NCBI GenBank assembly: GCA_028824295.1
Contig: JAPPED010000001.1
Span: 62,001-126,000, forward strand
Reading direction: 5' to 3'
Source: Rhodospirillales bacterium
Lineage (GTDB): Bacteria > Pseudomonadota > Alphaproteobacteria > TMED109
DNA length: 64,000 nucleotides
Part shown: positions 1 to 64,000 of the stretch, piece after piece
Numbering within the stretch: the first letter of the stretch is position 1
Layout: each line of letters starts with the position of its first letter
Translations under genes and position numbers: made by a program
The notes under the pieces: model-generated
What the model saw: only the letters and a program-made list of their open reading frames with translations
Told to the model about the DNA's origin: nothing
The model's database searches: none

Positions 1-130
1 TGATGTACGGCAAGAGGGTGTTCGCTACCTCGTAAACCGCTTGATGAAATTCGCGCTCGCCGGGATTACGGACGACGAGGCCGTCCATGAATTTCTGCAG
101 TTGAGCCGGCTGGCATCTGCCAGGCATCAT
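1..130 (-). CDS. gdhA: NADP-specific glutamate dehydrogenase, N-terminal fragment (runs off the window)
   Basis: Only the first 43 residues are inside the window. They read MMPGRCQ, then a helix with LQKFMDGLVVRNPGEREF and EVANTLLPYI, which matches the N-terminal helix of hexameric NADP-dependent glutamate dehydrogenases (E. coli GdhA has FLNHVQKRDPNQTEF in the same place). The family makes glutamate from 2-oxoglutarate and ammonia in the cytoplasm. The start is the double ATG at 125-130, preceded by GGAAAG at good ribosome-binding distance. The gene begins 21 bases after the stop of the TRAP binding-protein gene on the same strand, so cotranscription is likely. The catalytic part is outside the window, so the call rests on the N-terminus only. 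Confidence 0.75.
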   Translation of the reverse strand, partial: MMPGRCQPAQLQKFMDGLVVRNPGEREFHQAVYEVANTLLPYI

Positions 131-151
131 TGCTTTCCATACACGCTCGGT

Positions 152-1234
152 TCAGCCCGCTCGCGCATTCAGGAATCCAAGTTCAGCCATCCCGGCGATC
201 CCGATCGAACGCCGCCGGAAATCCGACCAGTTGTCGTAGATGCGCTGATTGATCTCATCGTCGGCGGCAGTTTCCGCCACGACCTCGTCACTCACCTCGA
301 ACCACCGAGCCAGGATGTCGGCAGGCAGATGCTCAATTGTGGCTCCGTAGTCCTGGATCAGGCGTTCGAGGGCAAGCGCGTTGTTGGAGGTGAATTCAGC
401 GAGCATCTGGGTGGTTTCTGCCTCGGCAGCCACTTGCACGAGAGACTGAAGGCGCTTGGGAAGTTCTTCAAAGGCTTCCTTGTTGACCATCAGGGAGAGC
501 GTGGTGCCGGGTTCGTGTACGCCAGGTCCGTAGCAGTAAGGCGCCACCTTGTAGAATCCGTGCGCAAGGTCCATCCAGGGGCCACCCCATTCCGCGGCAT
601 CGATCACTCCGGATTGCAGGGACGGCATGACCTCGCCCCCGGGAAGATTGATCGTTGTAGCTCCGAGCCGTGCAAGCACCTCTGATTGCAGCCCTGCCAT
701 CCGCACGCGAAGACCTTGCAGGTCCGCCAAGCTCTCCAGGCGCTTTCGAAACCAGCCGATCATCTGCATGCCGGCATTGCCCGCGACAAACGCCTTCAGG
801 CCGTAGCGACTGTAGAGTTCGTCCCACAACTCCTGGCCGCCGCCATAACGGATCCACGCGATCTGCTCAAGCGGTGCCAAGCCGCCCGGAACGGAGCCGA
901 AGAAAGCAGTGCTGCGGTTCTTGGAGATCCAGTAGTAGGGCGAGTCATGGCCCATCTCGGCCTTACCCTCACGGACAGCGTCAAACACTTCGAACGCCGG
1001 CACGAATTCTCCGGCCGCGAAGAGCTTGATCGTAAGCTCGCCATCCGAAAGCTCGGTAATGCGATCAGCGATGCGCTGGGCGCCGGTGCCGATGCCTGGG
1101 AAATTCTTTTGCCAACATGTGACCATCTTCCAACGGCGTTCACTGCGCGCGTAGGCAGGAGCGCCGATGGTGGTCGCCGCAGCGGTCGCGCCACCAGCAA
1201 GAAACGTCCGTCGGTCGAGAGGTAGATTTGACAT
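152..1234 (-). CDS. TRAP transporter substrate-binding protein, 2-oxo acid (TakP)-like
   Basis: Periplasmic solute receptor of 360 residues. It would capture a carboxylate for a DctQM membrane pair, and neither permease gene is in the window. The start ATG at 1234 gives a twin-arginine leader (DRRTFLAGG, residues 7-15, then an Ala-rich core and PAYARS cleavage region). An upstream start at 1282 only adds a non-leader extension. Family blocks are clear: TCWQKNFPGIGTGAQRI, then AGNAGMQMIGWFRK, then IDAAEWGGPWMD. The last two resemble TakP, the 2-oxo acid receptor of Rhodobacter. Its close linkage to gdhA fits a 2-oxo acid ligand, but the ligand is inferred. A mannitol/chloroaromatic-type receptor is the main alternative. 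Confidence 0.88.
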   Translation of the reverse strand: MSNLPLDRRTFLAGGATAAATTIGAPAYARSERRWKMVTCWQKNFPGIGTGAQRIADRITELSDGELTIKLFAAGEFVPAFEVFDAVREGKAEMGHDSPYYWISKNRSTAFFGSVPGGLAPLEQIAWIRYGGGQELWDELYSRYGLKAFVAGNAGMQMIGWFRKRLESLADLQGLRVRMAGLQSEVLARLGATTINLPGGEVMPSLQSGVIDAAEWGGPWMDLAHGFYKVAPYCYGPGVHEPGTTLSLMVNKEAFEELPKRLQSLVQVAAEAETTQMLAEFTSNNALALERLIQDYGATIEHLPADILARWFEVSDEVVAETAADDEINQRIYDNWSDFRRRSIGIAGMAELGFLNARAG

Positions 1235-1733
1235 AGATGGCCCCCAGCGAAGGCAAGCGCGAAAGCACCCGCTGCGAAGCATAGCCAGTGCAGAAAACTT
1301 CGTGCTGCGGGGATAGGGCCGGGGAGCACGTCACACGTCGGCTGCCCCGTGCAGGAGAAGCCGGGGGCGGCAGGCTCCGCCTGGGTACGCTCGTTCAAGG
1401 GCCTTGTTGGAATTGCGAACCGTGCAGCATCGCATTCCGAAGAAACGCGCGGTTCCACAAACTTAGAACAAGGCAGACAGGACCGAAGTGAGAGCAGACA
1501 CAGACACGGAGACGGGGATCAACGGCTTCCGGACGGTCGATGAACAGTGTCCGTAGGACATGCTCGAGGGAACCGCCTCAGGATGGCGGGCCGGCCCAAC
1601 CCCCCATGCTGCCGGATCTCTGCCCGTACCTCGGCATTCCGCGAGGTGAACACGGCGCCCGTGGTGGCTGCTTGGAAGGCCAGGAGCAGCGGCGTAGTGA
1701 GTGATCGAGGATCGGTCGCCTTCGGCGACACAG
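1235..1733. other. Intergenic region, no gene recognised
   Basis: About 500 bases lie between the acyl-CoA carboxylase stop and the TRAP binding-protein start. Short open frames exist on both strands (for example 1519-1740 on the minus strand, which overlaps the carboxylase stop), but none shows a recognisable family, a leader or a convincing ribosome-binding site. The promoter of the TRAP gene should lie here. Confidence 0.5.
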
Positions 1734-4700
1734 TCACCACGTGTCAATGCAAGGGCGTTTCTTGCCGGTACGGGGTGGGGGAGGAGGGCAGGCTCTAAGT
1801 CCCTCGACGATCCAACGGCGGGTATCCGCCGGATCGATCACGTCATCGATCTCAAACAGTGATGCCGTATTGATTGCCTTGCCTTGCTCGTACATCCCGG
1901 CAACACGTTCTTCGTAGCGTGCCTTGCGTTCCTCGGGGTCTTCGATCGCGGCGAGCTCATCTCGATATCCCAGCTTGACGGCGCCCTCGAGTCCCATCCC
2001 GCCGAATTCTCCGGTCGGCCAGGAGATGGCGAAGAACGGGGCGTGAAAGCTTCCGGCAGCCATGGCCTGCGCGCCCAGTCCGTAGGACTTTCGCAAGACG
2101 ATCGTGAACATGGGCACGGTGACGCTGGAGCCAATCACATACAAGCGGCAGCAATGCCTGACCAGCGCAGTTTTCTCGGCCTCGGGACCGACCATGTTGC
2201 CAGGGGTGTCGCAGAGACAAAGGATCGGAATGTCGAACGCGTCGCACAACTGCATGAAGCGGGCCGCCTTGTCGGCGCCATCGCTGTCAACGGCTCCGGC
2301 GAGATGCAGCGGGTTATTCGCGACCAGCCCGATGGGGCGGCCTTCAATTCGCACCAGCGCGGTTACCATGCCTGCGCCAAAGCCCCGTCGCAGCTCGAGC
2401 ACCGACCCTTCGTCGGCCAGGAGCTCTATCACCTTTCGCACGTCGTAGGTACGGAGGCGGTTCTCGGGAACGACATGGCGAAGCTGGCGCTGGTCGGCTG
2501 CCGACCAGTCCGTGATGGATCCCTGAAAGTACGACAGGTACTGCTTTGCGACCTGCACGGCTTCCGCTTCGTCTTCGACCTGGATGTCAACCACCCCGTT
2601 GGGGACCTGCACCTCCAGCGGTCCAACCTCCTCGGGCTTGAAGATGCCAAGGCCGCCACCTTCGATCATGGCAGGGCCGCCCATGCCGATATTGGTGTTG
2701 CGGGTGGCGATGACGACATCGCAGCAGCCCAGCACAACCGCATTCCCGGCGAAGCAGCGTCCAGACGCAATGCCGACGAGCGGCACGAGGCCGCTCAAGC
2801 GCCCGAAGAGATGAAAGGCCGGGATGTGCAGGTCGGCGGCAAACACGATGTCCGTATCGCCCGGTCGGCCACCACCGCCTTCTGTGAAGAACACCATGGG
2901 CAGGCGCCAGTTCTCGGCGAGGGCAAACATCCGGTCTTTCTTGTGATGATTGAACTTGCCCTGCGTGCCCGCCAGCACCGTGTAGTCGTAAGCCATGACC
3001 ATGCAACGCGAGTGGGCGTCGTCGAACATTTCGCCGTTCACCCGGCCCATCCCTGCGATCAGGCCATCTGCGGGCGTCCGGTCGATCAGCTCTTCCATCG
3101 GATACCGCTGACGCCTGGCTGCGATCACCAGCGATCCATATTCAATGAAGGAGCCGGCGTCGATCAGGTCATCGATGTTCTCGCGGGCAGTTCGCTGGCC
3201 GGTGCGACGCCGGCGCGCCACGGCCTTGGGACGCCGTTCATCCTGGGTTCGGGCTTGGCGATCAAGAACTTCCGCAAGATCGGGGCGGATGTACTCAAGG
3301 TCGAGCGATGACGTTTCGTCCGCGCCCGATGCTTCCAGCGTGGCGGCATCTATCACGGCGACCGGGCTACCTTCGGCCACCGTGTCATCCAGGGAAACCA
3401 GAATTCGGGATACGTAGCCTGCGTGCCCGGAGGCGACCACGTGCTGCATCTTCATGGCTTCCATGACCAGCAGTTCGCCCCCCTCCGGAACAGCATCTCC
3501 TTCGGACACCAGGATTTCGACCACGGTTCCCTGGATCGGAGCTCGTACGGCGCCAGGTTCAAGCGTTGCCGTGACGGCAGACGGGGAAACCGTCTGCACC
3601 GCATTCTTCCCGTGATCCAGGACGGCAAGCGGATCAGCTGGGTCGATCTGGGCACCGACGATAACGGCGCCGCCAGCGGTTTCTTGCTCTGCACCGTCCG
3701 CCGGAAGTGCCAGCTGGTCCAATAAACCTTCCACGAGTTCTGTGTGCAGGAGCCCGGACTCGACCTCGGGTCGCACCAAGAGTCTTTGCAGGAACCGAAG
3801 GTTGGTAGCCAAACCGGAAATCCGAAACTCGCCCAGCGCCCGGACAAGCTTCCTGGTGGCAGCCTGATATGAGGTGCCGCGCACGACCACCTTGGCCAAC
3901 AGCGAATCAAAACTCGGATGGGGAGAGAATCCGGTGCCCCCGTGCGTGTCCACCCGGATGCCCGGTCCAGTCGGCGGCTGAAACAAATGAGCAGTTCCTG
4001 CGGCCGGTCGCACCTGGCCGTCCGGTCGCAGAATTTCCGCGTTGACACGGGCCTGAATCGCGCAGCCCTGCGGGCGACGACCGTTGACCGCTTCCGACAG
4101 CGGCGTTCCTGCCGCTAGATCGAACTGCAGCCCGACAAGATCGATTCCGAAGACTTCTTCTGTAACCGTGTGCTCGACCTGAAGCCTGGGATTGGTCTCG
4201 ATAAAGTGAAACTCGCCGGATTCTTCCAGTAGGAATTCGAATGTGCCGAGGTTCGCGAACTGGGCGGCCTTGGCCATCGACACGGCGCATTCGACGATCT
4301 GATCGCGCAGCTCATCAGGCAGGTTGGGTGCCGGTGCAATCTCGAGCAATTTCTGCCGCCGGCGCTGCAGGCTGCATTCGCGCTCGCCGAAAGCCACGAC
4401 CGCGCCGCTGCCATCGCCGGCAATCTGGACTTCGATATGGCGCGGCTGCGGAACCAAGCGTTCCACGTACAGCGCCTTGTTGGCGAACGCCCGCTCCGCT
4501 TCTTCCTCGCATCGCGACCACTCCCGGTCGAGCTCATCAAGGCTGCGCACCGCCCGCATCCCCCGGCCGCCACCGCCGCCGGCCGCCTTGATCATGACTG
4601 CTTCGCCGTCCATCAGGGCGCCCAAGAACTCGCGAGCATCTTCGAGCCCGGTGCCCGCCGCCGTGCCTGGGAGTACAGGGACCCCGCATTGACGGGCAAA

Positions 4701-5057
4701 TTCGCGAGCCCGGCTCTTGTCGCCAAAGAGCTCAAGCGTGTCCGGAGCAGGGCCTACGAACGTCTGCCCGTTTGCGGCTGCGGCGCTCGCAAACGTTGCG
4801 TTCTCGCTAAGGAAGCCGTAGCCGGGATGGATGGCATCGCAATCGGCCGAGTTGGCCGCCTCAAGGACCTGCTCGTGGTTGAGGTAGGCGGCCACGCCTC
4901 GGCCGGGGAGTGGTTGACGGAGCCAGTTATCGCTGCCCGCAGGAAAGGGCGAGTCATCCTCTGGATGGACCAGGACCGGTACAAGGCCTTTCTCGCAGGC
5001 CGCCCGCGCAATCCGGACGGCAATCTCGCCGCGGTTGGCAATTAGTACGCGCTTCAA
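1734..5057 (-). CDS. Single-chain biotin-dependent acyl-CoA carboxylase (BC-BCCP-CT fusion)
   Basis: A 1107-residue cytoplasmic enzyme that carries all parts of a biotin carboxylase in one chain. It should carboxylate an acyl-CoA using ATP and bicarbonate. The N-terminal biotin carboxylase domain (about 1-450) opens with VLIANRGEIAVRIARA and has the Gly-rich ATP-grasp loop AGGGGGGRGMRAV near residue 160. The biotin site is EAMKMQHV (Lys near residue 534). The rest is a carboxyltransferase (GGGGRPGDTD, CFAGNAVVLGCCDV, and LCDTPGNMVGPE). The start is a TTG at 5057 behind GGGAGACAG, chosen because homology begins directly there; the frame runs open to 5159. Order and length match the single-chain long-chain acyl-CoA carboxylases (LCC) better than two-subunit propionyl-CoA enzymes. 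Substrate is not determinable from sequence. Confidence 0.9.
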   Translation of the reverse strand: MKRVLIANRGEIAVRIARAACEKGLVPVLVHPEDDSPFPAGSDNWLRQPLPGRGVAAYLNHEQVLEAANSADCDAIHPGYGFLSENATFASAAAANGQTFVGPAPDTLELFGDKSRAREFARQCGVPVLPGTAAGTGLEDAREFLGALMDGEAVMIKAAGGGGGRGMRAVRSLDELDREWSRCEEEAERAFANKALYVERLVPQPRHIEVQIAGDGSGAVVAFGERECSLQRRRQKLLEIAPAPNLPDELRDQIVECAVSMAKAAQFANLGTFEFLLEESGEFHFIETNPRLQVEHTVTEEVFGIDLVGLQFDLAAGTPLSEAVNGRRPQGCAIQARVNAEILRPDGQVRPAAGTAHLFQPPTGPGIRVDTHGGTGFSPHPSFDSLLAKVVVRGTSYQAATRKLVRALGEFRISGLATNLRFLQRLLVRPEVESGLLHTELVEGLLDQLALPADGAEQETAGGAVIVGAQIDPADPLAVLDHGKNAVQTVSPSAVTATLEPGAVRAPIQGTVVEILVSEGDAVPEGGELLVMEAMKMQHVVASGHAGYVSRILVSLDDTVAEGSPVAVIDAATLEASGADETSSLDLEYIRPDLAEVLDRQARTQDERRPKAVARRRRTGQRTARENIDDLIDAGSFIEYGSLVIAARRQRYPMEELIDRTPADGLIAGMGRVNGEMFDDAHSRCMVMAYDYTVLAGTQGKFNHHKKDRMFALAENWRLPMVFFTEGGGGRPGDTDIVFAADLHIPAFHLFGRLSGLVPLVGIASGRCFAGNAVVLGCCDVVIATRNTNIGMGGPAMIEGGGLGIFKPEEVGPLEVQVPNGVVDIQVEDEAEAVQVAKQYLSYFQGSITDWSAADQRQLRHVVPENRLRTYDVRKVIELLADEGSVLELRRGFGAGMVTALVRIEGRPIGLVANNPLHLAGAVDSDGADKAARFMQLCDAFDIPILCLCDTPGNMVGPEAEKTALVRHCCRLYVIGSSVTVPMFTIVLRKSYGLGAQAMAAGSFHAPFFAISWPTGEFGGMGLEGAVKLGYRDELAAIEDPEERKARYEERVAGMYEQGKAINTASLFEIDDVIDPADTRRWIVEGLRACPPPPPRTGKKRPCIDTW

Positions 5058-5336
5058 AGCTGTCTCCCGAACGTCAACACTGGTTGTCGGAGATGCGCGG
5101 GACACGGTACGGTAAGGTGACCCGGGCCCGCAGCGGTACCGCCGCCGGTACCACCCCAAAGGGATCAGCCGCTACAGTACTTGAGCCTCCGTTCAATTGT
5201 GACTGTGGATCCCGCAAGTTGCAGTCGGGCCTTACGCTAGGGGCGCTGCAACGCTACAACGACGCCCGGAAGGACCTGCGCAGGTCAATCTGCCCCCACC
5301 TGTTGCTGCCAGCCTGCTGCTGACGAAAGGATTGCC

Positions 5337-6329
5337 ATGCCGCTTCCATCCTATCTGGAGGGACGTCTCTCGCTGCCGTTGATCGGGGCACCTCTGTTCA
5401 TCGTTTCCAATCCCGATCTCGTCATCGAACAGTGCAAGGCGGGAATCATGGGCGCATTTCCCGCGCTCAATGCGCGGCCGCCGGAGATGCTCGATCAGTG
5501 GATCGGCCGCATCAAGTCGGAGCTCGACGCCCATGCCAAGGCTCATCCTGGAGCGATCGTGGCGCCGTTTGCGGTCAATCAGATCGTGCATCGTTCCAAC
5601 GAGCGGCTGGAGCACGATGTCGACGTTTGCGTCAAGCACGAAGTCCCGTTCATCATTTCCAGCTTGCAGGCCCCGACCGCCATCGAGCGGCAAATCCATT
5701 CATACGGCGGGCGAATTTATCACGACGTCACAACCATTCGGCACGCGAAGAAGGCTCTGGACGAAGGCGCGGACGGGCTGATCCTGGTCTGTGCCGGGGC
5801 AGGCGGCCACGCCGGGACAATGAGTCCGTTCGCCCTGGTCGCTGAAGTCCGCCAATTTTTCGATGGCCCGATCATTCTTTCCGGAGCCATGGCCACGGGG
5901 GGCCAGATTCTGGCCGCGCAGGCGATGGGAGCGGATCTCGCGTACTTCGGGACGCGGTTCATCGCATCGAAGGAAGCCAACGCCTCGGATCGCTACAAAC
6001 AGATGGTGGTGGAGAGCCAGGCCGCAGACATTGTCTACACGAGCCTGTTTTCGGGAGTGAAGGGCAACTACCTGGCTCACAGCATCGCCGAGGCAGGTCT
6101 GGATCCGGCCAATCTGCCGGAGGCCGACAAGTCCAAGATGGATTTCCGATCACGCGGGAGCGTCGAACGGCGCACTTGGCGCGACATATGGAGTGCCGGG
6201 CAGAGCTCGGGGATGATTACGGACGTACCGTCGACCACGGAAATCGTCGAACGGCTTCGCCGCGAATACGAATCGGCCAAACAGGGCCTGTGGGCACAGA
6301 GCGAACCGTTCCTGGCATCTGCCGCATGA
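5337..6329 (+). CDS. Nitronate monooxygenase family flavoprotein (2-nitropropane dioxygenase-like)
   Basis: A 330-residue TIM-barrel FMN enzyme. The family oxidises alkyl nitronates, although many members have other or unknown substrates. The N-terminus PLIGAPLFIVSNPDLV is the usual first strand. CAGAGGHAG (about residues 154-162) carries the His expected in the active site of this family. ILSGAMATGGQILAAQAMGADLAYFGTRF is the phosphate-binding strand region (split here: SGAMATGGQILAA and MGADLAYFGTRF). The start ATG follows GAAAGGA at a good distance. It lies between the divergent carboxylase and the Liv transporter genes. Such enzymes often sit in CoA-ester catabolic clusters, so a role with the carboxylase or box genes is possible but unproven. 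Confidence 0.85.
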   Translation: MPLPSYLEGRLSLPLIGAPLFIVSNPDLVIEQCKAGIMGAFPALNARPPEMLDQWIGRIKSELDAHAKAHPGAIVAPFAVNQIVHRSNERLEHDVDVCVKHEVPFIISSLQAPTAIERQIHSYGGRIYHDVTTIRHAKKALDEGADGLILVCAGAGGHAGTMSPFALVAEVRQFFDGPIILSGAMATGGQILAAQAMGADLAYFGTRFIASKEANASDRYKQMVVESQAADIVYTSLFSGVKGNYLAHSIAEAGLDPANLPEADKSKMDFRSRGSVERRTWRDIWSAGQSSGMITDVPSTTEIVERLRREYESAKQGLWAQSEPFLASAA

Positions 6330-6662
6330 CCTCCCCGGGACCGGCTCCATGTGCGGAACCGGCAAGACTGATCGACGAGCCGTGCTGATCCTCCAGGGTG
6401 TCTTCGCACAGCTCGCGGTGATGAGCGACAAACACGTTGTCGAACTTTGTGGAGGACAGTCGAGTCTGCTGCGCGATCCCGCGTCAAACCGCATTCTGAA
6501 CCGTGCGGACGCGACGCATCTTTCCTTGAACCGAGCGGCGGTTATGGTCCCCGCCTGACGAACCGTTGCAACTGCGTGGTGTGTCCGCCCAAGGCACTGC
6601 CCCCTGATCGCTGGCGGGAGGGGCGGGCCCCGACCAGCCAACTTTGTCATTGGGAGTCGAAC
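6330..6662. other. Intergenic region upstream of the Liv-type transporter
   Basis: About 330 bases between the nitronate monooxygenase stop and the binding-protein ATG. Open frames here on either strand have no family resemblance. It presumably holds the promoter of the five-gene transporter operon. No operator-like repeat was clear to me. Confidence 0.4.
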
Positions 6663-7841
6663 ATGCGCGAGCGAATCTTGGGAGTGGCGGCAATTGTTGC
6701 GTGTATGTCCACTCCTGCATCGGCTGACATCAAGATCGGGTTTGTCACCACGCTGACCACGCCGGCGGCTGTCATCGGGCGCGACATGCGCGACGCGGTG
6801 GAACTGGCACTTGAGCACATCGATCATCGGATGGGCCAGGAATCCGTCGAGGTCATCTACGGGGACGACGAGTTCAACGCCCAGAAAGGGAAGCAGGCAA
6901 CCGAACGCCTCGTTTTGCGGGACAATGTCGATCTGGTGACCGGCTATATCTGGTCCAACGTCCTCTTGGCCTCGGCACCGGTAGTCCTGAACGCCAATAA
7001 GTTTCTGATAAGTGCCAACGCGGGCCCCTCACCGATGGCCGGTCGACGGTGTCACCAGAACTTCTTCAATATTTCTTGGCAGAACGATCAAACGCCGATG
7101 GCGCTGGGCGAGCTGCTCAACCAGGAGGGCATCCAGACGCTGTATATCGTGGCGCCCAACTATGTTGCCGGCCAGAACATGGTGGCGGGTGTTGAGCGCA
7201 GCTTCACAGGCGAGGTTGTCGGAAAGGATATGACCGTCTGGCCTTCGCAACGGGATTGGTCGGCCGAGCTTTCAAAGATCAAGGCAGCTGGCCCCGAAGC
7301 GGTCTTCATGTTCTATCCCGGCCCGGCCGGTCCGGCGTTCGTTAAGCAGTATCAGCAGGCCGGGCTCATTGAAACGATACCCCTGTTCTCCGTATACACG
7401 TTCGATTCCATCAGCCTGCCATTGTTCCAGGACGCTGGAATTGATTCTGTGCTCGGGAGCAAGATGACGCAATTCTGGGCACCGGACATGGATAACGAGC
7501 AAAACAGGAAGTTCGTGGCCGCATTTCGTGACAAGTATGGGCGCTACCCGTCGTTCTACGCTGCTCAAAGCTATGATTCGATCTTCTTCATCAAGTCTGC
7601 AGTTGAGGCTGTGAACGGCAATATCCAGGATCTCGACGGCATGCGTGCAGCCCTGCGGAAGGCCGAGTTTCCGTCGGTGCGCGGCACGTTCCGAATGGGG
7701 ACCAACCACTTTCCAATCCAGAACTTTTATGAGCGTAGGGTGGTGCTGGACACCGAGGGCAACTGGACCACTTCCGTCGGCCCGGTTGTCCTCGAGAACC
7801 ACCAGGATCCGTATGCCGGCGAGTGTGCGATGGAAGGCTGA
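6663..7841 (+). CDS. ABC transporter periplasmic binding protein, LivK family (candidate aromatic acid receptor)
   Basis: A 392-residue receptor of the branched-chain amino acid/amide type. The start ATG at 6663 follows GGGAG and gives a signal peptide (MRERILGVAAIVACMS, cleavage after STPASA). The mature part begins DIKIGFVTTLTTPAAVIG, the standard first strand of the type I periplasmic fold, and contains the family's STFD-like late motif region near FPSVRGTFRMGTNHFP. It heads an operon with two permeases and two ATPases that converges on benzoate-CoA ligase and box genes. LivFGHMK-like systems are known next to benzoate degradation genes, so benzoate or a related aromatic acid is the likely ligand. 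That assignment is inference. Confidence 0.88.
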   Translation: MRERILGVAAIVACMSTPASADIKIGFVTTLTTPAAVIGRDMRDAVELALEHIDHRMGQESVEVIYGDDEFNAQKGKQATERLVLRDNVDLVTGYIWSNVLLASAPVVLNANKFLISANAGPSPMAGRRCHQNFFNISWQNDQTPMALGELLNQEGIQTLYIVAPNYVAGQNMVAGVERSFTGEVVGKDMTVWPSQRDWSAELSKIKAAGPEAVFMFYPGPAGPAFVKQYQQAGLIETIPLFSVYTFDSISLPLFQDAGIDSVLGSKMTQFWAPDMDNEQNRKFVAAFRDKYGRYPSFYAAQSYDSIFFIKSAVEAVNGNIQDLDGMRAALRKAEFPSVRGTFRMGTNHFPIQNFYERRVVLDTEGNWTTSVGPVVLENHQDPYAGECAMEG

Positions 7842-7928
7842 CTCGCTGTAGCCTCAGCCGACGGCTCGCCGCACATGGACTGATCGACACGGGGTGGTTC
7901 CCGGTCCCTGACGGGAGCGCCACAGGCA

Positions 7929-8864
7929 ATGGACTACGTCCTGCTAGTTGAACAGCTGCTGAACGGATTCCAGCTCGGAATCATCTTGTTCCTAATGGCT
8001 GCCGGACTCACACTGGTGTTCGGGATCATGGACCTGGTGAACCTGGCGCACGGGTCCTTGTTCATGATCGGGGCATTTGTCGGCGGGACGCTGGCGCTCG
8101 CAACCGATTCGTTTGTTCTAGGCGCCATCCTCATGGTGCCCGCCATGTTTGTCATCGGCATTCTGCTCGAAACGATTGCCCTTCGGACCCTCTATCACCG
8201 AAGTCATCTTGATCAGGTACTTGCAACCTTCGGGCTGATTTTGTTTTTCAATGAGGCCACGCGCCTGATCTGGGGACCGGAAGGGCTCGTGATCCCGCTG
8301 CCTGATTTCCTGGAAGGTACGGTGGCACTGGGAGCGGGAATCACCTATCCGCTGTATCGGGTTGTCATCATTGGCGTTGGACTGCTTGTGGCGCTTGGTC
8401 TCTACCTGCTGGTGGCCAAGACCCGGTTCGGGATGCTGGTTCGGGCGGGGGCCTCCAATCGCACAATGGCCGGGGCGCTCGGAGTGAACATTCCCGTACT
8501 GTTCACCCTCGTGTTCGGGATTGGGGCGGTCCTGGCCGGCCTGGCGGGCCTCATCATCACGCCAATCACCCAGGCAGCGATCGGGATGGGTGAGGACGTG
8601 TTGATCCTCGCCTTCGTCGTCATCGTGATCGGAGGGATCGGTTCGGTGCGTGGCGCGTTCGTTGCCGCCGTTCTCACCGGCGTGATCGACACGATGGGGC
8701 GGTCGTTCCTTGACTTGCTGCTGTTGCTCGTGCTGCCGGCCAACGCTGCCGAAGCGGCCGGCCCGGCGCTGGCATCGATGCTGATTTACATCCTTATGGC
8801 CGGCATCTTGTTCTTTCGGCCGCAAGGTTTGTTTCCCCCGCGCGGGGCGACGGCGATCCTGTGA
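7929..8864 (+). CDS. ABC transporter permease, LivH family
   Basis: A 311-residue integral membrane protein with about eight hydrophobic helices. It has the LivH signature near the start (FGIMDLVNLAHGSLFMIGAF) and the cytoplasmic EAA-like loop MLVRAGASNRTMAGALGVN, which contacts the ATPases. It forms the inner-membrane channel with the LivM-type protein encoded next. Its stop overlaps the following start (GTGA). Translation starts at ATG 7929, after a short stretch holding GGGAGCG and ACAGGC. Confidence 0.9.
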   Translation: MDYVLLVEQLLNGFQLGIILFLMAAGLTLVFGIMDLVNLAHGSLFMIGAFVGGTLALATDSFVLGAILMVPAMFVIGILLETIALRTLYHRSHLDQVLATFGLILFFNEATRLIWGPEGLVIPLPDFLEGTVALGAGITYPLYRVVIIGVGLLVALGLYLLVAKTRFGMLVRAGASNRTMAGALGVNIPVLFTLVFGIGAVLAGLAGLIITPITQAAIGMGEDVLILAFVVIVIGGIGSVRGAFVAAVLTGVIDTMGRSFLDLLLLLVLPANAAEAAGPALASMLIYILMAGILFFRPQGLFPPRGATAIL

Positions 8865-9814
8865 CGCACCGGTTGACGCCTGCAGGCGCCGTGACCGCCT
8901 TGGTACTGGTCTTGTGCGCAGCCATTCCGTACCTGGCGCCGGCGCTCGACGAACCGTTCTACGTCATCGTGTTCGCCCGGATCATGATCTGGGCCATCGC
9001 GGCGGTGAGTCTGAACTTGATCATGGGGTACGGCGGCATGATCAGCTTTGGCCATGCGGTCTACCTCGGCATCGGTGGGTATGCGGTGGCCATCCTGGGG
9101 TTCCACGACATCACTAGCGCGTGGGTGCAGCTGCCGGTAGCCGTCGGGCTAAGCGCCGTGGTTGCACTGGTGTTTGGCGTCATCTGCCTGCGCACCCGCG
9201 GCATCTATTTCATCATGATCACCTTGGCGCTCGCGCAGATGGTCTACTTCCTGAGCGTGAGTGCAGAGCGATACGGCAGCGACGATGGACTGAACATCCT
9301 GTGGCGGAGTGATTTTGGGACCCGCTTCTTCGATTTGGAGGACAGCGTGGTTATGTACTACACGATCTTCGCCGTGCTCCTGGGATGCCTGCTTGTCAAG
9401 TGGAGAATCGTGATGTCACGTTTTGGCATGGTGCTGCGGGCATCAAGTGCCAATGACACACGTGTTCAAGCTGCAGGCATCCCGACGTTCCGGTACCGAC
9501 TTGTGGCATTCGTGATTGCCGGAATCATGTGCGGGCTCGCCGGATTTCTGCAGGCCAATCTCGAGCGTTTCGTATCACCGGACATGATGAACTGGCACCG
9601 GTCAGGAGAACTGATCCTCATGACGGTACTGGGCGGCACGTCAACCTTATTCGGCCCCGTCGTCGGGGCTGTCGTATTCCTCATGCTGTCCGAAATCTTG
9701 TCAACAATAACGATCCACTGGCACTTGGTATTCGGGCCGTTTCTGGTGATCGTGGTGCTGTTTGCGCGTGGCGGCGTCATGGGTCTGCTGGGATCGAGAG
9801 CGAGGCATGACTGA
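8861..9814 (+). CDS. ABC transporter permease, LivM family
   Basis: A 317-residue inner-membrane permease with multiple hydrophobic helices. It carries the LivM hallmark LNLIMGYGGMISFGHAVYLGIGGY (split: LNLIMGYGGMISFGHA) and the coupling loop SRFGMVLRASSANDTRVQAAG. It starts with GTG at 8861, four bases inside the end of the LivH-type gene, so the two are translationally coupled. It is the second half of the channel for the same operon-encoded transporter. Confidence 0.9.
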   Translation: MTHRLTPAGAVTALVLVLCAAIPYLAPALDEPFYVIVFARIMIWAIAAVSLNLIMGYGGMISFGHAVYLGIGGYAVAILGFHDITSAWVQLPVAVGLSAVVALVFGVICLRTRGIYFIMITLALAQMVYFLSVSAERYGSDDGLNILWRSDFGTRFFDLEDSVVMYYTIFAVLLGCLLVKWRIVMSRFGMVLRASSANDTRVQAAGIPTFRYRLVAFVIAGIMCGLAGFLQANLERFVSPDMMNWHRSGELILMTVLGGTSTLFGPVVGAVVFLMLSEILSTITIHWHLVFGPFLVIVVLFARGGVMGLLGSRARHD

Positions 9815-10571
9815 GAACACTCGGGATGCCGATCTGGTAGCGCAGGGATTGAGCAAGAGCTTCGGCGGACTTCAGGCGGCGACGGATCTCTCCGTGAGCG
9901 CTCGGCGCGGCGAGATCCACGCGGTGATCGGACCCAACGGTGCCGGCAAGACGACCTTCGTTCACATGCTTTCCGGTTTCCTCCGGCCCGACAGCGGCAA
10001 GATCGAGTTCCGGGGGCATGACATTACTGACCTTTCGCCCGCCGCCCGGGTACAACGCGGGTTGGCGCGGTCATTCCAGATCACCAGCGTATTCCGTGAG
10101 TTCACCGTGTTGGAGAATGTGGTTCTTCCCGTCCAGTCCCGACAAGGCCACAGCTTCCGGTTCTGGCGACCGGTGCTGAACGATCCGACCTTGCTTGAGC
10201 CGGCTCGGGCGCTGCTCGAGGAAGTGGGACTGGGTGATCGGGCCGAGGCCGTTGCCGGCCATCTCGCACATGGCGAACAGCGTCAATTGGAAATCGCGAT
10301 TGCTCTGGCAACTAGGCCCTCGTTCCTCCTGCTCGATGAGCCGATGGCCGGTATGGGACCCGACGAGAACCGTACCTTGATTGACTTTCTGGGAGAGCTG
10401 AAGACGGATCACGGGATGCTGTTGGTCGAGCACGATCTTGACGCCGTGTTTGCCTTGGCCGATCGGATCACGGTGCTCGTTTACGGTCGGGTAGTGGCGT
10501 CGGGCAGCCCGGACGAGATCCGAAAGGATGCGCTGGTGCAGAACGCGTACCTCGGTGAGACACAGATGTGA
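9807..10571 (+). CDS. ABC transporter ATPase, LivG family
   Basis: A 254-residue nucleotide-binding subunit on the cytoplasmic face of the transporter. Walker A is GPNGAGKTT, the signature is LAHGEQRQLEIA (the LivG variant in which SGG is replaced by HGE), and Walker B is LLLDEPMAG. The start ATG at 9807 overlaps the end of the LivM-type gene by eight bases. An in-frame start at 9762 would lie deep in livM and is unlikely. It pairs with the LivF-type ATPase that follows. Confidence 0.9.
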   Translation: MTENTRDADLVAQGLSKSFGGLQAATDLSVSARRGEIHAVIGPNGAGKTTFVHMLSGFLRPDSGKIEFRGHDITDLSPAARVQRGLARSFQITSVFREFTVLENVVLPVQSRQGHSFRFWRPVLNDPTLLEPARALLEEVGLGDRAEAVAGHLAHGEQRQLEIAIALATRPSFLLLDEPMAGMGPDENRTLIDFLGELKTDHGMLLVEHDLDAVFALADRITVLVYGRVVASGSPDEIRKDALVQNAYLGETQM

Positions 10572-11272
10572 TGCTCGAAGTCCATGGTGTCGATGCCTTC
10601 TACGGCGACAGCCAGGTCCTGTTTGGCATGACCATCGCCGTACGATCCGGCGAGGTCGTGACATTGTTAGGCCGCAACGGGATGGGAAAGACCACGACAG
10701 TTCGGGCAATTCTGGGGATCATCAAGCCGCGCGCCGGAACGGTCACGTTCAACGGAACGCGCTTGGACCGGTTGCCGTCCTATGCCGTTGCGAGGGCAGG
10801 GATTGGACTGGTTCCTGAAGGCCGTCAGATCTTTCCCAATCTGTCGGTTCGCGAAAACCTGATCGCGACCGCACGGTCCCGAAGGCATCAGGGAGAGCCC
10901 TGGACGCTCGAACGGGTCGTTGAGCTGTTTCCGGCCCTGGGCGCCCGGCTCGGGAGTGCCGGCAATCAGTTGTCAGGCGGCGAACAGCAAATGCTCGCGA
11001 TCGGCCGTGCCCTCATGACCAACCCGCAACTGATGATCATGGACGAGGCCACCGAGGGACTGGCGCCACTGGTACGGCAGGAGATCTGGGGATGTCTGGC
11101 CAGTCTGAAGGACGCAAAGCAGGCAGTCCTGGTGATCGACAAGAACGTCGAGATGCTGACGCGGCTTGCTGATCTTCACCACATTGTCGAAAAGGGCACG
11201 GTAGTCTGGAAGGGGACGAGCGAGGAGCTCCGCGGAAACACCTCGCTGCAAACGCGTTACCTCGGGGTCTAG
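10571..11272 (+). CDS. ABC transporter ATPase, LivF family
   Basis: A 233-residue second ATPase. Walker A is GRNGMGKTT, the signature LSGGEQQMLAI, and Walker B LMIMDEATEG. Its ATG shares one base with the TGA of the preceding gene (TGATG); a GTG one codon upstream is also possible. It ends in TAG within a CTAG palindrome whose other strand supplies the TAG stop of the convergent CoA ligase gene, so the two operons meet with no spacer. Confidence 0.9.
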   Translation: MLEVHGVDAFYGDSQVLFGMTIAVRSGEVVTLLGRNGMGKTTTVRAILGIIKPRAGTVTFNGTRLDRLPSYAVARAGIGLVPEGRQIFPNLSVRENLIATARSRRHQGEPWTLERVVELFPALGARLGSAGNQLSGGEQQMLAIGRALMTNPQLMIMDEATEGLAPLVRQEIWGCLASLKDAKQAVLVIDKNVEMLTRLADLHHIVEKGTVVWKGTSEELRGNTSLQTRYLGV

Positions 11273-12846
11273 GTCCGCAGGCGAAAACGCTGAATTTTGC
11301 CGGTTGCCGTCTTGGGCAGATCGTCCACGAATTCCACCCATCGCGGATACTTGTAACGGGCCAACCCTTCCCGGCAAAACGTCTTTAGTTCTTCGGCCAG
11401 TGCAGCCGGTTGGGCCGCAGGGACCTTCAACACGACGAATGCCTCGGGCTTGACCAACCCGTCGTCATCGGCGCGCCCGACCACGGCGGCCTCCAGTACA
11501 GCGTGATGGGCGACCAGGCGAGCTTCAATTTCCACTGGAGAAACCCATATTCCGCCGACCTTGAGCATGTCGTCGCTCCGGCCATGGCAGGTGAAGTATC
11601 CCTCTGCGTCCCGGCTGTATGAATCCCCGGTGCAAATCCACCCACCGGACAAGGCCTGAGCTGTGCGCTCGGGCTGATTCCAGTACCGGGACATCACAGA
11701 ACCCCCTCGGACCCAAAGGTGACCGACGTCTCCGTCCGGAACTTCGGAACCGTGATCATCGAGGATGCGCGCTTCATAGCCGGGCACCAGCTTGCCACTG
11801 ATCCCGGGCCTGACATCGGAATCTCGATTGGCGATGAAGATGTGAAGAATTTCCGTCGTCCCGATGCCGTCCAGAATCGCGAGGCCGGTCCGTTCCCGCC
11901 AGCCCTCAAGGATCTTGCCTGGCAACGGTTCACCGGCTGAAACACACGCGCGCAAACTCGACAGATTGGGAGATATCTCATCTAGTGTGCTGAGTTGCTG
12001 TGCGAACATGGTGGGAACTGCGTAGTAGATCGTGGGGCGAAAATGCTCGATATGCTCGAACATGTTCGTGGGAGCGGGACGCCCGGCGAACAGCACGGAT
12101 TGGCCACCGGTCCACAAGGGAAACGTCATGGCGTTTCCCAGGCCGTAGGCAAAAAATAGCTTCGCTGCTGAAAAGTGTACGTCATCAGCAGTGATGCCCA
12201 GTACGTCGACTCCGTAGCACTGGCTGGTGATCACCATGTCCCGGTGGGCGTGGACAACCCCCTTGGGCGGACCCGTGGACCCGGATGTGTAGAGCCAGAA
12301 ACAGTCCGAATCGGCCGCCGCTGGAGCCGGAAAAAGGTTTGGATCGGCTGTGGCCGCCAGGGCCGCGAACGTGTCGCCGGCTCCGTCCACGGGCATCTGA
12401 TGAGGCAAGGGCGACGACAGCGCGCTGAGCGCGGTCTTTACTTCAGCACCGAACTCAGGAGACCAGAGCACGCAAGCTGCTCCGGAATCCTCGATCATGT
12501 ATTTGAAATCGTTGGAACGGAGCAGTGTGTTGATGGGAACCGGTACGAACCCAGCCTTGATCGCGCCCCAGAACACGAAGAAGAAAGCGGGGCAGTCCTT
12601 GATCACCATGACGACCCGGTCACCCGGATGAAGTCCGAGGTCGGTCAACGCGTTTCCGGCACGATTTACCTGTTCGAGAAGCTCTCCGTAGGTGGTGTCT
12701 CCATCGACATCCCGAATTGCGACGCGGTCGCTCCGACCGTCCGCGACGTGGCGGTCGATGAATGCGACGGCGGCATTAAACGGGTCTGCAAACGTCAGCG
12801 TGGCCGGTTGCGCCGTCGTGTCGACGTCGACCGTGTTGTCATCCAT
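11269..12846 (-). CDS. bclA: Benzoate-CoA ligase (AMP-forming)
   Basis: A 525-residue acyl-adenylate-forming enzyme that activates benzoate to benzoyl-CoA with ATP, the entry step of the box pathway. The phosphate-binding loop YTSGSTGPPKGVVH, the adenylate motif DGIGTTEILHIFI, and the C-terminal YFTCHGRSDDMLKVGGIWVSP hinge with the late catalytic Lys in PKTATGKIQRF are all present. The run GIGTTEILHIFISNR-like (here IANRD) is typical of benzoate-CoA ligases rather than acetyl-CoA synthetases. It is the last gene of boxC-boxB-bclA, starting three bases after the boxB stop. 4-hydroxybenzoate or another benzoate analogue remains possible. Confidence 0.88.
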   Translation of the reverse strand: MDDNTVDVDTTAQPATLTFADPFNAAVAFIDRHVADGRSDRVAIRDVDGDTTYGELLEQVNRAGNALTDLGLHPGDRVVMVIKDCPAFFFVFWGAIKAGFVPVPINTLLRSNDFKYMIEDSGAACVLWSPEFGAEVKTALSALSSPLPHQMPVDGAGDTFAALAATADPNLFPAPAAADSDCFWLYTSGSTGPPKGVVHAHRDMVITSQCYGVDVLGITADDVHFSAAKLFFAYGLGNAMTFPLWTGGQSVLFAGRPAPTNMFEHIEHFRPTIYYAVPTMFAQQLSTLDEISPNLSSLRACVSAGEPLPGKILEGWRERTGLAILDGIGTTEILHIFIANRDSDVRPGISGKLVPGYEARILDDHGSEVPDGDVGHLWVRGGSVMSRYWNQPERTAQALSGGWICTGDSYSRDAEGYFTCHGRSDDMLKVGGIWVSPVEIEARLVAHHAVLEAAVVGRADDDGLVKPEAFVVLKVPAAQPAALAEELKTFCREGLARYKYPRWVEFVDDLPKTATGKIQRFRLRT

Positions 12847-12849
12847 GGC

Positions 12850-14265
12850 CTAGCGGAACAAGACGTATTCGTAGTCGAAGGGCTGGCCATGGATACCCCG
12901 TTTCGGCGGGGCGATCCATCCTGCAATCTTGCCGGGGTCGGTGACCGGAATCATCAGGGAGCGCACGAAGTCACGCTCTTCCTCCGTCGGTAGCCAGGAG
13001 TGCTTGCTGCGTTCCCAGCTCTCGGCGTCGAGCAGTTCGCCGCTGGGGGAGGCTTCGATCTCGGAAAAGATCCCAATTGACCGGTTGAACTTCTCATCAG
13101 GGAGCGTGAGTTCAAAATCGACGTCGTGCGCGCCAATGACCTTGTTGAAACGATCCAGACCGCGTTGGCTGTCAAGCGTGAAGTCACGGCGCAGCATCAG
13201 GTTCATGCCTGCACGCGCCGAAATGATCTGGGTCTCGATCCCACCTGGGCTCACTCTCGGAATCTCAAGCTGCGTATCAACAAGCCGATGGTCGTCGTCC
13301 CGTTTCTCCTCCTGATAACGACCCTTCAGGCCCATCCCGAAGTAATTGGCTGCATTGGTTGACCGTTCAGAGCCAAACAAGTCCAGGCAGATCGAGTAGT
13401 GGAAGTTGATCCACTTCTGAATCATCTGCAAGGGGACACCACCCACCGCGCGAACGTCATCGGTGTCGAACTCGCGCATCAACTCGCAGGTACGCTGCAC
13501 CACCCGCATGAGACCCGTTTCACCGACGAACATGTGATGGGCTTCTTCGGTGAGCATGAAACGACACGTTCGTGACAGGGGGTCGAACCCTGATTCCGCG
13601 AGCGCCGCCAGCTGGAATTTGCCGTCACGATCCTGGAAGTACGTGAACATGAAGAACGAGAGCCAGTCGTCTGTCCGCTCGTTGAATGCCTGCAGAATCC
13701 GAGGTCTGTCGGGATCTCCGGCGTGGCGCTCGAGCAGGGCTTCCGCTTCCTCCCGGCCGTCACGGCCAAAATGGGCATGGAGCAGGTACACCATCGCCCA
13801 GAGGTGTCGGCCTTCTTCAACATTCACCTGGTAGAGGTTCCGCAAGTCGTACAGCGATGGGGCCGTGCGGCCGAGTTGCCGCTGCTGCTCGACCGAAGCC
13901 GGCTCGGTGTCGCCTTGGGTCACGATCAGCCGACGCAGTTCCGTGCGGTACTCCCCCGGAACCTCGGTCCAGGCGGGCAAGCCCTTGTGATCCCCGAATC
14001 CGATCACGCGATTCGCGTCCGGCCGCGCGAGGAAGATCCCCCAGCGGTAATCCGGCATGCGGACATGGTCGAAATGAGCCCAGCCGTCCGAATCCACACT
14101 GATTGCCGTCCGCAGGTAGACACGAAATTCGCTTGATTCGGCAGGTCCCATTTCGTTCCACCACCGAAGGTAGGCAGGCTGCCACCTTTCAAGCGCGCGC
14201 AGCAGCCGGCGATCATCCCCTAGGTCGACATTGTTCGGAATGGTTTCGTTGTAGTTCGCTTGCAT
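12850..14265 (-). CDS. boxB: Benzoyl-CoA 2,3-epoxidase oxygenase subunit BoxB
   Basis: A 471-residue class I di-iron oxygenase that epoxidises benzoyl-CoA with O2. The N-terminus IPNNVDLGDDRRLLRALERW and the following HFDHVRMPDYRWGIFL are highly characteristic of BoxB. Iron-ligand ExxH motifs are visible: VEEGRHLWAM (Glu and His near residues 151 and 154 from this start) and LTEEAHHMFVGE. ATG at 14265 is chosen because homology starts there; the frame is open to 14340, which would overlap boxC. It lies four bases after the boxC stop. The enzyme needs the FAD/Fe-S reductase BoxA for electrons, and no boxA gene is in this window. Confidence 0.93.
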   Translation of the reverse strand: MQANYNETIPNNVDLGDDRRLLRALERWQPAYLRWWNEMGPAESSEFRVYLRTAISVDSDGWAHFDHVRMPDYRWGIFLARPDANRVIGFGDHKGLPAWTEVPGEYRTELRRLIVTQGDTEPASVEQQRQLGRTAPSLYDLRNLYQVNVEEGRHLWAMVYLLHAHFGRDGREEAEALLERHAGDPDRPRILQAFNERTDDWLSFFMFTYFQDRDGKFQLAALAESGFDPLSRTCRFMLTEEAHHMFVGETGLMRVVQRTCELMREFDTDDVRAVGGVPLQMIQKWINFHYSICLDLFGSERSTNAANYFGMGLKGRYQEEKRDDDHRLVDTQLEIPRVSPGGIETQIISARAGMNLMLRRDFTLDSQRGLDRFNKVIGAHDVDFELTLPDEKFNRSIGIFSEIEASPSGELLDAESWERSKHSWLPTEEERDFVRSLMIPVTDPGKIAGWIAPPKRGIHGQPFDYEYVLFR

Positions 14266-14269
14266 GACT

Positions 14270-15955
14270 TCAGACCCGACCGCGATCAAACTCTGGTTGC
14301 TTCCCCGATCCATACAGTTCCAGAGCTCCTCCGCTGCCAACGGCGTTCGGACGCAGAAAGATCCAGTTCTGCCAGGCGCTCAAACGGGCGAAAATCTTGC
14401 TTTCGATGGTTTCCGGGCCCGGAAAGCGGAGACTGGCCTCCATGCCGGTGAGAGCATCGGGCGAGAACGCAGCGCGTTCCTCTACGGCCAGCCGAACCTC
14501 GTCCGTCCAGTCGATGTCATCCGGTGCAAACGTCACCAACCCCAGTTCCTCCGCTTCTTCCGCGATCAGATCACGGCCGACGTGCTCCTGAAGGACCTCC
14601 AGCGCGGACGCGTCGCCCAAGAAACGTGTCTCCAGTCGACTTAACCCGGTACACATGAGGAGCGGCCCGAAATTCATGCGGGTGGGACGAATCACTGCAG
14701 GCGGCAAATTGGAGCCTTCGAAAGTTCCCGTGAGCATAAAGGACCGGTCTGCTGCGAGAGCCAATTCCAGGAGCGTGCCGGAAAAACAAGAACCGGGCTC
14801 GATCAATGCAATCAGGGAGCGTGACGACACATCGATGCGCTTCAGTGTCCTTCGCAGAAAAAGCGTGATTTCGCGAACAAGCCAATGCTGGGAATGCTCC
14901 AGCAAGAAATCGTCATAGGCGGCGACAAGAGGTACTTCACCAGTGGTTCGAAAAACCCAGGTACCGATGTCGGGTTCGTTAAATCTCAAATGGAGAACCG
15001 CGTCATCCAGTTCGCGCGCAACGGCAAGCGCCCAGAAACGGTCGCCGCAGGCCATCATTTCTTCCGGACTGGCCGGAGGCGGGCTGTCGGGTCCGTGAAG
15101 CAGGAAAGTGGTGGTCCTTGCAGCTCGATCGATGGCAACCGTGAGATTGGGATATCTGACTGCCTCTGAAGAGATCACGCGGTCAAGTTGCGCAAGCGGC
15201 ATGCCCTCGGCGCTAGTCGGGCGATCGGACCTCGCGGCCAGTGATTCGGCCCGGCCGCGGGCGACCTCCGCCAGTCTTGTACGGGGCGCTAGGGCATCCA
15301 CGAGCTTCCAGTTGAGCGCCCGCTGCCCTCGAAGGCCTTCACCGGTGGTGCAAAAGAAGTCGGCGCGATCACGCCGTACGCGCCGCTTGTCGACGATGCG
15401 GGTGAGGCCACCGGTACCGGGCAGCACGGCGAGCAATGGCACCTCGGGCAGGGAAACCGCGCTGGAGCCGTCATCGACCAGCACGATGTCTTCGCAGGCC
15501 AGTGCCAGCTCGTAGCCGCCGCCCGCTGCGGTGCCATTGATCATGCAGAGGTAAGCTTGCCCGGATTGCGATGTAGCCTCTTCGATGGCATTTCTGGTTT
15601 CGTTCGTGAATTTGCAGAAATTCACTTTGTCCGCATGCCTGGCGGCAGCCAGCATCGGGATATTCGCTCCGGCAGAGAACACGCGGTCCTTCGCGGAGGT
15701 GATCACGACAGCCCCCACCTCCGGATGCTCGAATCGGAGGCGCTGCACGGCATCATGCAGCTCGATGTCGACGCCGAGGTCGTAGGAGTTGAGTTTCAAC
15801 TCATACCCGGTCCGAATTCCTGCTTTCTCGTCGACATCTAGCGTCAACGTGGCGACTCGACCGTCGATTTCCATTCGCCAGTGCTTGTAACGGTCCGGGT
15901 GTGCATCGAAGTTGATGATCGGGTGCGGAGGTGCCGTCGAGGCCTGGTTGTCCAT
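14270..15955 (-). CDS. boxC: 2,3-epoxybenzoyl-CoA dihydrolase (ring-opening lyase) BoxC
   Basis: A 561-residue crotonase-superfamily enzyme that hydrolytically opens the epoxide ring of the BoxB product and releases formate. The first crotonase half is seen in VITSAKDRVFSAGANIPML and the oxyanion-loop region MINGTAAGGGYELALACED. The second half has LIALIEPGSCFSGTLLELALAAD (split: LIALIEPGSCFSG). This double-crotonase layout and length are specific to BoxC. The start ATG at 15955 fits the homology; the frame stays open to 16228 but that part overlaps the divergent hydrolase gene. It is the first gene of the operon. BoxC makes formate, and a formate dehydrogenase lies 28 kb away in this window. 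Confidence 0.92.
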   Translation of the reverse strand: MDNQASTAPPHPIINFDAHPDRYKHWRMEIDGRVATLTLDVDEKAGIRTGYELKLNSYDLGVDIELHDAVQRLRFEHPEVGAVVITSAKDRVFSAGANIPMLAAARHADKVNFCKFTNETRNAIEEATSQSGQAYLCMINGTAAGGGYELALACEDIVLVDDGSSAVSLPEVPLLAVLPGTGGLTRIVDKRRVRRDRADFFCTTGEGLRGQRALNWKLVDALAPRTRLAEVARGRAESLAARSDRPTSAEGMPLAQLDRVISSEAVRYPNLTVAIDRAARTTTFLLHGPDSPPPASPEEMMACGDRFWALAVARELDDAVLHLRFNEPDIGTWVFRTTGEVPLVAAYDDFLLEHSQHWLVREITLFLRRTLKRIDVSSRSLIALIEPGSCFSGTLLELALAADRSFMLTGTFEGSNLPPAVIRPTRMNFGPLLMCTGLSRLETRFLGDASALEVLQEHVGRDLIAEEAEELGLVTFAPDDIDWTDEVRLAVEERAAFSPDALTGMEASLRFPGPETIESKIFARLSAWQNWIFLRPNAVGSGGALELYGSGKQPEFDRGRV

Positions 15956-16056
15956 TGATGCCTGCGTATCCGTTTGTGGATGCGGTTCCGCGCTGCCGGT
16001 CGGCCGCCAGTATGCTCGTCCGACAGCAGACAGCTTGACCCGGAGCAGTACTTGTC
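15956..16056. promoter_or_regulatory. Divergent promoter region between boxC and an alpha/beta hydrolase gene
   Basis: One hundred bases separate the two divergent starts, so both promoters must be here or reach into the genes. I could not pick out a confident -35/-10 pair or a clear operator palindrome. No BoxR-type regulator gene is in the window. Confidence 0.45.
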
Positions 16057-16875
16057 GTGTCAGCTCGGTTCGATGATGTTGTACAGCACGTTGTGGCGGC
16101 AGGCCATCGTCTCGAATACTTCTGGACCCGTGAACGCAGGAACCGTGAGCCGGTCCTGATCTTTCTGCACGAAGGCCTTGGATCGGCAGCGCTTTGGCGA
16201 GACTTTCCGACGCAGCTGGCAAGGGCAACCGGACTTCCCGGGTTGGTCTACTCGCGGTACGGCCACGGTGCCTCGGATGTCCTCGAGGATGGCCGCGCTG
16301 TCACCTACATGCACGATGAAGCGCTCATGAGCCTGCCCGAGCTTCGCAACGAACTGGCCCTCGATGATGTGATCCTGGTAGGGCACAGTGACGGCGCCTC
16401 AATCGCGCTGATTCATGCAGCTGCGGCGGATTTGCCCGTGCGCTCTGTGATCCTCGAGGCTCCCCACGTCGTTGTTGAGGATCTCACGATCGCGAGCATC
16501 GAGCACGCGGCCGAGGCCTACATGAACTCTGCCCTGGCAGATCGGATCGCGCGGCATCATGCTGATGGAGCCAAGACCTTCTTTGGCTGGAATCGCATCT
16601 GGCTGGATCCGGCGTTTCGAAGCTGGAGCATTGAGGAGCATTTGCCGAACGTCCGGTGCCCGGTGCTCGTGGTCCAGGGGATGGATGATGAGTACGGAAC
16701 CCTGCTGCAGGTTGATCGCATCGTGCAACGATGTTCAGGTCCGGTACAAACGTTCGTACTACCGGATTGTCGCCATGCGCCGCACCGCGATCATCCAGAA
16801 ACGGTACTTGGACGCATGACGAAGTTCATCGAGCAGAGCCTTCAGCCGGCCGTGCGGACAGAAGTCTCCGGCTAG
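16057..16875 (+). CDS. Alpha/beta-fold hydrolase associated with the box operon
   Basis: A 272-residue alpha/beta hydrolase, probably cytoplasmic (no leader). The catalytic triad can be placed: nucleophile Ser in VGHSDGAS, Asp in QGMDDEYG, His in PDCRHAPHRDHP. The oxyanion strand is IFLHEGLGS. It begins with GTG at 16057, divergent from boxC. Alpha/beta hydrolases of this type are often found beside box genes, where a thioesterase or ester-cleaving role has been supposed; the substrate is unknown. The sequence does not tell which ester or thioester it acts on. Confidence 0.82.
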   Translation: MSARFDDVVQHVVAAGHRLEYFWTRERRNREPVLIFLHEGLGSAALWRDFPTQLARATGLPGLVYSRYGHGASDVLEDGRAVTYMHDEALMSLPELRNELALDDVILVGHSDGASIALIHAAAADLPVRSVILEAPHVVVEDLTIASIEHAAEAYMNSALADRIARHHADGAKTFFGWNRIWLDPAFRSWSIEEHLPNVRCPVLVVQGMDDEYGTLLQVDRIVQRCSGPVQTFVLPDCRHAPHRDHPETVLGRMTKFIEQSLQPAVRTEVSG

Positions 16876-17312
16876 CACACCCCAGAAAGTTTCGGTCAGG
16901 TGCGTAAGGAAGTCTCGCTTCGTGCTGACGAGACCGAACCGCGGATGGAGCACGTCGGTGAGAAAGCGCTTCAAGATGGAGATCAGTGGATCAGTGTAAG
17001 TGGTATCTCTTCTCGATTACAAAGTCAGCGCTATTATAACACGTTACCGTGTACCTATAAACATTTTGTGAGGAAGTGATATCGCATCAGCGGCTGCTGT
17101 AGAGAAACCACGCCCGTCTACGAACACCGACGAATGGCCGTTCGAACCCCGCTTCCGTCAGTGTTACCATCGGTGGTACCCGGCACCGTGCCTTGGGACT
17201 CGCCGCATCGGGTCCGTACACGCCATCTTCGATGCACCGCTACGGTAGACGACGGCCAAGAGGCTGTCCGTGCTCATGTGTCGGGTCATGGACCCGACAC
17301 ACGCCCCGGTGC
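16876..17312. other. Intergenic region with AT-rich patch and a strong hairpin
   Basis: No convincing gene is seen in these 437 bases. Roughly 17000-17090 is distinctly AT-richer than its surroundings. A perfect 11-bp stem with a 3-base loop is present at 17277-17301 and is listed separately. A short minus-strand frame (16759-16974) overlaps the hydrolase 3' end and is not credible. Confidence 0.45.
17277..17301 (-). terminator. Hairpin just after the 17-kDa antigen-like lipoprotein gene
   Basis: TGTGTCGGGTC at 17277-17287 pairs perfectly with GACCCGACACA at 17291-17301, leaving an ATG loop. It begins 12 bases past the lipoprotein stop on the minus strand. There is no U-tract on either side, so it may be a terminator without the U-run or an RNA-stabilising stem. 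Confidence 0.45.
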
Positions 17313-17795
17313 TTACATAGGTTGAATTTGCCAGGTTCCGTCGGGGTTCCGGCAGGCCCGGCCCACGCCGGTGTGAAGCTCACCGCCGATCACGATTTCC
17401 TGGACAAACTCACGGCAGTAGGTGTCACCGACCAGTACTGCAGGCCGTGGTGTAACCGTGCCTGAGTTTCCGGAATCCGGATTTGACCAAGCAACGGCTG
17501 AGCCACTCGGGGAGTGCTCAAGCGCGTTCTGGGCTGTCCGTTCCGCGTAGAGCTGGTCGGCCTTGTCGAGGCTTGCGCCGATCTCGCCGCCTAGCGCTGC
17601 GCCAATGAGTGTGCCGACTCCGACAGCAACAAGCTTCCCGTCGCCGTCGCCAATCTGCGAGCCAGCGAGACCGCCAGCGATGGCGCCCGCCAACGTTCCG
17701 AACTCCTGCTTCGGACCACCGGACTGGCAGCCCGCCAACCCGACCGTGAGGGCAAGCAGCAAGATGGAGCTACAAGAGACGAGCTTGGTGTTCAT
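17313..17795 (-). CDS. 17-kDa surface antigen-like lipoprotein with glycine-zipper segment
   Basis: A 160-residue outer-membrane lipoprotein. The signal peptide ends in the lipobox LAGC (Cys near residue 22). A Gly-rich two-pass segment follows (GTLAGAIAGGLAGSQIG and VGTLIGAALGGEIGASLD), the glycine-zipper 2TM domain of the Rickettsia 17-kDa antigen family. The C-terminal part has YCREFVQEIVIGG and a GRACRNPDGTW ending, typical of the family's small beta-rich domain. Function is structural or unknown. It is a single gene whose upstream side faces the TnpB remnant. Confidence 0.88.
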   Translation of the reverse strand: MNTKLVSCSSILLLALTVGLAGCQSGGPKQEFGTLAGAIAGGLAGSQIGDGDGKLVAVGVGTLIGAALGGEIGASLDKADQLYAERTAQNALEHSPSGSAVAWSNPDSGNSGTVTPRPAVLVGDTYCREFVQEIVIGGELHTGVGRACRNPDGTWQIQPM

Positions 17796-17890
17796 GGTAG
17801 GGGTTCCTTGCAGTAGTGCGCGGGCTCGCCCGCAAACCAGACGGCGTACGTGCCAACATGGTCAATTCTAGAATGTAGGGCGAAAATTTT

Positions 17891-17905
17891 GGGACTTATA
17901 TCGAA
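17891..17905 (+). repeat. Left 15-bp inverted repeat of the TnpB unit
   Basis: GGGACTTATATCGAA, identical to the reverse complement of 18836-18850. Confidence 0.85.
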
Positions 17906-18142
17906 AGGTCGACGTTCGGTCTTCCTCCAATATCTGCTTTCCCGTCAAGACATTGTGCATTGGCGGGAGCGAAATTAGCACGAGCCCGTCGCTCAGGCGA
18001 GCGGCGTCGGCGTTGGCCAATTCGCTGCCCCGTCAATATCACCGCACTGCGGGTTGGCACGGCATCATGGAGCGGCGGACAAAGCGAGCTGGGTGAAAAC
18101 CAATCTGCATCCCACAGGGGGTCCTCCCGCAGACGAAGTTCA

Positions 18143-18824
18143 TTCACGCTGGACATGGGCGGGCGGCCCGGTGTGGCGAAGTGCTTTCCTCCTACGTCAA
18201 TCCCTATGGCTAATCCTCAGAAATTTCGTCGTTTGTCCAGACAGGTCTGAGCAGCGGCTTGAGGCCCGGAAGCGGCGGTATCAGCGCCGCCTCGCCCGGC
18301 AGCGCCGCGGCTCGAGACGGCGCGAGCGCACCCGGCGACGGCCGGCGCGCACGCAGCGGCGGATCGCGCAACGGCACCGCGACTGGCAGCACCAGGTGAG
18401 CCGGTCGCTGGCCAAGGGCACGGTGGTGATCGAGGCATGGCGGACGCGCGCGATGACCGCGTCGGCGAAGGCCACGGCGGCGACGCCCGGCCGGCATGTC
18501 CGGCAGGAGGCCGGCCTGAACCGCGGGATCCTGGCGACCGGCTGGAGCGGTCTCCGGACGACGCTCGCGTACAAGGCGCCGCGGCTGGTTGCGGTGGACC
18601 CGGCCCACACCTGCCGGACCTGCGCCGCGTGTGGCCATGCGGACGCGGCCTCGCGCCGCACCCAGGCGAGTTTCGAGTGCGTGGCCTGCGGCCACGGGGA
18701 TCACGCGGAACTGAACGCGGCCCGCAACATCCCGCGTCGGGGATTGGCGCTGATGCACGGCGAGGGGCGATCGCATTCAGCGACCTCGTCGATCCGTGAA
18801 ACGGATCGACGGCTGGCGGCGTAA
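18143..18824 (+). pseudogene. TnpB (RuvC-like RNA-guided nuclease family) remnant, frameshifted and N-terminally deleted
   Basis: Homology starts near 18143 with a RuvC-I-like strand (FTLDMGGRPGVAKCF, then MANPQKFRRLSRQV) and stops in that frame at 18250. It continues in another frame with EQRLEARKRRYQRRLARQRRG, VVIEAW (the Glu of RuvC-II) and the zinc finger CRTCAACGH/FECVACGH. The end reads AELNAARNI where active members usually have an Asp before xNAA, so the third catalytic acid appears changed to Glu. The N-terminal wedge/REC part is missing. With the frameshift at about 18240-18250 and the lost region, it cannot make a complete nuclease. An RNA partner (omega RNA) cannot be recognised in the 26 bases after the stop. 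Confidence 0.82.
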
Positions 18825-18835
18825 GCTGTCAAGTA

Positions 18836-18850
18836 TTCGATATAAGTCCC
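18836..18850 (-). repeat. Right 15-bp inverted repeat of the TnpB unit
   Basis: TTCGATATAAGTCCC, the exact inverted copy of 17891-17905. Confidence 0.85.
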
Positions 18851-19061
18851 ATTGCGAACTTGCTGGCCGGGCATGAAACCGTTGCCCGCACTACGCGGGA
18901 GGCGTTTCCCGTCGCGATTCTGGGTGGCAATAAACCTACTGCCGCTCTGCTGACCCAGCGCGTGGAAGTGCACGAAAAACCGCCTGGATGCTCCGGAGCA
19001 TGCTCGGCGATTGAACCTCCACATGAACCCCGGTGGCGTAGTCACATCGAAGCGTTAGCCA

Positions 19062-19931
19062 CTAGAAGTCGAGCCGTTGCAGCATTTTGGTAACCAGGGA
19101 GTGGTTCGAATCGGACAGAATTTCGAGAAAGCTGAAATGGTTGCAGCCCTCTGCGGTGACGAATTCGACGGGGATATCGTGGTCGCGGAGAAGCGCCTCG
19201 AACGCGCGTGATTGTTCCACCCAGCCGGAGGGTTCGGCTTCGCCAGCGGCGACCAGAGTGGGCCAAGTGTGATGTGGAGTGCGCTGCAGCACATCGTTCC
19301 GCGCGGCTTCAACAGCATCCAGGCCGATTTCTTCGTTGATCGGTAGTGTGCGTGCAACTGCGGGTTCGTAAATCCCGGAAATCGCGAACACCCCCTAGAC
19401 CTGTTCCGGGCGCATCACTTCCGGCGGAAATGTTTCCGTCATCATCATGCTGGCGAGATGGGCGCCTGCCGAATGGCCGTACAGGAAGATCCGGTTTGGG
19501 TCTCCGCCATAGCTGTCGGCATGCCGCGCCGCCCAGATCAGACCCGCACGTATTTCGTTGGCGATTGTGCTCACGGTCACATCCGGGCAAAGGTCGTAGT
19601 TGAGGTTGAGAAACACTGCGCCAGCGTCGACGAAGGGGAGCGCCAGATGCGTGTGGTCGTCCTTGTCCAGGGCGCGCCAGTAACCGCCGTGAATAAACAC
19701 CACCAGCGGGGCGCCCTGGTCGCCTGACGGGCCCTTGAGGATGTCGACCGTCTGCTTTGCCCCGGATCCGTATCGCACGTCGAAGTGTGAATCGCCGGCC
19801 AGCCGTTCCCGGGCCGCTGCCGCGGCCGTCGCCGCATTTTCGAGGTAGGAGTCTGCAGACGGAACTGCAATACGAGGATTGAAGTGAGCTTCGCGCTCCT
19901 GCAGCGTCAAGGTTCTCCAAGTGGTTTTCAT
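19062..19931 (-). pseudogene. Kynurenine formamidase/arylformamidase-like alpha/beta hydrolase, interrupted by an in-frame TAG
   Basis: Two open segments in the same frame, 19395-19931 and 19062-19394, make one 290-codon gene split by TAG at 19395-19397. The first half carries the oxyanion motif FIHGGYWR and the nucleophile elbow YGHSAGAHLAS. The second half continues directly with GVFAISGIYEPAV and ends with the catalytic His region GCNHFSFLE. The family hydrolyses N-formylkynurenine or related aryl esters/amides. Everything else about the reading frame is intact, so the lesion looks recent or is a sequence error. A start inside the second half (19391) would lack the nucleophile and be inactive. 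It is divergent from the FAD oxidase gene. Confidence 0.82.
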
Positions 19932-20125
19932 CGCGATCCTCTCCGCTATCGTCCGGTGGCTTGCGGTCTTGCGGGCCGCGGCGCCGGACCAGAAACTGCC
20001 AACTGCGCGGCTTCACTTGCCGGCGGCGATTTCCATACTAAGGGGGCCTTTCGCGGCGCCAAGGCGTTCAGAGAACGCATTTCTGAAGTGTGTCCGATCC
20101 GCTTTCGGAGATTGGGATCAACAGG

Positions 20126-21727
20126 ATGTCTGAGCGCCGCTACAAGTTTTGGGGCTGGGGGTACGAGGATCAAATCCCAGAGGCCGGAGAAGTCGCAGCC
20201 ACGGTTGCAAGAGTGTCCGAACTTACCCGGGTCAGTCCCGGAACGGAGATGCGGTGGCCCACGCTTGATTGCGTAACGCTGCCTGACCCGCGAATTCAAC
20301 CGCCGTCTGTTCTTGTCAGCATTGCGTCTACCGACACGCATGCTCGGGCCGCGCACACGTACGGAAAGTCGTTCCCGGACTATGTCCGGGCGTTTGATCA
20401 CGACTTCAAATGTGCTCCGGATCTCGTCATGTGGCCGCGAAACGAACACGATGTAGTTGCCATTCTGGACTGGGCCTCCGACGCCGATGTGGCAGTCATC
20501 CCCTTTGGCGGAGGATCGAGCGTGGTCGGAGGAGTGGAGCCTGCCGTGGGCGAAAGGTTCGCCGGCACGGTCAGCATGGACTTGCGGAAACTCAACCGCG
20601 TGACCGACGTGGATACCGCAGCCCGTGCTGCCTGTATCGAAGCGGGCGCTCTCGGGCCCGTGCTGGAACGACAACTCAAGCCGCATGGTCTGACCCTTCG
20701 GCACTTTCCGCAATCTTTTGAGTTCTCGACACTGGGAGGCTGGATCGCGACCAGGTCCGGCGGCCATTTTGCGACATTGCAGACCCATATCGAGGATTCC
20801 ATTGAATCACTTCGGGTCGTATCCCCGCGCGGAACGTTGGAAACTCGTCGGTTGCCAGGTTCGGGAGCAGGGCCCAGCCCCGATCGTCTCTTCGCTGGAT
20901 CGGAGGGGGCACTTGGCGTCATTACGTCTGCATGGATGCGCGTGCTGCCGCGGCCCGTTTATCGACGAAGCGCCGCCGTATGGTTCGAACAGTTCCCGGA
21001 TGCGGCCAACGCTGCCCAGGGAGTGGTTCAGGCGGGCTTGTGGCCGGCGAATTGCCGCGTGATCGACGCGGAAGAAGCGCGGCTCACAGGCGTCGGTAAC
21101 GGCAGTCGTCATCTGCTGGTACTGGGATTTGAGAGCGCGAACCATCGGGTTGATGCATGGATGGAAGAGGCACTCCAGTGCGCCGCTGAATTCGGTGGGA
21201 TCTCCGACGAGAGCAGTAGGGACGCCCCTAACCGAAGTGGCGCGGCGAGTACCTGGTGAGAAGCCTTCATGGGCGCGCCCTTCGTTCGAGAGACATTGAT
21301 TGCCCATGGATTTATCGTGGATGCGGTCGAAACGGCGATTACGTGGGACCAGTTTCCGAAATTGCACCGCGCGGTCAGAGACAGCATTGGAGACGCAATT
21401 CTTCGGGTAACCGGTGCGCCGGGACATGTCACTTGCCGGTTCACGCATGTCTATGCCGACGGTCCCGCACCGTACTTCACGTTCCACGCGAAAGCGCCGA
21501 ACGGCGGTGCCATCCAAGCCTGGCAAACGATCAAGGCAGCGGCCAGCGAAGCAATATTGGCTGCGGGCGGGACGATCACGCATCATCATGCGGTGGGGCG
21601 CGATCACCTGCCGTGGTACACGAAACAGCGTCCAGCACTCTTCGGATGCGCACTCGCGGCAGCGAAGAAGGAACTGGACCCGGCCGGAATTCTCAATCCC
21701 GGTGTGTTAATCGGGCTCAACTCATGA
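20126..21727 (+). pseudogene. FAD-linked oxidase (alkyldihydroxyacetonephosphate synthase-like), interrupted by an in-frame TGA
   Basis: The N-terminal part runs to TGA at 21257-21259 and the same frame then continues to 21727. Together they make about 533 codons, the usual length of AGPS-like FAD oxidases. The FAD-binding core is PDLVMWPRNEHDVV then VIPFGGGSSVVGGVEP. The C-terminal cap carries HVTCRFTHVYADGPAPYF and ends in KKELDPAGILNPGVL, typical of this family. At the break the frame reads STW-stop-EAFMGAPFVRETL; relatives usually have Trp-Arg there, so a CGA to TGA change explains it. The start is ATG 20126 or GTG 20090. It is followed with a 4-base overlap (ATGA) by mltB. Confidence 0.85.
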
Positions 21728-22689
21728 AGTTCGCGCTGTCCGCCGCCGCCGCGGCATTCCTGTTGACCAGCCCCGTGGCTGCGGAGCCCTTTGTTGACTG
21801 GCTCGACGGCGTGCGCTCCGAAGCATTGGCCAACGGGGTAGGGCGGTCAGTATTGGATGCTGCTCTCCGAGATCTGGAGGGCCCGCTCCCGCGTGTGCTG
21901 GAGCTCGACCGCAAGCAGTGGAAAAGGGACGTAACCCTCGATTGGTACCTCAATCGGGTGATCAGTGACGAGCGTGTCGACAGAGGGCGCGAAATGGGTC
22001 GGCGTTACCGAAACCTCTTGACGCAGGTCAGCGAGACATACGGGGTTCAGCCGCGTTTCATTCTGGCAATTTGGGGTATCGAGACCCACTATGGGAAGAT
22101 CACCGGAGGGTTTCCGGTGCTGGGCGCACTGGCGACACTCGCCTTTGACGGCCGACGGCAGGAGTTCTTTCGAGGCGAGCTCCTGGAAGCCCTCAGCATC
22201 ATGGAGCGGGAACGCATGGAACCTGCTTCCATGCTCGGATCATGGGCCGGCGCGATGGGACAAAGCCAATTCATGCCCACAAGCTTCAGCAACTTTGCAC
22301 AGGACTACGATGGCGACGGGCGTCGGGATATCTGGACGACGGAAGCTGATGTTTTCGCGTCCATTGCGCATTACCTCAAGCGTCACGGCTGGCGGGATGA
22401 CATCACGTGGGGAAGGGGGGTCAAACTTCCCTCGGGCTTTGATCCTGATTTGATTGGTCTCGACGTTACTCGCACGATTCCCGAATGGCAGACGCTGGGT
22501 GTTCGGCGGGTCAACGGAACCGACCTTCCTTCCCGGGCCTTGGTGGCGTCCGTGGTGGCCCCGGATTACCCGCACGGAGATGCATTCCTCGTATACGAGA
22601 ACTTCCGAGTTACGCTGACGTACAACCGGTCGAGCTTCTATGCGACTGCCGTGGGAATCCTTTCGGACCGAATCGCCCGGGGGCTCTGA
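21724..22689 (+). CDS. Lytic murein transglycosylase B family protein
   Basis: A 321-residue periplasmic enzyme that cleaves peptidoglycan glycan strands with formation of 1,6-anhydromuramic acid. ATG at 21724 gives a signal peptide (MKFALSAAAAAFLLTSPVAA). The catalytic Glu is in AIWGIETHYGKITG. GSWAGAMGQSQFMPTSF and DYDGDGRRDIW are the other MltB/SltB signatures. No lipobox is seen, so it is probably soluble. It overlaps the FAD oxidase end and is followed after one base by rlpA, forming a murein-remodelling pair. Confidence 0.92.
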   Translation: MKFALSAAAAAFLLTSPVAAEPFVDWLDGVRSEALANGVGRSVLDAALRDLEGPLPRVLELDRKQWKRDVTLDWYLNRVISDERVDRGREMGRRYRNLLTQVSETYGVQPRFILAIWGIETHYGKITGGFPVLGALATLAFDGRRQEFFRGELLEALSIMERERMEPASMLGSWAGAMGQSQFMPTSFSNFAQDYDGDGRRDIWTTEADVFASIAHYLKRHGWRDDITWGRGVKLPSGFDPDLIGLDVTRTIPEWQTLGVRRVNGTDLPSRALVASVVAPDYPHGDAFLVYENFRVTLTYNRSSFYATAVGILSDRIARGL

Positions 22690-22690
22690 G

Positions 22691-23488
22691 ATGCGTCTTG
22701 CAGCGGCTTTCACCATGTTCGTGTGCGCTGCGCTGTTGATGTCAGCGTGCAGCAAGCCTGCTCCCGTGGTGATGCGGCAGGGGATCCCGCAGAGCACGCC
22801 GCAGGACACGCCGCAAGTGTCCAGCAGCGGCGGAATCTACAAGGTTGGAGCGCCCTATACCGTTGCAGGTCGAAGGTACACACCCAAGGTTCAGCCGAAC
22901 TATCGAGCTGAGGGGCTTGCCTCGTGGTACGGACCAAAGTTCCACGGCAAACGGACAGCCAACGGCGAGATCTTTGATCAGTACGCCCTGACTGCCGCGC
23001 ACAAGACCTTGCCGTTGCCCAGCAAGGTGCGGGTTACCAATCTCGACAACGGTCGCCAGCTCGTGGTGAGGGTCAATGACCGAGGGCCGTTCGTTGGAGA
23101 TCGCATCATCGATCTCTCTCGCCGGTCAGCCCAGTTGCTTGGCGTGGAGAAAGTCGGGGTGGCCCCGGTTCGCCTTGAGCTGATCGACAGCGGTCCGCAT
23201 CTCCTGACGGAGCCGCTACAGCGGGAGCAGGAGGCACATGAACCCGTGATGCCGGCCAGGATGGGTCGCGTATACGTCCAGGTGGGCGCTTTTCGACTTC
23301 CCGACAATGCCCAGCGGCTTGCCTGGAAGTTGTCGGAGTTTGGTGACCCCAGCATCCACACGAGCACGAATCGCCTGTGGCACCGCGTGCGATTCGGACC
23401 GTTCTCATCTGCCCAGGAGGCGGACGTGTTCGTCCAGAAGCTGGAGCGTGCGGGGTATCTTCCGAATGTGGTGGTCCAGGTCCGATAA
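22691..23488 (+). CDS. rlpA: Septal ring lytic transglycosylase RlpA family lipoprotein with SPOR domain
   Basis: A 265-residue lipoprotein; the signal peptide ends at LMSACS (lipobox Cys about residue 19). The double-psi beta-barrel of RlpA has the motifs GLASWYGPKFHGKRTANGE, AAHKTLPLPS and VVRVNDRGPFVGDRIIDLS, with the catalytic Asp in VNDRGP. The C-terminal SPOR domain (about 195-265, VYVQVGAF to YLPNVVVQVR) binds denuded glycan at the division site. Translation begins one base after the mltB stop. Confidence 0.93.
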   Translation: MRLAAAFTMFVCAALLMSACSKPAPVVMRQGIPQSTPQDTPQVSSSGGIYKVGAPYTVAGRRYTPKVQPNYRAEGLASWYGPKFHGKRTANGEIFDQYALTAAHKTLPLPSKVRVTNLDNGRQLVVRVNDRGPFVGDRIIDLSRRSAQLLGVEKVGVAPVRLELIDSGPHLLTEPLQREQEAHEPVMPARMGRVYVQVGAFRLPDNAQRLAWKLSEFGDPSIHTSTNRLWHRVRFGPFSSAQEADVFVQKLERAGYLPNVVVQVR

Positions 23489-23960
23489 CGGTCTGTCATG
23501 CGTCGAGATGGGGCCCGGCACTTGTTGCCGGTGTAATGACTGCCTGGTCCCATTTAGCTCGGGTGATTTCTGTTCGCGGAGCGGCGAGACAATTGGGCTC
23601 ATGACACGCACTCAACGCCTTTGCACTCCCCGTGCTCGTGCCGGGAGGCGGTCGATTCGATCCTCCGTTGATCAGGCGGTTTGCCGGACGTCCTTCATGG
23701 GGTGTTGGGGAGAACGTTCCCGTCGGGGACCCGCAGCAGGTGACAAGACATGCGTCCGCCAACTTCTGGCTCATGCTCGCCCGCCGATATCCGCTTTGGA
23801 CTCCGCAACGAACGCAGTGGGCCATGCGGCACTCGAGTACTTGCCGCCGGGTTCATCTGGTTGGGTAGGCGAGCCGACCTCGACAACCCTGATGGCACGG
23901 ACTCCAATCGTTTCCGGAACTCGCCCCCTTAGACCTTGCATCCACGGGGTTTGGGCGTGA
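23489..23960. other. Intergenic region, nothing recognised
   Basis: 470 bases lie between convergent rlpA and the porin gene. Several open frames exist but none resembles a known family, and no clear terminator hairpin with a U-tract is seen for either gene. A stretch near 23580-23670 superficially recalls a tRNA T-arm but lacks a matching acceptor stem. Confidence 0.4.
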
Positions 23961-25139
23961 TCACTTGAACAAGTTGAAGTAATAGCGGACGTTGATATTG
24001 AACCGCTTCTCCCAGTCGGTGTCTGCGTTGGCGCCAAAGTCGCCACTTTGTCCGACGAACCAGTTGCCGTCGGAGAACCCGAGGTCGGTGTATACGTACA
24101 CACCACCCCAGTACCACGAGGCGCCGATTGTCCACAATGAACTGTTGTTGAATTCGTCGTTTGCCTTCAGAATCGAACTCCATTCGACGTATGGTGTAAC
24201 GCTATCGAGCCACGACAACTCTGACGCATCAATGCCGCCGTACCGAAGCGAAACGGAGGGAATCCACCCCTCAGACGCGATCAGGTCGGTGTAGTCATAT
24301 GCACCAACGAGGATGAGGTCGCCGGTTTCCCAAGGCGTATCATCGGTGATGTCGTACTTGTAATACGACAGTTGAGAAACAAGCTTCAGGTCACCGAAGG
24401 AGGTCGTTCCGTGTACAGAGGCAGCGAAATGATTGGCACCGCTGTCGTCGATGTTTGTCCCTTCGAGCTGTCCGTACTGGAGGGACGCTCCAATGTCTCC
24501 GCCGCCGGCCATCGGGTAAACAACCCGTACATTTAACTGTCCGTTTTCTTTGAAGCCAGCCTCACCGATGTCTTCGTAAATCCTGGTTACGGGATCGTAA
24601 TTGTACCGGGAGCTGTCGAGGCTTTCGCCGTCCCAGTGTCCCTCATCCCGAAAGAAGTAGGCGAGGTCAATGTCCAGGCCGCCGACGGACGTCGTCCATC
24701 TGACTCCAAGATCCATGTCATCGATGAGCCCGACGTAAAAGTGCTGGTCGAAGTACCAACTCGACGACACTCCGTAGTCGCCGGGGCCGAAGGGGACACG
24801 CACGATACCGGCCCGAACCGTACCAAAGTCGTCCGTTTGATACCCCAGCCATGCCGTGTGCATCATGCTGTAACCGTCGTACCACCGGTACTCCACCCTG
24901 CCGATGAGGCCGTTGTGGTTGAGGTCTGCGTTGAGGCGGAAAATCTCTAGATCCACGTCCCCAAGGTTTTCGCCTCGGCGGCCGTCGTAGTCGCCATACA
25001 CCCAGTTCACTCCCAGCGCGCCGCCAATACTGACGGGACTGTCTTGGGCCGTCGCGTAACGGGGCGGGATCAGGAGGAGGGCAAGGCCTAGTGCGATGAT
25101 TCCGATGGGTGGTATGGCGTCTCGCGTCAGTTTCTGCAT
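23961..25139 (-). CDS. Outer-membrane porin-like beta-barrel protein
   Basis: A 392-residue protein with a long signal peptide (hydrophobic core IIALGLALLLIPP, cleavage near YATAQ). The mature part is rich in alternating aromatic/polar strands and Asp/Gly turns, and begins PVSIGGALGVNWVYGDYDG. It ends NINVRYYFNLFK, close to the aromatic-terminal beta-signal of barrel proteins. The RAGIVRVPFGPGDYG stretch resembles an extracellular constriction-loop region in phosphate-selective OprP/O-like porins. The solute is unknown. It stands alone, with no clear operon partner. Confidence 0.82.
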   Translation of the reverse strand: MQKLTRDAIPPIGIIALGLALLLIPPRYATAQDSPVSIGGALGVNWVYGDYDGRRGENLGDVDLEIFRLNADLNHNGLIGRVEYRWYDGYSMMHTAWLGYQTDDFGTVRAGIVRVPFGPGDYGVSSSWYFDQHFYVGLIDDMDLGVRWTTSVGGLDIDLAYFFRDEGHWDGESLDSSRYNYDPVTRIYEDIGEAGFKENGQLNVRVVYPMAGGGDIGASLQYGQLEGTNIDDSGANHFAASVHGTTSFGDLKLVSQLSYYKYDITDDTPWETGDLILVGAYDYTDLIASEGWIPSVSLRYGGIDASELSWLDSVTPYVEWSSILKANDEFNNSSLWTIGASWYWGGVYVYTDLGFSDGNWFVGQSGDFGANADTDWEKRFNINVRYYFNLFK

Positions 25140-25703
25140 GTCGTCAATCGCCTTGTTGGTCGAAATGCCTGGGAATCAGGCGCCTTTGCCATCCTACGAG
25201 AGGCGTGAACTATCGTTAGCTTGGTGGTCGCGGCCGAATATCCACTCCACGTAAAGGTGACACCGTATGACCTTATCGCGCCACTACTGCTAGGACAACC
25301 CGATTCGCCGGGCCCAATCATCCCCAGTCGTTTCTGCAGGCGGGTCGACTGTCCGTCTCGGAGGTAGCTCATCTTGCGTGACCCCCAGGAAGTTGTTGGC
25401 AGTCTCACCGGACGGGCTTCGGGGGAGGCAGTAGGGCTGACGGCGTTGCGGCCGCATTGGCTGCAACAGCTTCCGCCCACAAGCCGCTCTTGCGCGTGCC
25501 GCCGGGACCGCCCCTAGGTGCTCCTTTGCGCTGCTGTGATTGCTTAGCCGGTGGCAAGTTCCCGGACGCGTGCGAGGACGCGCTATCGCATGAGCGGGGT
25601 GGCATCCAACGCTGGGGCCGGCAGGCCGATGGGCCCTGAGGGATGGCGCGCGCTGCGACGTATGGAAACGATCCGGCGAACCTTGTGAGCGTTCTGCGGA
25701 CGG

Positions 25704-25724
25704 CAATATGAATTCCAATATGAA
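25704..25724. repeat. Two direct copies of CAATATGAA, 12-base period
   Basis: CAATATGAA occurs at 25704-25712 and 25716-25724, separated by TTC. The spacing is close to one helical turn, which would suit a DNA-binding protein, but no adjacent gene start points to a target. Confidence 0.4.
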
Positions 25725-25773
25725 AAACAGAACAACTGCTTAAGTGATTATAGTGAGAAACATCAGCAATTGT

Positions 25774-25789
25774 CATAATCCTCATTATG
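25774..25789. repeat. Inverted repeat CATAAT-4-ATTATG
   Basis: CATAAT (25774-25779) and ATTATG (25784-25789) are separated by CCTC. It could be an operator or chance in an AT-rich patch. Confidence 0.35.
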
Positions 25790-25886
25790 CGCAAATAAGA
25801 TGCGTCTGAAGCCGCCCTCTTTCGGCGACGGAGACATCCCTGCTCCTTCCCAACCCGGCGCTCGGGATGGTCCCGAACTCGTTTGC

Positions 25887-26462
25887 TCACAACCCATAGA
25901 CGGCTTCTGCAGCGAACACGAACAGTGCTTCGATAGCCAAGCAGGTTCCAATGGTCGCGCGGGCCAGGACGCCCCGGTAGGTCCTCCAAAGCCAAATGAA
26001 GAGCCCTGCGCAGAGCAGGAATTCCGCGGGAGCCAGCACCGCGGCCCCGTAACGAACATCCCAGTAAGAGAACGGACTCATGTACGTCCACTCGGAAAAC
26101 GGCCAGAACGGCGGATGACCATCGCCTGCATGGAGTGGTATGTCCGTGAGCACATGCAGAATCGCGGCCCCCGCGAAGGCAACAGCCCACCAGTGCCTCG
26201 TCAGGAGCCCAAAGGCTGCGCATGCGAGGAAAATCGGGATCGAGTTCGAGATCGCAAAGATTTCTTGCCAGAATTCCGAGAAATAGTCCGTACCAAAGAT
26301 CTGCTGACCTGTTCGACCCACCACCCACCCCTGCCAAAGCACCATTGCGATGATGGTGGCATCGGGAAGGAAAGCGCCGGCGAAAGCCGCAGCGTTTCTG
26401 GACTTCATGCCGGGCCGACCGCAGGCTGCGAGTCCCATGAGCAGATGCGCGGGCGTATTCAT
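25887..26462 (-). CDS. Membrane protein of the YdjM/DUF457-like putative metal-dependent hydrolase group
   Basis: A 191-residue inner-membrane protein with about four to five hydrophobic helices. It opens MNTPAHLLMGLA, with the conserved early His, and has FLPDAT. A central HVLTDIPLHAGDGHPPFWPFS and SPFSYWD follow, patches of His/Asp typical of this poorly characterised membrane hydrolase family. Function is unknown. It lies 34 bases downstream of the sensor kinase gene on the same strand and could be its last operon member. Confidence 0.7.
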   Translation of the reverse strand: MNTPAHLLMGLAACGRPGMKSRNAAAFAGAFLPDATIIAMVLWQGWVVGRTGQQIFGTDYFSEFWQEIFAISNSIPIFLACAAFGLLTRHWWAVAFAGAAILHVLTDIPLHAGDGHPPFWPFSEWTYMSPFSYWDVRYGAAVLAPAEFLLCAGLFIWLWRTYRGVLARATIGTCLAIEALFVFAAEAVYGL

Positions 26463-26496
26463 TCGTTTGTCGCCAAGACGATCGGCGTTAACGGAG

Positions 26497-27825
26497 CTAC
26501 AGCGGGATTCGGAACAGGGCGCGCAATCCCCCTGCAGGCGAGTCTGCTAGCTCGATTTCGCCGCCGTGACTTCGAGCAATGTCCCGGGCAATCGTGAGCC
26601 CAAGGCCCGTACCTCCAGACATCCTCCCGTTGTCGAGCTGCCGGAACGGTTTGAAGGCTTCTTCACGATGTTCGGCAGGAATGCCTGGTCCGTCGTCATC
26701 AATCACGATATGGGCACCGTCCTTTTGTTGCGTCAGGCTGACTTCCAGCAGATGCCCTTGCCGCAATGCATTTTCTACGAGATTGGTGATGGCCCGACGG
26801 ACTGCTCCTGCCCGAACCCGCGCACGTACTGGCTCGCACCGACTGAGTTCGATGCGGCCGCAACCATCGTCCAATCGCGCGACGACGTTGCGCAACAGTT
26901 CTGCCAGGTCGACGTTATCAGGGGCCTCCTCCCCTTCTCCCTGCGCAAATGCGAGATACGATTCAATCATGAATTCCATCTCGTCGAGATCGGCTTTCAT
27001 GCTGTTCCGGTCTTCGGTGTCACCCAGCAGTTCCAGCTGTAGACGAAGCCGTGTGACGAGAGTCCGCAAGTCGTGGCTTACGCCCGCCAGAAACTCGGTG
27101 CGTTGTTCGATTTGAGCCTGGATCCGGTCCCGCATTGTCAGGAATTCCTGTGCCACTCTCCGGACCTCCGTGGCACCTCGAACAACAAGGGGGGCGCGCG
27201 TATCTCCACGACCGAAGCGTTCAGCTGCTCTGGCAACAGCGCGAAGGGGAAGGACCTGTTGCCGCAAGAAATAGACGGCCAGCACGAACGCGAGAACCGA
27301 GCTCACGATCATCAGAGAGATAAAGATATTGGTCGTGGAACTCGACACATGCTCGATCGGCGCGACGACGGTCAGAACACCTGAAGGAAGCCCCACTTGT
27401 ACCTCCACAGCGTCATCATGCGATCGGGTGTCATACCGGTATGAATAATCGAGCCTTCTGCCGAGCATTCGTTCCAGCGCATAGTCCAGGTAGCTGTCAG
27501 CCGGGTGCAGGCGGCCCGAGTCCAACGTTACGCCGGGCTCGAAGTGAAGTCGGATGTTGAAAGCCTCTTGACTTTGGCTGATGACCGCGTGGGCCTGTTC
27601 GGGGGCATTGGCGATCTGTTTGCTGATCGAGTTGAGCTGATTGGCGAACTGGTATGCGAGCTGGCGCCCGACTTCCTCCCAGTGTTCTTCGTAAAAGATT
27701 GCCGCAAGGAGCAGTTGCAGGAGTACCAAGGGCACGGCGACGATGACAAGGGCCCGTCCAAAGAACCCTCGTGGCAGTACCCGCCGTACTTCCAGACTAG
27801 GCCGCTCAAATGGCAAGAGCTTCAT
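26497..27825 (-). CDS. EnvZ-like sensor histidine kinase
   Basis: A 442-residue inner-membrane sensor. One helix near residues 22-42 (ALVIVAVPLVLLQLLLAAIF) and another near 165-185 (FISLMIVSSVLAFVLAVYFL) frame a periplasmic domain. HAMP follows (VLPLRAVARAAERFG), then the dimerisation/phosphoacceptor helix with GVSHDLRTLVTRL, and an ATP-binding domain with N box NLVENALRQG, G1 DDDGPGIP and G2 GGTGLGLTIA. The H-box has Leu-Val where EnvZ-type kinases have Pro-Leu (HDLRTPLTR). Its start abuts the stop of the response regulator gene, and they form one signalling pair. The stimulus is unknown. Confidence 0.9.
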   Translation of the reverse strand: MKLLPFERPSLEVRRVLPRGFFGRALVIVAVPLVLLQLLLAAIFYEEHWEEVGRQLAYQFANQLNSISKQIANAPEQAHAVISQSQEAFNIRLHFEPGVTLDSGRLHPADSYLDYALERMLGRRLDYSYRYDTRSHDDAVEVQVGLPSGVLTVVAPIEHVSSSTTNIFISLMIVSSVLAFVLAVYFLRQQVLPLRAVARAAERFGRGDTRAPLVVRGATEVRRVAQEFLTMRDRIQAQIEQRTEFLAGVSHDLRTLVTRLRLQLELLGDTEDRNSMKADLDEMEFMIESYLAFAQGEGEEAPDNVDLAELLRNVVARLDDGCGRIELSRCEPVRARVRAGAVRRAITNLVENALRQGHLLEVSLTQQKDGAHIVIDDDGPGIPAEHREEAFKPFRQLDNGRMSGGTGLGLTIARDIARSHGGEIELADSPAGGLRALFRIPL

Positions 27826-28526
27826 CAGGGGCTCGCGCGAAGCGCATAACCGGTGCCACGAATTGAGATGATGTGACGAGCTGAGCGGGCGTTCTCACCG
27901 AGCTTCCGGCGAAGACGGTTAATGCAGACATCGACGCTCCGCTCCCCAAGTGAGCTCTCGTGCCCCAGTTTGTCGCGCCTTACCGGTTTGCCAAGGGCCC
28001 TGGCCAAATGCACCAGCACTTCACCCTCACGCGCGGTGAGCATGACCGGTCCCGAACGATTCCAAAGGCGACGGCGTTCAAGGTCAAAACGGTACTCGCC
28101 GAAATGCACCCATCCTGGAGGGGTGTCCGATTTGACGCGGCGCAGGAGGCTGGCGACACGTAACGAAAGCTCGTGCGGATCGAACGGCTTCCCCATGTAA
28201 TCGTCCGCTCCCGCTTCCAGTCCCTCTATCCGGTGCCTGGTTTCTTTCCGTGCGGTCAGAAACAGGATGGGCACGTTACCCATCGTCCGCAGCGAACGCG
28301 CGAAGGTGAGCCCGTCTTCGCCCGGCATGCTTACGTCAAGCACGATCAGGTCATAGGCTATTCCCTTCAGGCGTTCCTTTGCTTCGCTGGCATTTCGAGC
28401 GACATCAACGAGATACCCCTGCCCGGAAAGATACCGCTGCAAGAGATTTCGCAACCGAGAATCATCGTCAACGACAAGCAACCTGGAATCGATTGATCTG
28501 GTCTTGGCTTGCAGCGAACCACTCAC
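27825..28526 (-). CDS. OmpR/PhoB-family response regulator
   Basis: A 233-residue two-domain regulator. The receiver has the acidic pocket VVDDDSR, phosphoacceptor Asp in LIVLDVSMPGEDG, the Thr/Ser strand ILFLTARKE and the Lys in YMGKPFDPHEL. The C-terminal winged-helix DNA-binding domain spans about 135-230 (LTAREGEVLVHLA and VDVCINRLRRKLGEN). It starts with GTG at 28526, overlapping the marR stop (GTGA), and ends at the kinase start. It is the cognate partner of the EnvZ-like kinase by operon position. Confidence 0.92.
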   Translation of the reverse strand: MSGSLQAKTRSIDSRLLVVDDDSRLRNLLQRYLSGQGYLVDVARNASEAKERLKGIAYDLIVLDVSMPGEDGLTFARSLRTMGNVPILFLTARKETRHRIEGLEAGADDYMGKPFDPHELSLRVASLLRRVKSDTPPGWVHFGEYRFDLERRRLWNRSGPVMLTAREGEVLVHLARALGKPVRRDKLGHESSLGERSVDVCINRLRRKLGENARSARHIISIRGTGYALRASP

Positions 28527-28987
28527 AGCGTCGTTCCAATCCGTTCCCGGTCATCCGGCTCCATGAGCGCTTCGAGAAACGCATGAACCGCAGCGCTGCC
28601 GCTTGGGCCAGCATGCTGCAAGGCAGATTCAATTCGTGCTCGTTGCGCATGCAGCAAGGACAGCTCAAGTGCGCGCCCAGCGTCGGTTAGGGTCAGAATG
28701 CCCCGTCGTCCGTCAGTTGGATCCCGCCGCCGTTCGACCAGTCTTGCCTCCATGAGTTCGCGCAGCACCCTGGTCAGAGCCTGTTTGGTGATTCCTAGCG
28801 TCGCCAGCAACTCGTGCACGGGAATGCTTCCGGCCCGCTCAATGAAATAGAGCGCTCGATGGTGCGCGCGGCCGAGGCCGCGACTTGCCAGGACGCGATC
28901 CGCATCGCCGGTAAATGCGCGATAGCCGAAGAAAAGGCGTTCTGCGATTGCACGTGTAGCGGAGTCCGACATAAATGCGTCAGCCAT
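28523..28987 (-). CDS. MarR-family transcriptional regulator
   Basis: A 154-residue winged-helix dimer. The recognition region is HELLATLGITKQALTRVLRELMEARLVERRRDPTDGRR, the classic MarR helix-turn-helix and wing with the DxRxxR-like DPTDGRRG signature (split: HELLATLGITKQALTRVL). It can start at ATG 28987 or 28972. It is the first gene of a marR-ompR-envZ-like operon and divergent from ilvE. In alphaproteobacteria this order recurs. The effector is unknown. Confidence 0.9.
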   Translation of the reverse strand: MADAFMSDSATRAIAERLFFGYRAFTGDADRVLASRGLGRAHHRALYFIERAGSIPVHELLATLGITKQALTRVLRELMEARLVERRRDPTDGRRGILTLTDAGRALELSLLHAQRARIESALQHAGPSGSAAVHAFLEALMEPDDRERIGTTL

Positions 28988-29065
28988 GTTGACGTTTCTA
29001 GCGGTAAGGTACTACGATGCGGTCCTTTCCGGAACGGTACCAGCGGTTCCTGTGGGGCACCTCCC

Positions 29066-29935
29066 ATGATTGAAGATTATGGCCGACTGCCCGGACAGCT
29101 CTGGCTCGACGGCAAACTGCTGCCTTGGGGTGACGCGCAGCTTCACGTGCTCAGCCACGCCTTGCATTACGCCAGTTCCGTGTTTGAAGGCGAGAGGGCT
29201 TACGGCGGGAAAATCTTTAAGGAGCAGGAGCACACGGATCGCTTGATCCACTCCGCCACCACACTGGGGATGGAGTTCCCCTGCTCTGGAGAGGAACTCA
29301 GCCAGGCCCGGCACGCTGTGCTTGAGGCCAACGGAATCGTCGATGGGTACGTCCGGCCGGTGGTGTGGCGCGGCAGTGAAATGATGGGGATTTCAGCCCA
29401 ACGCAACACCATCCATATCGCAGTGGCTGCATGGGAATGGCCGTCCTATTTCTCGCCGGAAGCCCGTTTGAAGGGGATCCGCTTGGCGCTTGCTGACTGG
29501 CGGCGTCCGTCCCCCGAAACCGCGCCCGTAAACACAAAGGCCGCCGGGCTCTACATGACGTGTACGCTTGCCAAGCACGCCGCCGAGCGTGACGGCTACG
29601 ACGACGCACTGATGCTTGATCATCGGGGGCGGGTTGCGGAAACCACGGGCGCCAACATTTTTTTTGTGCGGGATGGTGTCATTCACACACCGGTGCCGGA
29701 CTGCTTTTTGGATGGAATTACCCGTCGCACGGCTATCGGGATCGCCAAGGCAAATGGAATCGAGGTAATCGAGGAAGTGATCATGCCCGAAGAAATCAGT
29801 CGGGCGGAGGAGGTTTTTGTGACCGGTACTGCAGCCGAGGTCACGCCGGTGTCAGTAATCGGCGAGCACACCTACAAGCCGGGCAAAATCTGCCGGCTGA
29901 TGATTGAAGAGTATGCCAAGCTGACATGCGGCTGA
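29066..29935 (+). CDS. ilvE: Branched-chain amino acid aminotransferase
   Basis: A 289-residue fold-type IV PLP enzyme that transaminates Leu, Ile and Val with 2-oxoglutarate. The catalytic Lys is in the region PVNTKAAGLYMTCTLAKH. The N-terminal LHYASSVFEGERAYGGKIF and the later AETTGANIFFV plus DGITRRTAIGIA are IlvE/D-aminotransferase hallmarks. The ATG at 29066 fits the family N-terminus (MIEDYGRLPGQLWLDG); the frame is open further upstream but that part overlaps marR. It ends convergent with moaE. D-amino acid aminotransferase is the less likely alternative. Confidence 0.9.
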   Translation: MIEDYGRLPGQLWLDGKLLPWGDAQLHVLSHALHYASSVFEGERAYGGKIFKEQEHTDRLIHSATTLGMEFPCSGEELSQARHAVLEANGIVDGYVRPVVWRGSEMMGISAQRNTIHIAVAAWEWPSYFSPEARLKGIRLALADWRRPSPETAPVNTKAAGLYMTCTLAKHAAERDGYDDALMLDHRGRVAETTGANIFFVRDGVIHTPVPDCFLDGITRRTAIGIAKANGIEVIEEVIMPEEISRAEEVFVTGTAAEVTPVSVIGEHTYKPGKICRLMIEEYAKLTCG

Positions 29936-29961
29936 CTTCGAAGACGGCCGATCGAATGGTA

Positions 29962-30429
29962 TCAGCTGATTGACGGTTCAACCTGCCACTTCGCCGCAGC
30001 GACGTCGTCTCGAGCCTGGGCCTGCACCCAACGTTCACCATCCTCGGTTTCTTCGCGTTTCCAGAAAGGAGCCTTGGTCTTCAGCCAGTCGATCAGAAAC
30101 TGGCAACTCTCCAGGGCTGCCTGCCGGTGGCGAGCGGCCGTTACCACGAGCACGATGCGGTCCCCAGGTACCATGCGACCGTATCGGTGGACGATGAGAC
30201 TCGCGCACAGGTCCCAGCGCTGGTTCGCCTCCTGTTCGATGGCCGCGAGCATGCGCTCAGTCATGCCGGGGTAGTGCTCCAGGGTCATCGCCCGCAGCGC
30301 TGGACCGTTCTCGGGATCGTCCCGGACCACTCCGATAAAGCTCGCCACGCCGCCGATTGCGGTGTGCCCATCCAACAGTTGGTCGATTTCAGCCCCCGGT
30401 TCGAAATCGCCGCCCTGAACACGAATCAC
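29962..30429 (-). CDS. moaE: Molybdopterin synthase catalytic subunit
   Basis: A 155-residue large subunit of molybdopterin synthase, which inserts sulfur from MoaD into cyclic pyranopterin. Family signatures are GGVASFIGVVRDD, LEHYPGMTERML, LIVHRYGRMVPGD and the catalytic-loop KTKAPFWKRE, with the conserved lysines. It is encoded four bases after moaD. The genes supply the cofactor used by the formate dehydrogenase and IorAB-like enzymes of this window. Confidence 0.94.
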   Translation of the reverse strand: MIRVQGGDFEPGAEIDQLLDGHTAIGGVASFIGVVRDDPENGPALRAMTLEHYPGMTERMLAAIEQEANQRWDLCASLIVHRYGRMVPGDRIVLVVTAARHRQAALESCQFLIDWLKTKAPFWKREETEDGERWVQAQARDDVAAAKWQVEPSIS

Positions 30430-30433
30430 TACA

Positions 30434-30685
30434 TCATCCCCCGGTCATGGGCGGGAAGAAAGCTACTTCATCACCCGTGGCTATCGGATGGGCAAACGAG
30501 ACGTGCTCGTGATTGACAGCTGCCCGGAGGACTTCGCTGTCCCGGAACGCTTCAGCATGTTCCTTGCTTTGGGTGGCAAGCCACAGCGCGAGCTCGCCCA
30601 CCGTGGTCACCGTGTCCGGTGGATTCACGTGCTCCCGGGCCGTCCCAACGCGGTCACGCACCCACGCGAAATAGAGTACTTCCAC
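30434..30685 (-). CDS. moaD: Molybdopterin synthase sulfur-carrier subunit
   Basis: An 83-residue beta-grasp protein ending in the required Gly-Gly (FFPPMTGG), which carries the thiocarboxylate. The family N-terminus VEVLYFAWVRDRVG starts at a GTG at 30685. A longer frame opens at 30739 but would overlap the pirin gene by 44 bases and adds residues without homology. The ribosome-binding site before the GTG is weak. Confidence 0.88.
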   Translation of the reverse strand: MEVLYFAWVRDRVGTAREHVNPPDTVTTVGELALWLATQSKEHAEAFRDSEVLRAAVNHEHVSFAHPIATGDEVAFFPPMTGG

Positions 30686-30695
30686 GGAACGCGCT

Positions 30696-31571
30696 CTAGC
30701 CTGCCAGTCGGCCACGGCGAAAATCTTCTTGGGCAGCATGAACTTCCGACAGCGTGTTCATAACAAACCCGCCGCTGCGCGCAACCGTCTCACGAAGCGG
30801 TCGTCCGGAGACTAACAGGAACCGGGCTCCGTCTGCTCCTGCTGACACGCGAAGCTCCGTACCGTGGGAAAGTACCGCGAACGTCTCGCCGCCGAGTGGA
30901 TGCACGCTCAGATCGTCGCCAGGAAACTCGAGTGAACCATTGATCATGTAGATGAACGCGTTGTGATCACTCGGGACTGGTTCCACGACCGCAGCCCCAG
31001 CGCCCAAGTCAAAGTCAAAGTAGCGTGGTTCGGTCAGCGGCTGGCGGACCGGTCCGGTGGTACCCCTCCCCGTTGTGCCCGCAATCACCTTGACCGTTAC
31101 TTGACTCCCTCTTTCTTCAACCGGGATTTCATCAGAGTCAAACTCTTGGTAACTGGCATCTGTCATCTTGTGGGATCTCGGCAGATTTACCCAGAGTTGA
31201 AAGCCGGCCACCGAACCTGCGGTGGTTTCCGGCATTTCCGAATGCACCACGCCGCGGCCAGCGGTCATCCACTGCACGCCCCCGGACTGCAACAAGCTTT
31301 CGTGTCCAGCGCTGTCGACGTGCCGGATCTGGCCCGCGAGCAAGTACGTTACGGTCTCGAACCCACGATGCGGATGCGGCGGAACCCCCGCACTCCGGCC
31401 CTCTTGAGGGTTCACTGAGAACACATCTAGCAGCAGGAACGGGTCGACCATGTCGAGTTCCGGAACGCCGATCAGGCGTCTGACTTCAATCCCGTCGCCC
31501 TCGGTTTCGGCGCGACCAGAGAACACGGTGCGCGGGATGCGGTACTTGGGCGTAACTCGTTCCAGCATCAT
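30696..31571 (-). CDS. Pirin family protein
   Basis: A 291-residue bicupin. The N-terminal metal-binding motif is PPHPHRGFETVTYLL, with further ligands in RGVVHSEMPE. The second cupin is degenerate (YMINGSLEFPGDD). Family members act as quercetinases or as redox-sensitive regulators, and the role cannot be told from sequence. It sits between pgsA and moaD, genes that are adjacent in many alphaproteobacteria, with its stop only 10 bases before moaD. Confidence 0.9.
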   Translation of the reverse strand: MMLERVTPKYRIPRTVFSGRAETEGDGIEVRRLIGVPELDMVDPFLLLDVFSVNPQEGRSAGVPPHPHRGFETVTYLLAGQIRHVDSAGHESLLQSGGVQWMTAGRGVVHSEMPETTAGSVAGFQLWVNLPRSHKMTDASYQEFDSDEIPVEERGSQVTVKVIAGTTGRGTTGPVRQPLTEPRYFDFDLGAGAAVVEPVPSDHNAFIYMINGSLEFPGDDLSVHPLGGETFAVLSHGTELRVSAGADGARFLLVSGRPLRETVARSGGFVMNTLSEVHAAQEDFRRGRLAG

Positions 31572-31714
31572 TCCTCGCGATGGCCAGTTGCGATGGCGTC
31601 AAGGCTAGGGACCGCGTGCTTTTCATGGTTTGCAGAAGTGCGGACTTGCGCGCTCCAGCATTCTAGAAGGCGGTCCAATGGGATCCCAATGCTCGTGTGG
31701 CGCAGGCGCGGGCG

Positions 31715-32278
31715 TCAAGTCCGATCCGAGTTCAGGGCACGGACGAAGCGCAATGTGTAGAGACTGCCACTCCAGATGCTAAGTGCAACGCTGCTCCACA
31801 GGAGCCCCAATCCGGCGGTGATAAGCCATTCGGCCGTCGCTATGGCCGGCGCCAGCAAAATCGTGCTCAGGGCAAGAAACTGCAATGCTGTCTTGGCTTT
31901 GGCAACCGGTGAGACCGCCAAGGCTCCCCTGCCCTCTTCCATTTGCCGCAAGCCGCCCACCAGGAAGTCGCGGGCAATCAAGACTGCTGCGGCCAGCGCC
32001 GGAACGCGTCCATCTGCAGCCAGCATGATCAGTGCCGCGGCATGCATGACCTTGTCCGCAACCGGATCTAGGATCGCCCCGAGCTCGGTCACCATGTTCA
32101 GGCGTCGGGCGATCCATCCATCCAGTGCATCACTGATGCCTGCGATGACGAATATGCTGCCGGCTCCCCAAATCCCCCAGGGCCCAGGCAGATAGAAGCA
32201 CGCAACGAAAGGGACTACCAGCACGATACGTGCACAGGTCACGAGCAGGGCCGCATTCAACGTGTTGGCTTCAGACAT
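31715..32278 (-). CDS. pgsA: CDP-diacylglycerol-glycerol-3-phosphate 3-phosphatidyltransferase
   Basis: A 187-residue membrane enzyme making phosphatidylglycerol phosphate. The CDP-alcohol phosphotransferase motif is complete: D-A-L-D-G-W-I-A-R followed by G-A-I-L-D-P-V-A-D. Several hydrophobic helices follow. ATG 32278 overlaps the last codons of uvrC by eight bases, so translation is coupled; the frame is open to 32320 but the extra residues lie within uvrC. The order uvrC-pgsA is common in proteobacteria. Confidence 0.93.
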   Translation of the reverse strand: MSEANTLNAALLVTCARIVLVVPFVACFYLPGPWGIWGAGSIFVIAGISDALDGWIARRLNMVTELGAILDPVADKVMHAAALIMLAADGRVPALAAAVLIARDFLVGGLRQMEEGRGALAVSPVAKAKTALQFLALSTILLAPAIATAEWLITAGLGLLWSSVALSIWSGSLYTLRFVRALNSDRT

Positions 32279-34196
32279 CGCTAGAGAAATGATCGTGGAT
32301 GGTGCGGGCCACTGTTGCACTGATGCCTTCTACCTGCAGCAATTCGGCGAATGTCGCATCTCGAATTGCCCGAAGCGAGCCGAAATGCAAGATCAGCGCC
32401 CGCTTGCGGCGCGGCCCGATACCTGGCAATTGATCCAGCTCCGACTGGATTCCGGCGCGCAGCCGGCGAGCACGATGTCCTTCGATCGCGAACCGATGCG
32501 CTTCGTCGCGAAGTCGCTGCAGGAAATACAGTACCGGGTCATCCGTGGCTAGCGAGATCGGGCGCTCAAAACCAGCGTAGAAGAGCTCCCGTCCTGCATT
32601 GCGGTCCGGCCCCTTGGCAACGCCGACGACCGCAGGCCCGCGGCTTCCGACTTCTGCCAACGCCCCGACCGCGGCACTGCGATGACCTGCGCCTCCGTCA
32701 ATCAGAACGAGGTCCGGCCATTGGCCCTTGCTCCGGTCTGGATCCTCGCGCTGGAGCCTCTTAAAGCGCCTCAGCAGTACTTCCCTCATCATCGCGTAGT
32801 CATCACTTGGGTCGGCATTTCGGACATTGAACCGGCGATAGGAGGCTTTCGCAAAGCCATCCGGTCCGGCGACGATCATTGCGCCCACCGGGTGCGTTCC
32901 CTGCAGATGACTGTTGTCGAAGACCTCAACGCGGCGTGGTGCGTGCGGCAAACCGAAAACCTCCACCAAGGCATCCAGCAGTTCCAGCTGATTGGAACGT
33001 TCGGAGATGCGGCGAGCCAATGCGGCTTTCGCGTTGTCTTCGCCGGCGCGCACTGCCTGTCGTTTATCGCCTCGTTGCGGGACAAGGATTGCAACACGCC
33101 GCCCCACCTTGATGGAAAGCGCCTCTGCCAACAGTTCCATGTCCGGAACCTTGTCGTTGAGCAGCAGGGTCTTCGGCGGTGCCTGGGTGTCATAAAACTG
33201 TGAAATGAAGGCCCCCAGCACCGTGGCAGGAGGAATCTCCTTGCCATGCATCGGGAAATGCGTGCGATTGCCAAAGTTGCTGCCGCCGCGGAAAAAGAAC
33301 ACTTGGACGGCAATCTGCCCGCCCTGTTCTGCAACGGCGAAAACGTCCGCATCGCCCACATGTTGCAAATCGCCGCCGCGAGCAGTCTGAATCGTATTCA
33401 ATGCCTGGATCCGATCTCGCAGGACCGCGGCACGTTCGAACTCTAGATCGGCACTGGCACGATCCATTGCGGAGCGTAGGGATGCCTGAACTTCCTTACC
33501 GCCGCCGCCCAGGAAACGCCTCAGCTGTTCGACGAAGCCGGCATACTCGGAATCTCCCACCCTCCCGACGCAAGGGGCGGAACAGCGGCGGATCTGATAT
33601 TGGAGACAGGGTCGGTCACGCGCCTCAAATTCCCTATCGGTACAAGTGCGCAACGGAAAGGCGCGCTGGAGGGCGTTCAAGGTTACGTTGACAGCTCGGA
33701 CAGAGGCAAATGGCCCGAAATAGTGTCCGTCCCTTCGCTTGCGTCCTCGATGTTTCAGGAGTTGCGGCCATGCGTGATCTGTACGAAGGTGGATGTAAGG
33801 ATAAGATTTGTCATCCCGCAAGAGGATGTTGTATCGAGGCCGAAGCTTCTTGATTCGATTGGCCTCTAGCAATAACGCCTCGGCTTCGTGTTCCGTCACT
33901 GTGAACTCGATATGTCTGACCTGTGCGATCATCCGCCGAAGACGGATCGGCAAACGCTGGACTGACGAGTACGTAGCCACCCGGTTCCGCAGCACACGTG
34001 CCTTCCCCACGTACAGCACTTCCCGGTCTGCCGCTTCCATCTGGTAGACGCCGGGTCGGGCGGGGAGTGAGCGCGCCGCGGCGCGCACCACTTCCGCTCC
34101 GATCTGCAGGTCGCTTTGCCCGCTTCCATTCGGGCTGGCGTCAGATGGACCGGATGGATTCAAGTGTTTCAAAGGACCAGGTGTTCGCGGTTCCAT
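32271..34196 (-). CDS. uvrC: UvrABC excinuclease subunit C
   Basis: A 641-residue nucleotide-excision repair endonuclease. The N-terminal GIY-YIG nuclease has RPGVYQMEAADREVLYVGKA. UVR (UvrB-binding) residues are near 220-255. The RNase H-like 5' nuclease includes EVFDNSHLQGTHPVGAMIV and LVLIDGGAGH. A helix-hairpin-helix pair closes the protein (QLPGIGPRRKRALILHFGSL). It cuts on both sides of the lesion after UvrB loading. uvrB is 1.5 kb upstream on the same strand. Confidence 0.95.
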   Translation of the reverse strand: MEPRTPGPLKHLNPSGPSDASPNGSGQSDLQIGAEVVRAAARSLPARPGVYQMEAADREVLYVGKARVLRNRVATYSSVQRLPIRLRRMIAQVRHIEFTVTEHEAEALLLEANRIKKLRPRYNILLRDDKSYPYIHLRTDHAWPQLLKHRGRKRRDGHYFGPFASVRAVNVTLNALQRAFPLRTCTDREFEARDRPCLQYQIRRCSAPCVGRVGDSEYAGFVEQLRRFLGGGGKEVQASLRSAMDRASADLEFERAAVLRDRIQALNTIQTARGGDLQHVGDADVFAVAEQGGQIAVQVFFFRGGSNFGNRTHFPMHGKEIPPATVLGAFISQFYDTQAPPKTLLLNDKVPDMELLAEALSIKVGRRVAILVPQRGDKRQAVRAGEDNAKAALARRISERSNQLELLDALVEVFGLPHAPRRVEVFDNSHLQGTHPVGAMIVAGPDGFAKASYRRFNVRNADPSDDYAMMREVLLRRFKRLQREDPDRSKGQWPDLVLIDGGAGHRSAAVGALAEVGSRGPAVVGVAKGPDRNAGRELFYAGFERPISLATDDPVLYFLQRLRDEAHRFAIEGHRARRLRAGIQSELDQLPGIGPRRKRALILHFGSLRAIRDATFAELLQVEGISATVARTIHDHFSSDV

Positions 34197-34532
34197 GCCT
34201 GACTTTGACTTGCCGAAAGCGAGCGATCAACCGCTCCCCTCGATTTAATGCTGAACTGGTATTGTGGAAAACCCTGTGGAAAAACTCACCGTGGCCCGCT
34301 CAATCGCTTGTGTCTAATGGATAAACTGCTTGGAAAGCGCGATTCTCAAGTACGCTCATGAGATTCTAACTGATTGAATTACAAAACTTATCCGCTATTC
34401 CCAATTCTCCATCAAGCTGCGACTGCCGAATTGGTGTCTCCGGTTGGTCAGTCGCAGCACGAAACATACTTCTTGTGAATAAAACGCCTGCAACTACAGG
34501 TTGGTAGCGCTTGCATCTTGGACGATGAGCCT
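34197..34532. other. AT-rich intergenic region with DnaA-box-like 9-mers
   Basis: This 336-base gap between folB and uvrC is much richer in A+T than its surroundings. TGTGGAAAA occurs at 34263-34271 and 34275-34283, and TGTGAATAA at 34474-34482; each differs by one base from the DnaA box TGTGGATAA. It also must hold the uvrC promoter. All flanking genes point the same way, which does not favour a replication origin. Confidence 0.4.
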
Positions 34533-34898
34533 TCAACGAGTCTGCCGTACCCTTACCCCCAACGCGGCTGCATTGGGGAGCACGTCCGGTTTTAGCACCG
34601 TGACATTGACGCTGACTGCTCCGTCAAAACTGAGGCAGCAGGTGGCGACACGGTCGGCAAGTGTCTCGACCAACTGGATATGGCCGGCTGCCGCCAGGCG
34701 TCGGATGGCCGCTACCACGTCCTCGTAACTGACGACCTGTTTGAGGTCGTCACCATGTCGATTGGGTTTGACCTCCAGCTCGACGTCAACAAGGACACGC
34801 TGCACGCTGCTGCGTTCGTGCCGATGAACGCCAATCAGGCATTCGACTTCCAAACCCTGAACAAGAAGTGTGCGGGAATCAGCCACGGACCGGCTCAT
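34533..34898 (-). CDS. folB: Dihydroneopterin aldolase
   Basis: A 121-residue tunnel-fold enzyme of folate synthesis that cleaves 7,8-dihydroneopterin to 6-hydroxymethyl-dihydropterin. Family signatures are LLVQGLEVECLIGVHRHER, the active-site region VSYEDVVAAIR and the Glu in LVETLADRVA. The start is ATG 34898; an ATG at 34922 adds eight residues. Both lie within the end of the upstream reductase gene, so the two genes overlap. Placement with a FolM-like reductase strengthens the assignment. Confidence 0.9.
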   Translation of the reverse strand: MSRSVADSRTLLVQGLEVECLIGVHRHERSSVQRVLVDVELEVKPNRHGDDLKQVVSYEDVVAAIRRLAAAGHIQLVETLADRVATCCLSFDGAVSVNVTVLKPDVLPNAAALGVRVRQTR

Positions 34899-35652
34899 CT
34901 GGAGCGGGGTGAAGCCACCCAAGATGCTGGCCTCCGTCCGGTGCGATCATCTGCCCGGTAACTGATTTCGCGCCGACCAAGTAGACCAGCGCGTCAGAAA
35001 TATCTTCCGGCGAAGGGCCAGGCGACAAAGGCAGTCGGTTGCGTGTGGCATGGAAGCCGGCCTCTCCTTCGGACTGGCTGGACAGCGTCGGCCCGGGGCC
35101 GATCGCATTGACACGAATTCGCGGGGCCAATTCCAGGGCAAGGATGCGGGTTGCGGCCCAGAGGCCTGCTCGGCTCACACTGTATGAAAGGTAGTGCGGT
35201 GTCACGGTCCAAACTCTGGGGTCCAGCAGATTGACGATCAGGCCAGATGTGGATGCAGGCAGCAGGTCTGCAAACACACGGCTAAGTACCATGGGAGCCC
35301 TGAGGTTTAGCTCGAGATGATCGTCCCAGGACGTCCGAGTTCCGGTAAGCAGTGTGTCGTGGGCAAAATGCGAAGCATTGTTGACCAAGATCGTACAAGG
35401 ACCAAGCTGTTGCGTTGCCGCCCGCAATAGCTGTTGTGCAGCTTCGTCCGATCGCAAGTCCGCAGAGAACGCGTGGGCTACGCCTCCGCTATCTGTTATC
35501 TCCTTGACGAGTCTTGCCGCCGCATTTCCTGAGCGCATGTGATGTATCGCGACCGGGTATCCAAGCCGTGCAAGCGCCCTCACCAATGCTGCGCCGATGC
35601 GGCGGCCTCCCCCGGTCACCAAGGCCATTCCTCGTCCAGAATCGCTGCCCAT
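34879..35652 (-). CDS. Short-chain dehydrogenase, FolM/pteridine-reductase-like
   Basis: A 257-residue SDR. The dinucleotide site is VTGGGRRIGAALVRAL, with two arginines typical of pteridine reductases that use NADPH (TGxxxRxG). LVNNASHFAHD is the second motif. The catalytic Tyr region is LSYSVSRAGLW: the Tyr is present and the usual +4 Lys is replaced by Arg (Y-S-V-S-R). It overlaps folB by about 20 bases. Likely role is reduction of dihydro- or dihydromonapterin, inferred from the neighbour and the motif. The Lys to Arg change makes activity uncertain. Confidence 0.8.
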   Translation of the reverse strand: MGSDSGRGMALVTGGGRRIGAALVRALARLGYPVAIHHMRSGNAAARLVKEITDSGGVAHAFSADLRSDEAAQQLLRAATQQLGPCTILVNNASHFAHDTLLTGTRTSWDDHLELNLRAPMVLSRVFADLLPASTSGLIVNLLDPRVWTVTPHYLSYSVSRAGLWAATRILALELAPRIRVNAIGPGPTLSSQSEGEAGFHATRNRLPLSPGPSPEDISDALVYLVGAKSVTGQMIAPDGGQHLGWLHPAPDEPVRG

Positions 35653-35653
35653 G

Positions 35654-37780
35654 TCAATGACGCCTTGAACGGGCTCGGCCGGAATTCCCGACGGTCCGCC
35701 GCCGCCGTGGCGGCGATCTGGGCGCCACGCTTGGAGACAACCCCAGTTCGTTGTCCCGAAGTGCCTTCAGCTCATCGCGTACTAACGCAGCTTCTTCGAA
35801 CTCAAGCGCAGCGGCGTGCTGATGCATGCGTTCTTCCAGTTCGGCTTCGTAGGCTTCCCTGTTGTGCCCGATGCGATGCGGAACTTCGGGGCTGATTTCT
35901 ACCGTTACGTGATCCTGCTCATGAATGCTGCCCAATACATCAGCGATCTCCTTCCTCACCGTTTCTGCCTGAATTCCGTGAGCACGATTCCACTGCATCT
36001 GCAGTTCCCTGCGCCGGCGCGTCTCCTCCAAAGCCCCCTTGAGCGAATCAGTCTCCTGATCGGCGTACAGGACGACCCGGCCGTCTATATTCCGTGCCGC
36101 TCGTCCAATCGTTTGAATTAGGGACGTCCGAGATCGCAGGAATCCTTCCTTGTCGGCATCGAGAATGGCAACCAGCGCACATTCGGGAATGTCCAGCCCT
36201 TCTCGTAGGAGGTTGATACCGACCAGGATATCGAACACACCGCGCCGAAGGTCGCGAATAATTTCGATTCGTTCCAGCGTATCGACGTCGGAGTGCAGGT
36301 AACGAACTCGGAGGCCGGCTTCTTCCAGGTATTCGGTCAAATTCTCGGCCATGCGCTTGGTGAGGGTGGTAACGAGCACACGGCCGCCCTGCTCGGCGAC
36401 GGCGCGCGCCTCCCCTAGCAGATCATCGACCTGATTGCCTGCCGGACGGACCTCACACTCCGGATCCACCAGGCCGGTTGGCCGAATCACCTGTTCGACC
36501 GCTCTGCCGCCAGTGTGCTCGAGTTCCCATGGACCGGGTGTCGCGGACACCAGCACGGTAGCGGGCCGCATTGCATCCCATTCCTCGAATTTCAGCGGAC
36601 GGTTGTCAACGCACGACGGGAGCCTGAAACCGTGAGTAGCCAGCGTTGTCTTGCGGTTAAAGTCCCCTCGAAACATTCCACGCAGCTGGGGGACCGTGAC
36701 GTGGCTTTCATCCACGAACAAGATCGAATTCTCCGGCAAATACTCAAACAATGTGGGTGGTGGCTCCCCGGGGCGCCGCCCCGTCAGATAGCGGGAGTAA
36801 TTCTCGATGCCTGCACAACTTCCGGTTGCTGCCATCATTTCCAGGTCGAAATTGGTCCGTTCTTCCAAACGCTGACGTTCAAGCAGTTTCCCCGACCCCT
36901 CCAGTTCCGACAATCGCTCAGCAAGTTCAACCCGAATCCGCTCAATAGCTTGTGCAAGGGTCGGCTTCGGTGTGACGTAGTGGCTGTTCGCGTATATGCG
37001 CACCTCGTCCATTGTGGCGGTGCGTTCTCCGGTCAGAGGGTCGAACTCGGAAAGTCGCTCGACCGTCTCGCCGAAGAGATCAACCCGCCATGCACGGTCT
37101 TCAAGATGGGCCGGAAAGATTTCGATCGTGTCTCCTCGAGCACGGAACGTCCCCCGAACCAGGTTCATGTCGTTTCTGCGGTAATGCAATTCGACCAAGC
37201 GGGCAAGGAGCGCATTCCGTTCGACACGACCACCGGTCCTCAGTTCGATGATCATTCGCGTATAGGTTTCGAGCGGCCCTATCCCGTAAATACATGAAAC
37301 GCTCGCAACAATGACGACGTGGCTTTGCTCAAAAAGAGCCCGGGTTGCCGCATGGCGCATGCGATCGATGTGTTCGTTGATCGAAGCGTCTTTTTCTATG
37401 TATGTGTCCGTTCGGGGGACATAGGCTTCGGGCTGGTAGTAGTCGTAGTACGAGACGAAGTACTCGACGGCGTTGTGGGGGAACAGCGACTTCATCTCGC
37501 CATACAGCTGTGCCGCCAAGGTCTTGTTGTGGGCAAGAATCAGTGCCGTGCGCTGCAGCTGATGAATGACGTTCGCCATCGTGAAGGTCTTGCCGGAACC
37601 GGTAACGCCCAGAAGTACTTGCTCGCGTCGACCCTGCGTTAGGCCATCAACGAGTTCCGCGATTGCCTTCGGTTGGTCTCCAGCTGGATCCACGTCCGCG
37701 ATCAGCTGGAACTTGTTGGAAATCTTCGAAGTCCGCTCCGGTACCAGTTCCGCGACCTTTTGCACTAGTGGTGGCCCCAT
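35654..37780 (-). CDS. uvrB: UvrABC excinuclease subunit B
   Basis: A 708-residue DNA-repair helicase-like ATPase that loads onto damage and recruits UvrC. Walker A is GVTGSGKTF and the beta-hairpin reads [21 protein letters not shown] (split: [15 protein letters not shown]). The later helicase motif [14 protein letters not shown], the QTIGRAARN motif and a C-terminal UVR segment ([20 protein letters not shown]) are all present. ATG 37780 is directly behind GAGGG and overlaps the aminotransferase end by 16 bases. Only two bases separate it from the SDR gene. Confidence 0.95.
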
Positions 37781-38979
37781 CCCTCAGCTAAAGCCAACTC
37801 GCGAATTCGTTTCATGGCCGAGCGGATCTCGTCGACGCCCGCAGCGTAGCTCAAACGGATGTAACCCTCGCCCATCGCACCGAAGCTGGTTCCAGCCACC
37901 GTCGCGATGTGCAACTCCTCCAGCAGGCGATCCTGCAATTCCAATGCCGGGATGCCAGTACCTTCGACGTTGGGCATGGCGTAGAACGCGCCCTCTGGGC
38001 GAATCATCCGCAACCCGGGAAGTGTCTTGACCTCTTCGATCAACACCTCGCGACGTTCGGCAAATGCGGTGACCATCGCGTCGACATCGTCCTGGGGACC
38101 TTCCAGCGCAGCAATTGCCGCATGCTGAGTGGCGGCGTTGGTACAACTGACTGAGTTGATGTTCAATCGTACCGCGTGCTCAACGAGCGCTTCCGGCCAA
38201 ATCGCATATCCGATCCGCCAGCCTGTCATGGCGTAGGTCTTGGACCATCCATCCAGCATGATGAGACGGTCACGCAGATGAGAGTAGCGCAGCATCGATG
38301 CAAACTCGGAGCCCGGATACACGATTCGCGAATAGATCTCGTCGGAAAGAATGGCCACGTGGGGATGATCGGCGAGCCCTTCTGCTAGTCGATCGAGCAC
38401 TGGAACTGGGATCACGCCTCCGGTTGGATTGGCGGGACTGTTGACAATGATCAGTCGCGTCTTCGCCGTTATCTGTCCAAGCACTTCGTCGGGATCGAAT
38501 GCAAATCCGTCCGCCTCCGCTAGCGCGATCGGCACGGGTGTCGCGCCGGTAAATCGAATCGCAGATTCGTAGATGGGAAATCCCGGGTTTGGGTACATGA
38601 TTTCCCGGCCGGGCGCGCCAAACATGAGAATCGCGTGCCACATGGTCACCTTGCCCCCCGGAACGATCACCACGTGGTCGGGATTCGCCTCGACTTTACG
38701 GCGGGCGGAAATGTCGGCGGCCACCGCCTCCCGAAGCGGAAGGATCCCGTTGGCTGGCGTGTACCCGTGATGCCCATCCCGCAACGCCGCGACGGCCGCT
38801 TCGACGATGTGGCCGGGAGTCCGGAAATCTGGTTGCCCGATGCCTAGATTGATGACGTCCTTACCTTGCCGTTCAAGTTCGGCTGCACGGCCGAGTACAA
38901 CAAATGCGCTCTCGGTACCCAGACGCTCCATCCCGTCCATAAGTGCGAGCTTCGACACGCGCCGATCCTCCGGTTCCAT
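37765..38979 (-). CDS. Class I/II PLP-dependent aminotransferase
   Basis: A 404-residue fold-type I aminotransferase of the aspartate aminotransferase family. NLGIGQPDF is the substrate-binding turn, the PLP-binding Asn/Asp/Tyr signature includes NSPANPTGG and AILSDEIYS, the Schiff-base Lys is in [17 protein letters not shown], and the Arg that grips the carboxylate is near GYIRLSYA. The start ATG 38979 fits the family; the open frame extends to 39516 without homology. Amino donor and acceptor cannot be predicted closely. Confidence 0.87.
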
Positions 38980-39311
38980 CGCTTCCAATTTGCCCGGCAG
39001 TATAAGTGGGGAATTCACATTCACCGATGAGCAGATGACACCACCAAGACATCCATTGCCGGCATCACCTTGCTCGGGCATCTCATCCACCGGCGTGGTC
39101 TTGACGTCAATCGGCCCCGTACTGACCAAGCGGGATCGCCCGGCACCCGCTGGTCGTCGCCGGTGCAGCGTACGCCGTTCCACGTGGCGAGACGCGGTTG
39201 CCCGGGTGACCATCACCGTGGTCGCAACCTCGCCGTCCCCACCCCTTCGGAAGCCTGTTTGTCGACAATCCATCAAGGATCCGCGCGTCCACGGTCCGCT
39301 CGTCGAGTGTG
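38980..39311. other. Intergenic region between mobA and the aminotransferase
   Basis: About 330 bases are open in the frame upstream of the aminotransferase but show no family similarity. It should hold the aminotransferase promoter. No terminator for mobA was recognised. Confidence 0.4.
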
Positions 39312-39947
39312 TCAGTCCGTCATCGTTTGCGAGCCAGTTACGAACAAGTCCGCCTCTCGAAGATCTTCCACTGTATTGACGTTGAAGAACGGATCCACGG
39401 TCGTGATGTCCCACTCGACGACGGCGACGCGGAAATTCGAAGTGAACGCATCGATCTTTCTGATGCCGTCGGCCAAGGCCTGCCCAAGGTCGGCAAGAAC
39501 TGAGACAGGCCAGCACGCAACGACCGGGTGCTGGCGACCACCGGAACCGGCAATCGAGATCGATGCTCCCGTCGAATTTCGAGCTTCGGCAAGACGGGTG
39601 ACAAGGTTTGCCGGTAGAAACGGGGCATCGACAGGAACAGTTGTGACCAGCGCCGTAGAGCCGGCTTCGCGCGTTGACCAGGCAAGCACCGCGTGTATGC
39701 CTGCCAGAGGACCCGCACCTCCCTCGTCAGCAAAGCCGTCTGGCACAACCGGAGAATTCAGGAATTGAAACCGCTCCGGATTGCCGTTGGCATTGATCAC
39801 AATTCGATCGACTTGAGGAGCCAGGCAATCGTGGGCCCGCGCGATCATGGGACGATCGCCTACGCGGACCAATCCCTTGTCACCACGACCCAGGCGCCTG
39901 CCTTGCCCGCCCGCCAGCAGGGCGCCGACGTGGACTACGGCCGACAT
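39312..39947 (-). CDS. mobA: Molybdenum cofactor guanylyltransferase
   Basis: A 211-residue nucleotidyltransferase that attaches GMP to molybdopterin to make the bis-MGD cofactor of formate dehydrogenases. The N-terminal loop is LLAGGQGRRLGRGDKGLV, with later GPLAGIHAVL and VPVDAPFLP. It overlaps fdhD by one base, so the cofactor and sulfuration genes are cotranscribed after the formate dehydrogenase block. Confidence 0.93.
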   Translation of the reverse strand: MSAVVHVGALLAGGQGRRLGRGDKGLVRVGDRPMIARAHDCLAPQVDRIVINANGNPERFQFLNSPVVPDGFADEGGAGPLAGIHAVLAWSTREAGSTALVTTVPVDAPFLPANLVTRLAEARNSTGASISIAGSGGRQHPVVACWPVSVLADLGQALADGIRKIDAFTSNFRVAVVEWDITTVDPFFNVNTVEDLREADLFVTGSQTMTD

Positions 39948-40873
39948 TATTGGGGGACCGCGCCCTTTCGAATACTGGTTGGTGGATCGTCGGGCACCTT
40001 TGCTGGATCGACATCGAGAACCAGGCGTTGGATTCCTGCCAGCGCCAGAAATCGCCGGCCACGCACCCGGCCAACCAACGTCAGATTGGCCCGTTCGGCA
40101 AGCTCTACGCCCTGGGCCGTAAATCCTGATCGCGATACCAGGGCTGGGATTCCCATTTGCACCGTCTTGATGACCATCTCACTGGTTAGGCGTCCGGTCG
40201 TATAGAGCAGCATTCGCGAGGCGTCGACGCGATTGATCCACAGCCACCCGGCAATCATGTCCGCGGCGTTATGCCGACCAACATCTTCGACATACAGCAG
40301 CACCCGTTCTCCGTCGCAGAGCGCGCAGCCATGAATCGCGCCGGATTTGAGATACAGGGAGGGCTGCAGAGTGATCTTTCGACTAAGGGAATAAAGTGCG
40401 GAGGTCGGAAACCGGACATCCGGATCCAGCTCGGCTTCTTCAAAACACTCCATTACCTGCCCGAAGATTGTCCCCACCGCGCAACCGGATGTGCGGATGC
40501 GATGACGCATCATTTCTTCGTAGTCAGTCGTGCGTTCCGTTCGTACGACCACCGCTTCACCTTCTTCGTCGTATTCCACCGAGTTGATGGTGTCGTCCCT
40601 ATGGAGCATCGTTTGATTCACGAGGTACCCAACGGCCAGCAGTTCAGGATGCTCACCGACGGTCATGGCCGTCACGATTTCCTGGTCATTGAGGAAGATG
40701 GTCAACGGCCGTTCGGCAACCACGAACGCCGTCACTCGCCGACCTTCGTGATCGATCCCTGAGACCTCCCGCGTCAGATTCGGATCGTCAGGGCTGGGAG
40801 CGATCAGGAACTCCCCGGACGGGTCTTGGCCAGAGCACTCCGGTAGTCCGGTCACGTGACGCTCTTTAGGCAT
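39947..40873 (-). CDS. fdhD: Formate dehydrogenase sulfurtransferase FdhD with displaced CxxC
   Basis: A 308-residue cytoplasmic protein that passes sulfur to bis-MGD and is needed for active formate dehydrogenase. The family core is clear: GEHPELLAVGYLVNQ and YVEDVGRHNAADMIAGWL. The E. coli enzyme has a CxxC loop; here the aligned spot reads GCAVGT (Cys131 and no second Cys), while CALC (Cys183, Cys186) occurs later, in a loop that is usually HAAALF-like. The gene is just after a DUF6494-like gene and overlaps mobA. The altered motif is the odd feature. Confidence 0.92.
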   Translation of the reverse strand: MPKERHVTGLPECSGQDPSGEFLIAPSPDDPNLTREVSGIDHEGRRVTAFVVAERPLTIFLNDQEIVTAMTVGEHPELLAVGYLVNQTMLHRDDTINSVEYDEEGEAVVVRTERTTDYEEMMRHRIRTSGCAVGTIFGQVMECFEEAELDPDVRFPTSALYSLSRKITLQPSLYLKSGAIHGCALCDGERVLLYVEDVGRHNAADMIAGWLWINRVDASRMLLYTTGRLTSEMVIKTVQMGIPALVSRSGFTAQGVELAERANLTLVGRVRGRRFLALAGIQRLVLDVDPAKVPDDPPTSIRKGAVPQ

Positions 40874-40878
40874 GTGAA

Positions 40879-41082
40879 TTACGAAGACTGGATAACGGCA
40901 TTGAGTTCGAAGCGGAAATCAATTTCCGGAATATGAATTTCGGCAGTTGCCTTAAGCGGCTGTTCAGGCAGCCGCTGGGCGGTAGCGGCCGAACGAATGG
41001 CGGTCTCAATTTCACGTTGGGCGTTGACACCAAGCGTCTTCAGAAAACGGCGCAGGCTCCGATTGAGTGTTTCTTCGTCCAT
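40879..41082 (-). CDS. DUF6494-like small protein
   Basis: A 67-residue protein starting at ATG 41082 behind a strong AAGGAG. It begins MDEETLNRSLRRFLKTLGVNAQREIE, then a helical stretch and a PEIDFRFELNAVI end, which resembles the DUF6494 family as I recall it. Function is unknown. It is five bases before fdhD, so it is probably in the formate dehydrogenase accessory operon. An ATG at 41130 would add 16 residues. Confidence 0.68.
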   Translation of the reverse strand: MDEETLNRSLRRFLKTLGVNAQREIETAIRSAATAQRLPEQPLKATAEIHIPEIDFRFELNAVIQSS

Positions 41083-41173
41083 GTCGGTCTCCTTTCGGCC
41101 ATGGTGGCGGAAGCCATCCAATACGTGCAAGATACATTTAGCTCGTCATGAACCGATTTGCTGGAGAATGCTA

Positions 41174-41299
41174 ATGAAGGCATTTCTGGTAGCATTGTTC
41201 GCCACTGGCGCGATAGCTCTTCTCACTGCAATAACGTTGCCGAGTTGGGCGGATTGTTACGGTCAGGACGCGAGAGTCGGCACACACGTACGCCTGTAG
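41174..41299 (+). CDS. 41-residue membrane/exported peptide
   Basis: ATG 41174 is preceded by GGAG at 41163-41166. The product is MKAFLVALFATGAIALLTA, then a short polar tail ending GTHVRL. One signal-anchor-like helix makes up most of it. Very short proteins of this pattern ending in ...VRL occur in alphaproteobacteria, as I remember it, without known function. It is divergent from the DUF6494 gene and convergent with the sodium-channel gene. Confidence 0.45.
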   Translation: MKAFLVALFATGAIALLTAITLPSWADCYGQDARVGTHVRL

Positions 41300-41379
41300 G
41301 CACCGCCGCGCGTCTCTGCATGGGCCCGACTGGGCTGCAGGCCTGCTCTTCTAGCCGCGTATCCCCTCTCCCGCTGCAA

Positions 41380-42450
41380 TTACTTGCGGTGCGCGTCGCG
41401 AAAATCGGCAAACTCTTTGCGCAGCGACCGCAGTTCCTGAAGCACTGTGTCCGGTTCCGCGGCCTCGTTCTCCGCTGGCATCGATGCGGCGGTACGTTCC
41501 TCCGCGTGCATGGTCTGCATCGAATCAATCACGATTGCAATGAACAGATTGAGCACCGTAAAGCTAGAAATGACGATGAAGGAAACGAATACGATCCAGG
41601 CCCATGAGTACTGTTGCAGAATCGGACGAACGATCCCCATTGACCAGCTCTCCAAGGTCATGATCTGGAAGAGGGAAAACATCGAATCGCCGACCGTGCC
41701 GAACCATCCAGGAAAGGCTGGCCCAAACAGGTTGGTGGTTATCACGGCATAGACGTAGAAGATCAGCAGCAGCAGCACTCCGATTGCGGCCACTCCTGGC
41801 ACTGCGTGCAAGAGCGCACCCACCACTCTCCGTAGCCGAGGAATTGCCGAGACCACACGCAATACACGGAGCACGCGCAAGGCACGAAGCACCAACAACG
41901 AATCTGCGGCGGGAGCAAGCGTGATAGCGACAATGGTGAAGTCAAAGATCCCCCAGGGATCAAGAAAGAACCGGAGCCCGCGTGCGGCGATCCTAAGACC
42001 GATCTCGATGCAAAAGATCGTGATGACGATTCGGTCGAAGATACGGAGTTCCTCACCGACGACTGCCATCACCGACGGAGATGTTTCGAAACCCAGAGCA
42101 ATCGCGTTCAGCACGATCAATGTCATCGTCGTGTAGCGGAACCCTCTGGTATCGACCAGTTCACGAACTCCGTCTCTCAGCCGAGCAATTCGGCTTCGGT
42201 TCCCGTCGGACGGGTCGGTCGCGAGATATTTTCGGAGGGATGCAGACCTGACTGAATCGATATGTCGTAACCGCCGCAGCAAATGCGATGCGCCCGAAAC
42301 TTGATGAAACTTCAAAGACAAGTCTCCAATGCAACCCTTGGAACAGCCGGCATGTTCTGCCTGTTCTTCGCGTGGCATGCCTCTTCGCGACATGGCACAT
42401 GACGAACGTGGCGTGGTGACAACCACGCGCCGTCCGCGACCATTCAACAC
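41380..42450 (-). CDS. Bacterial voltage-gated sodium channel (BacNav family)
   Basis: A six-helix ion channel that works as a homotetramer. S1-S4 form the voltage sensor; S4 is LRALRVLRVLRVVSAIPRLRR with Arg every third residue. The pore loop is TLESWSM, the selectivity filter of NavAb-type channels (NaChBac has TLESWAS). A cytoplasmic C-terminal coiled coil follows (TVLQELRSLRKEFADFR). The true start is unclear: the frame is open from 42450, but homology starts only about 90 residues later; a TTG shortly after GGAG near 42320 is an alternative. It sits between the cytochrome b and DUF6494/fdhD genes. Confidence 0.9.
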   Translation of the reverse strand: MLNGRGRRVVVTTPRSSCAMSRRGMPREEQAEHAGCSKGCIGDLSLKFHQVSGASHLLRRLRHIDSVRSASLRKYLATDPSDGNRSRIARLRDGVRELVDTRGFRYTTMTLIVLNAIALGFETSPSVMAVVGEELRIFDRIVITIFCIEIGLRIAARGLRFFLDPWGIFDFTIVAITLAPAADSLLVLRALRVLRVLRVVSAIPRLRRVVGALLHAVPGVAAIGVLLLLIFYVYAVITTNLFGPAFPGWFGTVGDSMFSLFQIMTLESWSMGIVRPILQQYSWAWIVFVSFIVISSFTVLNLFIAIVIDSMQTMHAEERTAASMPAENEAAEPDTVLQELRSLRKEFADFRDAHRK

Positions 42451-42569
42451 GTGATGGCGATGATTCGCGCGAAGCCCGGGGTTGCGCGTGCGATCGTCAG
42501 CGCAGTGCTCTGGGTCCTCTGATCGTCAGCGAACTTCGCATCTGAAAACGCCCAAGAGTTCTGTTGTGG

Positions 42570-43664
42570 CTAGCCTTGGCCCTCCCTGACGGCGGATGGA
42601 ACAGCGTCGTCCTCCGCCGGCGCCTCCTCGGCGCTAGCCGCCCAGAGACTGTGGTGCTGTTCAGCCCATGCTGCGTCTACACGGCCGCTTCCCATCGCCT
42701 GAAATGCCCCCTCCATGCCTATTGTACCGATGTATATGTGTGCGAACATGACCACAATCAGCCCCAACGACACCACTGAATGCCACAGTTGAGCAAGCTG
42801 CATTTCTTGCATTGACGTCAGGGTTTCCGGAAAACCGAAACCGAAGAGATTCAGAAAGGCGAAGGTCTTACCGAACATCGGAAAAGCGAACGGCAGCAAC
42901 AAGGCAAGGCCGGAAAGGCTTACGGATATCCCACCCAGCACCACGATCCAGAAGATCGCCTTCTGACCGGCATTGAACCGGTCCGCGGCGGGGTGATGCC
43001 GGTCCGACAACAGGCCGCCGCCTTGCCGAAGCCATTTCAGGTCAACCCGGCTGGGAATGTTGTGCCGCACCCAGAGGACGACCATCAACGCGACGCCGAA
43101 CATGAATGGGAAAGCCACGAAGTTGTGAAGGAGCTTGCCTGCCTCGGTCACGGTCGCGAATGCCTCTTTACCGATGACGGGGATAAAGAGATACCGGCCA
43201 TACAACAGATTGAGGCCGGACAGGGCGAGCACAATGAAACTGGTTGCGGTCATCCAGTGGGCGAAGCGTTCAATCCCGTTGAACCGTACCACTTCCCTAC
43301 GGGTCGGCTTGCCTGCCAGTGAAATGCGTCCACGCCACGCATAGAACAGGACCAACAGTACCAGCGTAGCGAACATGCCCCATGCGCCTATGACTGTAAC
43401 CGGCCCGTTTCGAATCGACCGCCAAATCTCCCCTTCCGACTGTATGAGAACCCCGGCTTGAGAATCCGGAATCGACACTCGGCCAGCGGTACCAGTGCGG
43501 ACGTCTCGCCATCCGTCGGACTTGCTGCTTTGTTCGACGACGGCATGAGAATCGCCGATCACGACCGCAGCGCCCATGATGGCGGCCCCGTAACCAGCCG
43601 CGGTCAAGCCGACAATTACGCCGACCGCCGTCAGGAAGGAGCGCAGCTGCTGCGACATCACCAC
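42570..43664 (-). CDS. Formate dehydrogenase cytochrome b556 (gamma) subunit
   Basis: A 364-residue inner-membrane di-heme cytochrome b that passes electrons from the Fe-S subunit to quinone. After an N-terminal helix and a periplasmic stretch come four helices with heme-binding His in FNGIERFAHWMTATSF, AGKLLHNFVAFPF and LWHSVVSLGLIVVMFAHIYIG (split: LWHSVVSLGLIVVMFAH). The extra N-terminal helix makes it longer than E. coli FdoI, as in Fdh3-type systems. Its start adjoins the small lipoprotein gene. Confidence 0.92.
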   Translation of the reverse strand: MVMSQQLRSFLTAVGVIVGLTAAGYGAAIMGAAVVIGDSHAVVEQSSKSDGWRDVRTGTAGRVSIPDSQAGVLIQSEGEIWRSIRNGPVTVIGAWGMFATLVLLVLFYAWRGRISLAGKPTRREVVRFNGIERFAHWMTATSFIVLALSGLNLLYGRYLFIPVIGKEAFATVTEAGKLLHNFVAFPFMFGVALMVVLWVRHNIPSRVDLKWLRQGGGLLSDRHHPAADRFNAGQKAIFWIVVLGGISVSLSGLALLLPFAFPMFGKTFAFLNLFGFGFPETLTSMQEMQLAQLWHSVVSLGLIVVMFAHIYIGTIGMEGAFQAMGSGRVDAAWAEQHHSLWAASAEEAPAEDDAVPSAVREGQG

Positions 43665-43862
43665 TCAGAACCGCTGGTATTCGGCACGGCGTCCTAACGC
43701 CTCTCGGGTTTCAGCACTCAGCTGCTGGTCAGGCGCGCCGGCGTAGGTTCCCTTGCCGGTGTCCAGTCGACGGCCCTGCTCGCTTTCCCTGCAACCGACA
43801 AGGGCCACCAAGACAATGAAGCAGAGCGAGCTCAGGTATCGGAACCGTATGCCGTGTTCCAT
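43665..43862 (-). CDS. Small formate-dehydrogenase-linked lipoprotein
   Basis: A 65-residue lipoprotein: signal helix YLSSLCFIVLVALVGC with lipobox LVGC, then a polar tail with LDTGKGTYAGAPDQQLSAE. Similar short proteins with a GxYxGxPDxxLS pattern sit between the Fe-S and cytochrome b genes in other Fdh3 clusters. It overlaps the end of the Fe-S gene by about 30 bases. Function is unknown. ATG 43868 is an alternative start two codons upstream. Confidence 0.7.
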   Translation of the reverse strand: MEHGIRFRYLSSLCFIVLVALVGCRESEQGRRLDTGKGTYAGAPDQQLSAETREALGRRAEYQRF

Positions 43863-44422
43863 CCCCAAACTCCGCCTCCGAAACCGCGCGCCGTAACCCG
43901 CTCCCGGTAAATGTCCGATACGGCGTCTGCGTCACCCGCCAACAGCGCCTTGGTCGAACACATCTCGGCGCAAAGAGGAAGCTTTCCTTCGGCCAGGCGA
44001 TTTCTGCCGTATAGCGCAAATTCTTCCTCGGACCCGTCCTCCTCGGGGCCTCCGGCGCAGAATGTGCACTTGTCCATCTTGCCGCGCCCACCAAAGTTAC
44101 CTGCCTGCGGATACTGCGGGGCCCCGAACGGACAAGCGTAGAAGCAGTAACCGCAGCCAATGCACAGGTCCTTGTCATGCAGTACCACGCCCTCATCGGT
44201 CTGGTAAAAGCAATCGACCGGACATACCGCCATGCAGGGTGCGTCGGAACAGTGCATGCAGGCTGTCGAAATCGACCGCTCGCCCGGCTGCCCGTCATTG
44301 ATCGTGACCACTCGCCGGCGATTTACTCCCCAAGGTACCTCGTGCTCGTTCTTGCACGCTGTGACGCAGGCGTTGCACTCAATGCAGCGATCAGCATCAC
44401 AAAGGAACTTCATGCGGGCCAT
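43832..44422 (-). CDS. Formate dehydrogenase iron-sulfur (beta) subunit
   Basis: A 196-residue ferredoxin-like subunit with four [4Fe-4S] cluster motifs: CDADRCIECNACVTACK, CMHCSDAPCMAVCP, CIGCGYCFYACPFGAPQ, and CTFC...CAEMC. There is no C-terminal membrane anchor, unlike E. coli FdnH, which is usual for the Fdh3B type. It relays electrons from the catalytic subunit to the cytochrome. It starts 14 bases after the catalytic subunit's stop. Confidence 0.94.
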   Translation of the reverse strand: MARMKFLCDADRCIECNACVTACKNEHEVPWGVNRRRVVTINDGQPGERSISTACMHCSDAPCMAVCPVDCFYQTDEGVVLHDKDLCIGCGYCFYACPFGAPQYPQAGNFGGRGKMDKCTFCAGGPEEDGSEEEFALYGRNRLAEGKLPLCAEMCSTKALLAGDADAVSDIYRERVTARGFGGGVWGWNTAYGSDT

Positions 44423-44436
44423 TGTTGAAGTCCTCC

Positions 44437-47259
44437 TCAGGCCGCTGTGATGCGGCAGAGCGTAACCTTGCTCTCCTGCATCTGGGTCACGGAATCGTAG
44501 CCGTAAGTACCGATGGTGTTTGACGATTCTCCGAGCACGTACGGGTCAGCGCCTTCAGGGTACCGGTGACGGAGATCTTGCCCCATGAACCGGCCACCGA
44601 AGTGAAACGGCATAAATGCCACCCCTGGATCGACCCGGCGGGTTACCAGCGCCTTGACAAGCACGCGCCCTCCTTCCGGTCCCTCAACCCAGATGTCGTC
44701 ACCATCCTGGAAGCCGGCGTTATTCGCGTCGCGCGGATGAACTTCGCAGAACATCTCCTGCTGCAATTCGGCCAGCCATGGGTTTGACCGGCTCTCGTCG
44801 CCGCCCCCTTCATATTCCACGAGCCGCCCCGTCGTGAGGATGATGGGATAGTCCTTGGAGTAGTCCCGCTGCTGAATCGATCGATAAAGTACCGGGACTC
44901 GGTATCCGCGCGTGTCCTCGTAAGTGGGGTAGTCGGACACAAGATCACGGCGCGTCGTGTAGAGCGGTTCACGGTGAAGCGGGACCGGGTCCGGGAAATT
45001 CCAGACAACCGCCCGGGCTTTCGCGTTTCCGAACGGAGCGCATCCGTGACGTATGGCCACCCGCTGAATCCCGCCGGAGAGATCCGTCTTCCAATTGGTC
45101 TTGTCTCCGGCAATTGACTCGATTACAGCCCGTTCCTCCTCTGTCAGGTCTCCGTCCCAACCAAGCCGCTTCAGCATCGCCATTGTGAACTCGGGATACC
45201 CGTCTTCGATTTCGGAATCCTTGCTGAATGAACCGTCTGCCAGAAGATTCTCACCATCCCTTAAAACACCGAAACGCGCTCGAAAGGTCAGCCCGCCGTC
45301 GGCGACGGCCTGTGAGGTGTCGTAGAGGATGGGAGTTCCCGGGTGAGCCAGCTGCTCGTTGCCCCAGCAGGGCCAGGGAAGCCCGTAATACTCGCCGTCA
45401 CAGGGGCCACCCTCCGCCTTGAGCGTGGTGCGGTCAAAGGTGCCCATATTGGCCATGTGCTTGCGCAGACGTTCGGGCGTTTGACCGGTGTACCCGATCG
45501 TCCACATGCCACGATTGAACTCTCGCGTGATGTCCTCGATGACCGGTTCGTGGTCTCGAACTTCGATGTTGCGGAATAGCGGCCCGTCTATTTCGAGTTG
45601 CTTCGCGAGCCGGTAAATGATCTCGTGATCGGGCTTCGATTCAAACAGTGGCTCGACAACTCGTTCGCGCCACTGCAGTGAGCGGTTCGACGCCGTGACG
45701 GAGCCGTAGGTCTCGAACTGTGTCGCCGCAGGAAGCAGGTATACGCCGTCCTGGCGTTCGTGCAGCACAGCGGTCAACGTGGGATACGGATCCACCACGA
45801 CCAGCAGGTCAAGCTTGTTCATTGCCCGACGCATGTCCGGGAGACGTGTCTGGGAATTCGGCGCGTGCCCCCAGAAGATCATGGCCTTGAGGGTTTCGGG
45901 CTGATCCAGGTTCTCCTTGTCCTCGAGAACGCCGTCCACCCACCTGGATACCGGGATTCCCTTCGATTGCATCAATTCCGACGAAGAGAAGCGCGTGGCC
46001 AGGGTCTCGTACGATACCCCCCAAACCCGGGCCCAATGCTTCCATGCGCCTTCCGAGAGCCCGTAATAGCCTGGCAGCGTGTGGCTCAGCACCCCGAGGT
46101 CGGTAGCGCCCTGGACATTGTCATGACCGCGGAAAATATTCGTCCCGCCTCCGGCCTTACCCATATTTCCCAAGGCCAACTGGAGGATGCAGTACGCGCG
46201 GGTATTGTTGTTCCCGGTGGTGTGCTGGGTCCCTCCCATGCACCAGATGACCGTACCGGGTCGATTCTCTGCCATCGTCTTGGTGATTTGGCGAACCTGC
46301 TCACCCGGAACACCGGTGACACGCTCGGTTTCCGCCGGTGTCCATCGGGCGACTTCCTCGCGGATCTGGTCGAGTCCCCACACCCGCGACTGGATGAAGG
46401 ACTCGTCCTCCCAACCGTTTTCGAACAAGTGCCACAGCATGCCCCAGACCAGGGCCACGTCCGAGCCCGGACGGATGCGGACATACTCGTCAGCGTGCGC
46501 GGCAGTACGCGTGAAGCGCGGGTCGACCACGATGAATGGCGCGCCTTTTTCCTTGGCCTTCAGCAAATGCACCATGGAGACCGGATGCGCTTCGGCCGGA
46601 TTTCCTCCGATCAAGAAAATGGACTTGGAATTGTGGATATCGTTGTAACTATTCGTCATTGCGCCGTAGCCCCAAGTATTGGCCACGCCCGCAACTGTGG
46701 TCGAATGACAGATACGCGCTTGATGATCGACGTTATTGGTGCCCCAGAATGCTGCGAACTTGCGGAAGAGGTAGGCCTGTTCGTTATTGTGCTTAGCTGA
46801 TCCGAGCCAGTACACCGAATCCGGCCCCGCTGTTGTTCGGATCCGTTCAAGTTCCGCGCCAACTTCTTCGATCGCCCGGTCCCAATCGAGCCGCTCCCAG
46901 CGACCGCCAACCAACTTCATCGGGTATCTGAGACGGCGTTCTCCGTGGGCGTGCTCCCTTACTGACGCCCCTTTCGCGCAATGCGCTCCGAGGTTGAACG
47001 GGCTGTCGAAACTGGGTTCTTGACCAATCCAGACCCCGTTCTGCACTTCTGCGGTAACCGCGCACCCGACTGAACAATGCGTGCATACGGACAACACGTT
47101 TTCAATGCCGTCGCTTCCGGTGAGCGCCGTATCCGCGGCTTCAACCCGCCCTCCCGGCACGAGTCCTGCGAGCGCGGAGCCAGCGGCAACGACGCCCGAA
47201 TTGCGAAGAAAGGCCCGGCGGTCAAGCGCGGTGCCGGCGATGGATGATCGAGAAGACAT
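44437..47259 (-). CDS. Formate dehydrogenase catalytic (alpha) subunit, Mo/W-bis-MGD, cysteine type
   Basis: A 940-residue periplasm-facing molybdoenzyme oxidising formate to CO2. The twin-arginine leader is DRRAFLRNSGVVAAG. The [4Fe-4S] ligands are Cys59, Cys62, Cys66 and Cys94, followed by the Lys that contacts the cofactor (KGAS). The active-site residue is Cys184 in QARICHSTTVAG, with the conserved His next to it, in place of selenocysteine. Later bis-MGD motifs include GGNPAEAHP and GGTQHTTGNNN. It is preceded by a small TAT protein gene, followed by the Fe-S subunit, and depends on fdhD and mobA nearby. It may consume formate released by BoxC or other sources. Confidence 0.95.
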   Translation of the reverse strand: MSSRSSIAGTALDRRAFLRNSGVVAAGSALAGLVPGGRVEAADTALTGSDGIENVLSVCTHCSVGCAVTAEVQNGVWIGQEPSFDSPFNLGAHCAKGASVREHAHGERRLRYPMKLVGGRWERLDWDRAIEEVGAELERIRTTAGPDSVYWLGSAKHNNEQAYLFRKFAAFWGTNNVDHQARICHSTTVAGVANTWGYGAMTNSYNDIHNSKSIFLIGGNPAEAHPVSMVHLLKAKEKGAPFIVVDPRFTRTAAHADEYVRIRPGSDVALVWGMLWHLFENGWEDESFIQSRVWGLDQIREEVARWTPAETERVTGVPGEQVRQITKTMAENRPGTVIWCMGGTQHTTGNNNTRAYCILQLALGNMGKAGGGTNIFRGHDNVQGATDLGVLSHTLPGYYGLSEGAWKHWARVWGVSYETLATRFSSSELMQSKGIPVSRWVDGVLEDKENLDQPETLKAMIFWGHAPNSQTRLPDMRRAMNKLDLLVVVDPYPTLTAVLHERQDGVYLLPAATQFETYGSVTASNRSLQWRERVVEPLFESKPDHEIIYRLAKQLEIDGPLFRNIEVRDHEPVIEDITREFNRGMWTIGYTGQTPERLRKHMANMGTFDRTTLKAEGGPCDGEYYGLPWPCWGNEQLAHPGTPILYDTSQAVADGGLTFRARFGVLRDGENLLADGSFSKDSEIEDGYPEFTMAMLKRLGWDGDLTEEERAVIESIAGDKTNWKTDLSGGIQRVAIRHGCAPFGNAKARAVVWNFPDPVPLHREPLYTTRRDLVSDYPTYEDTRGYRVPVLYRSIQQRDYSKDYPIILTTGRLVEYEGGGDESRSNPWLAELQQEMFCEVHPRDANNAGFQDGDDIWVEGPEGGRVLVKALVTRRVDPGVAFMPFHFGGRFMGQDLRHRYPEGADPYVLGESSNTIGTYGYDSVTQMQESKVTLCRITAA

Positions 47260-47291
47260 CAGGACACCTGCAATAAGCTTGAAGAAAACCG

Positions 47292-47504
47292 CTAGAAGCG
47301 CGCCAGCCGGTACACCGTGCGGACGTGCTCGGTTTCACGGTAGCGTGCGTGCGATCTGGAGGGCTTTGACGAGGCGGGGGCGGTTGATGGGCGGCGTATG
47401 GCCAATGCTGCCGCCCCGGTGACACCTGCTGCGGCGAAGAGCTTGCGGCGACTTAGGCCGCGACGGCGGGACTTGCGCTGAGAATCGGTCGAATCTTGTG
47501 GCAT
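47292..47504 (-). CDS. Formate dehydrogenase-region TAT-target small protein
   Basis: A 70-residue protein with a twin-arginine leader (LSRRKLFAAAGVTGAAALA) and the tail YRETEHVRTVYRLARF, which closely fits the family of small TAT proteins that head Fdh3 operons (TIGR02811-type, from memory). It begins the operon 32 bases before the catalytic subunit. Function is unproven; a chaperone-like or assembly role in export of the dehydrogenase has been supposed. Confidence 0.85.
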   Translation of the reverse strand: MPQDSTDSQRKSRRRGLSRRKLFAAAGVTGAAALAIRRPSTAPASSKPSRSHARYRETEHVRTVYRLARF

Positions 47505-47955
47505 ACGCTCCTCCTTCGTTTACCACCCCAGAAGCATAGCGGTACCTGATCGCAATTGCTCGGCCAAATTTGAAATCGGTGTTCGGCGGGGAGTCGAGGA
47601 GAAAACAATGCCATGGCCCGGGGTTTGCCGGAGCTTCGATGGTGGCAAGACGGCACATCGCACCGCCGGAGGGGTATCTGTGACCATCATCCGTTGGAGC
47701 ACTTGCGCGGGCGTCCGCGAGGTTGGAGTTGGAATCAAGACGCGGCCGCGCCAACTCCGACCTGGAACGGGCTGATCGCGTGCTTCCTGGATAGACCGGG
47801 CGCTCGAACCTGCATCCTGAAGAGAAGCTGAAGGCACTACCTCGGTGATGGCGCTCGGTAACCTTCAAGCGCCCTCCGATTGCAGCCATGGGGCAAGCTT
47901 CTGTGACCCCCCGTCAGTTTACGGACAGCTGGCGAACGGTCCTGCCATGTGCGCA
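47505..47955. other. Intergenic region upstream of the formate dehydrogenase operon
   Basis: About 450 bases between the group II intron 3' end and the small TAT gene. No convincing gene is seen. The promoter of the formate dehydrogenase operon should be here. TACGCTCCTCCTTCG just before the start contains the minus-strand ribosome-binding site (GAAGGAGGAG). Confidence 0.5.
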
Positions 47956-47995
47956 ATCGGGATAGGGGGGAGCCTCGCGGCTCCACCCCTCCCAC

Positions 47996-48029
47996 ACCAC
48001 CGTGCGTACGGGTCCGTACACGGCGGTTC
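47996..48029 (-). ncRNA. Group II intron domain V catalytic hairpin
   Basis: The minus strand reads GAACCGCCGTGTACGG, a short loop ACCC, then GTACGCACGGTGGT. The arms pair ACC/GGT, CCGTG/CACGG and TAC/GTA with a two-base CG bulge, the standard domain V shape, with a CGC-like catalytic triad in the lower stem. Domain VI follows directly as a GC-rich stem (about 47960-47993). The fold looks intact although the ORF is broken. Confidence 0.82.
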
Positions 48030-48036
48030 GACGGAT

Positions 48037-49370
48037 TTAAGCCGTGGCCGGTCCCGCCACGGAGGCGAGTCCGAGCCGGTCGAAGAAGTTATTGGGGAGC
48101 GCGTAGGAGAGCGCGGGGCTGTTGCCGAGCCGCCATGGACCGTGAGCACTGCCGGCGGTGTTCGCCGCCAGCTGCTTGCCCACGCCAAGACGGTGTAGCG
48201 CCGCAAAGCGGGTACGCCCGCGCTTCCATTGCCGCCAGACGATGGCACGGAGCCTTCGTCTGACCCATTGGTCGAGGCGACGCAGCACCGAGGGCGTCTC
48301 GCAGAAGCCGAAGTAGCCCCGCCACCCGGCGAGGTAGCGGGACAGCTCCATGACGAGATGGGCGAGGCTGACGCTCTTCGTGCAGCGCGTCAGTTCCCGG
48401 ACCCTGGCCTTGAACCGGGCGAGCGCTTGCGGCGCGATCCGCCGCCTGGGCGCCTGCCCGACCGTCAAGCTGAAGCCCAGGAAGGCCCGTGCCACCGGAC
48501 GATCCACCGCGCTCTTGCCTGCGTTCACCGTCAGCTTCAGCCGCCGGGCAAGGAAGCCGGTCACGCTCGCCATGACCCGCTCGCCCGCCCGCCGGGACCG
48601 CACATAGATGTTGCAGTCATCGGCGTAACGAACGAAGCGGTGGCCACGCTTCTCCAGTTCCTGGTCCAGGACGTCAAGCATCAGATTCGACAGCAAGGGT
48701 GAGAGCGTGTCAGTGCCGGATGAAAACTCCCCGATAGCGCCGAAGTAAAAGTCCCCAGTCGGCCGGCCACCAGCCCCATCAGGATGTCGTGATTGACCCG
48801 GTCGAAGAACTTCTCCAGATCGAGGTCGACCACGATGCCGAAGCCCGCGCGGATGTGCTCCTGTGCGCGCCCGATCGCCTGATGGGCCGAGCGTCCGGGC
48901 CGGAACCCGTAGCTCGCGTCCGAGAAGCTTCCGTCCCAGTCCTCCTGCAGCACCTGCATCACTGCCTGCTGGATGAAGCGGTCGAGCACCGTCGGCACAC
49001 CCAGCGGGCGAACCCCGCCCGAGGCCTTCGGGATCTCCACCCACCGCACCGGCTGCGGTTCGTAGGTGCCATCGAGGAGCCGGGACCTGATCTCGGGCCA
49101 GTGGCTTCTCAGGTGAGCGCCCAGATCGCCGGTCGTCATGCCGTCGACACCGGGCGCCCCCCGGTTGCGCCGGACACGCGCCAGCGCCTTCTTCAGATTG
49201 CCGGGCTGGAGGACCGCCGCCATCGACGGTCCCGGTCCGGCGGCCGGGCGTTCGGGGTCGGCACGCGCCATGCGGGCTTCGGTCCCTTGGCTCCCGGCGC
49301 TCCGGGCTTCACCCTTCGCCACCGGCTCCAAGGCCAGTTCCAACTGGATCTTCTGCCGCCTGGTCCGCAT
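48037..49370 (-). pseudogene. Group II intron reverse transcriptase/maturase, deleted and frameshifted
   Basis: The N-terminal half (start ATG about 49370, MRTRRQKIQLELALEP) carries RT blocks GAPGVDGMTT, KASGGVRPLGVPTVLDRFIQQ, SYGFRPGRSAHQAI and VDLDLEKFFDRVNHDIL. It stops making sense at about 48757. The other half continues in another frame with LSPLLSNLMLDVLD, the active-site RYADDCNIYV, and the maturase domain (YLAGWRGYFGF). Between them about 40 residues of RT, including the QGGP part of the conserved QGGPLSPLL block, are missing. They are replaced by two tandem 24-base repeats (48709-48756). The chain cannot be translated whole, so the intron is probably immobile. Confidence 0.88.
48709..48756. 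repeat. Two tandem imperfect 24-bp repeats, probable leftover IS21-type end
   Basis: 48709-48732 and 48733-48756 match at 17 of 24 positions. Shared features are a GNCG core (TGCCGGA / CGCCGAA), an AAAA run and a CCCC end. The block starts with TGTCAGTGCCGGATGAAAAC on the plus strand, similar in style to IS21-family termini, which start with TG and contain several subterminal repeats. It sits exactly where the reverse transcriptase breaks. No istA or istB is present. Confidence 0.55.
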
Positions 49371-49779
49371 GAGCGCACCGTCCTCATGACCCTGTCCATC
49401 GTTCAGGCCTTCGTCGGCAAGCCGACTACTATGCCGTCTGCTGACTTCCGCGCTGCGATCGCGACCCTTGCGGGAACGCTCAGTCCGGGACGTGCCGGAC
49501 GCGGCGCGGACCTCCCGAGGTAAGACCAGCCGCCTTCGCCACACACCCGCCGGATTTACCACCCCGGGCCTTGATGGCTATGGACTTCGCGGTCATTTGC
49601 CCGCTCGTCCGCCCGGGTAGGCCTCGTATCCGGTTCTTGTCCATCGGGGCGCGGCTTTGCTCCGCGCTTCCTTCAAACCCTGCCTTACAACAGCGCCCTT
49701 GCGCTTCGCTAATCCTTCACCGCCATCAGGTTGGATAGAGGACTTGCACTTCCAAGCTGTTGGTCATGCTCGGCACACC

Positions 49780-49812
49780 AAAAAAAGGGCGGCGGTCGGA
49801 TGACCGCCGCCC
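49780..49812 (-). terminator. Intrinsic terminator of the IorAB-like operon
   Basis: On the minus strand an 11-bp perfect stem (49802-49812 with 49787-49797), a 4-base loop (49798-49801) and seven T residues (49780-49786). It begins 24 bases after the stop of the large-subunit gene. The group II intron starts two bases after the T-run. Confidence 0.92.
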
Positions 49813-49835
49813 AAGCGTTGTTTAGGGAATAGGTA

Positions 49836-52127
49836 TCAGGCTTCTTGCATCGCCGCCTTGACCTTCTCCGCAGTGATCGGCCACGAACGTACGCGTGCGC
49901 CCACCGCTGCTTGGATGGCGTTGGCAATCGCGGGCCCGACAACCGTCACGACGGGCTCGCCCGTCCCGGCCGGGTAGTGGCCGTTCTGGATGATGCTGAC
50001 GTCGATTTCAGGCACCTGGTTGATCCGCATCGGCGTCCAGGTGTCGAAGTTCGACTGTTCGATCGAACCGTCCTTCATCGTGATGTTCTCGTAGAGAACC
50101 CTCGATGTCCCGTAGATTGCGGAACCCTGGATCTGCGCCAGCACACCGTCCGGATTGACGGCGGTGCCCACGTCCATCGCGATGGAAAGCTTCCTTACGG
50201 TCGGCTCTCCGGATTCGGGGTCAACGTGCACCTCAGCGACGCACGCCGTCCACGTCGGGGAGCCACGCTCCTGCGACGTAACGCTGGCAATTCCCTGACC
50301 CGTGTTGGCGGGGAGAGGCTTCACGCCGTAACCCGCGCGTCCCGCAGCAACCAGCAGTGCGTTGCGCAGACGCTCCGAGCCACCCACCGTGTTCGGCGGG
50401 GTACCGACGTTCTTGCCCACAGCCTTCAGAAGCGAAGTCCGGAACTCGAGCGGGTCGCGTCCGACTGCGTGCGCGGCTTCGTCGAGGAACGACTCAACAG
50501 CCCACATCGTCCAGGTCGGTGCAACTGCACGGAGCTGTCCCGGAGGGGTCGCGCTCTGACCAACAATGTTCTCAATGGAACGTACGTACTGGTTCGGAAC
50601 GTTGTACCAGTGGTCCGATCCGTTCGTGGAGAACGGGTCGATCTTGCCCTTCTTGTCTACTGATTCCGCCAAGAAGCCCGGAGCCTGCCGCTTGGTCGCC
50701 CAAGCCGAGCAGACAGTGTGAACCATCGTGTCCAGATCACCGGCGACGTTCACCCCACCTTTCACGGTCTGGTAGGTGAGCGACTGGTGGAAGTCGAACA
50801 TCACGTCCTGCTCGCGGGTGAACACGAGCTTGACGGGACGCCCGGCTGCCTTGGCCGCCAGGGCCGCTGGAATCATCGCATCCGGCTCAAGCCGCCGTCC
50901 GAAGCCAGTACCTGCGTACTGCTGGTGGTGGACCACATTGGCCGGTTCCACACCGAGTGCTTCAGCCGTCATAGCCGTGCATCGGGTGGACCACTGGCAC
51001 GCCGTGAAGAGGTGCCAGACCCCGTCCTGCTCCATGGCCACGCAGTTCATCGGCTCCATCATGCCGTGGTAGCCGAGGCTCGTTTCGTACTCGGCCTCGA
51101 CGACGGTCGCGGCATTGCTCATGCCTGCGTCCGTGTCGCCGTCGATTACCCAGGCAAACCCTTCGCCGTCGGCAGTTGCCTTCTTGGCGTAGCCAAGAAT
51201 GTCTGCAGTGCTGACGTTGGCGTTCGGACCGAGATCCCAATCGACGGAAACGGCATCGGCGGCCTTTTCGGCTGCCCAGATCGTCTCGGCGAGCACGATC
51301 GCGTAGCCGCGCTGGACTCCGGTCGGATCCTCGATGATTTCGGTTCCGATGTATCCATCGATGCCGCTAGCGGCCGAGTCGTCGACCGAGTTCGGCATCG
51401 CACCCCAGCGGGTGGGCCAGGTGACGATCCGACCGTACGCCATGTTCGGAACGAACACGTCGATGCCGTACCGGGCGGTGCCGTCGATCTTTGCCGGAAT
51501 GTCGAGAGCCGGAACCGACGTGCCGACGAGTTTGTACTCGCCAAACTTCTTCAGTTCGATGGCTTTCATTTCATCTTCGCTGAAGGTCCGGTCGATCGGG
51601 CCCGCGCTGATGATTTCGGAATAGGTCGTCGACTGACCGGTGCCCGTGTGAGTGACGGTGCTGTTTGCAGCGGAACACTCGCTGGCCGGCACGCCAAGCA
51701 TGTTGGCACCAGCCTCCACGAGAGCCATCCGCGCGGCCGCACCGATCCGCGAGTTGCGGTCGAACGTCCAGTTCACCGACCACGAACCGCCAGTGATCAT
51801 CAGACCCCACTTTTCGTGGCTGTCTGGGTAGTCAATGCGGACGTCGTTCCAGTCGATTTCCAACTCTTCGGCAACTGCCTGCGCCAATGCGGTGCCGACG
51901 TGCTGCCCCATTTCCGTCTTGGTGATGTGGACAGTCGCGATCCCGCTGGGCTCCATGGTCAGGAACAAGCTGGGCTCGAAATTGCCAGCCGCCAGGGCCT
52001 CGCGGGCACCGCCGGTCAAGTGTGGCAGGACTGAGTAGCCGACCACCAATCCAGTGCCGGCAACAGCGGAGCCGACCAGAATGTCGCGGCGCGTTGCGCC
52101 ACCCAAGTCTTTCATGTGCTTGGTCAT
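49836..52127 (-). CDS. Molybdenum hydroxylase large subunit, IorB-like (isoquinoline 1-oxidoreductase family)
   Basis: A 763-residue xanthine-oxidase-family molybdopterin subunit. It has an N-terminal twin-arginine-type leader (ATRRDILVGSAVAGTGLVVG), so it is exported, as for IorB-type enzymes. MoCo-binding regions include KTEMGQHVGTALAQAVAEEL, HQQYAGTGFGRRLEPDAM and QLRAVAPTWTMWAVESFLDEAAH (split: QLRAVAPTWTMWAVE). It hydroxylates an N-heterocycle or oxidises an aldehyde; the substrate is not predictable. It is two bases after the Fe-S subunit gene. No FAD subunit is encoded, in line with the two-subunit Ior type that hands electrons to a cytochrome. Confidence 0.88.
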   Translation of the reverse strand: MTKHMKDLGGATRRDILVGSAVAGTGLVVGYSVLPHLTGGAREALAAGNFEPSLFLTMEPSGIATVHITKTEMGQHVGTALAQAVAEELEIDWNDVRIDYPDSHEKWGLMITGGSWSVNWTFDRNSRIGAAARMALVEAGANMLGVPASECSAANSTVTHTGTGQSTTYSEIISAGPIDRTFSEDEMKAIELKKFGEYKLVGTSVPALDIPAKIDGTARYGIDVFVPNMAYGRIVTWPTRWGAMPNSVDDSAASGIDGYIGTEIIEDPTGVQRGYAIVLAETIWAAEKAADAVSVDWDLGPNANVSTADILGYAKKATADGEGFAWVIDGDTDAGMSNAATVVEAEYETSLGYHGMMEPMNCVAMEQDGVWHLFTACQWSTRCTAMTAEALGVEPANVVHHQQYAGTGFGRRLEPDAMIPAALAAKAAGRPVKLVFTREQDVMFDFHQSLTYQTVKGGVNVAGDLDTMVHTVCSAWATKRQAPGFLAESVDKKGKIDPFSTNGSDHWYNVPNQYVRSIENIVGQSATPPGQLRAVAPTWTMWAVESFLDEAAHAVGRDPLEFRTSLLKAVGKNVGTPPNTVGGSERLRNALLVAAGRAGYGVKPLPANTGQGIASVTSQERGSPTWTACVAEVHVDPESGEPTVRKLSIAMDVGTAVNPDGVLAQIQGSAIYGTSRVLYENITMKDGSIEQSNFDTWTPMRINQVPEIDVSIIQNGHYPAGTGEPVVTVVGPAIANAIQAAVGARVRSWPITAEKVKAAMQEA

Positions 52128-52129
52128 GG

Positions 52130-52591
52130 TCAGGCCTCCTGCATCATCTGGGCAGCCCGACGGACACCCTGCTTGATCCGAGCGTACGTTGAGCAGCGGC
52201 AGATGTTGCCTTGCATGGCATCGAGAATCTCTGCATCACTCGGGCTGGAGTTGGACTCAAGGAACGCAGCGGCATTCATCATCTGCCCGGACTGGCAGTA
52301 CCCGCACTGGGGAATCTGCAACTCCAGCCACGCCTTCTGCACCGGATGCTGACCCTTCGGGTCGAGGCCTTCAATCGTAGTGATCGTCGCACCTTCGGCG
52401 TCCGACAACTGCAGCTGGCAGGACCGCACTGCTTCACCATTAAGGTGAACAGTACAGGCCCCACAGAGGCCAATGCCGCATCCAAACTTCGTGCCGGTTA
52501 GACGCAGACCTTCGCGAATGACCCACAGCAGTTTGGTGTCCCCCGGTGCATCGACGACGTGCGACACGCCGTTGATGTTAAGAACAGCCAT
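52130..52591 (-). CDS. [2Fe-2S] subunit of the molybdenum hydroxylase, IorA-like
   Basis: A 153-residue electron-transfer subunit. The plant-type [2Fe-2S] motif is CGIGLCGACTVHLNG...C, and the second cluster motif is CGYCQSGQMMNAAAFL followed by GNICRCSTYARI. It passes electrons from the molybdenum centre of the partner. It is the first gene of the two-gene operon ending at the strong terminator at 49780-49812. Confidence 0.93.
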   Translation of the reverse strand: MAVLNINGVSHVVDAPGDTKLLWVIREGLRLTGTKFGCGIGLCGACTVHLNGEAVRSCQLQLSDAEGATITTIEGLDPKGQHPVQKAWLELQIPQCGYCQSGQMMNAAAFLESNSSPSDAEILDAMQGNICRCSTYARIKQGVRRAAQMMQEA

Positions 52592-52750
52592 AATCCCTCC
52601 TCAGGAATACAAAGGGGAACCGCCGACGACACAGATTCGCCAAAGCGGCGAAGCTGCAAGCGAGCAACGACAGACCCCGGTTTCGTCCATTGTAGTTTGG
52701 GGCGCCAAATTGGGCAAGCTGGCAAAGGCGAATTTGGCTGTAACAGCGCG

Positions 52751-54058
52751 TCAACTGCGGTCCTCAATTGGAACAAACGGACGTTCCGATACGCCGGTAT
52801 ACAGCTGGCGCGGACGTCCGATCCGCTGAGCGGGATCTTCGATCATCTCGTTCCACTGGGCGACCCATCCGACGGTGCGGGCGACTGCAAACAGTACGGT
52901 GAACAAACTGGGCGGAAAACCAATGGCTTGTAGCGTAATCCCAGAATAAAAGTCGACATTAGGATACAGCTTCTTCTCAACGAAGTAGTCGTCCTCCAAG
53001 GCAATGCGCTCCAACTCCCTGGCAAGCCGAAACATTGGCTCGTTCTCTTTTCCCAAGGCGCCGAGGACTTCGTGAGCGGTCGACTGCATGACGCGCGCCC
53101 GAGGATCGTAGTTTTTGTAGACACGGTGCCCGAAGCCCATCAAGCGAAACGGGTCGGCGGAGTCACGCGCGCGGTCAATAAACGACTTCACCCGCGAAAC
53201 GTCACCGATTTCCTGGAGCATGCTGATCACCGCCTCGTTGGCGCCACCGTGCGCAGGCCCCCATAGCGACGCAATCCCCGCGGCCACACATGCAAACGGG
53301 TTGGCACCGGACGAGCCCGCGAGCCGTACCGTGGAAGTCGAGGCGTTCTGCTCATGATCGGCGTGGAGGATGAGAATTCGATTCATCGCCCGCGCCAACA
53401 CGTCGTCGATGACGTACTCCTCGGCTGGCACCGCAAACATCATGTGCAAGAAATTCTCCGCGTAATCGAGGTCATTGCGCGGATAGATAAAGGGCTGGCC
53501 GATCGAATACTTGTAGGCCATCGTGGCAATCGTCGGGATTTTTGCGATCAATCGGTGCGAAGCGACCATCCGCTGGTGAGGGTCGGTAATGTCCGTACTG
53601 TCGTGATAGAAGGCTGATAACGCTCCGACAACGCCGCACAAGATCGCCATGGCATGGGCATCGCGTCGAAAACCCCGAAACAGATATGTCAGCTGCTCGT
53701 GCAGCATGGTATGCCGACTAATCGTGTAGGCAAAGTCCTCGTTACTGGCCGGGTCAGGCAATTCACCTCGTAAAAGAAGGTAAGCCACTTCCAGGAAATC
53801 GCAGTGCTGAGCCAGATCCTCGATGCGATAGCCGCGGTGCAGCAGTATTCCGCGTTCACCATCAATGAACGTGATTTTAGATTCACAAGAACCGGTCGAG
53901 GTGTAGCCCGGGTCGTACGTAAACACACCGGCACTGCCATAGAGGGAACGCACATCGACCACATCGGGCCCGATCGTTCCCGATAGTTCCGGCAACTGAA
54001 GACTTCGGCCGTCACTAAGTGTCAGTTGCGCCGTCCGTCGTTCCGTATCCATGGCCAT
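52751..54058 (-). CDS. gltA: Citrate synthase
   Basis: A 435-residue type II hexameric citrate synthase, first step of the TCA cycle. Catalytic and binding motifs are [13 protein letters not shown] (His), [18 protein letters not shown] (second His) and [16 protein letters not shown] (Asp). The start ATG 54058 is behind GAGAGAGA; ATG 54052 and 54073 are alternatives. In alphaproteobacteria gltA often follows the lpx cluster, as here. Confidence 0.95.
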
Positions 54059-54155
54059 GTGTCTCTCTCTCACGTCCAGGCGATTAGCAATCCAGGATCA
54101 AGCAGTACCGTACCTAGGCCCCCAGACGGGGGCAAATGAACGACCGTGCAGCCGC

Positions 54156-54563
54156 TCACCGTTCAATCAATTCGATCTTGTAACCATCTGGATCTTCGAC
54201 GAATGCGATCACCGTACTGCCGTGCTGCATGGGGCCGGGCGGGCGCGGGATGCGAACTCCGTCAGCCTCGAGGCGCTCGCATGTCCCGTAGATGTCCGGG
54301 ACACCGAGAGCGATGTGCCCCCACGCGTCGCCCTGGGCGTAGTCTTCTTCTTGGTCCCAGTTGTGGGTGAGTTCTAGGACCGTGTGGTCTTCCTCGGGGC
54401 CGTAGCCCACAAACGCAAGCGTGAAGCGGCCGCCCGGGAAGTCCTTGCGTCGGAGCACCTGCATGCCCAAGGCACCGGTGTAAAAGGCCAGCGAGCGTTC
54501 AAGGTCGCGGACACGGATCATCGTGTGAAGCATGCGAAAGGTGTCTGGACGGGCTGCTGTCAA
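54156..54563 (-). CDS. gloA: Lactoylglutathione lyase (glyoxalase I)
   Basis: A 135-residue metal-dependent enzyme turning the methylglyoxal-glutathione adduct into S-lactoylglutathione. Metal ligands are visible: His in MLHTMIRVRD, Glu in HTVLELTHNW, His in AWGHIALGV, and Glu in DPDGYKIELIER. It overlaps the lpxB stop by four bases, so it is coupled to the lipid A operon though unrelated in function. Confidence 0.94.
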   Translation of the reverse strand: MTAARPDTFRMLHTMIRVRDLERSLAFYTGALGMQVLRRKDFPGGRFTLAFVGYGPEEDHTVLELTHNWDQEEDYAQGDAWGHIALGVPDIYGTCERLEADGVRIPRPPGPMQHGSTVIAFVEDPDGYKIELIER

Positions 54564-55726
54564 CGGTTTTCCCCCTTCTGTGGATCCGGCTGGGGATCAA
54601 GCGTAGCAAGGATTGCCCGGGCTGCACGCTGGCTGGGTGGCAGGTCGCCATTCCGGAGATCCTCGATGGCAGCTGACGTGATTTCGATTTGCCGCGCCCG
54701 CGCCTTTGGGTTTTGCAGGAGCGAGTCAACCGCGCGCGCCAGTCGATCCGGGCGGCAGGACCGCTGGAGAAACTCCGGGATCGCCTCGACATCCCGCATC
54801 ACATTGATGAGATTCGCGTACTTGATGGTCGCCATCCGCTGGACAATCTCCCAGGTGACAGGAGCCATTCGGTAGGCGACCACCATGGCCGTCTGACAAC
54901 GCGCGAGTTCGAGGGTCACGCTTCCTGACGCTGCCAAGGCGACATCGGCAGCCGCATACCAACGCCGCTTGTCGGAGTCCCCGTCGACAAGGATGGCGGG
55001 CAAGCCGGAAAACTCGGATTCGATTTGTCGCTTCCGCCCCGGAGCCACGCCGACAACAATCCGAAGATCATGTCGGCGCTGCAGGAGGATTCGAACGCAG
55101 CTTGCGAAACGTGGCGCCAGCCGTTGCACCTCCCCTGCCCGACTTCCCGGTAGGACCAGAAGAACCGGTGCGTCAGCGCTGATCCCCCACCCTTGGCGAA
55201 AGTCGGGAGACAGGGTGGGAATGGGCGTTTCCACGACCGGGTGTCCGACAAACGTTGCCGGCAGCCCTTCTTGTTCGAAGTAGGGAGGTTCGAAGGGGAA
55301 CAAGGTCAGCATTCGATCTAGGAAGCGGGCAACCTTCCGAGCTCGTCCGGGTTTCCACGCCCATACCGTCGGAGCGACGTAGTGGATGAGGGGAATCCCT
55401 GCCCCACGAAGCCGCGCACCCAACCGGAAGTTGAAGCCGGGTGCATCGATGGTCACCACGGCATCGGGTCGAAGCGCACGTACCTGTGCTTCCACGCTGC
55501 GCAGCCGGCGGAGAACACGTGGCACACGCGGCAGGACTTCCGCAATTCCCACTAGGGCGATTTCATCGGCCGGAAACAACGGCGACAAGCCGGCAGCCTC
55601 CATCTTGGGTCCACCGACCCCGTTTAGACGAAGCGCTCCTGCCGTCTCTGCCGTCAGGGCTTGAATCAGGCGTGCTCCGAGCTCGTCTCCCGAAGCCTCA
55701 CCGGCAACCAGATATACGTGCGGCAC
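54560..55726 (-). CDS. lpxB: Lipid-A-disaccharide synthase
   Basis: A 388-residue GT19 glycosyltransferase that joins UDP-diacylglucosamine and lipid X. Motifs are VYLVAGEASGDELGARLI, IDAPGFNFRLG, APTVWAWKPGRARKVA and LLVLPGSRAGEV. The start is the GTG at 55726, four bases after the lpxI stop, where homology begins; the frame is open to 55882 within lpxI. It uses the products of the upstream lpxI. Confidence 0.93.
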   Translation of the reverse strand: MPHVYLVAGEASGDELGARLIQALTAETAGALRLNGVGGPKMEAAGLSPLFPADEIALVGIAEVLPRVPRVLRRLRSVEAQVRALRPDAVVTIDAPGFNFRLGARLRGAGIPLIHYVAPTVWAWKPGRARKVARFLDRMLTLFPFEPPYFEQEGLPATFVGHPVVETPIPTLSPDFRQGWGISADAPVLLVLPGSRAGEVQRLAPRFASCVRILLQRRHDLRIVVGVAPGRKRQIESEFSGLPAILVDGDSDKRRWYAAADVALAASGSVTLELARCQTAMVVAYRMAPVTWEIVQRMATIKYANLINVMRDVEAIPEFLQRSCRPDRLARAVDSLLQNPKARARQIEITSAAIEDLRNGDLPPSQRAARAILATLDPQPDPQKGENR

Positions 55727-55730
55727 CGGA

Positions 55731-56576
55731 TCAGTCGTCGACGCGGCAGCCGAGCAGGAAAAGGCCGTGCGCGTCGGCGCGCCGGATGACTTCTTTCCGG
55801 CGGATGACAAGGACAGAACCGGCCTCCACGGCGATTCCGGCAAGTCCGGCCGCCGCGACGTCAGCCACGGTGTCAGGACCAATTGTCGGTAGGTCGACGC
55901 GCCGCTCCTGACCTGGTTTGGCGACTTTCACGAGCACTCCACCGCTTCCAGCCCGCCGTTGCAGCCCGGCCCGGCGAACCATGGCAGCTGTCCCTTCGGA
56001 AGCCTCAACCGCCAGCACATGACCACCCTGGACCACGGCGGCCTGGCCGACGTCGACCGCTCCCAGAGCACGCGCAACGGCGGTTCCCCGGGCGATGTCA
56101 ATGTTGTCCTGTTCGTCCGGCTTGCTCGTGGACCAGAGGCCGATCGGGGCCAAGAGTTCGTTCACGAGACTGTCGGCCCCGACGATCCGAAATCCCTCAC
56201 GCTCAAATTCGTCGACGATGGCGCGCAGCAGCCCGTCGTCGCCCAGCGCGAACCGGGCTGCCCGGGCAAGTACGCGCAACGCACGGGCATCCGGGCGGAG
56301 TTCAGCCAGCGACGGGCGCCGCACGTGTCCTGCCAGCACCACGGTCTCGACGGCGGCGTCGCGAAGGATTCCGAGCAGTTCTTCGGATGCCCCGAGACGG
56401 ACCCAGGCGTCGGGTTCGAACCCGCTCGCAGATTGATCTGCCTGCCCTGCCAATGCCAGCAGGAAATACGGTCGGCCGCCTGAACGGCAGGCCTCGGCGA
56501 CCAGCCCCGGCAACAACCCTCCGCCGGCAACGATCCCAACCGGAGACCGAGCGTCTTCAGCGCCGGCGTCGGACAC
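55731..56576 (-). CDS. lpxI: UDP-2,3-diacylglucosamine pyrophosphatase LpxI
   Basis: A 281-residue enzyme that hydrolyses UDP-2,3-diacylglucosamine to lipid X; it replaces the unrelated LpxH in many alphaproteobacteria. Signatures are PVGIVAGGGLLPGLVAEACR, LGDDGLLRAIVDEFE, and the C-terminal VDLPTIGPDTVADVAAAGLAG. The start is a GTG at 56576, five bases after the lpxA stop. An upstream GTG at 56609 is possible and would overlap lpxA. It is between lpxA and lpxB, the usual place. Confidence 0.92.
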   Translation of the reverse strand: MSDAGAEDARSPVGIVAGGGLLPGLVAEACRSGGRPYFLLALAGQADQSASGFEPDAWVRLGASEELLGILRDAAVETVVLAGHVRRPSLAELRPDARALRVLARAARFALGDDGLLRAIVDEFEREGFRIVGADSLVNELLAPIGLWSTSKPDEQDNIDIARGTAVARALGAVDVGQAAVVQGGHVLAVEASEGTAAMVRRAGLQRRAGSGGVLVKVAKPGQERRVDLPTIGPDTVADVAAAGLAGIAVEAGSVLVIRRKEVIRRADAHGLFLLGCRVDD

Positions 56577-56581
56577 GGATG

Positions 56582-57397
56582 TCAGAGGCGGCCGTCTCGG
56601 GGCAGGCACATACCGCGCCTGGCGAGTTCCGGCACGTGTTCGATCTCACCGCAGAAGCGCACAATCTCGGCAACTCTTTCAGATCCGTCGAGTTCGATCT
56701 GAAGATTCGCAACCTGCAGACGGAACAACTCGTCGCCGGAGAACAGAAACCCGTACGCCTTTCGCAAGTCGTCAATCTCGTTTTTGCTGAAACCTGCCCG
56801 TTGCAGTCCGATGATGTTGAGCCCCCGCAACCACGCCCGGTTGCCGGTCGCCAGCACATAGGGGATCACGTGTTTTTCGACGGCGGAGCAACCGCCGATG
56901 AAGGCGTACGCTCCGATGCGCACAAACTGGTGCACACCAGTCAGTGCGCCGATCTGGGCGAAGTCACCGATGACCGCGTGACCACCGACCTGGGCACCGT
57001 TTGCCAAGACCACGTAGTTGCCGATCGAACAGTCATGGGCGACGTGAGTGCCAACCATGAAAAGCACGTTGCTGCCAATCCGCGTTACCCCTCCGCCCCG
57101 GGGGGTGCCGGTATGGAGGGTGACGTGTTCGCGCATCACATTGTTGGAACCAATCTCAATCCGCATCACATCCTCCACCGGAGGTCTCACCTGCGCGGGA
57201 CAGCCGATGGCAACGAAGGGATAGATCAGATTGTTGGTGCCCAGAGTCGCGTTGCCATCGATCGCGACGTGCGAGATGAGGCGGGTACCGGACCCGATCC
57301 GCACCCCTGGACCGATGGTGCAATACGGCCCGATGTCCACTCCGTCAGCTATCTCTGCCTGCGAGTCCACCACCGCAGTGGGGTGCCAGCGCTTCAT
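56582..57397 (-). CDS. lpxA: UDP-N-acetylglucosamine acyltransferase
   Basis: A 271-residue left-handed beta-helix enzyme that adds the first hydroxyacyl chain in lipid A synthesis. The hexapeptide repeats run through the first two-thirds (VDIGPYCTIGPGVRIGSGT). The catalytic His is in VGTHVAHDCSIGNYV, and GGCSAVEKHVIPYV is a family signature. ATG 57397 overlaps the fabZ stop (ATGA). ATG 57412 lies inside fabZ and adds five residues. Confidence 0.95.
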   Translation of the reverse strand: MKRWHPTAVVDSQAEIADGVDIGPYCTIGPGVRIGSGTRLISHVAIDGNATLGTNNLIYPFVAIGCPAQVRPPVEDVMRIEIGSNNVMREHVTLHTGTPRGGGVTRIGSNVLFMVGTHVAHDCSIGNYVVLANGAQVGGHAVIGDFAQIGALTGVHQFVRIGAYAFIGGCSAVEKHVIPYVLATGNRAWLRGLNIIGLQRAGFSKNEIDDLRKAYGFLFSGDELFRLQVANLQIELDGSERVAEIVRFCGEIEHVPELARRGMCLPRDGRL

Positions 57398-57876
57398 CCG
57401 TCTTCGGTCCACTGGTCACGGTGCCGGATCATTGCGGTGAGGACCGCTTCCGCCGCGCGTTCCCCGTCGACTTCCGCCGTAGCCCCGACGCGCCAGACAT
57501 TCTCACGGATTCGCTGCTTCTCCACGCGAATCCAAAGCTGATCGCCCGGTACCACGGGGCGACGAAACCGGACGTTGTCAAGCCCCATCAGGTAGACGAT
57601 GTGATCCTGTCCCTCTTTGCCGATCGAGCGAACGGCGAAGACGCCGGCCGCCTGTGCCATGGCCTCAACGACCAATACGCCCGGCATCACGGGATGCTCG
57701 GGGAAATGCCCTTGGAAGAAGCCCTCATTGATCGTCACGTTTTTCAGCATCACCGCGTGCTCGTATGCGACATATTCGGTGATCCGATCGATGAGCAGAA
57801 ACGGATAGCGGTGCGGAATCGCCTCCAAGATGGCTGAAAGGTTGGCGCTCGCTTCTTGTTCGCCCGGCTTCCTCAT
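57394..57876 (-). CDS. fabZ: 3-hydroxyacyl-ACP dehydratase FabZ
   Basis: A 160-residue hotdog-fold dehydratase of fatty acid elongation. The catalytic His is in GHFPEHPVMPGVLVVEAMAQ, with the Glu in the same block; the N-terminal IPHRYPFLLIDRI is typical. It overlaps lpxD by four bases and lpxA by three, in the normal order. Confidence 0.95.
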   Translation of the reverse strand: MRKPGEQEASANLSAILEAIPHRYPFLLIDRITEYVAYEHAVMLKNVTINEGFFQGHFPEHPVMPGVLVVEAMAQAAGVFAVRSIGKEGQDHIVYLMGLDNVRFRRPVVPGDQLWIRVEKQRIRENVWRVGATAEVDGERAAEAVLTAMIRHRDQWTEDG

Positions 57877-58919
57877 GATCCGGCCCCCCCACCTGTCTGC
57901 CTCCGACGCGTTGCCAAGCGCTCAAGAGCGATCGTCTGACGAAGATAGCGGGCTAGCGGGACTGCGGGCATCCCGGCAACCTTGGCGTCGTTATCAAGAT
58001 CGCGCGTGACCCCGGCCTTGGCGCCGATCTGGCACCTGTGCCCAACGGTGATGTGGTCGGAAATCCCGACCTGGCCGCCCGCGGCGCTAAACGCGCCGAT
58101 GGAACTGCTGCCGCCGATACCGCATTGACCGGCAAGTACGACGTGCGGCCCCACCTGGACGTTGTGGCCGACGTGGACGAGATTGTCGAGAAAGGCGCCT
58201 TCGCCGATCACCGTGTCTCCGAGAGCTCCGCGATCGATACAGGTGTTCGCCCCGATATCGGCCCTGTCTTCAATACAGACCCGGCCAAGCTGAGGTACTC
58301 GTTCGTATCCCTCATCCGTACTGGCGAGTTCGAGCCCGAAACCATCCTGACCAATTCGAGCACCTGCGTGTATTCGGACGTCAGCGCCAATCACCGCACA
58401 CACGATCGTTACATTGGCGTCGACCCGCGTACGCGGTCCCAGCACAACTCCTGGACCGATCGTCGTATTGGCTCCTACCCACACTCCAGCGCCGATTTCA
58501 GCGTTCGCTCCGATCACTGTCCCGGCCTCAATGCGGCAGTCCTGACCCAACGATGCATCAGGATCAATAACCGCCCGTTCGCTCACGCCGGGCTGCAGCG
58601 GCGGCGGCGGAAACAACACCGCGGCCATACGAGCAAACGCCAGGCGGGGATTAGCCGCCGTCAAGCAGGCAATTCCACGGGGTATTTCCACCGCCAATGC
58701 TGGGGTCGTCACACAAGCGCCCGCATCAATCGAGAGCCGCCGAACTGCTGATTTGGAAACGCAATAGCTCAAGGCGTCAGCGGCAGCGCCCGTGCCGTGC
58801 GAAACTGTGGCGATCAGTCGGTTACCATCGTCTGGGCGCACCAACTGGGCCCCTCCCACTTCCGCGAGTACTGCGAGCGAGAGCGGCCCTCTGGATGAGA
58901 AAAAGCGTGAGTCCGGCAT
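57873..58919 (-). CDS. lpxD: UDP-3-O-(3-hydroxyacyl)glucosamine N-acyltransferase
   Basis: A 348-residue trimeric beta-helix enzyme adding the N-linked acyl chain. An N-terminal uridine-binding domain (about 1-100) is followed by hexapeptide repeats (for example IGANAEIGAGVWVGANTTIG). The catalytic His is in DNLVHVGHNVQVGPHV. It begins six bases after the ompH gene's... upstream neighbour on this strand is ompH, whose stop is at 58926. Confidence 0.94.
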   Translation of the reverse strand: MPDSRFFSSRGPLSLAVLAEVGGAQLVRPDDGNRLIATVSHGTGAAADALSYCVSKSAVRRLSIDAGACVTTPALAVEIPRGIACLTAANPRLAFARMAAVLFPPPPLQPGVSERAVIDPDASLGQDCRIEAGTVIGANAEIGAGVWVGANTTIGPGVVLGPRTRVDANVTIVCAVIGADVRIHAGARIGQDGFGLELASTDEGYERVPQLGRVCIEDRADIGANTCIDRGALGDTVIGEGAFLDNLVHVGHNVQVGPHVVLAGQCGIGGSSSIGAFSAAGGQVGISDHITVGHRCQIGAKAGVTRDLDNDAKVAGMPAVPLARYLRQTIALERLATRRRQTGGGAGS

Positions 58920-58925
58920 CGTCGA

Positions 58926-59537
58926 TCAACCGTCCTCGCCCTCGACCTCCTGCGTAGATCCGGCCTCAGGAATCTCGAGTTGTGGGACCCGCTCGTTGAG
59001 TCGTTCGACTACTTCATCCGAGATGTTGATCTGTTCCGCGGCGATCACGAGTTGGGAGGCATCGAACACCAGCGCGAAATTCCGTTCCAGTGCGATCTCT
59101 GCAACGATCCGTACCGTTTCCTCCTGAACCTGCTGCTGACTTTGGGCCATGATCTCCTGAAGTTCCTGGCTGCGCTCGTTCACCCGCTTCTGCAAGCCCT
59201 CCACCTCACTGCGAAAACTGGCTTCCTCGACCGCATATTCTTGCGGAGACAACACCCCGCGTTTTTGCGAGAGCTCCTCTTGCTGTTGGCGCAAACGTTC
59301 CTCGGCGGCCGTGATTTCCTCTCGATAGAGCTGCTCACGGGCATTGACCTCTTCCCGCACCCCGTTCAGCGCGGTGGAAAGGCGGAAGATGCGATTGATG
59401 TCAATAAGGCCGATCGCAAAGTCTTCGGGCACGGCAATGGTGGGCGGCGGGGAGGCCTCGTCTTCCTGGGCTTGCGCCGCGATGGCGTGCGCGACCAACA
59501 CGGCAGCGGCCAGAGCCCGTAGGCAGGGATGTAGCAT
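58926..59537 (-). CDS. OmpH/Skp family periplasmic chaperone
   Basis: A 203-residue periplasmic holdase for outer-membrane proteins. A signal peptide (LAAAVLVAHAIAAQAQ) precedes a short beta strand (FAIGLIDINRIFRLST), then long coiled-coil helices (about 65-150, rich in Glu, Gln and Arg) and a closing ALVFDASQLVIAAE segment. It is encoded between bamA and lpxD, as is usual. Confidence 0.92.
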   Translation of the reverse strand: MLHPCLRALAAAVLVAHAIAAQAQEDEASPPPTIAVPEDFAIGLIDINRIFRLSTALNGVREEVNAREQLYREEITAAEERLRQQQEELSQKRGVLSPQEYAVEEASFRSEVEGLQKRVNERSQELQEIMAQSQQQVQEETVRIVAEIALERNFALVFDASQLVIAAEQINISDEVVERLNERVPQLEIPEAGSTQEVEGEDG

Positions 59538-59571
59538 GGGGAATCCTTCAGGGAAAATTGCAGGTACGAGG

Positions 59572-61881
59572 TCAGAACGTGCTGCCGAGACTGAAGAGGA
59601 TTGTTTCAGTCCGATCGTAAGATTCTTTGGCCAGCGCAGTCGTCCAGTCGATCCGGACCGGTCCTACCGGAGAACTCCACGACAGGCCCACTCCAGCAGA
59701 TGCCCGCGCCGAACCGGAATCCACCACGGTTCCCCCGTTGGTGACGACCGTTGCACGATCAATCCCCGTCAAGGTTCCTACGATACCGAATATGCGTCCG
59801 TGCATTCCGAGTTCCCGCGGCAGGCCGAGGTCGACTTTCAGTTCGGCCGTCGCTGTCGCAAACATGTTTCCGCCCAGGCCGCTGGAGCGCCCGGTTCCTA
59901 GGTAGCGTGGGCCGATACCGGCGTACTCGAACCCCCGGAATGTTCGGTCGCCCAGCAGAAATCGATCGTAGATGCTGACGTCCTGGCCGATCCCCTCGAT
60001 GAATCCGGCGCTCACCAGCAATCCCAAGACCCACTCGTCCCACAGGACATCGGTGTAGTAGCCGCCGTTCAGGGTCACTCGGGCGTGTCGATCGTCGCCA
60101 CCAAGGCCGGCCAGGGTTGTCGAGAGACCAACGTTGTATCCCTTTGAGGGAAGCAGTGCGCTGTCGCGGCGATCGTACGTCCACGAGGAAGTGACGGCGG
60201 AAATCACCCTGCGGCCGAGATCGACCTGGACTTCCTCCCGACCGGTCACCCGTACCCAGGTGAGCCCGTACGTCAGCCGCTGACGGAGATATTCCCCGAG
60301 GCTGAAGCCAAATCCGATGCGGGCTCCCTGCTCATCCGATTCGTACGCGGTTCCGATTCGATCGGTATTGGACGAGAACACGCTCGTACTGAGGGACAGG
60401 TCCCGTTGGCGGAAATATGGCTGGGAGTAGGCCAGGCTGTAGTGCCCACCGGTTCGTGCATTTTCCAGGGCAACCGTGAGACTGCTGCCGGTGCCTAGCA
60501 GGTTGCGCTCACGGAGCGAGATGCTTCCGATCGCACCGCGACTGGTTGAATATCCCAGACCGAAGCTGATCTCTCCGGTCGAGCGTTCCTCCACCGTGAG
60601 CTCGATGTCGCGCTGGTCGGCCGCACGCCCCAGAACCTCCTGAAACTGCACGTCAGAGAAAAACCCCAGGTTTCCTACCAAGGTTCGCGAGCGGGCAAGC
60701 AAGCCCCGGTTGAGAGGGTCTCCTTCGGACAAGCGGAGGTACCGACGAACAACGTGGTCATGCGTGCGGACATTTCCCTTGATCTCGATGCGGTCGACGT
60801 ACAACCGCTCCCCCTCAACCAGGTGGTAATGCAGCGCGACCGTTTTGGCGTCGTCATCAACGTCGGGTTCGACGTCCACCTGAACGAACGGGAATCCTGC
60901 TGTCACCACAGCATCCGAGAGGATTCCAATGGTGTCCTGAATTGCGGTCCTGTTGTACTCGTCTCCGGTCTCTGTTTCGATGAGTTCCAGAAGCGAATCG
61001 ACATCCACCTCGGGAAGTGCTGATGTCGCAGTCACGTCGCTGAAGGTGTAGCGGTCGCCTTCCTCCACAGCAATCGTGATCAGGAACGCTTCCCCATCAG
61101 GCAGCAGTTCGGCCGACGAAGACAAGATCTTGAAACGGAGATAACCTCGGTCGAAGTAGTGTCGGCGTAGCAACTCTTCGTCAAAGGCCAGCTGGTCGGG
61201 ATCGTAGCGGTCGCTCGATGATAGAAACCGCCACCACCGGCTTTCCCGTGTGCGCATCACATCGCGCAAGTCACCATCGCTGAAACGGCGGTTCCCGACG
61301 AAATTGATGCTCTCGATGCCGGTGAGCGGCCCTTCATCGATCTCAAAGATGACGTTTACCCGGTTTTGATCCAGCAAGATCACCTTCGGTACCACCGCGG
61401 CTCCGTACCGCCCGCTGCGGCGATAGACGGTCAGGAGGCGTTCCTGATCGGTGCGGACCCGGCTTCGGGTGAAGACCATGCGCTGCCGGAGGTTGATCTC
61501 GCCGACCAGATCCTCGTCGTCGATCCTCTGGTTGCCCTCGAACACGACCTGGTTGACGATTGGATTCTCCACTACACGGACAATCAATGTCGTGCCGTCG
61601 CGGACAAAGGTCACGTCGGCAAATAGTCCCGTCTGGAACAGGGACTTGAGTGCGGTGTCGAGCAGCAGCGGGTCGAACGGGCTGCCGGGTTCGATCTGCT
61701 GGCCGGCGCGAACGGTCAAATTCGACAAGATTGTGGAGTCTTCGATGCGCTGGTTGCCTTCGACCCGAACCTCAGTGATGGTGTTGTCTTGGGCCTCTCC
61801 GGTTCCTGGGCTCCCTGAGACCAGCACCGCTCCAACGACGAGCATGAGCCCAAGGGTTCTCACAGTTCGACTTCCCGTCAT
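59572..61881 (-). CDS. bamA: Outer membrane protein assembly factor BamA
   Basis: A 769-residue beta-barrel insertase. A signal peptide (LGLMLVVGAVLVSG, ending near GEAQ) is followed by five POTRA domains (about 33-420, starting ITEVRVEGNQRIEDSTIL) and a 16-strand barrel ending in FSLGSTF, with the C-terminal Phe signal. SWSSPVGPVRIDW and the lid-lock region FRGFEYAGIGPR (VRGF-like) are BamA hallmarks. Its start overlaps the rseP stop (ATGA). Confidence 0.95.
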   Translation of the reverse strand: MTGSRTVRTLGLMLVVGAVLVSGSPGTGEAQDNTITEVRVEGNQRIEDSTILSNLTVRAGQQIEPGSPFDPLLLDTALKSLFQTGLFADVTFVRDGTTLIVRVVENPIVNQVVFEGNQRIDDEDLVGEINLRQRMVFTRSRVRTDQERLLTVYRRSGRYGAAVVPKVILLDQNRVNVIFEIDEGPLTGIESINFVGNRRFSDGDLRDVMRTRESRWWRFLSSSDRYDPDQLAFDEELLRRHYFDRGYLRFKILSSSAELLPDGEAFLITIAVEEGDRYTFSDVTATSALPEVDVDSLLELIETETGDEYNRTAIQDTIGILSDAVVTAGFPFVQVDVEPDVDDDAKTVALHYHLVEGERLYVDRIEIKGNVRTHDHVVRRYLRLSEGDPLNRGLLARSRTLVGNLGFFSDVQFQEVLGRAADQRDIELTVEERSTGEISFGLGYSTSRGAIGSISLRERNLLGTGSSLTVALENARTGGHYSLAYSQPYFRQRDLSLSTSVFSSNTDRIGTAYESDEQGARIGFGFSLGEYLRQRLTYGLTWVRVTGREEVQVDLGRRVISAVTSSWTYDRRDSALLPSKGYNVGLSTTLAGLGGDDRHARVTLNGGYYTDVLWDEWVLGLLVSAGFIEGIGQDVSIYDRFLLGDRTFRGFEYAGIGPRYLGTGRSSGLGGNMFATATAELKVDLGLPRELGMHGRIFGIVGTLTGIDRATVVTNGGTVVDSGSARASAGVGLSWSSPVGPVRIDWTTALAKESYDRTETILFSLGSTF

Positions 61882-62978
61882 TGAAACAACCCGCTAACAA
61901 AATTCACCACACTCGGCCGACTGAGGTCATTCGCCAGAACGAAGAGCATGAGCCCTCCGACTGTCACCAGGCCGGTCATTTGGAACCAGTACATGAAGCG
62001 TTCGCTGAGCCTCCGACCGCTTGCGAGTTCGGCCACCGCTACGACGATCTGGCCACCATCCAACATCGGAATCGGGAACAGGTTGATGATTCCCAGGTTG
62101 ACCGAAAGAAACGCGATAAAGCCGAACAGCGGGAGCAGGCCCTGTTCGGCAAAGTCTCCGGATACCTGTGCGATCATCACCGGACCACCCAGCTCATCGG
62201 TACTGCGGCGGCCGGTAAGTATTTCGCCGAATGCTTCCAGCACAGAACTCGTCAGGTACCACGTCTCTCCGAAGGCGTCCCTGGCGGCCTCAAAGACGCT
62301 CGCCGGTTCGCGCTCGGGCAGCGCAATGGCCACCCCCACCCGGCCAACCTGATGCACCGTGCCGAGTGGATCCGTCCAGTCGACCATGACCGGGGTCACG
62401 TCAAGCTCGGTCACGCGACCGTCCCGCTCGATGACAAACGTCAACGGGGTCCCGGGATACGGGCTTACCGCGTCCCGGATTTCCTGGGCACGCGTCACGA
62501 TCTGTCCGTCGATGGACAGGATGCGATCCCCTGGAAGGATGCCCGCGCTCGCGGCCGCGCTGTCCGGAAGCACCTGTTCCACGGTAGTCGAGGTGCCGGC
62601 CTTTCCGAAGGCAAGGAAAAGCGCGAAAAAGACCACGACAGCAAAGAGGAAATTCGCTCCGGGCCCGGCTGCAAGAATCGCGATTCGGCGGATCGGGGCG
62701 TGCGCCTGTAGGCTCTCGTCCGGCTCTGGTTCCGCTTCGCTGCCGCCTTCTCCCTGTTCCGGCGGATTCGGAAAACGCACATATCCGCCGAGCGGAATGA
62801 GGCTAAACCGCCACCGTGTGCCCGCACGATCGGTCACACCGAACAGCTCGCGCCCGAAACCGATCGAAAACACCTCCACCTTCGCGCCATTCCAGCGAGC
62901 AATCAGGTAATGCCCGAGCTCGTGGACGAATACCACGACGCACAGGACCAGCAGGAACCAAAGCAAGGACGAAATCAC
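61878..62978 (-). CDS. rseP: Site-2 protease RseP
   Basis: A 366-residue inner-membrane zinc metalloprotease that releases sigma-factor regulators after envelope stress. The zinc motif is FVHELGHYLIARW, the third ligand is in NLFPIPMLDGGQ, and one PDZ domain lies about residues 110-190 (ILPGDRILSIDGQIV). It has about four helices. It lies between dxr and bamA. Confidence 0.94.
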   Translation of the reverse strand: MISSLLWFLLVLCVVVFVHELGHYLIARWNGAKVEVFSIGFGRELFGVTDRAGTRWRFSLIPLGGYVRFPNPPEQGEGGSEAEPEPDESLQAHAPIRRIAILAAGPGANFLFAVVVFFALFLAFGKAGTSTTVEQVLPDSAAASAGILPGDRILSIDGQIVTRAQEIRDAVSPYPGTPLTFVIERDGRVTELDVTPVMVDWTDPLGTVHQVGRVGVAIALPEREPASVFEAARDAFGETWYLTSSVLEAFGEILTGRRSTDELGGPVMIAQVSGDFAEQGLLPLFGFIAFLSVNLGIINLFPIPMLDGGQIVVAVAELASGRRLSERFMYWFQMTGLVTVGGLMLFVLANDLSRPSVVNFVSGLFQ

Positions 62979-62992
62979 GAACGCTACGAATC

Positions 62993-64000
62993 CTAGTGCA
63001 CACTGGTCAGTGCGCGGGCGGACGCACGGGCCTGTGCGTCGACCGCGACGACGGCAGTGAAGTCATCAATGGGAGTATCCGGGAGCGTCGCCAAGACCTC
63101 CTCGGACACGGCGGTAATTCTCGGGAACGGCAGCGTGCCGTGGAGAAATGCGGCTACAGCTTCCTCGTTGGCAGCATTCAAGATCGTAGGAGCCGACCCC
63201 CCTTGTTGCAAGGCTTCGCGCGCGATTCGAAGGGCTGGAAAGCGCTCTGGATCCGGCTTCCGGAAGGTGAGGCAGCCTTGATCCGCCAAGTCAAGGCGAG
63301 GAAGTTCCAGCTCCATCCGATCCGGCCAGGCAAGTGCGCAAGCGATGGGTACGCGCATGTCCGGAATGCCGAGAACGGCACACAAGGTCCCGTCGACGTA
63401 CTCAACCAGTCCATGGACGAGTGATTGGGGATGGATAAGAACGTCAAGCTGGTCGGGTCGGACCGGAAACAGGTGCGCGGCTTCAATCAGCTCCAGCCCC
63501 TTGTTCATCATGGTGGCTGAATCCACCGAAATCTTTGCACCCATATTCCACACGGGATGGGCAACCGCGTCCTCGGGCGTGACCGACGAAAGACTGTCCG
63601 GGCTGCGATCGAGGAACGGGCCACCGGATGCCGTCAGGACCACCGCACGCACGCGTTCCGGCCGCTCCGAATCGAACACCTGGAAAATTGCGCTGTGCTC
63701 TGAATCCACCGGAATGATGCTGCCGCCTGACCGGGCGGCCACTCGCTTGAGGAGCGCCCCGGCACAAACCATGCTTTCCTTGTTGGCGAGGGCCACGGTA
63801 GCCCCTCGCTCCAAGGCCTTTGCAGTCGGCGTGAGCCCCGCTGCCCCGCCGATCGCCGCCATGACCCATTCCGCCGGTCGCGCACCAGCTTCGATCACAG
63901 CGTCTGCCCCGGCACCCACTTCGATCCCGGTACCCGCCAGTGCTTCCTCCAGGACCTTGGCCTGGCCCGTGTCCGCGATGGCTGCATACCTCGCGTTCAG
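62993..64000 (-). CDS. dxr: 1-deoxy-D-xylulose 5-phosphate reductoisomerase (5' end outside the window)
   Basis: The last 335 residues of the MEP-pathway enzyme that makes 2-C-methylerythritol 4-phosphate. Active-site motifs are [53 protein letters not shown] (split: [20 protein letters not shown]) and [12 protein letters not shown]. The NADPH-binding N-terminus is cut by the window end at 64000. It is the first visible gene of the dxr-to-gltA operon. Confidence 0.95.

Follow-up and report, generated by a model that had tools for sequence, protein, structure and literature searches.

Class C group II introns of bacteria insert after intrinsic terminators (Robart 2007, as cited in PMC4424553). 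Their boundaries follow the consensus GUNYGCCNRGCAUGG ... CCUACYCGAU, and truncated or broken copies are common among them (PMC4028801). The intron described here, which lies within a 64,000-nucleotide stretch of DNA from a Rhodospirillales bacterium (the window), resembles the terminator-targeting class C introns (Robart, Seo and Zimmerly 2007; review PMC4424553 and, for the boundary consensus, PMC4028801) in both of its ends and in a protein devoid of the endonuclease (En) domain. In addition, it shares with them a target made up of a hairpin and a short IBS1, insertion immediately past the T tail and location on the terminator strand. In contrast to typical class C introns, the window copy carries an IS21-type scar in its protein and displays a weak IBS1-EBS1 match. 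It is a damaged intron of an already well-described family, which the preliminary description had recognised correctly, and it leaves current understanding unchanged; its value is that terminator targeting by a class C intron can be seen cleanly and to the exact base in an uncultured alphaproteobacterial genus, in which other species present the empty site. Very likely, insertion behind the terminator was followed by IS21-type damage to the reverse transcriptase (RT), and what remains is a structurally complete ribozyme that is probably immobile and mostly silent.

The element is a full-length class C (IIC) group II intron of 1823 nt (GTGTGCC...CCCGAT) on the minus strand at 47956-49778, as delimited by Rfam matches, empty sites and relatives. 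The covariance search proposed in the preliminary description recovered the structure of domains I-VI, with part of domain I at 49525-49694 (RF02001, 133 bits), a further D1-D4 region at 49406-49481 (RF01998, 53 bits) and domains V and VI, which had been thought still foldable and are indeed intact, at 47956-48028 (RF00029, 45 bits), all on the minus strand; each of the three matches exceeds the Rfam gathering score, and domains II and III are covered without separate models. In domain V, CGC is aligned with the AGC of the RF00029 consensus, and a CGC catalytic triad in this domain is typical of IIC introns. The ends, GUGUGCCGAGCAUGA ... CCUAUCCCGAU, are near-matches to the class C consensus of PMC4028801 and are fixed independently by the empty site. 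Together with the RT match to GsI-IIC and the terminator site, these ends bear out the class C identity proposed earlier. The closest members of the same lineage are found in metagenome-assembled genomes (MAGs) of a Rhodospirillales bacterium (L102), a member of Gemmatimonadetes (L103) and Defluviicoccus (L104), with RTs that are 80-83% identical. Their RNA domains are collinear with those of the window copy, with 85-88% identity in the 5' part and 96-97% in D5/6 and gaps of at most 1 nt, and no large RNA deletion was found in comparison with these three relatives, which differ from the window copy in their intact 466-residue open frames and in their insertion sites.

On the minus strand, the stop codon of an iorB-like gene is followed by a hairpin, seven T residues, a single G at 49779 and GTGTGCC from 49778, so the preliminary description of a perfect 11-bp hairpin, seven T and one or two bases was correct to the base. 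The hairpin, the intrinsic terminator of the upstream molybdenum-hydroxylase operon, occupies 49812-49787 and consists of an 11-bp stem without mismatches and a 4-nt loop (GGGCGGCGGTC-ATCC-GACCGCCGCCC; -26.5 kcal/mol, z -7.8), and the T7 tail, read from the sequence, lies at 49780-49786. The same operon and terminator occur without the intron in six other species of the genus, in which the operon gene is 97-100% identical at the protein level. In two of them (G002 and G005) the flanks join without a gap at exactly 47955|49779, and in a third (G004) the left flank ends at 49779 as well and the right flank resumes within 10 nt, therefore the junction is directly supported by three of the six intron-less species, two of which read straight through. 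The clean empty site that had been sought in relatives is thus present, and the insertion junction is unambiguous, with no bases lost or duplicated. Family-level relatives outside the genus yielded no informative empty site, since their sequences are too diverged. The insertion, presumably by retrotransposition, probably took place after the species had diverged from the closest relative sampled, and would have occurred directly behind the operon terminator through recognition of the hairpin and the short IBS1.

The position behind a terminator is known class C behaviour, for which an attC-type hairpin may take the place of the terminator, and the choice of terminator hairpins claimed in the preliminary description is upheld across the lineage as well as by the empty sites. 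Eleven starts of introns belonging to the lineage were read in the window and elsewhere in the genus, and each follows a terminator-like hairpin, most of them 0-4 nt past the T tail and two (L070 13803 and L071 2391) several nt farther. Among more distant relatives, a strict hairpin-plus-T test is passed by 29 of 55 starts, as compared with 6 of 205 upstream-shifted control positions at the same loci. This genome has strikingly few strong canonical intrinsic terminators: in the 464 kb sampled, the window included, only three were found that combine a perfect stem of 8 bp or more with a T run, so that placement of the intron behind one of them is far from chance. This rarity and the position shared by all 11 starts refute coincidence, which is almost certainly not the explanation.

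In class C introns the IBS1-EBS1 pairing is short (3-4 bp), and exon recognition was approached here by covariation. IBS1 (TTTG), the last four nt of the 5' exon, lies at 49779-49782 (minus strand; sequence and covariation), and EBS1 (AAAU) at 49595-49598 (minus strand; covariation with IBS1 across 61 introns). When EBS1 is placed at intron positions 181-184, it pairs with the final four bases of the exon at 207 of 244 positions over the 61 introns, whereas shuffled EBS1-IBS1 pairings gave 122 +/- 6 and none of 5000 reached 207. Placement of EBS1 at intron positions 180-183, which would give a 4/4 match in the window copy, was rejected, as the one-position slide raised pairing in the family from 45% to 85%. 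With TTTG against AAAU, the window copy pairs at 2 of 4 positions and is one of 8 such poor cases among the 61, which may reflect either drift after insertion or an insertion driven by the hairpin. The 61-intron set could be used to weigh the hairpin against pairing in the target choice of this lineage.

The intron-encoded protein had been described as broken, which is confirmed by a single lesion that splits the RT. The N-terminal part (RT fingers) is encoded at 48767-49382, by profile and alignment and with an approximate start codon, and the C-terminal part, with the YADD segment and maturase domain X, at 48037-48711, both on the minus strand. Pfam identifies RVT_1 and the maturase domain GIIM in the two halves and no endonuclease domain in the protein. 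Both halves match the RT of GsI-IIC from Geobacillus stearothermophilus (PDB 6ar1) best, at 2e-53 and 1e-63. Compared with this enzyme, which is their best solved relative, about 36 residues are missing between the halves in the window copy. LtrA (IIA) and 6me0, a IIB maturase, are far worse matches; the RT class is thereby given by the best PDB match. Relative to L102-L104, about 112 nt including the QGGPL-encoding segment are exchanged for about 57-62 nt, and outside the lesion both parts align to these relatives without a gap. The substituted stretch is a terminal fragment of about 60 nt from an IS21-family element (48705-48767, minus strand; tip TGACA) inside the RT gene, and shares 98% identity with the terminal sequence found on elements of genome G001, in one of which an IS21-like transposase with an integrase core domain adjoins the matching end. 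The IS21 name follows from the transposase domains and from the IstA/IstB arrangement, which presumably identifies the G001 element as IS21. One more copy of this end (89%) is present in the intron's own genome (G000:C27:114994-115048), with no obvious transposase gene among the nearby ORFs.

The simplest history of the lesion would be an insertion followed by a deletion, in which an IS21-family element probably landed in the RT gene after the intron had been inserted, and a later deletion removed most of the element together with about 112 nt of the RT and left about 60 nt of its end. A broken RT lowers the likelihood that the intron is mobile and leaves its IIC assignment untouched, since broken copies are common in the family (PMC4028801) and an intact RT, though typical of mobile members, is not required for the class. 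The reverse order, in which the break preceded insertion and an intact sibling mobilised the intron in trans, would fit a lesion that is confined to the protein of an otherwise complete RNA, and intact relatives with RTs about 80% identical do exist in other genomes; however, no relative was found with another copy bearing this IS scar and the genome itself offers no donor, which makes this order quite improbable.

Donors also bear on splicing, for which the preliminary description had considered help in trans and had suggested a search for intron copies with an intact RT elsewhere in the genome. Searches of the intron's own genome with TIGR04416 and PF08388 returned the two RT halves of the window copy and no second group II RT or maturase, RF00029 detected domain V in the window copy only, and DNA searches revealed no second intron; the assembly is a draft of 35 contigs with 97.9% completeness, in which a missed intact copy is possible, not likely. 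Splicing of the window copy therefore appears doubtful, since only 2/4 EBS1-IBS1 positions are paired and no donor in trans is visible, and it is less probable than was first implied. Complete and conserved domains I-VI would still favour an intron that splices, alone or with a maturase provided in trans by another intron, and full-length group II RTs in the same-genus G006 mean that a donor exists in the genus. Yet no further group II RT and no maturase domain besides its own was found in its assembly, its exon pairing is among the worst 8 of 61 and it lies behind a strong terminator, and judged from these features such splicing is unlikely. Splicing by an orphan class C ribozyme that has no maturase of its own, with two A-U pairs to the 5' exon and reliance on the hairpin for exon recognition, would be very unlikely.

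As for the host, the operon whose terminator was hit encodes a molybdenum-hydroxylase large subunit (MoCoBD; 49836-52127) and a [2Fe-2S] small subunit (52130-52591), both on the minus strand. Its earlier designation as IorAB-like is sustained at the level of the molybdenum hydroxylase family, whereas the name IorAB itself is confirmed by no curated equivalog model. As had been proposed, the operon keeps its terminator, with the hairpin and T7 intact upstream of the intron, from which it would follow that little transcription should enter the intron. Downstream lies a formate dehydrogenase alpha-like gene (44437-47259, minus strand; TIGR01591, 485 bits, below the equivalog cut-off), the leader of which has been moved 1.8 kb away from the upstream operon. 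Its promoter is probably untouched, because the part of the leader that aligns across the seven species starts only some 390 nt beyond the intron, near 47566. A promoter-like site was looked for in this leader and none was found. The location between the two operons might suggest that the intron is kept as an insulator or as a 5'-leader element with an effect on formate dehydrogenase expression, but six species of the genus do without it, the common leader block starts well past it and the leader has no promoter-like site, so this role is extremely unlikely. The intron is probably neutral to both flanking operons, and no host function is indicated.

Other insertion sites of the lineage provide several further observations. 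A preference of the introns of this genus for the stem sequence GGGCGGCGGTC was considered because such terminators are few and several carry introns, and it was rejected; no such preference is needed, since strong terminators are rare, some of the sites lie behind paralogous genes and others have different stems. In this genus, introns of the lineage are found behind terminators of outer-surface gene paralogs (L069, L070, L075, L076) encoding Porin_4 or a TbpB-like barrel, the match of the latter being slightly under the Pfam cut-off. At L070 4740-5857 (G006:C108:26739-27857), the space between a convergent pair of paralogous TbpB-like genes contains two class C copies that face each other, and each of these copies follows a terminator of its own. 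Furthermore, a sub-group that includes L108, L109, L111, L113, L115, L122, L127 and L145 lies behind a short common hairpin, CCGCG..AGCGG, after which TTnGTT or TTnGTC takes the place of a T run; this hairpin is perhaps attC-like or another repeat.
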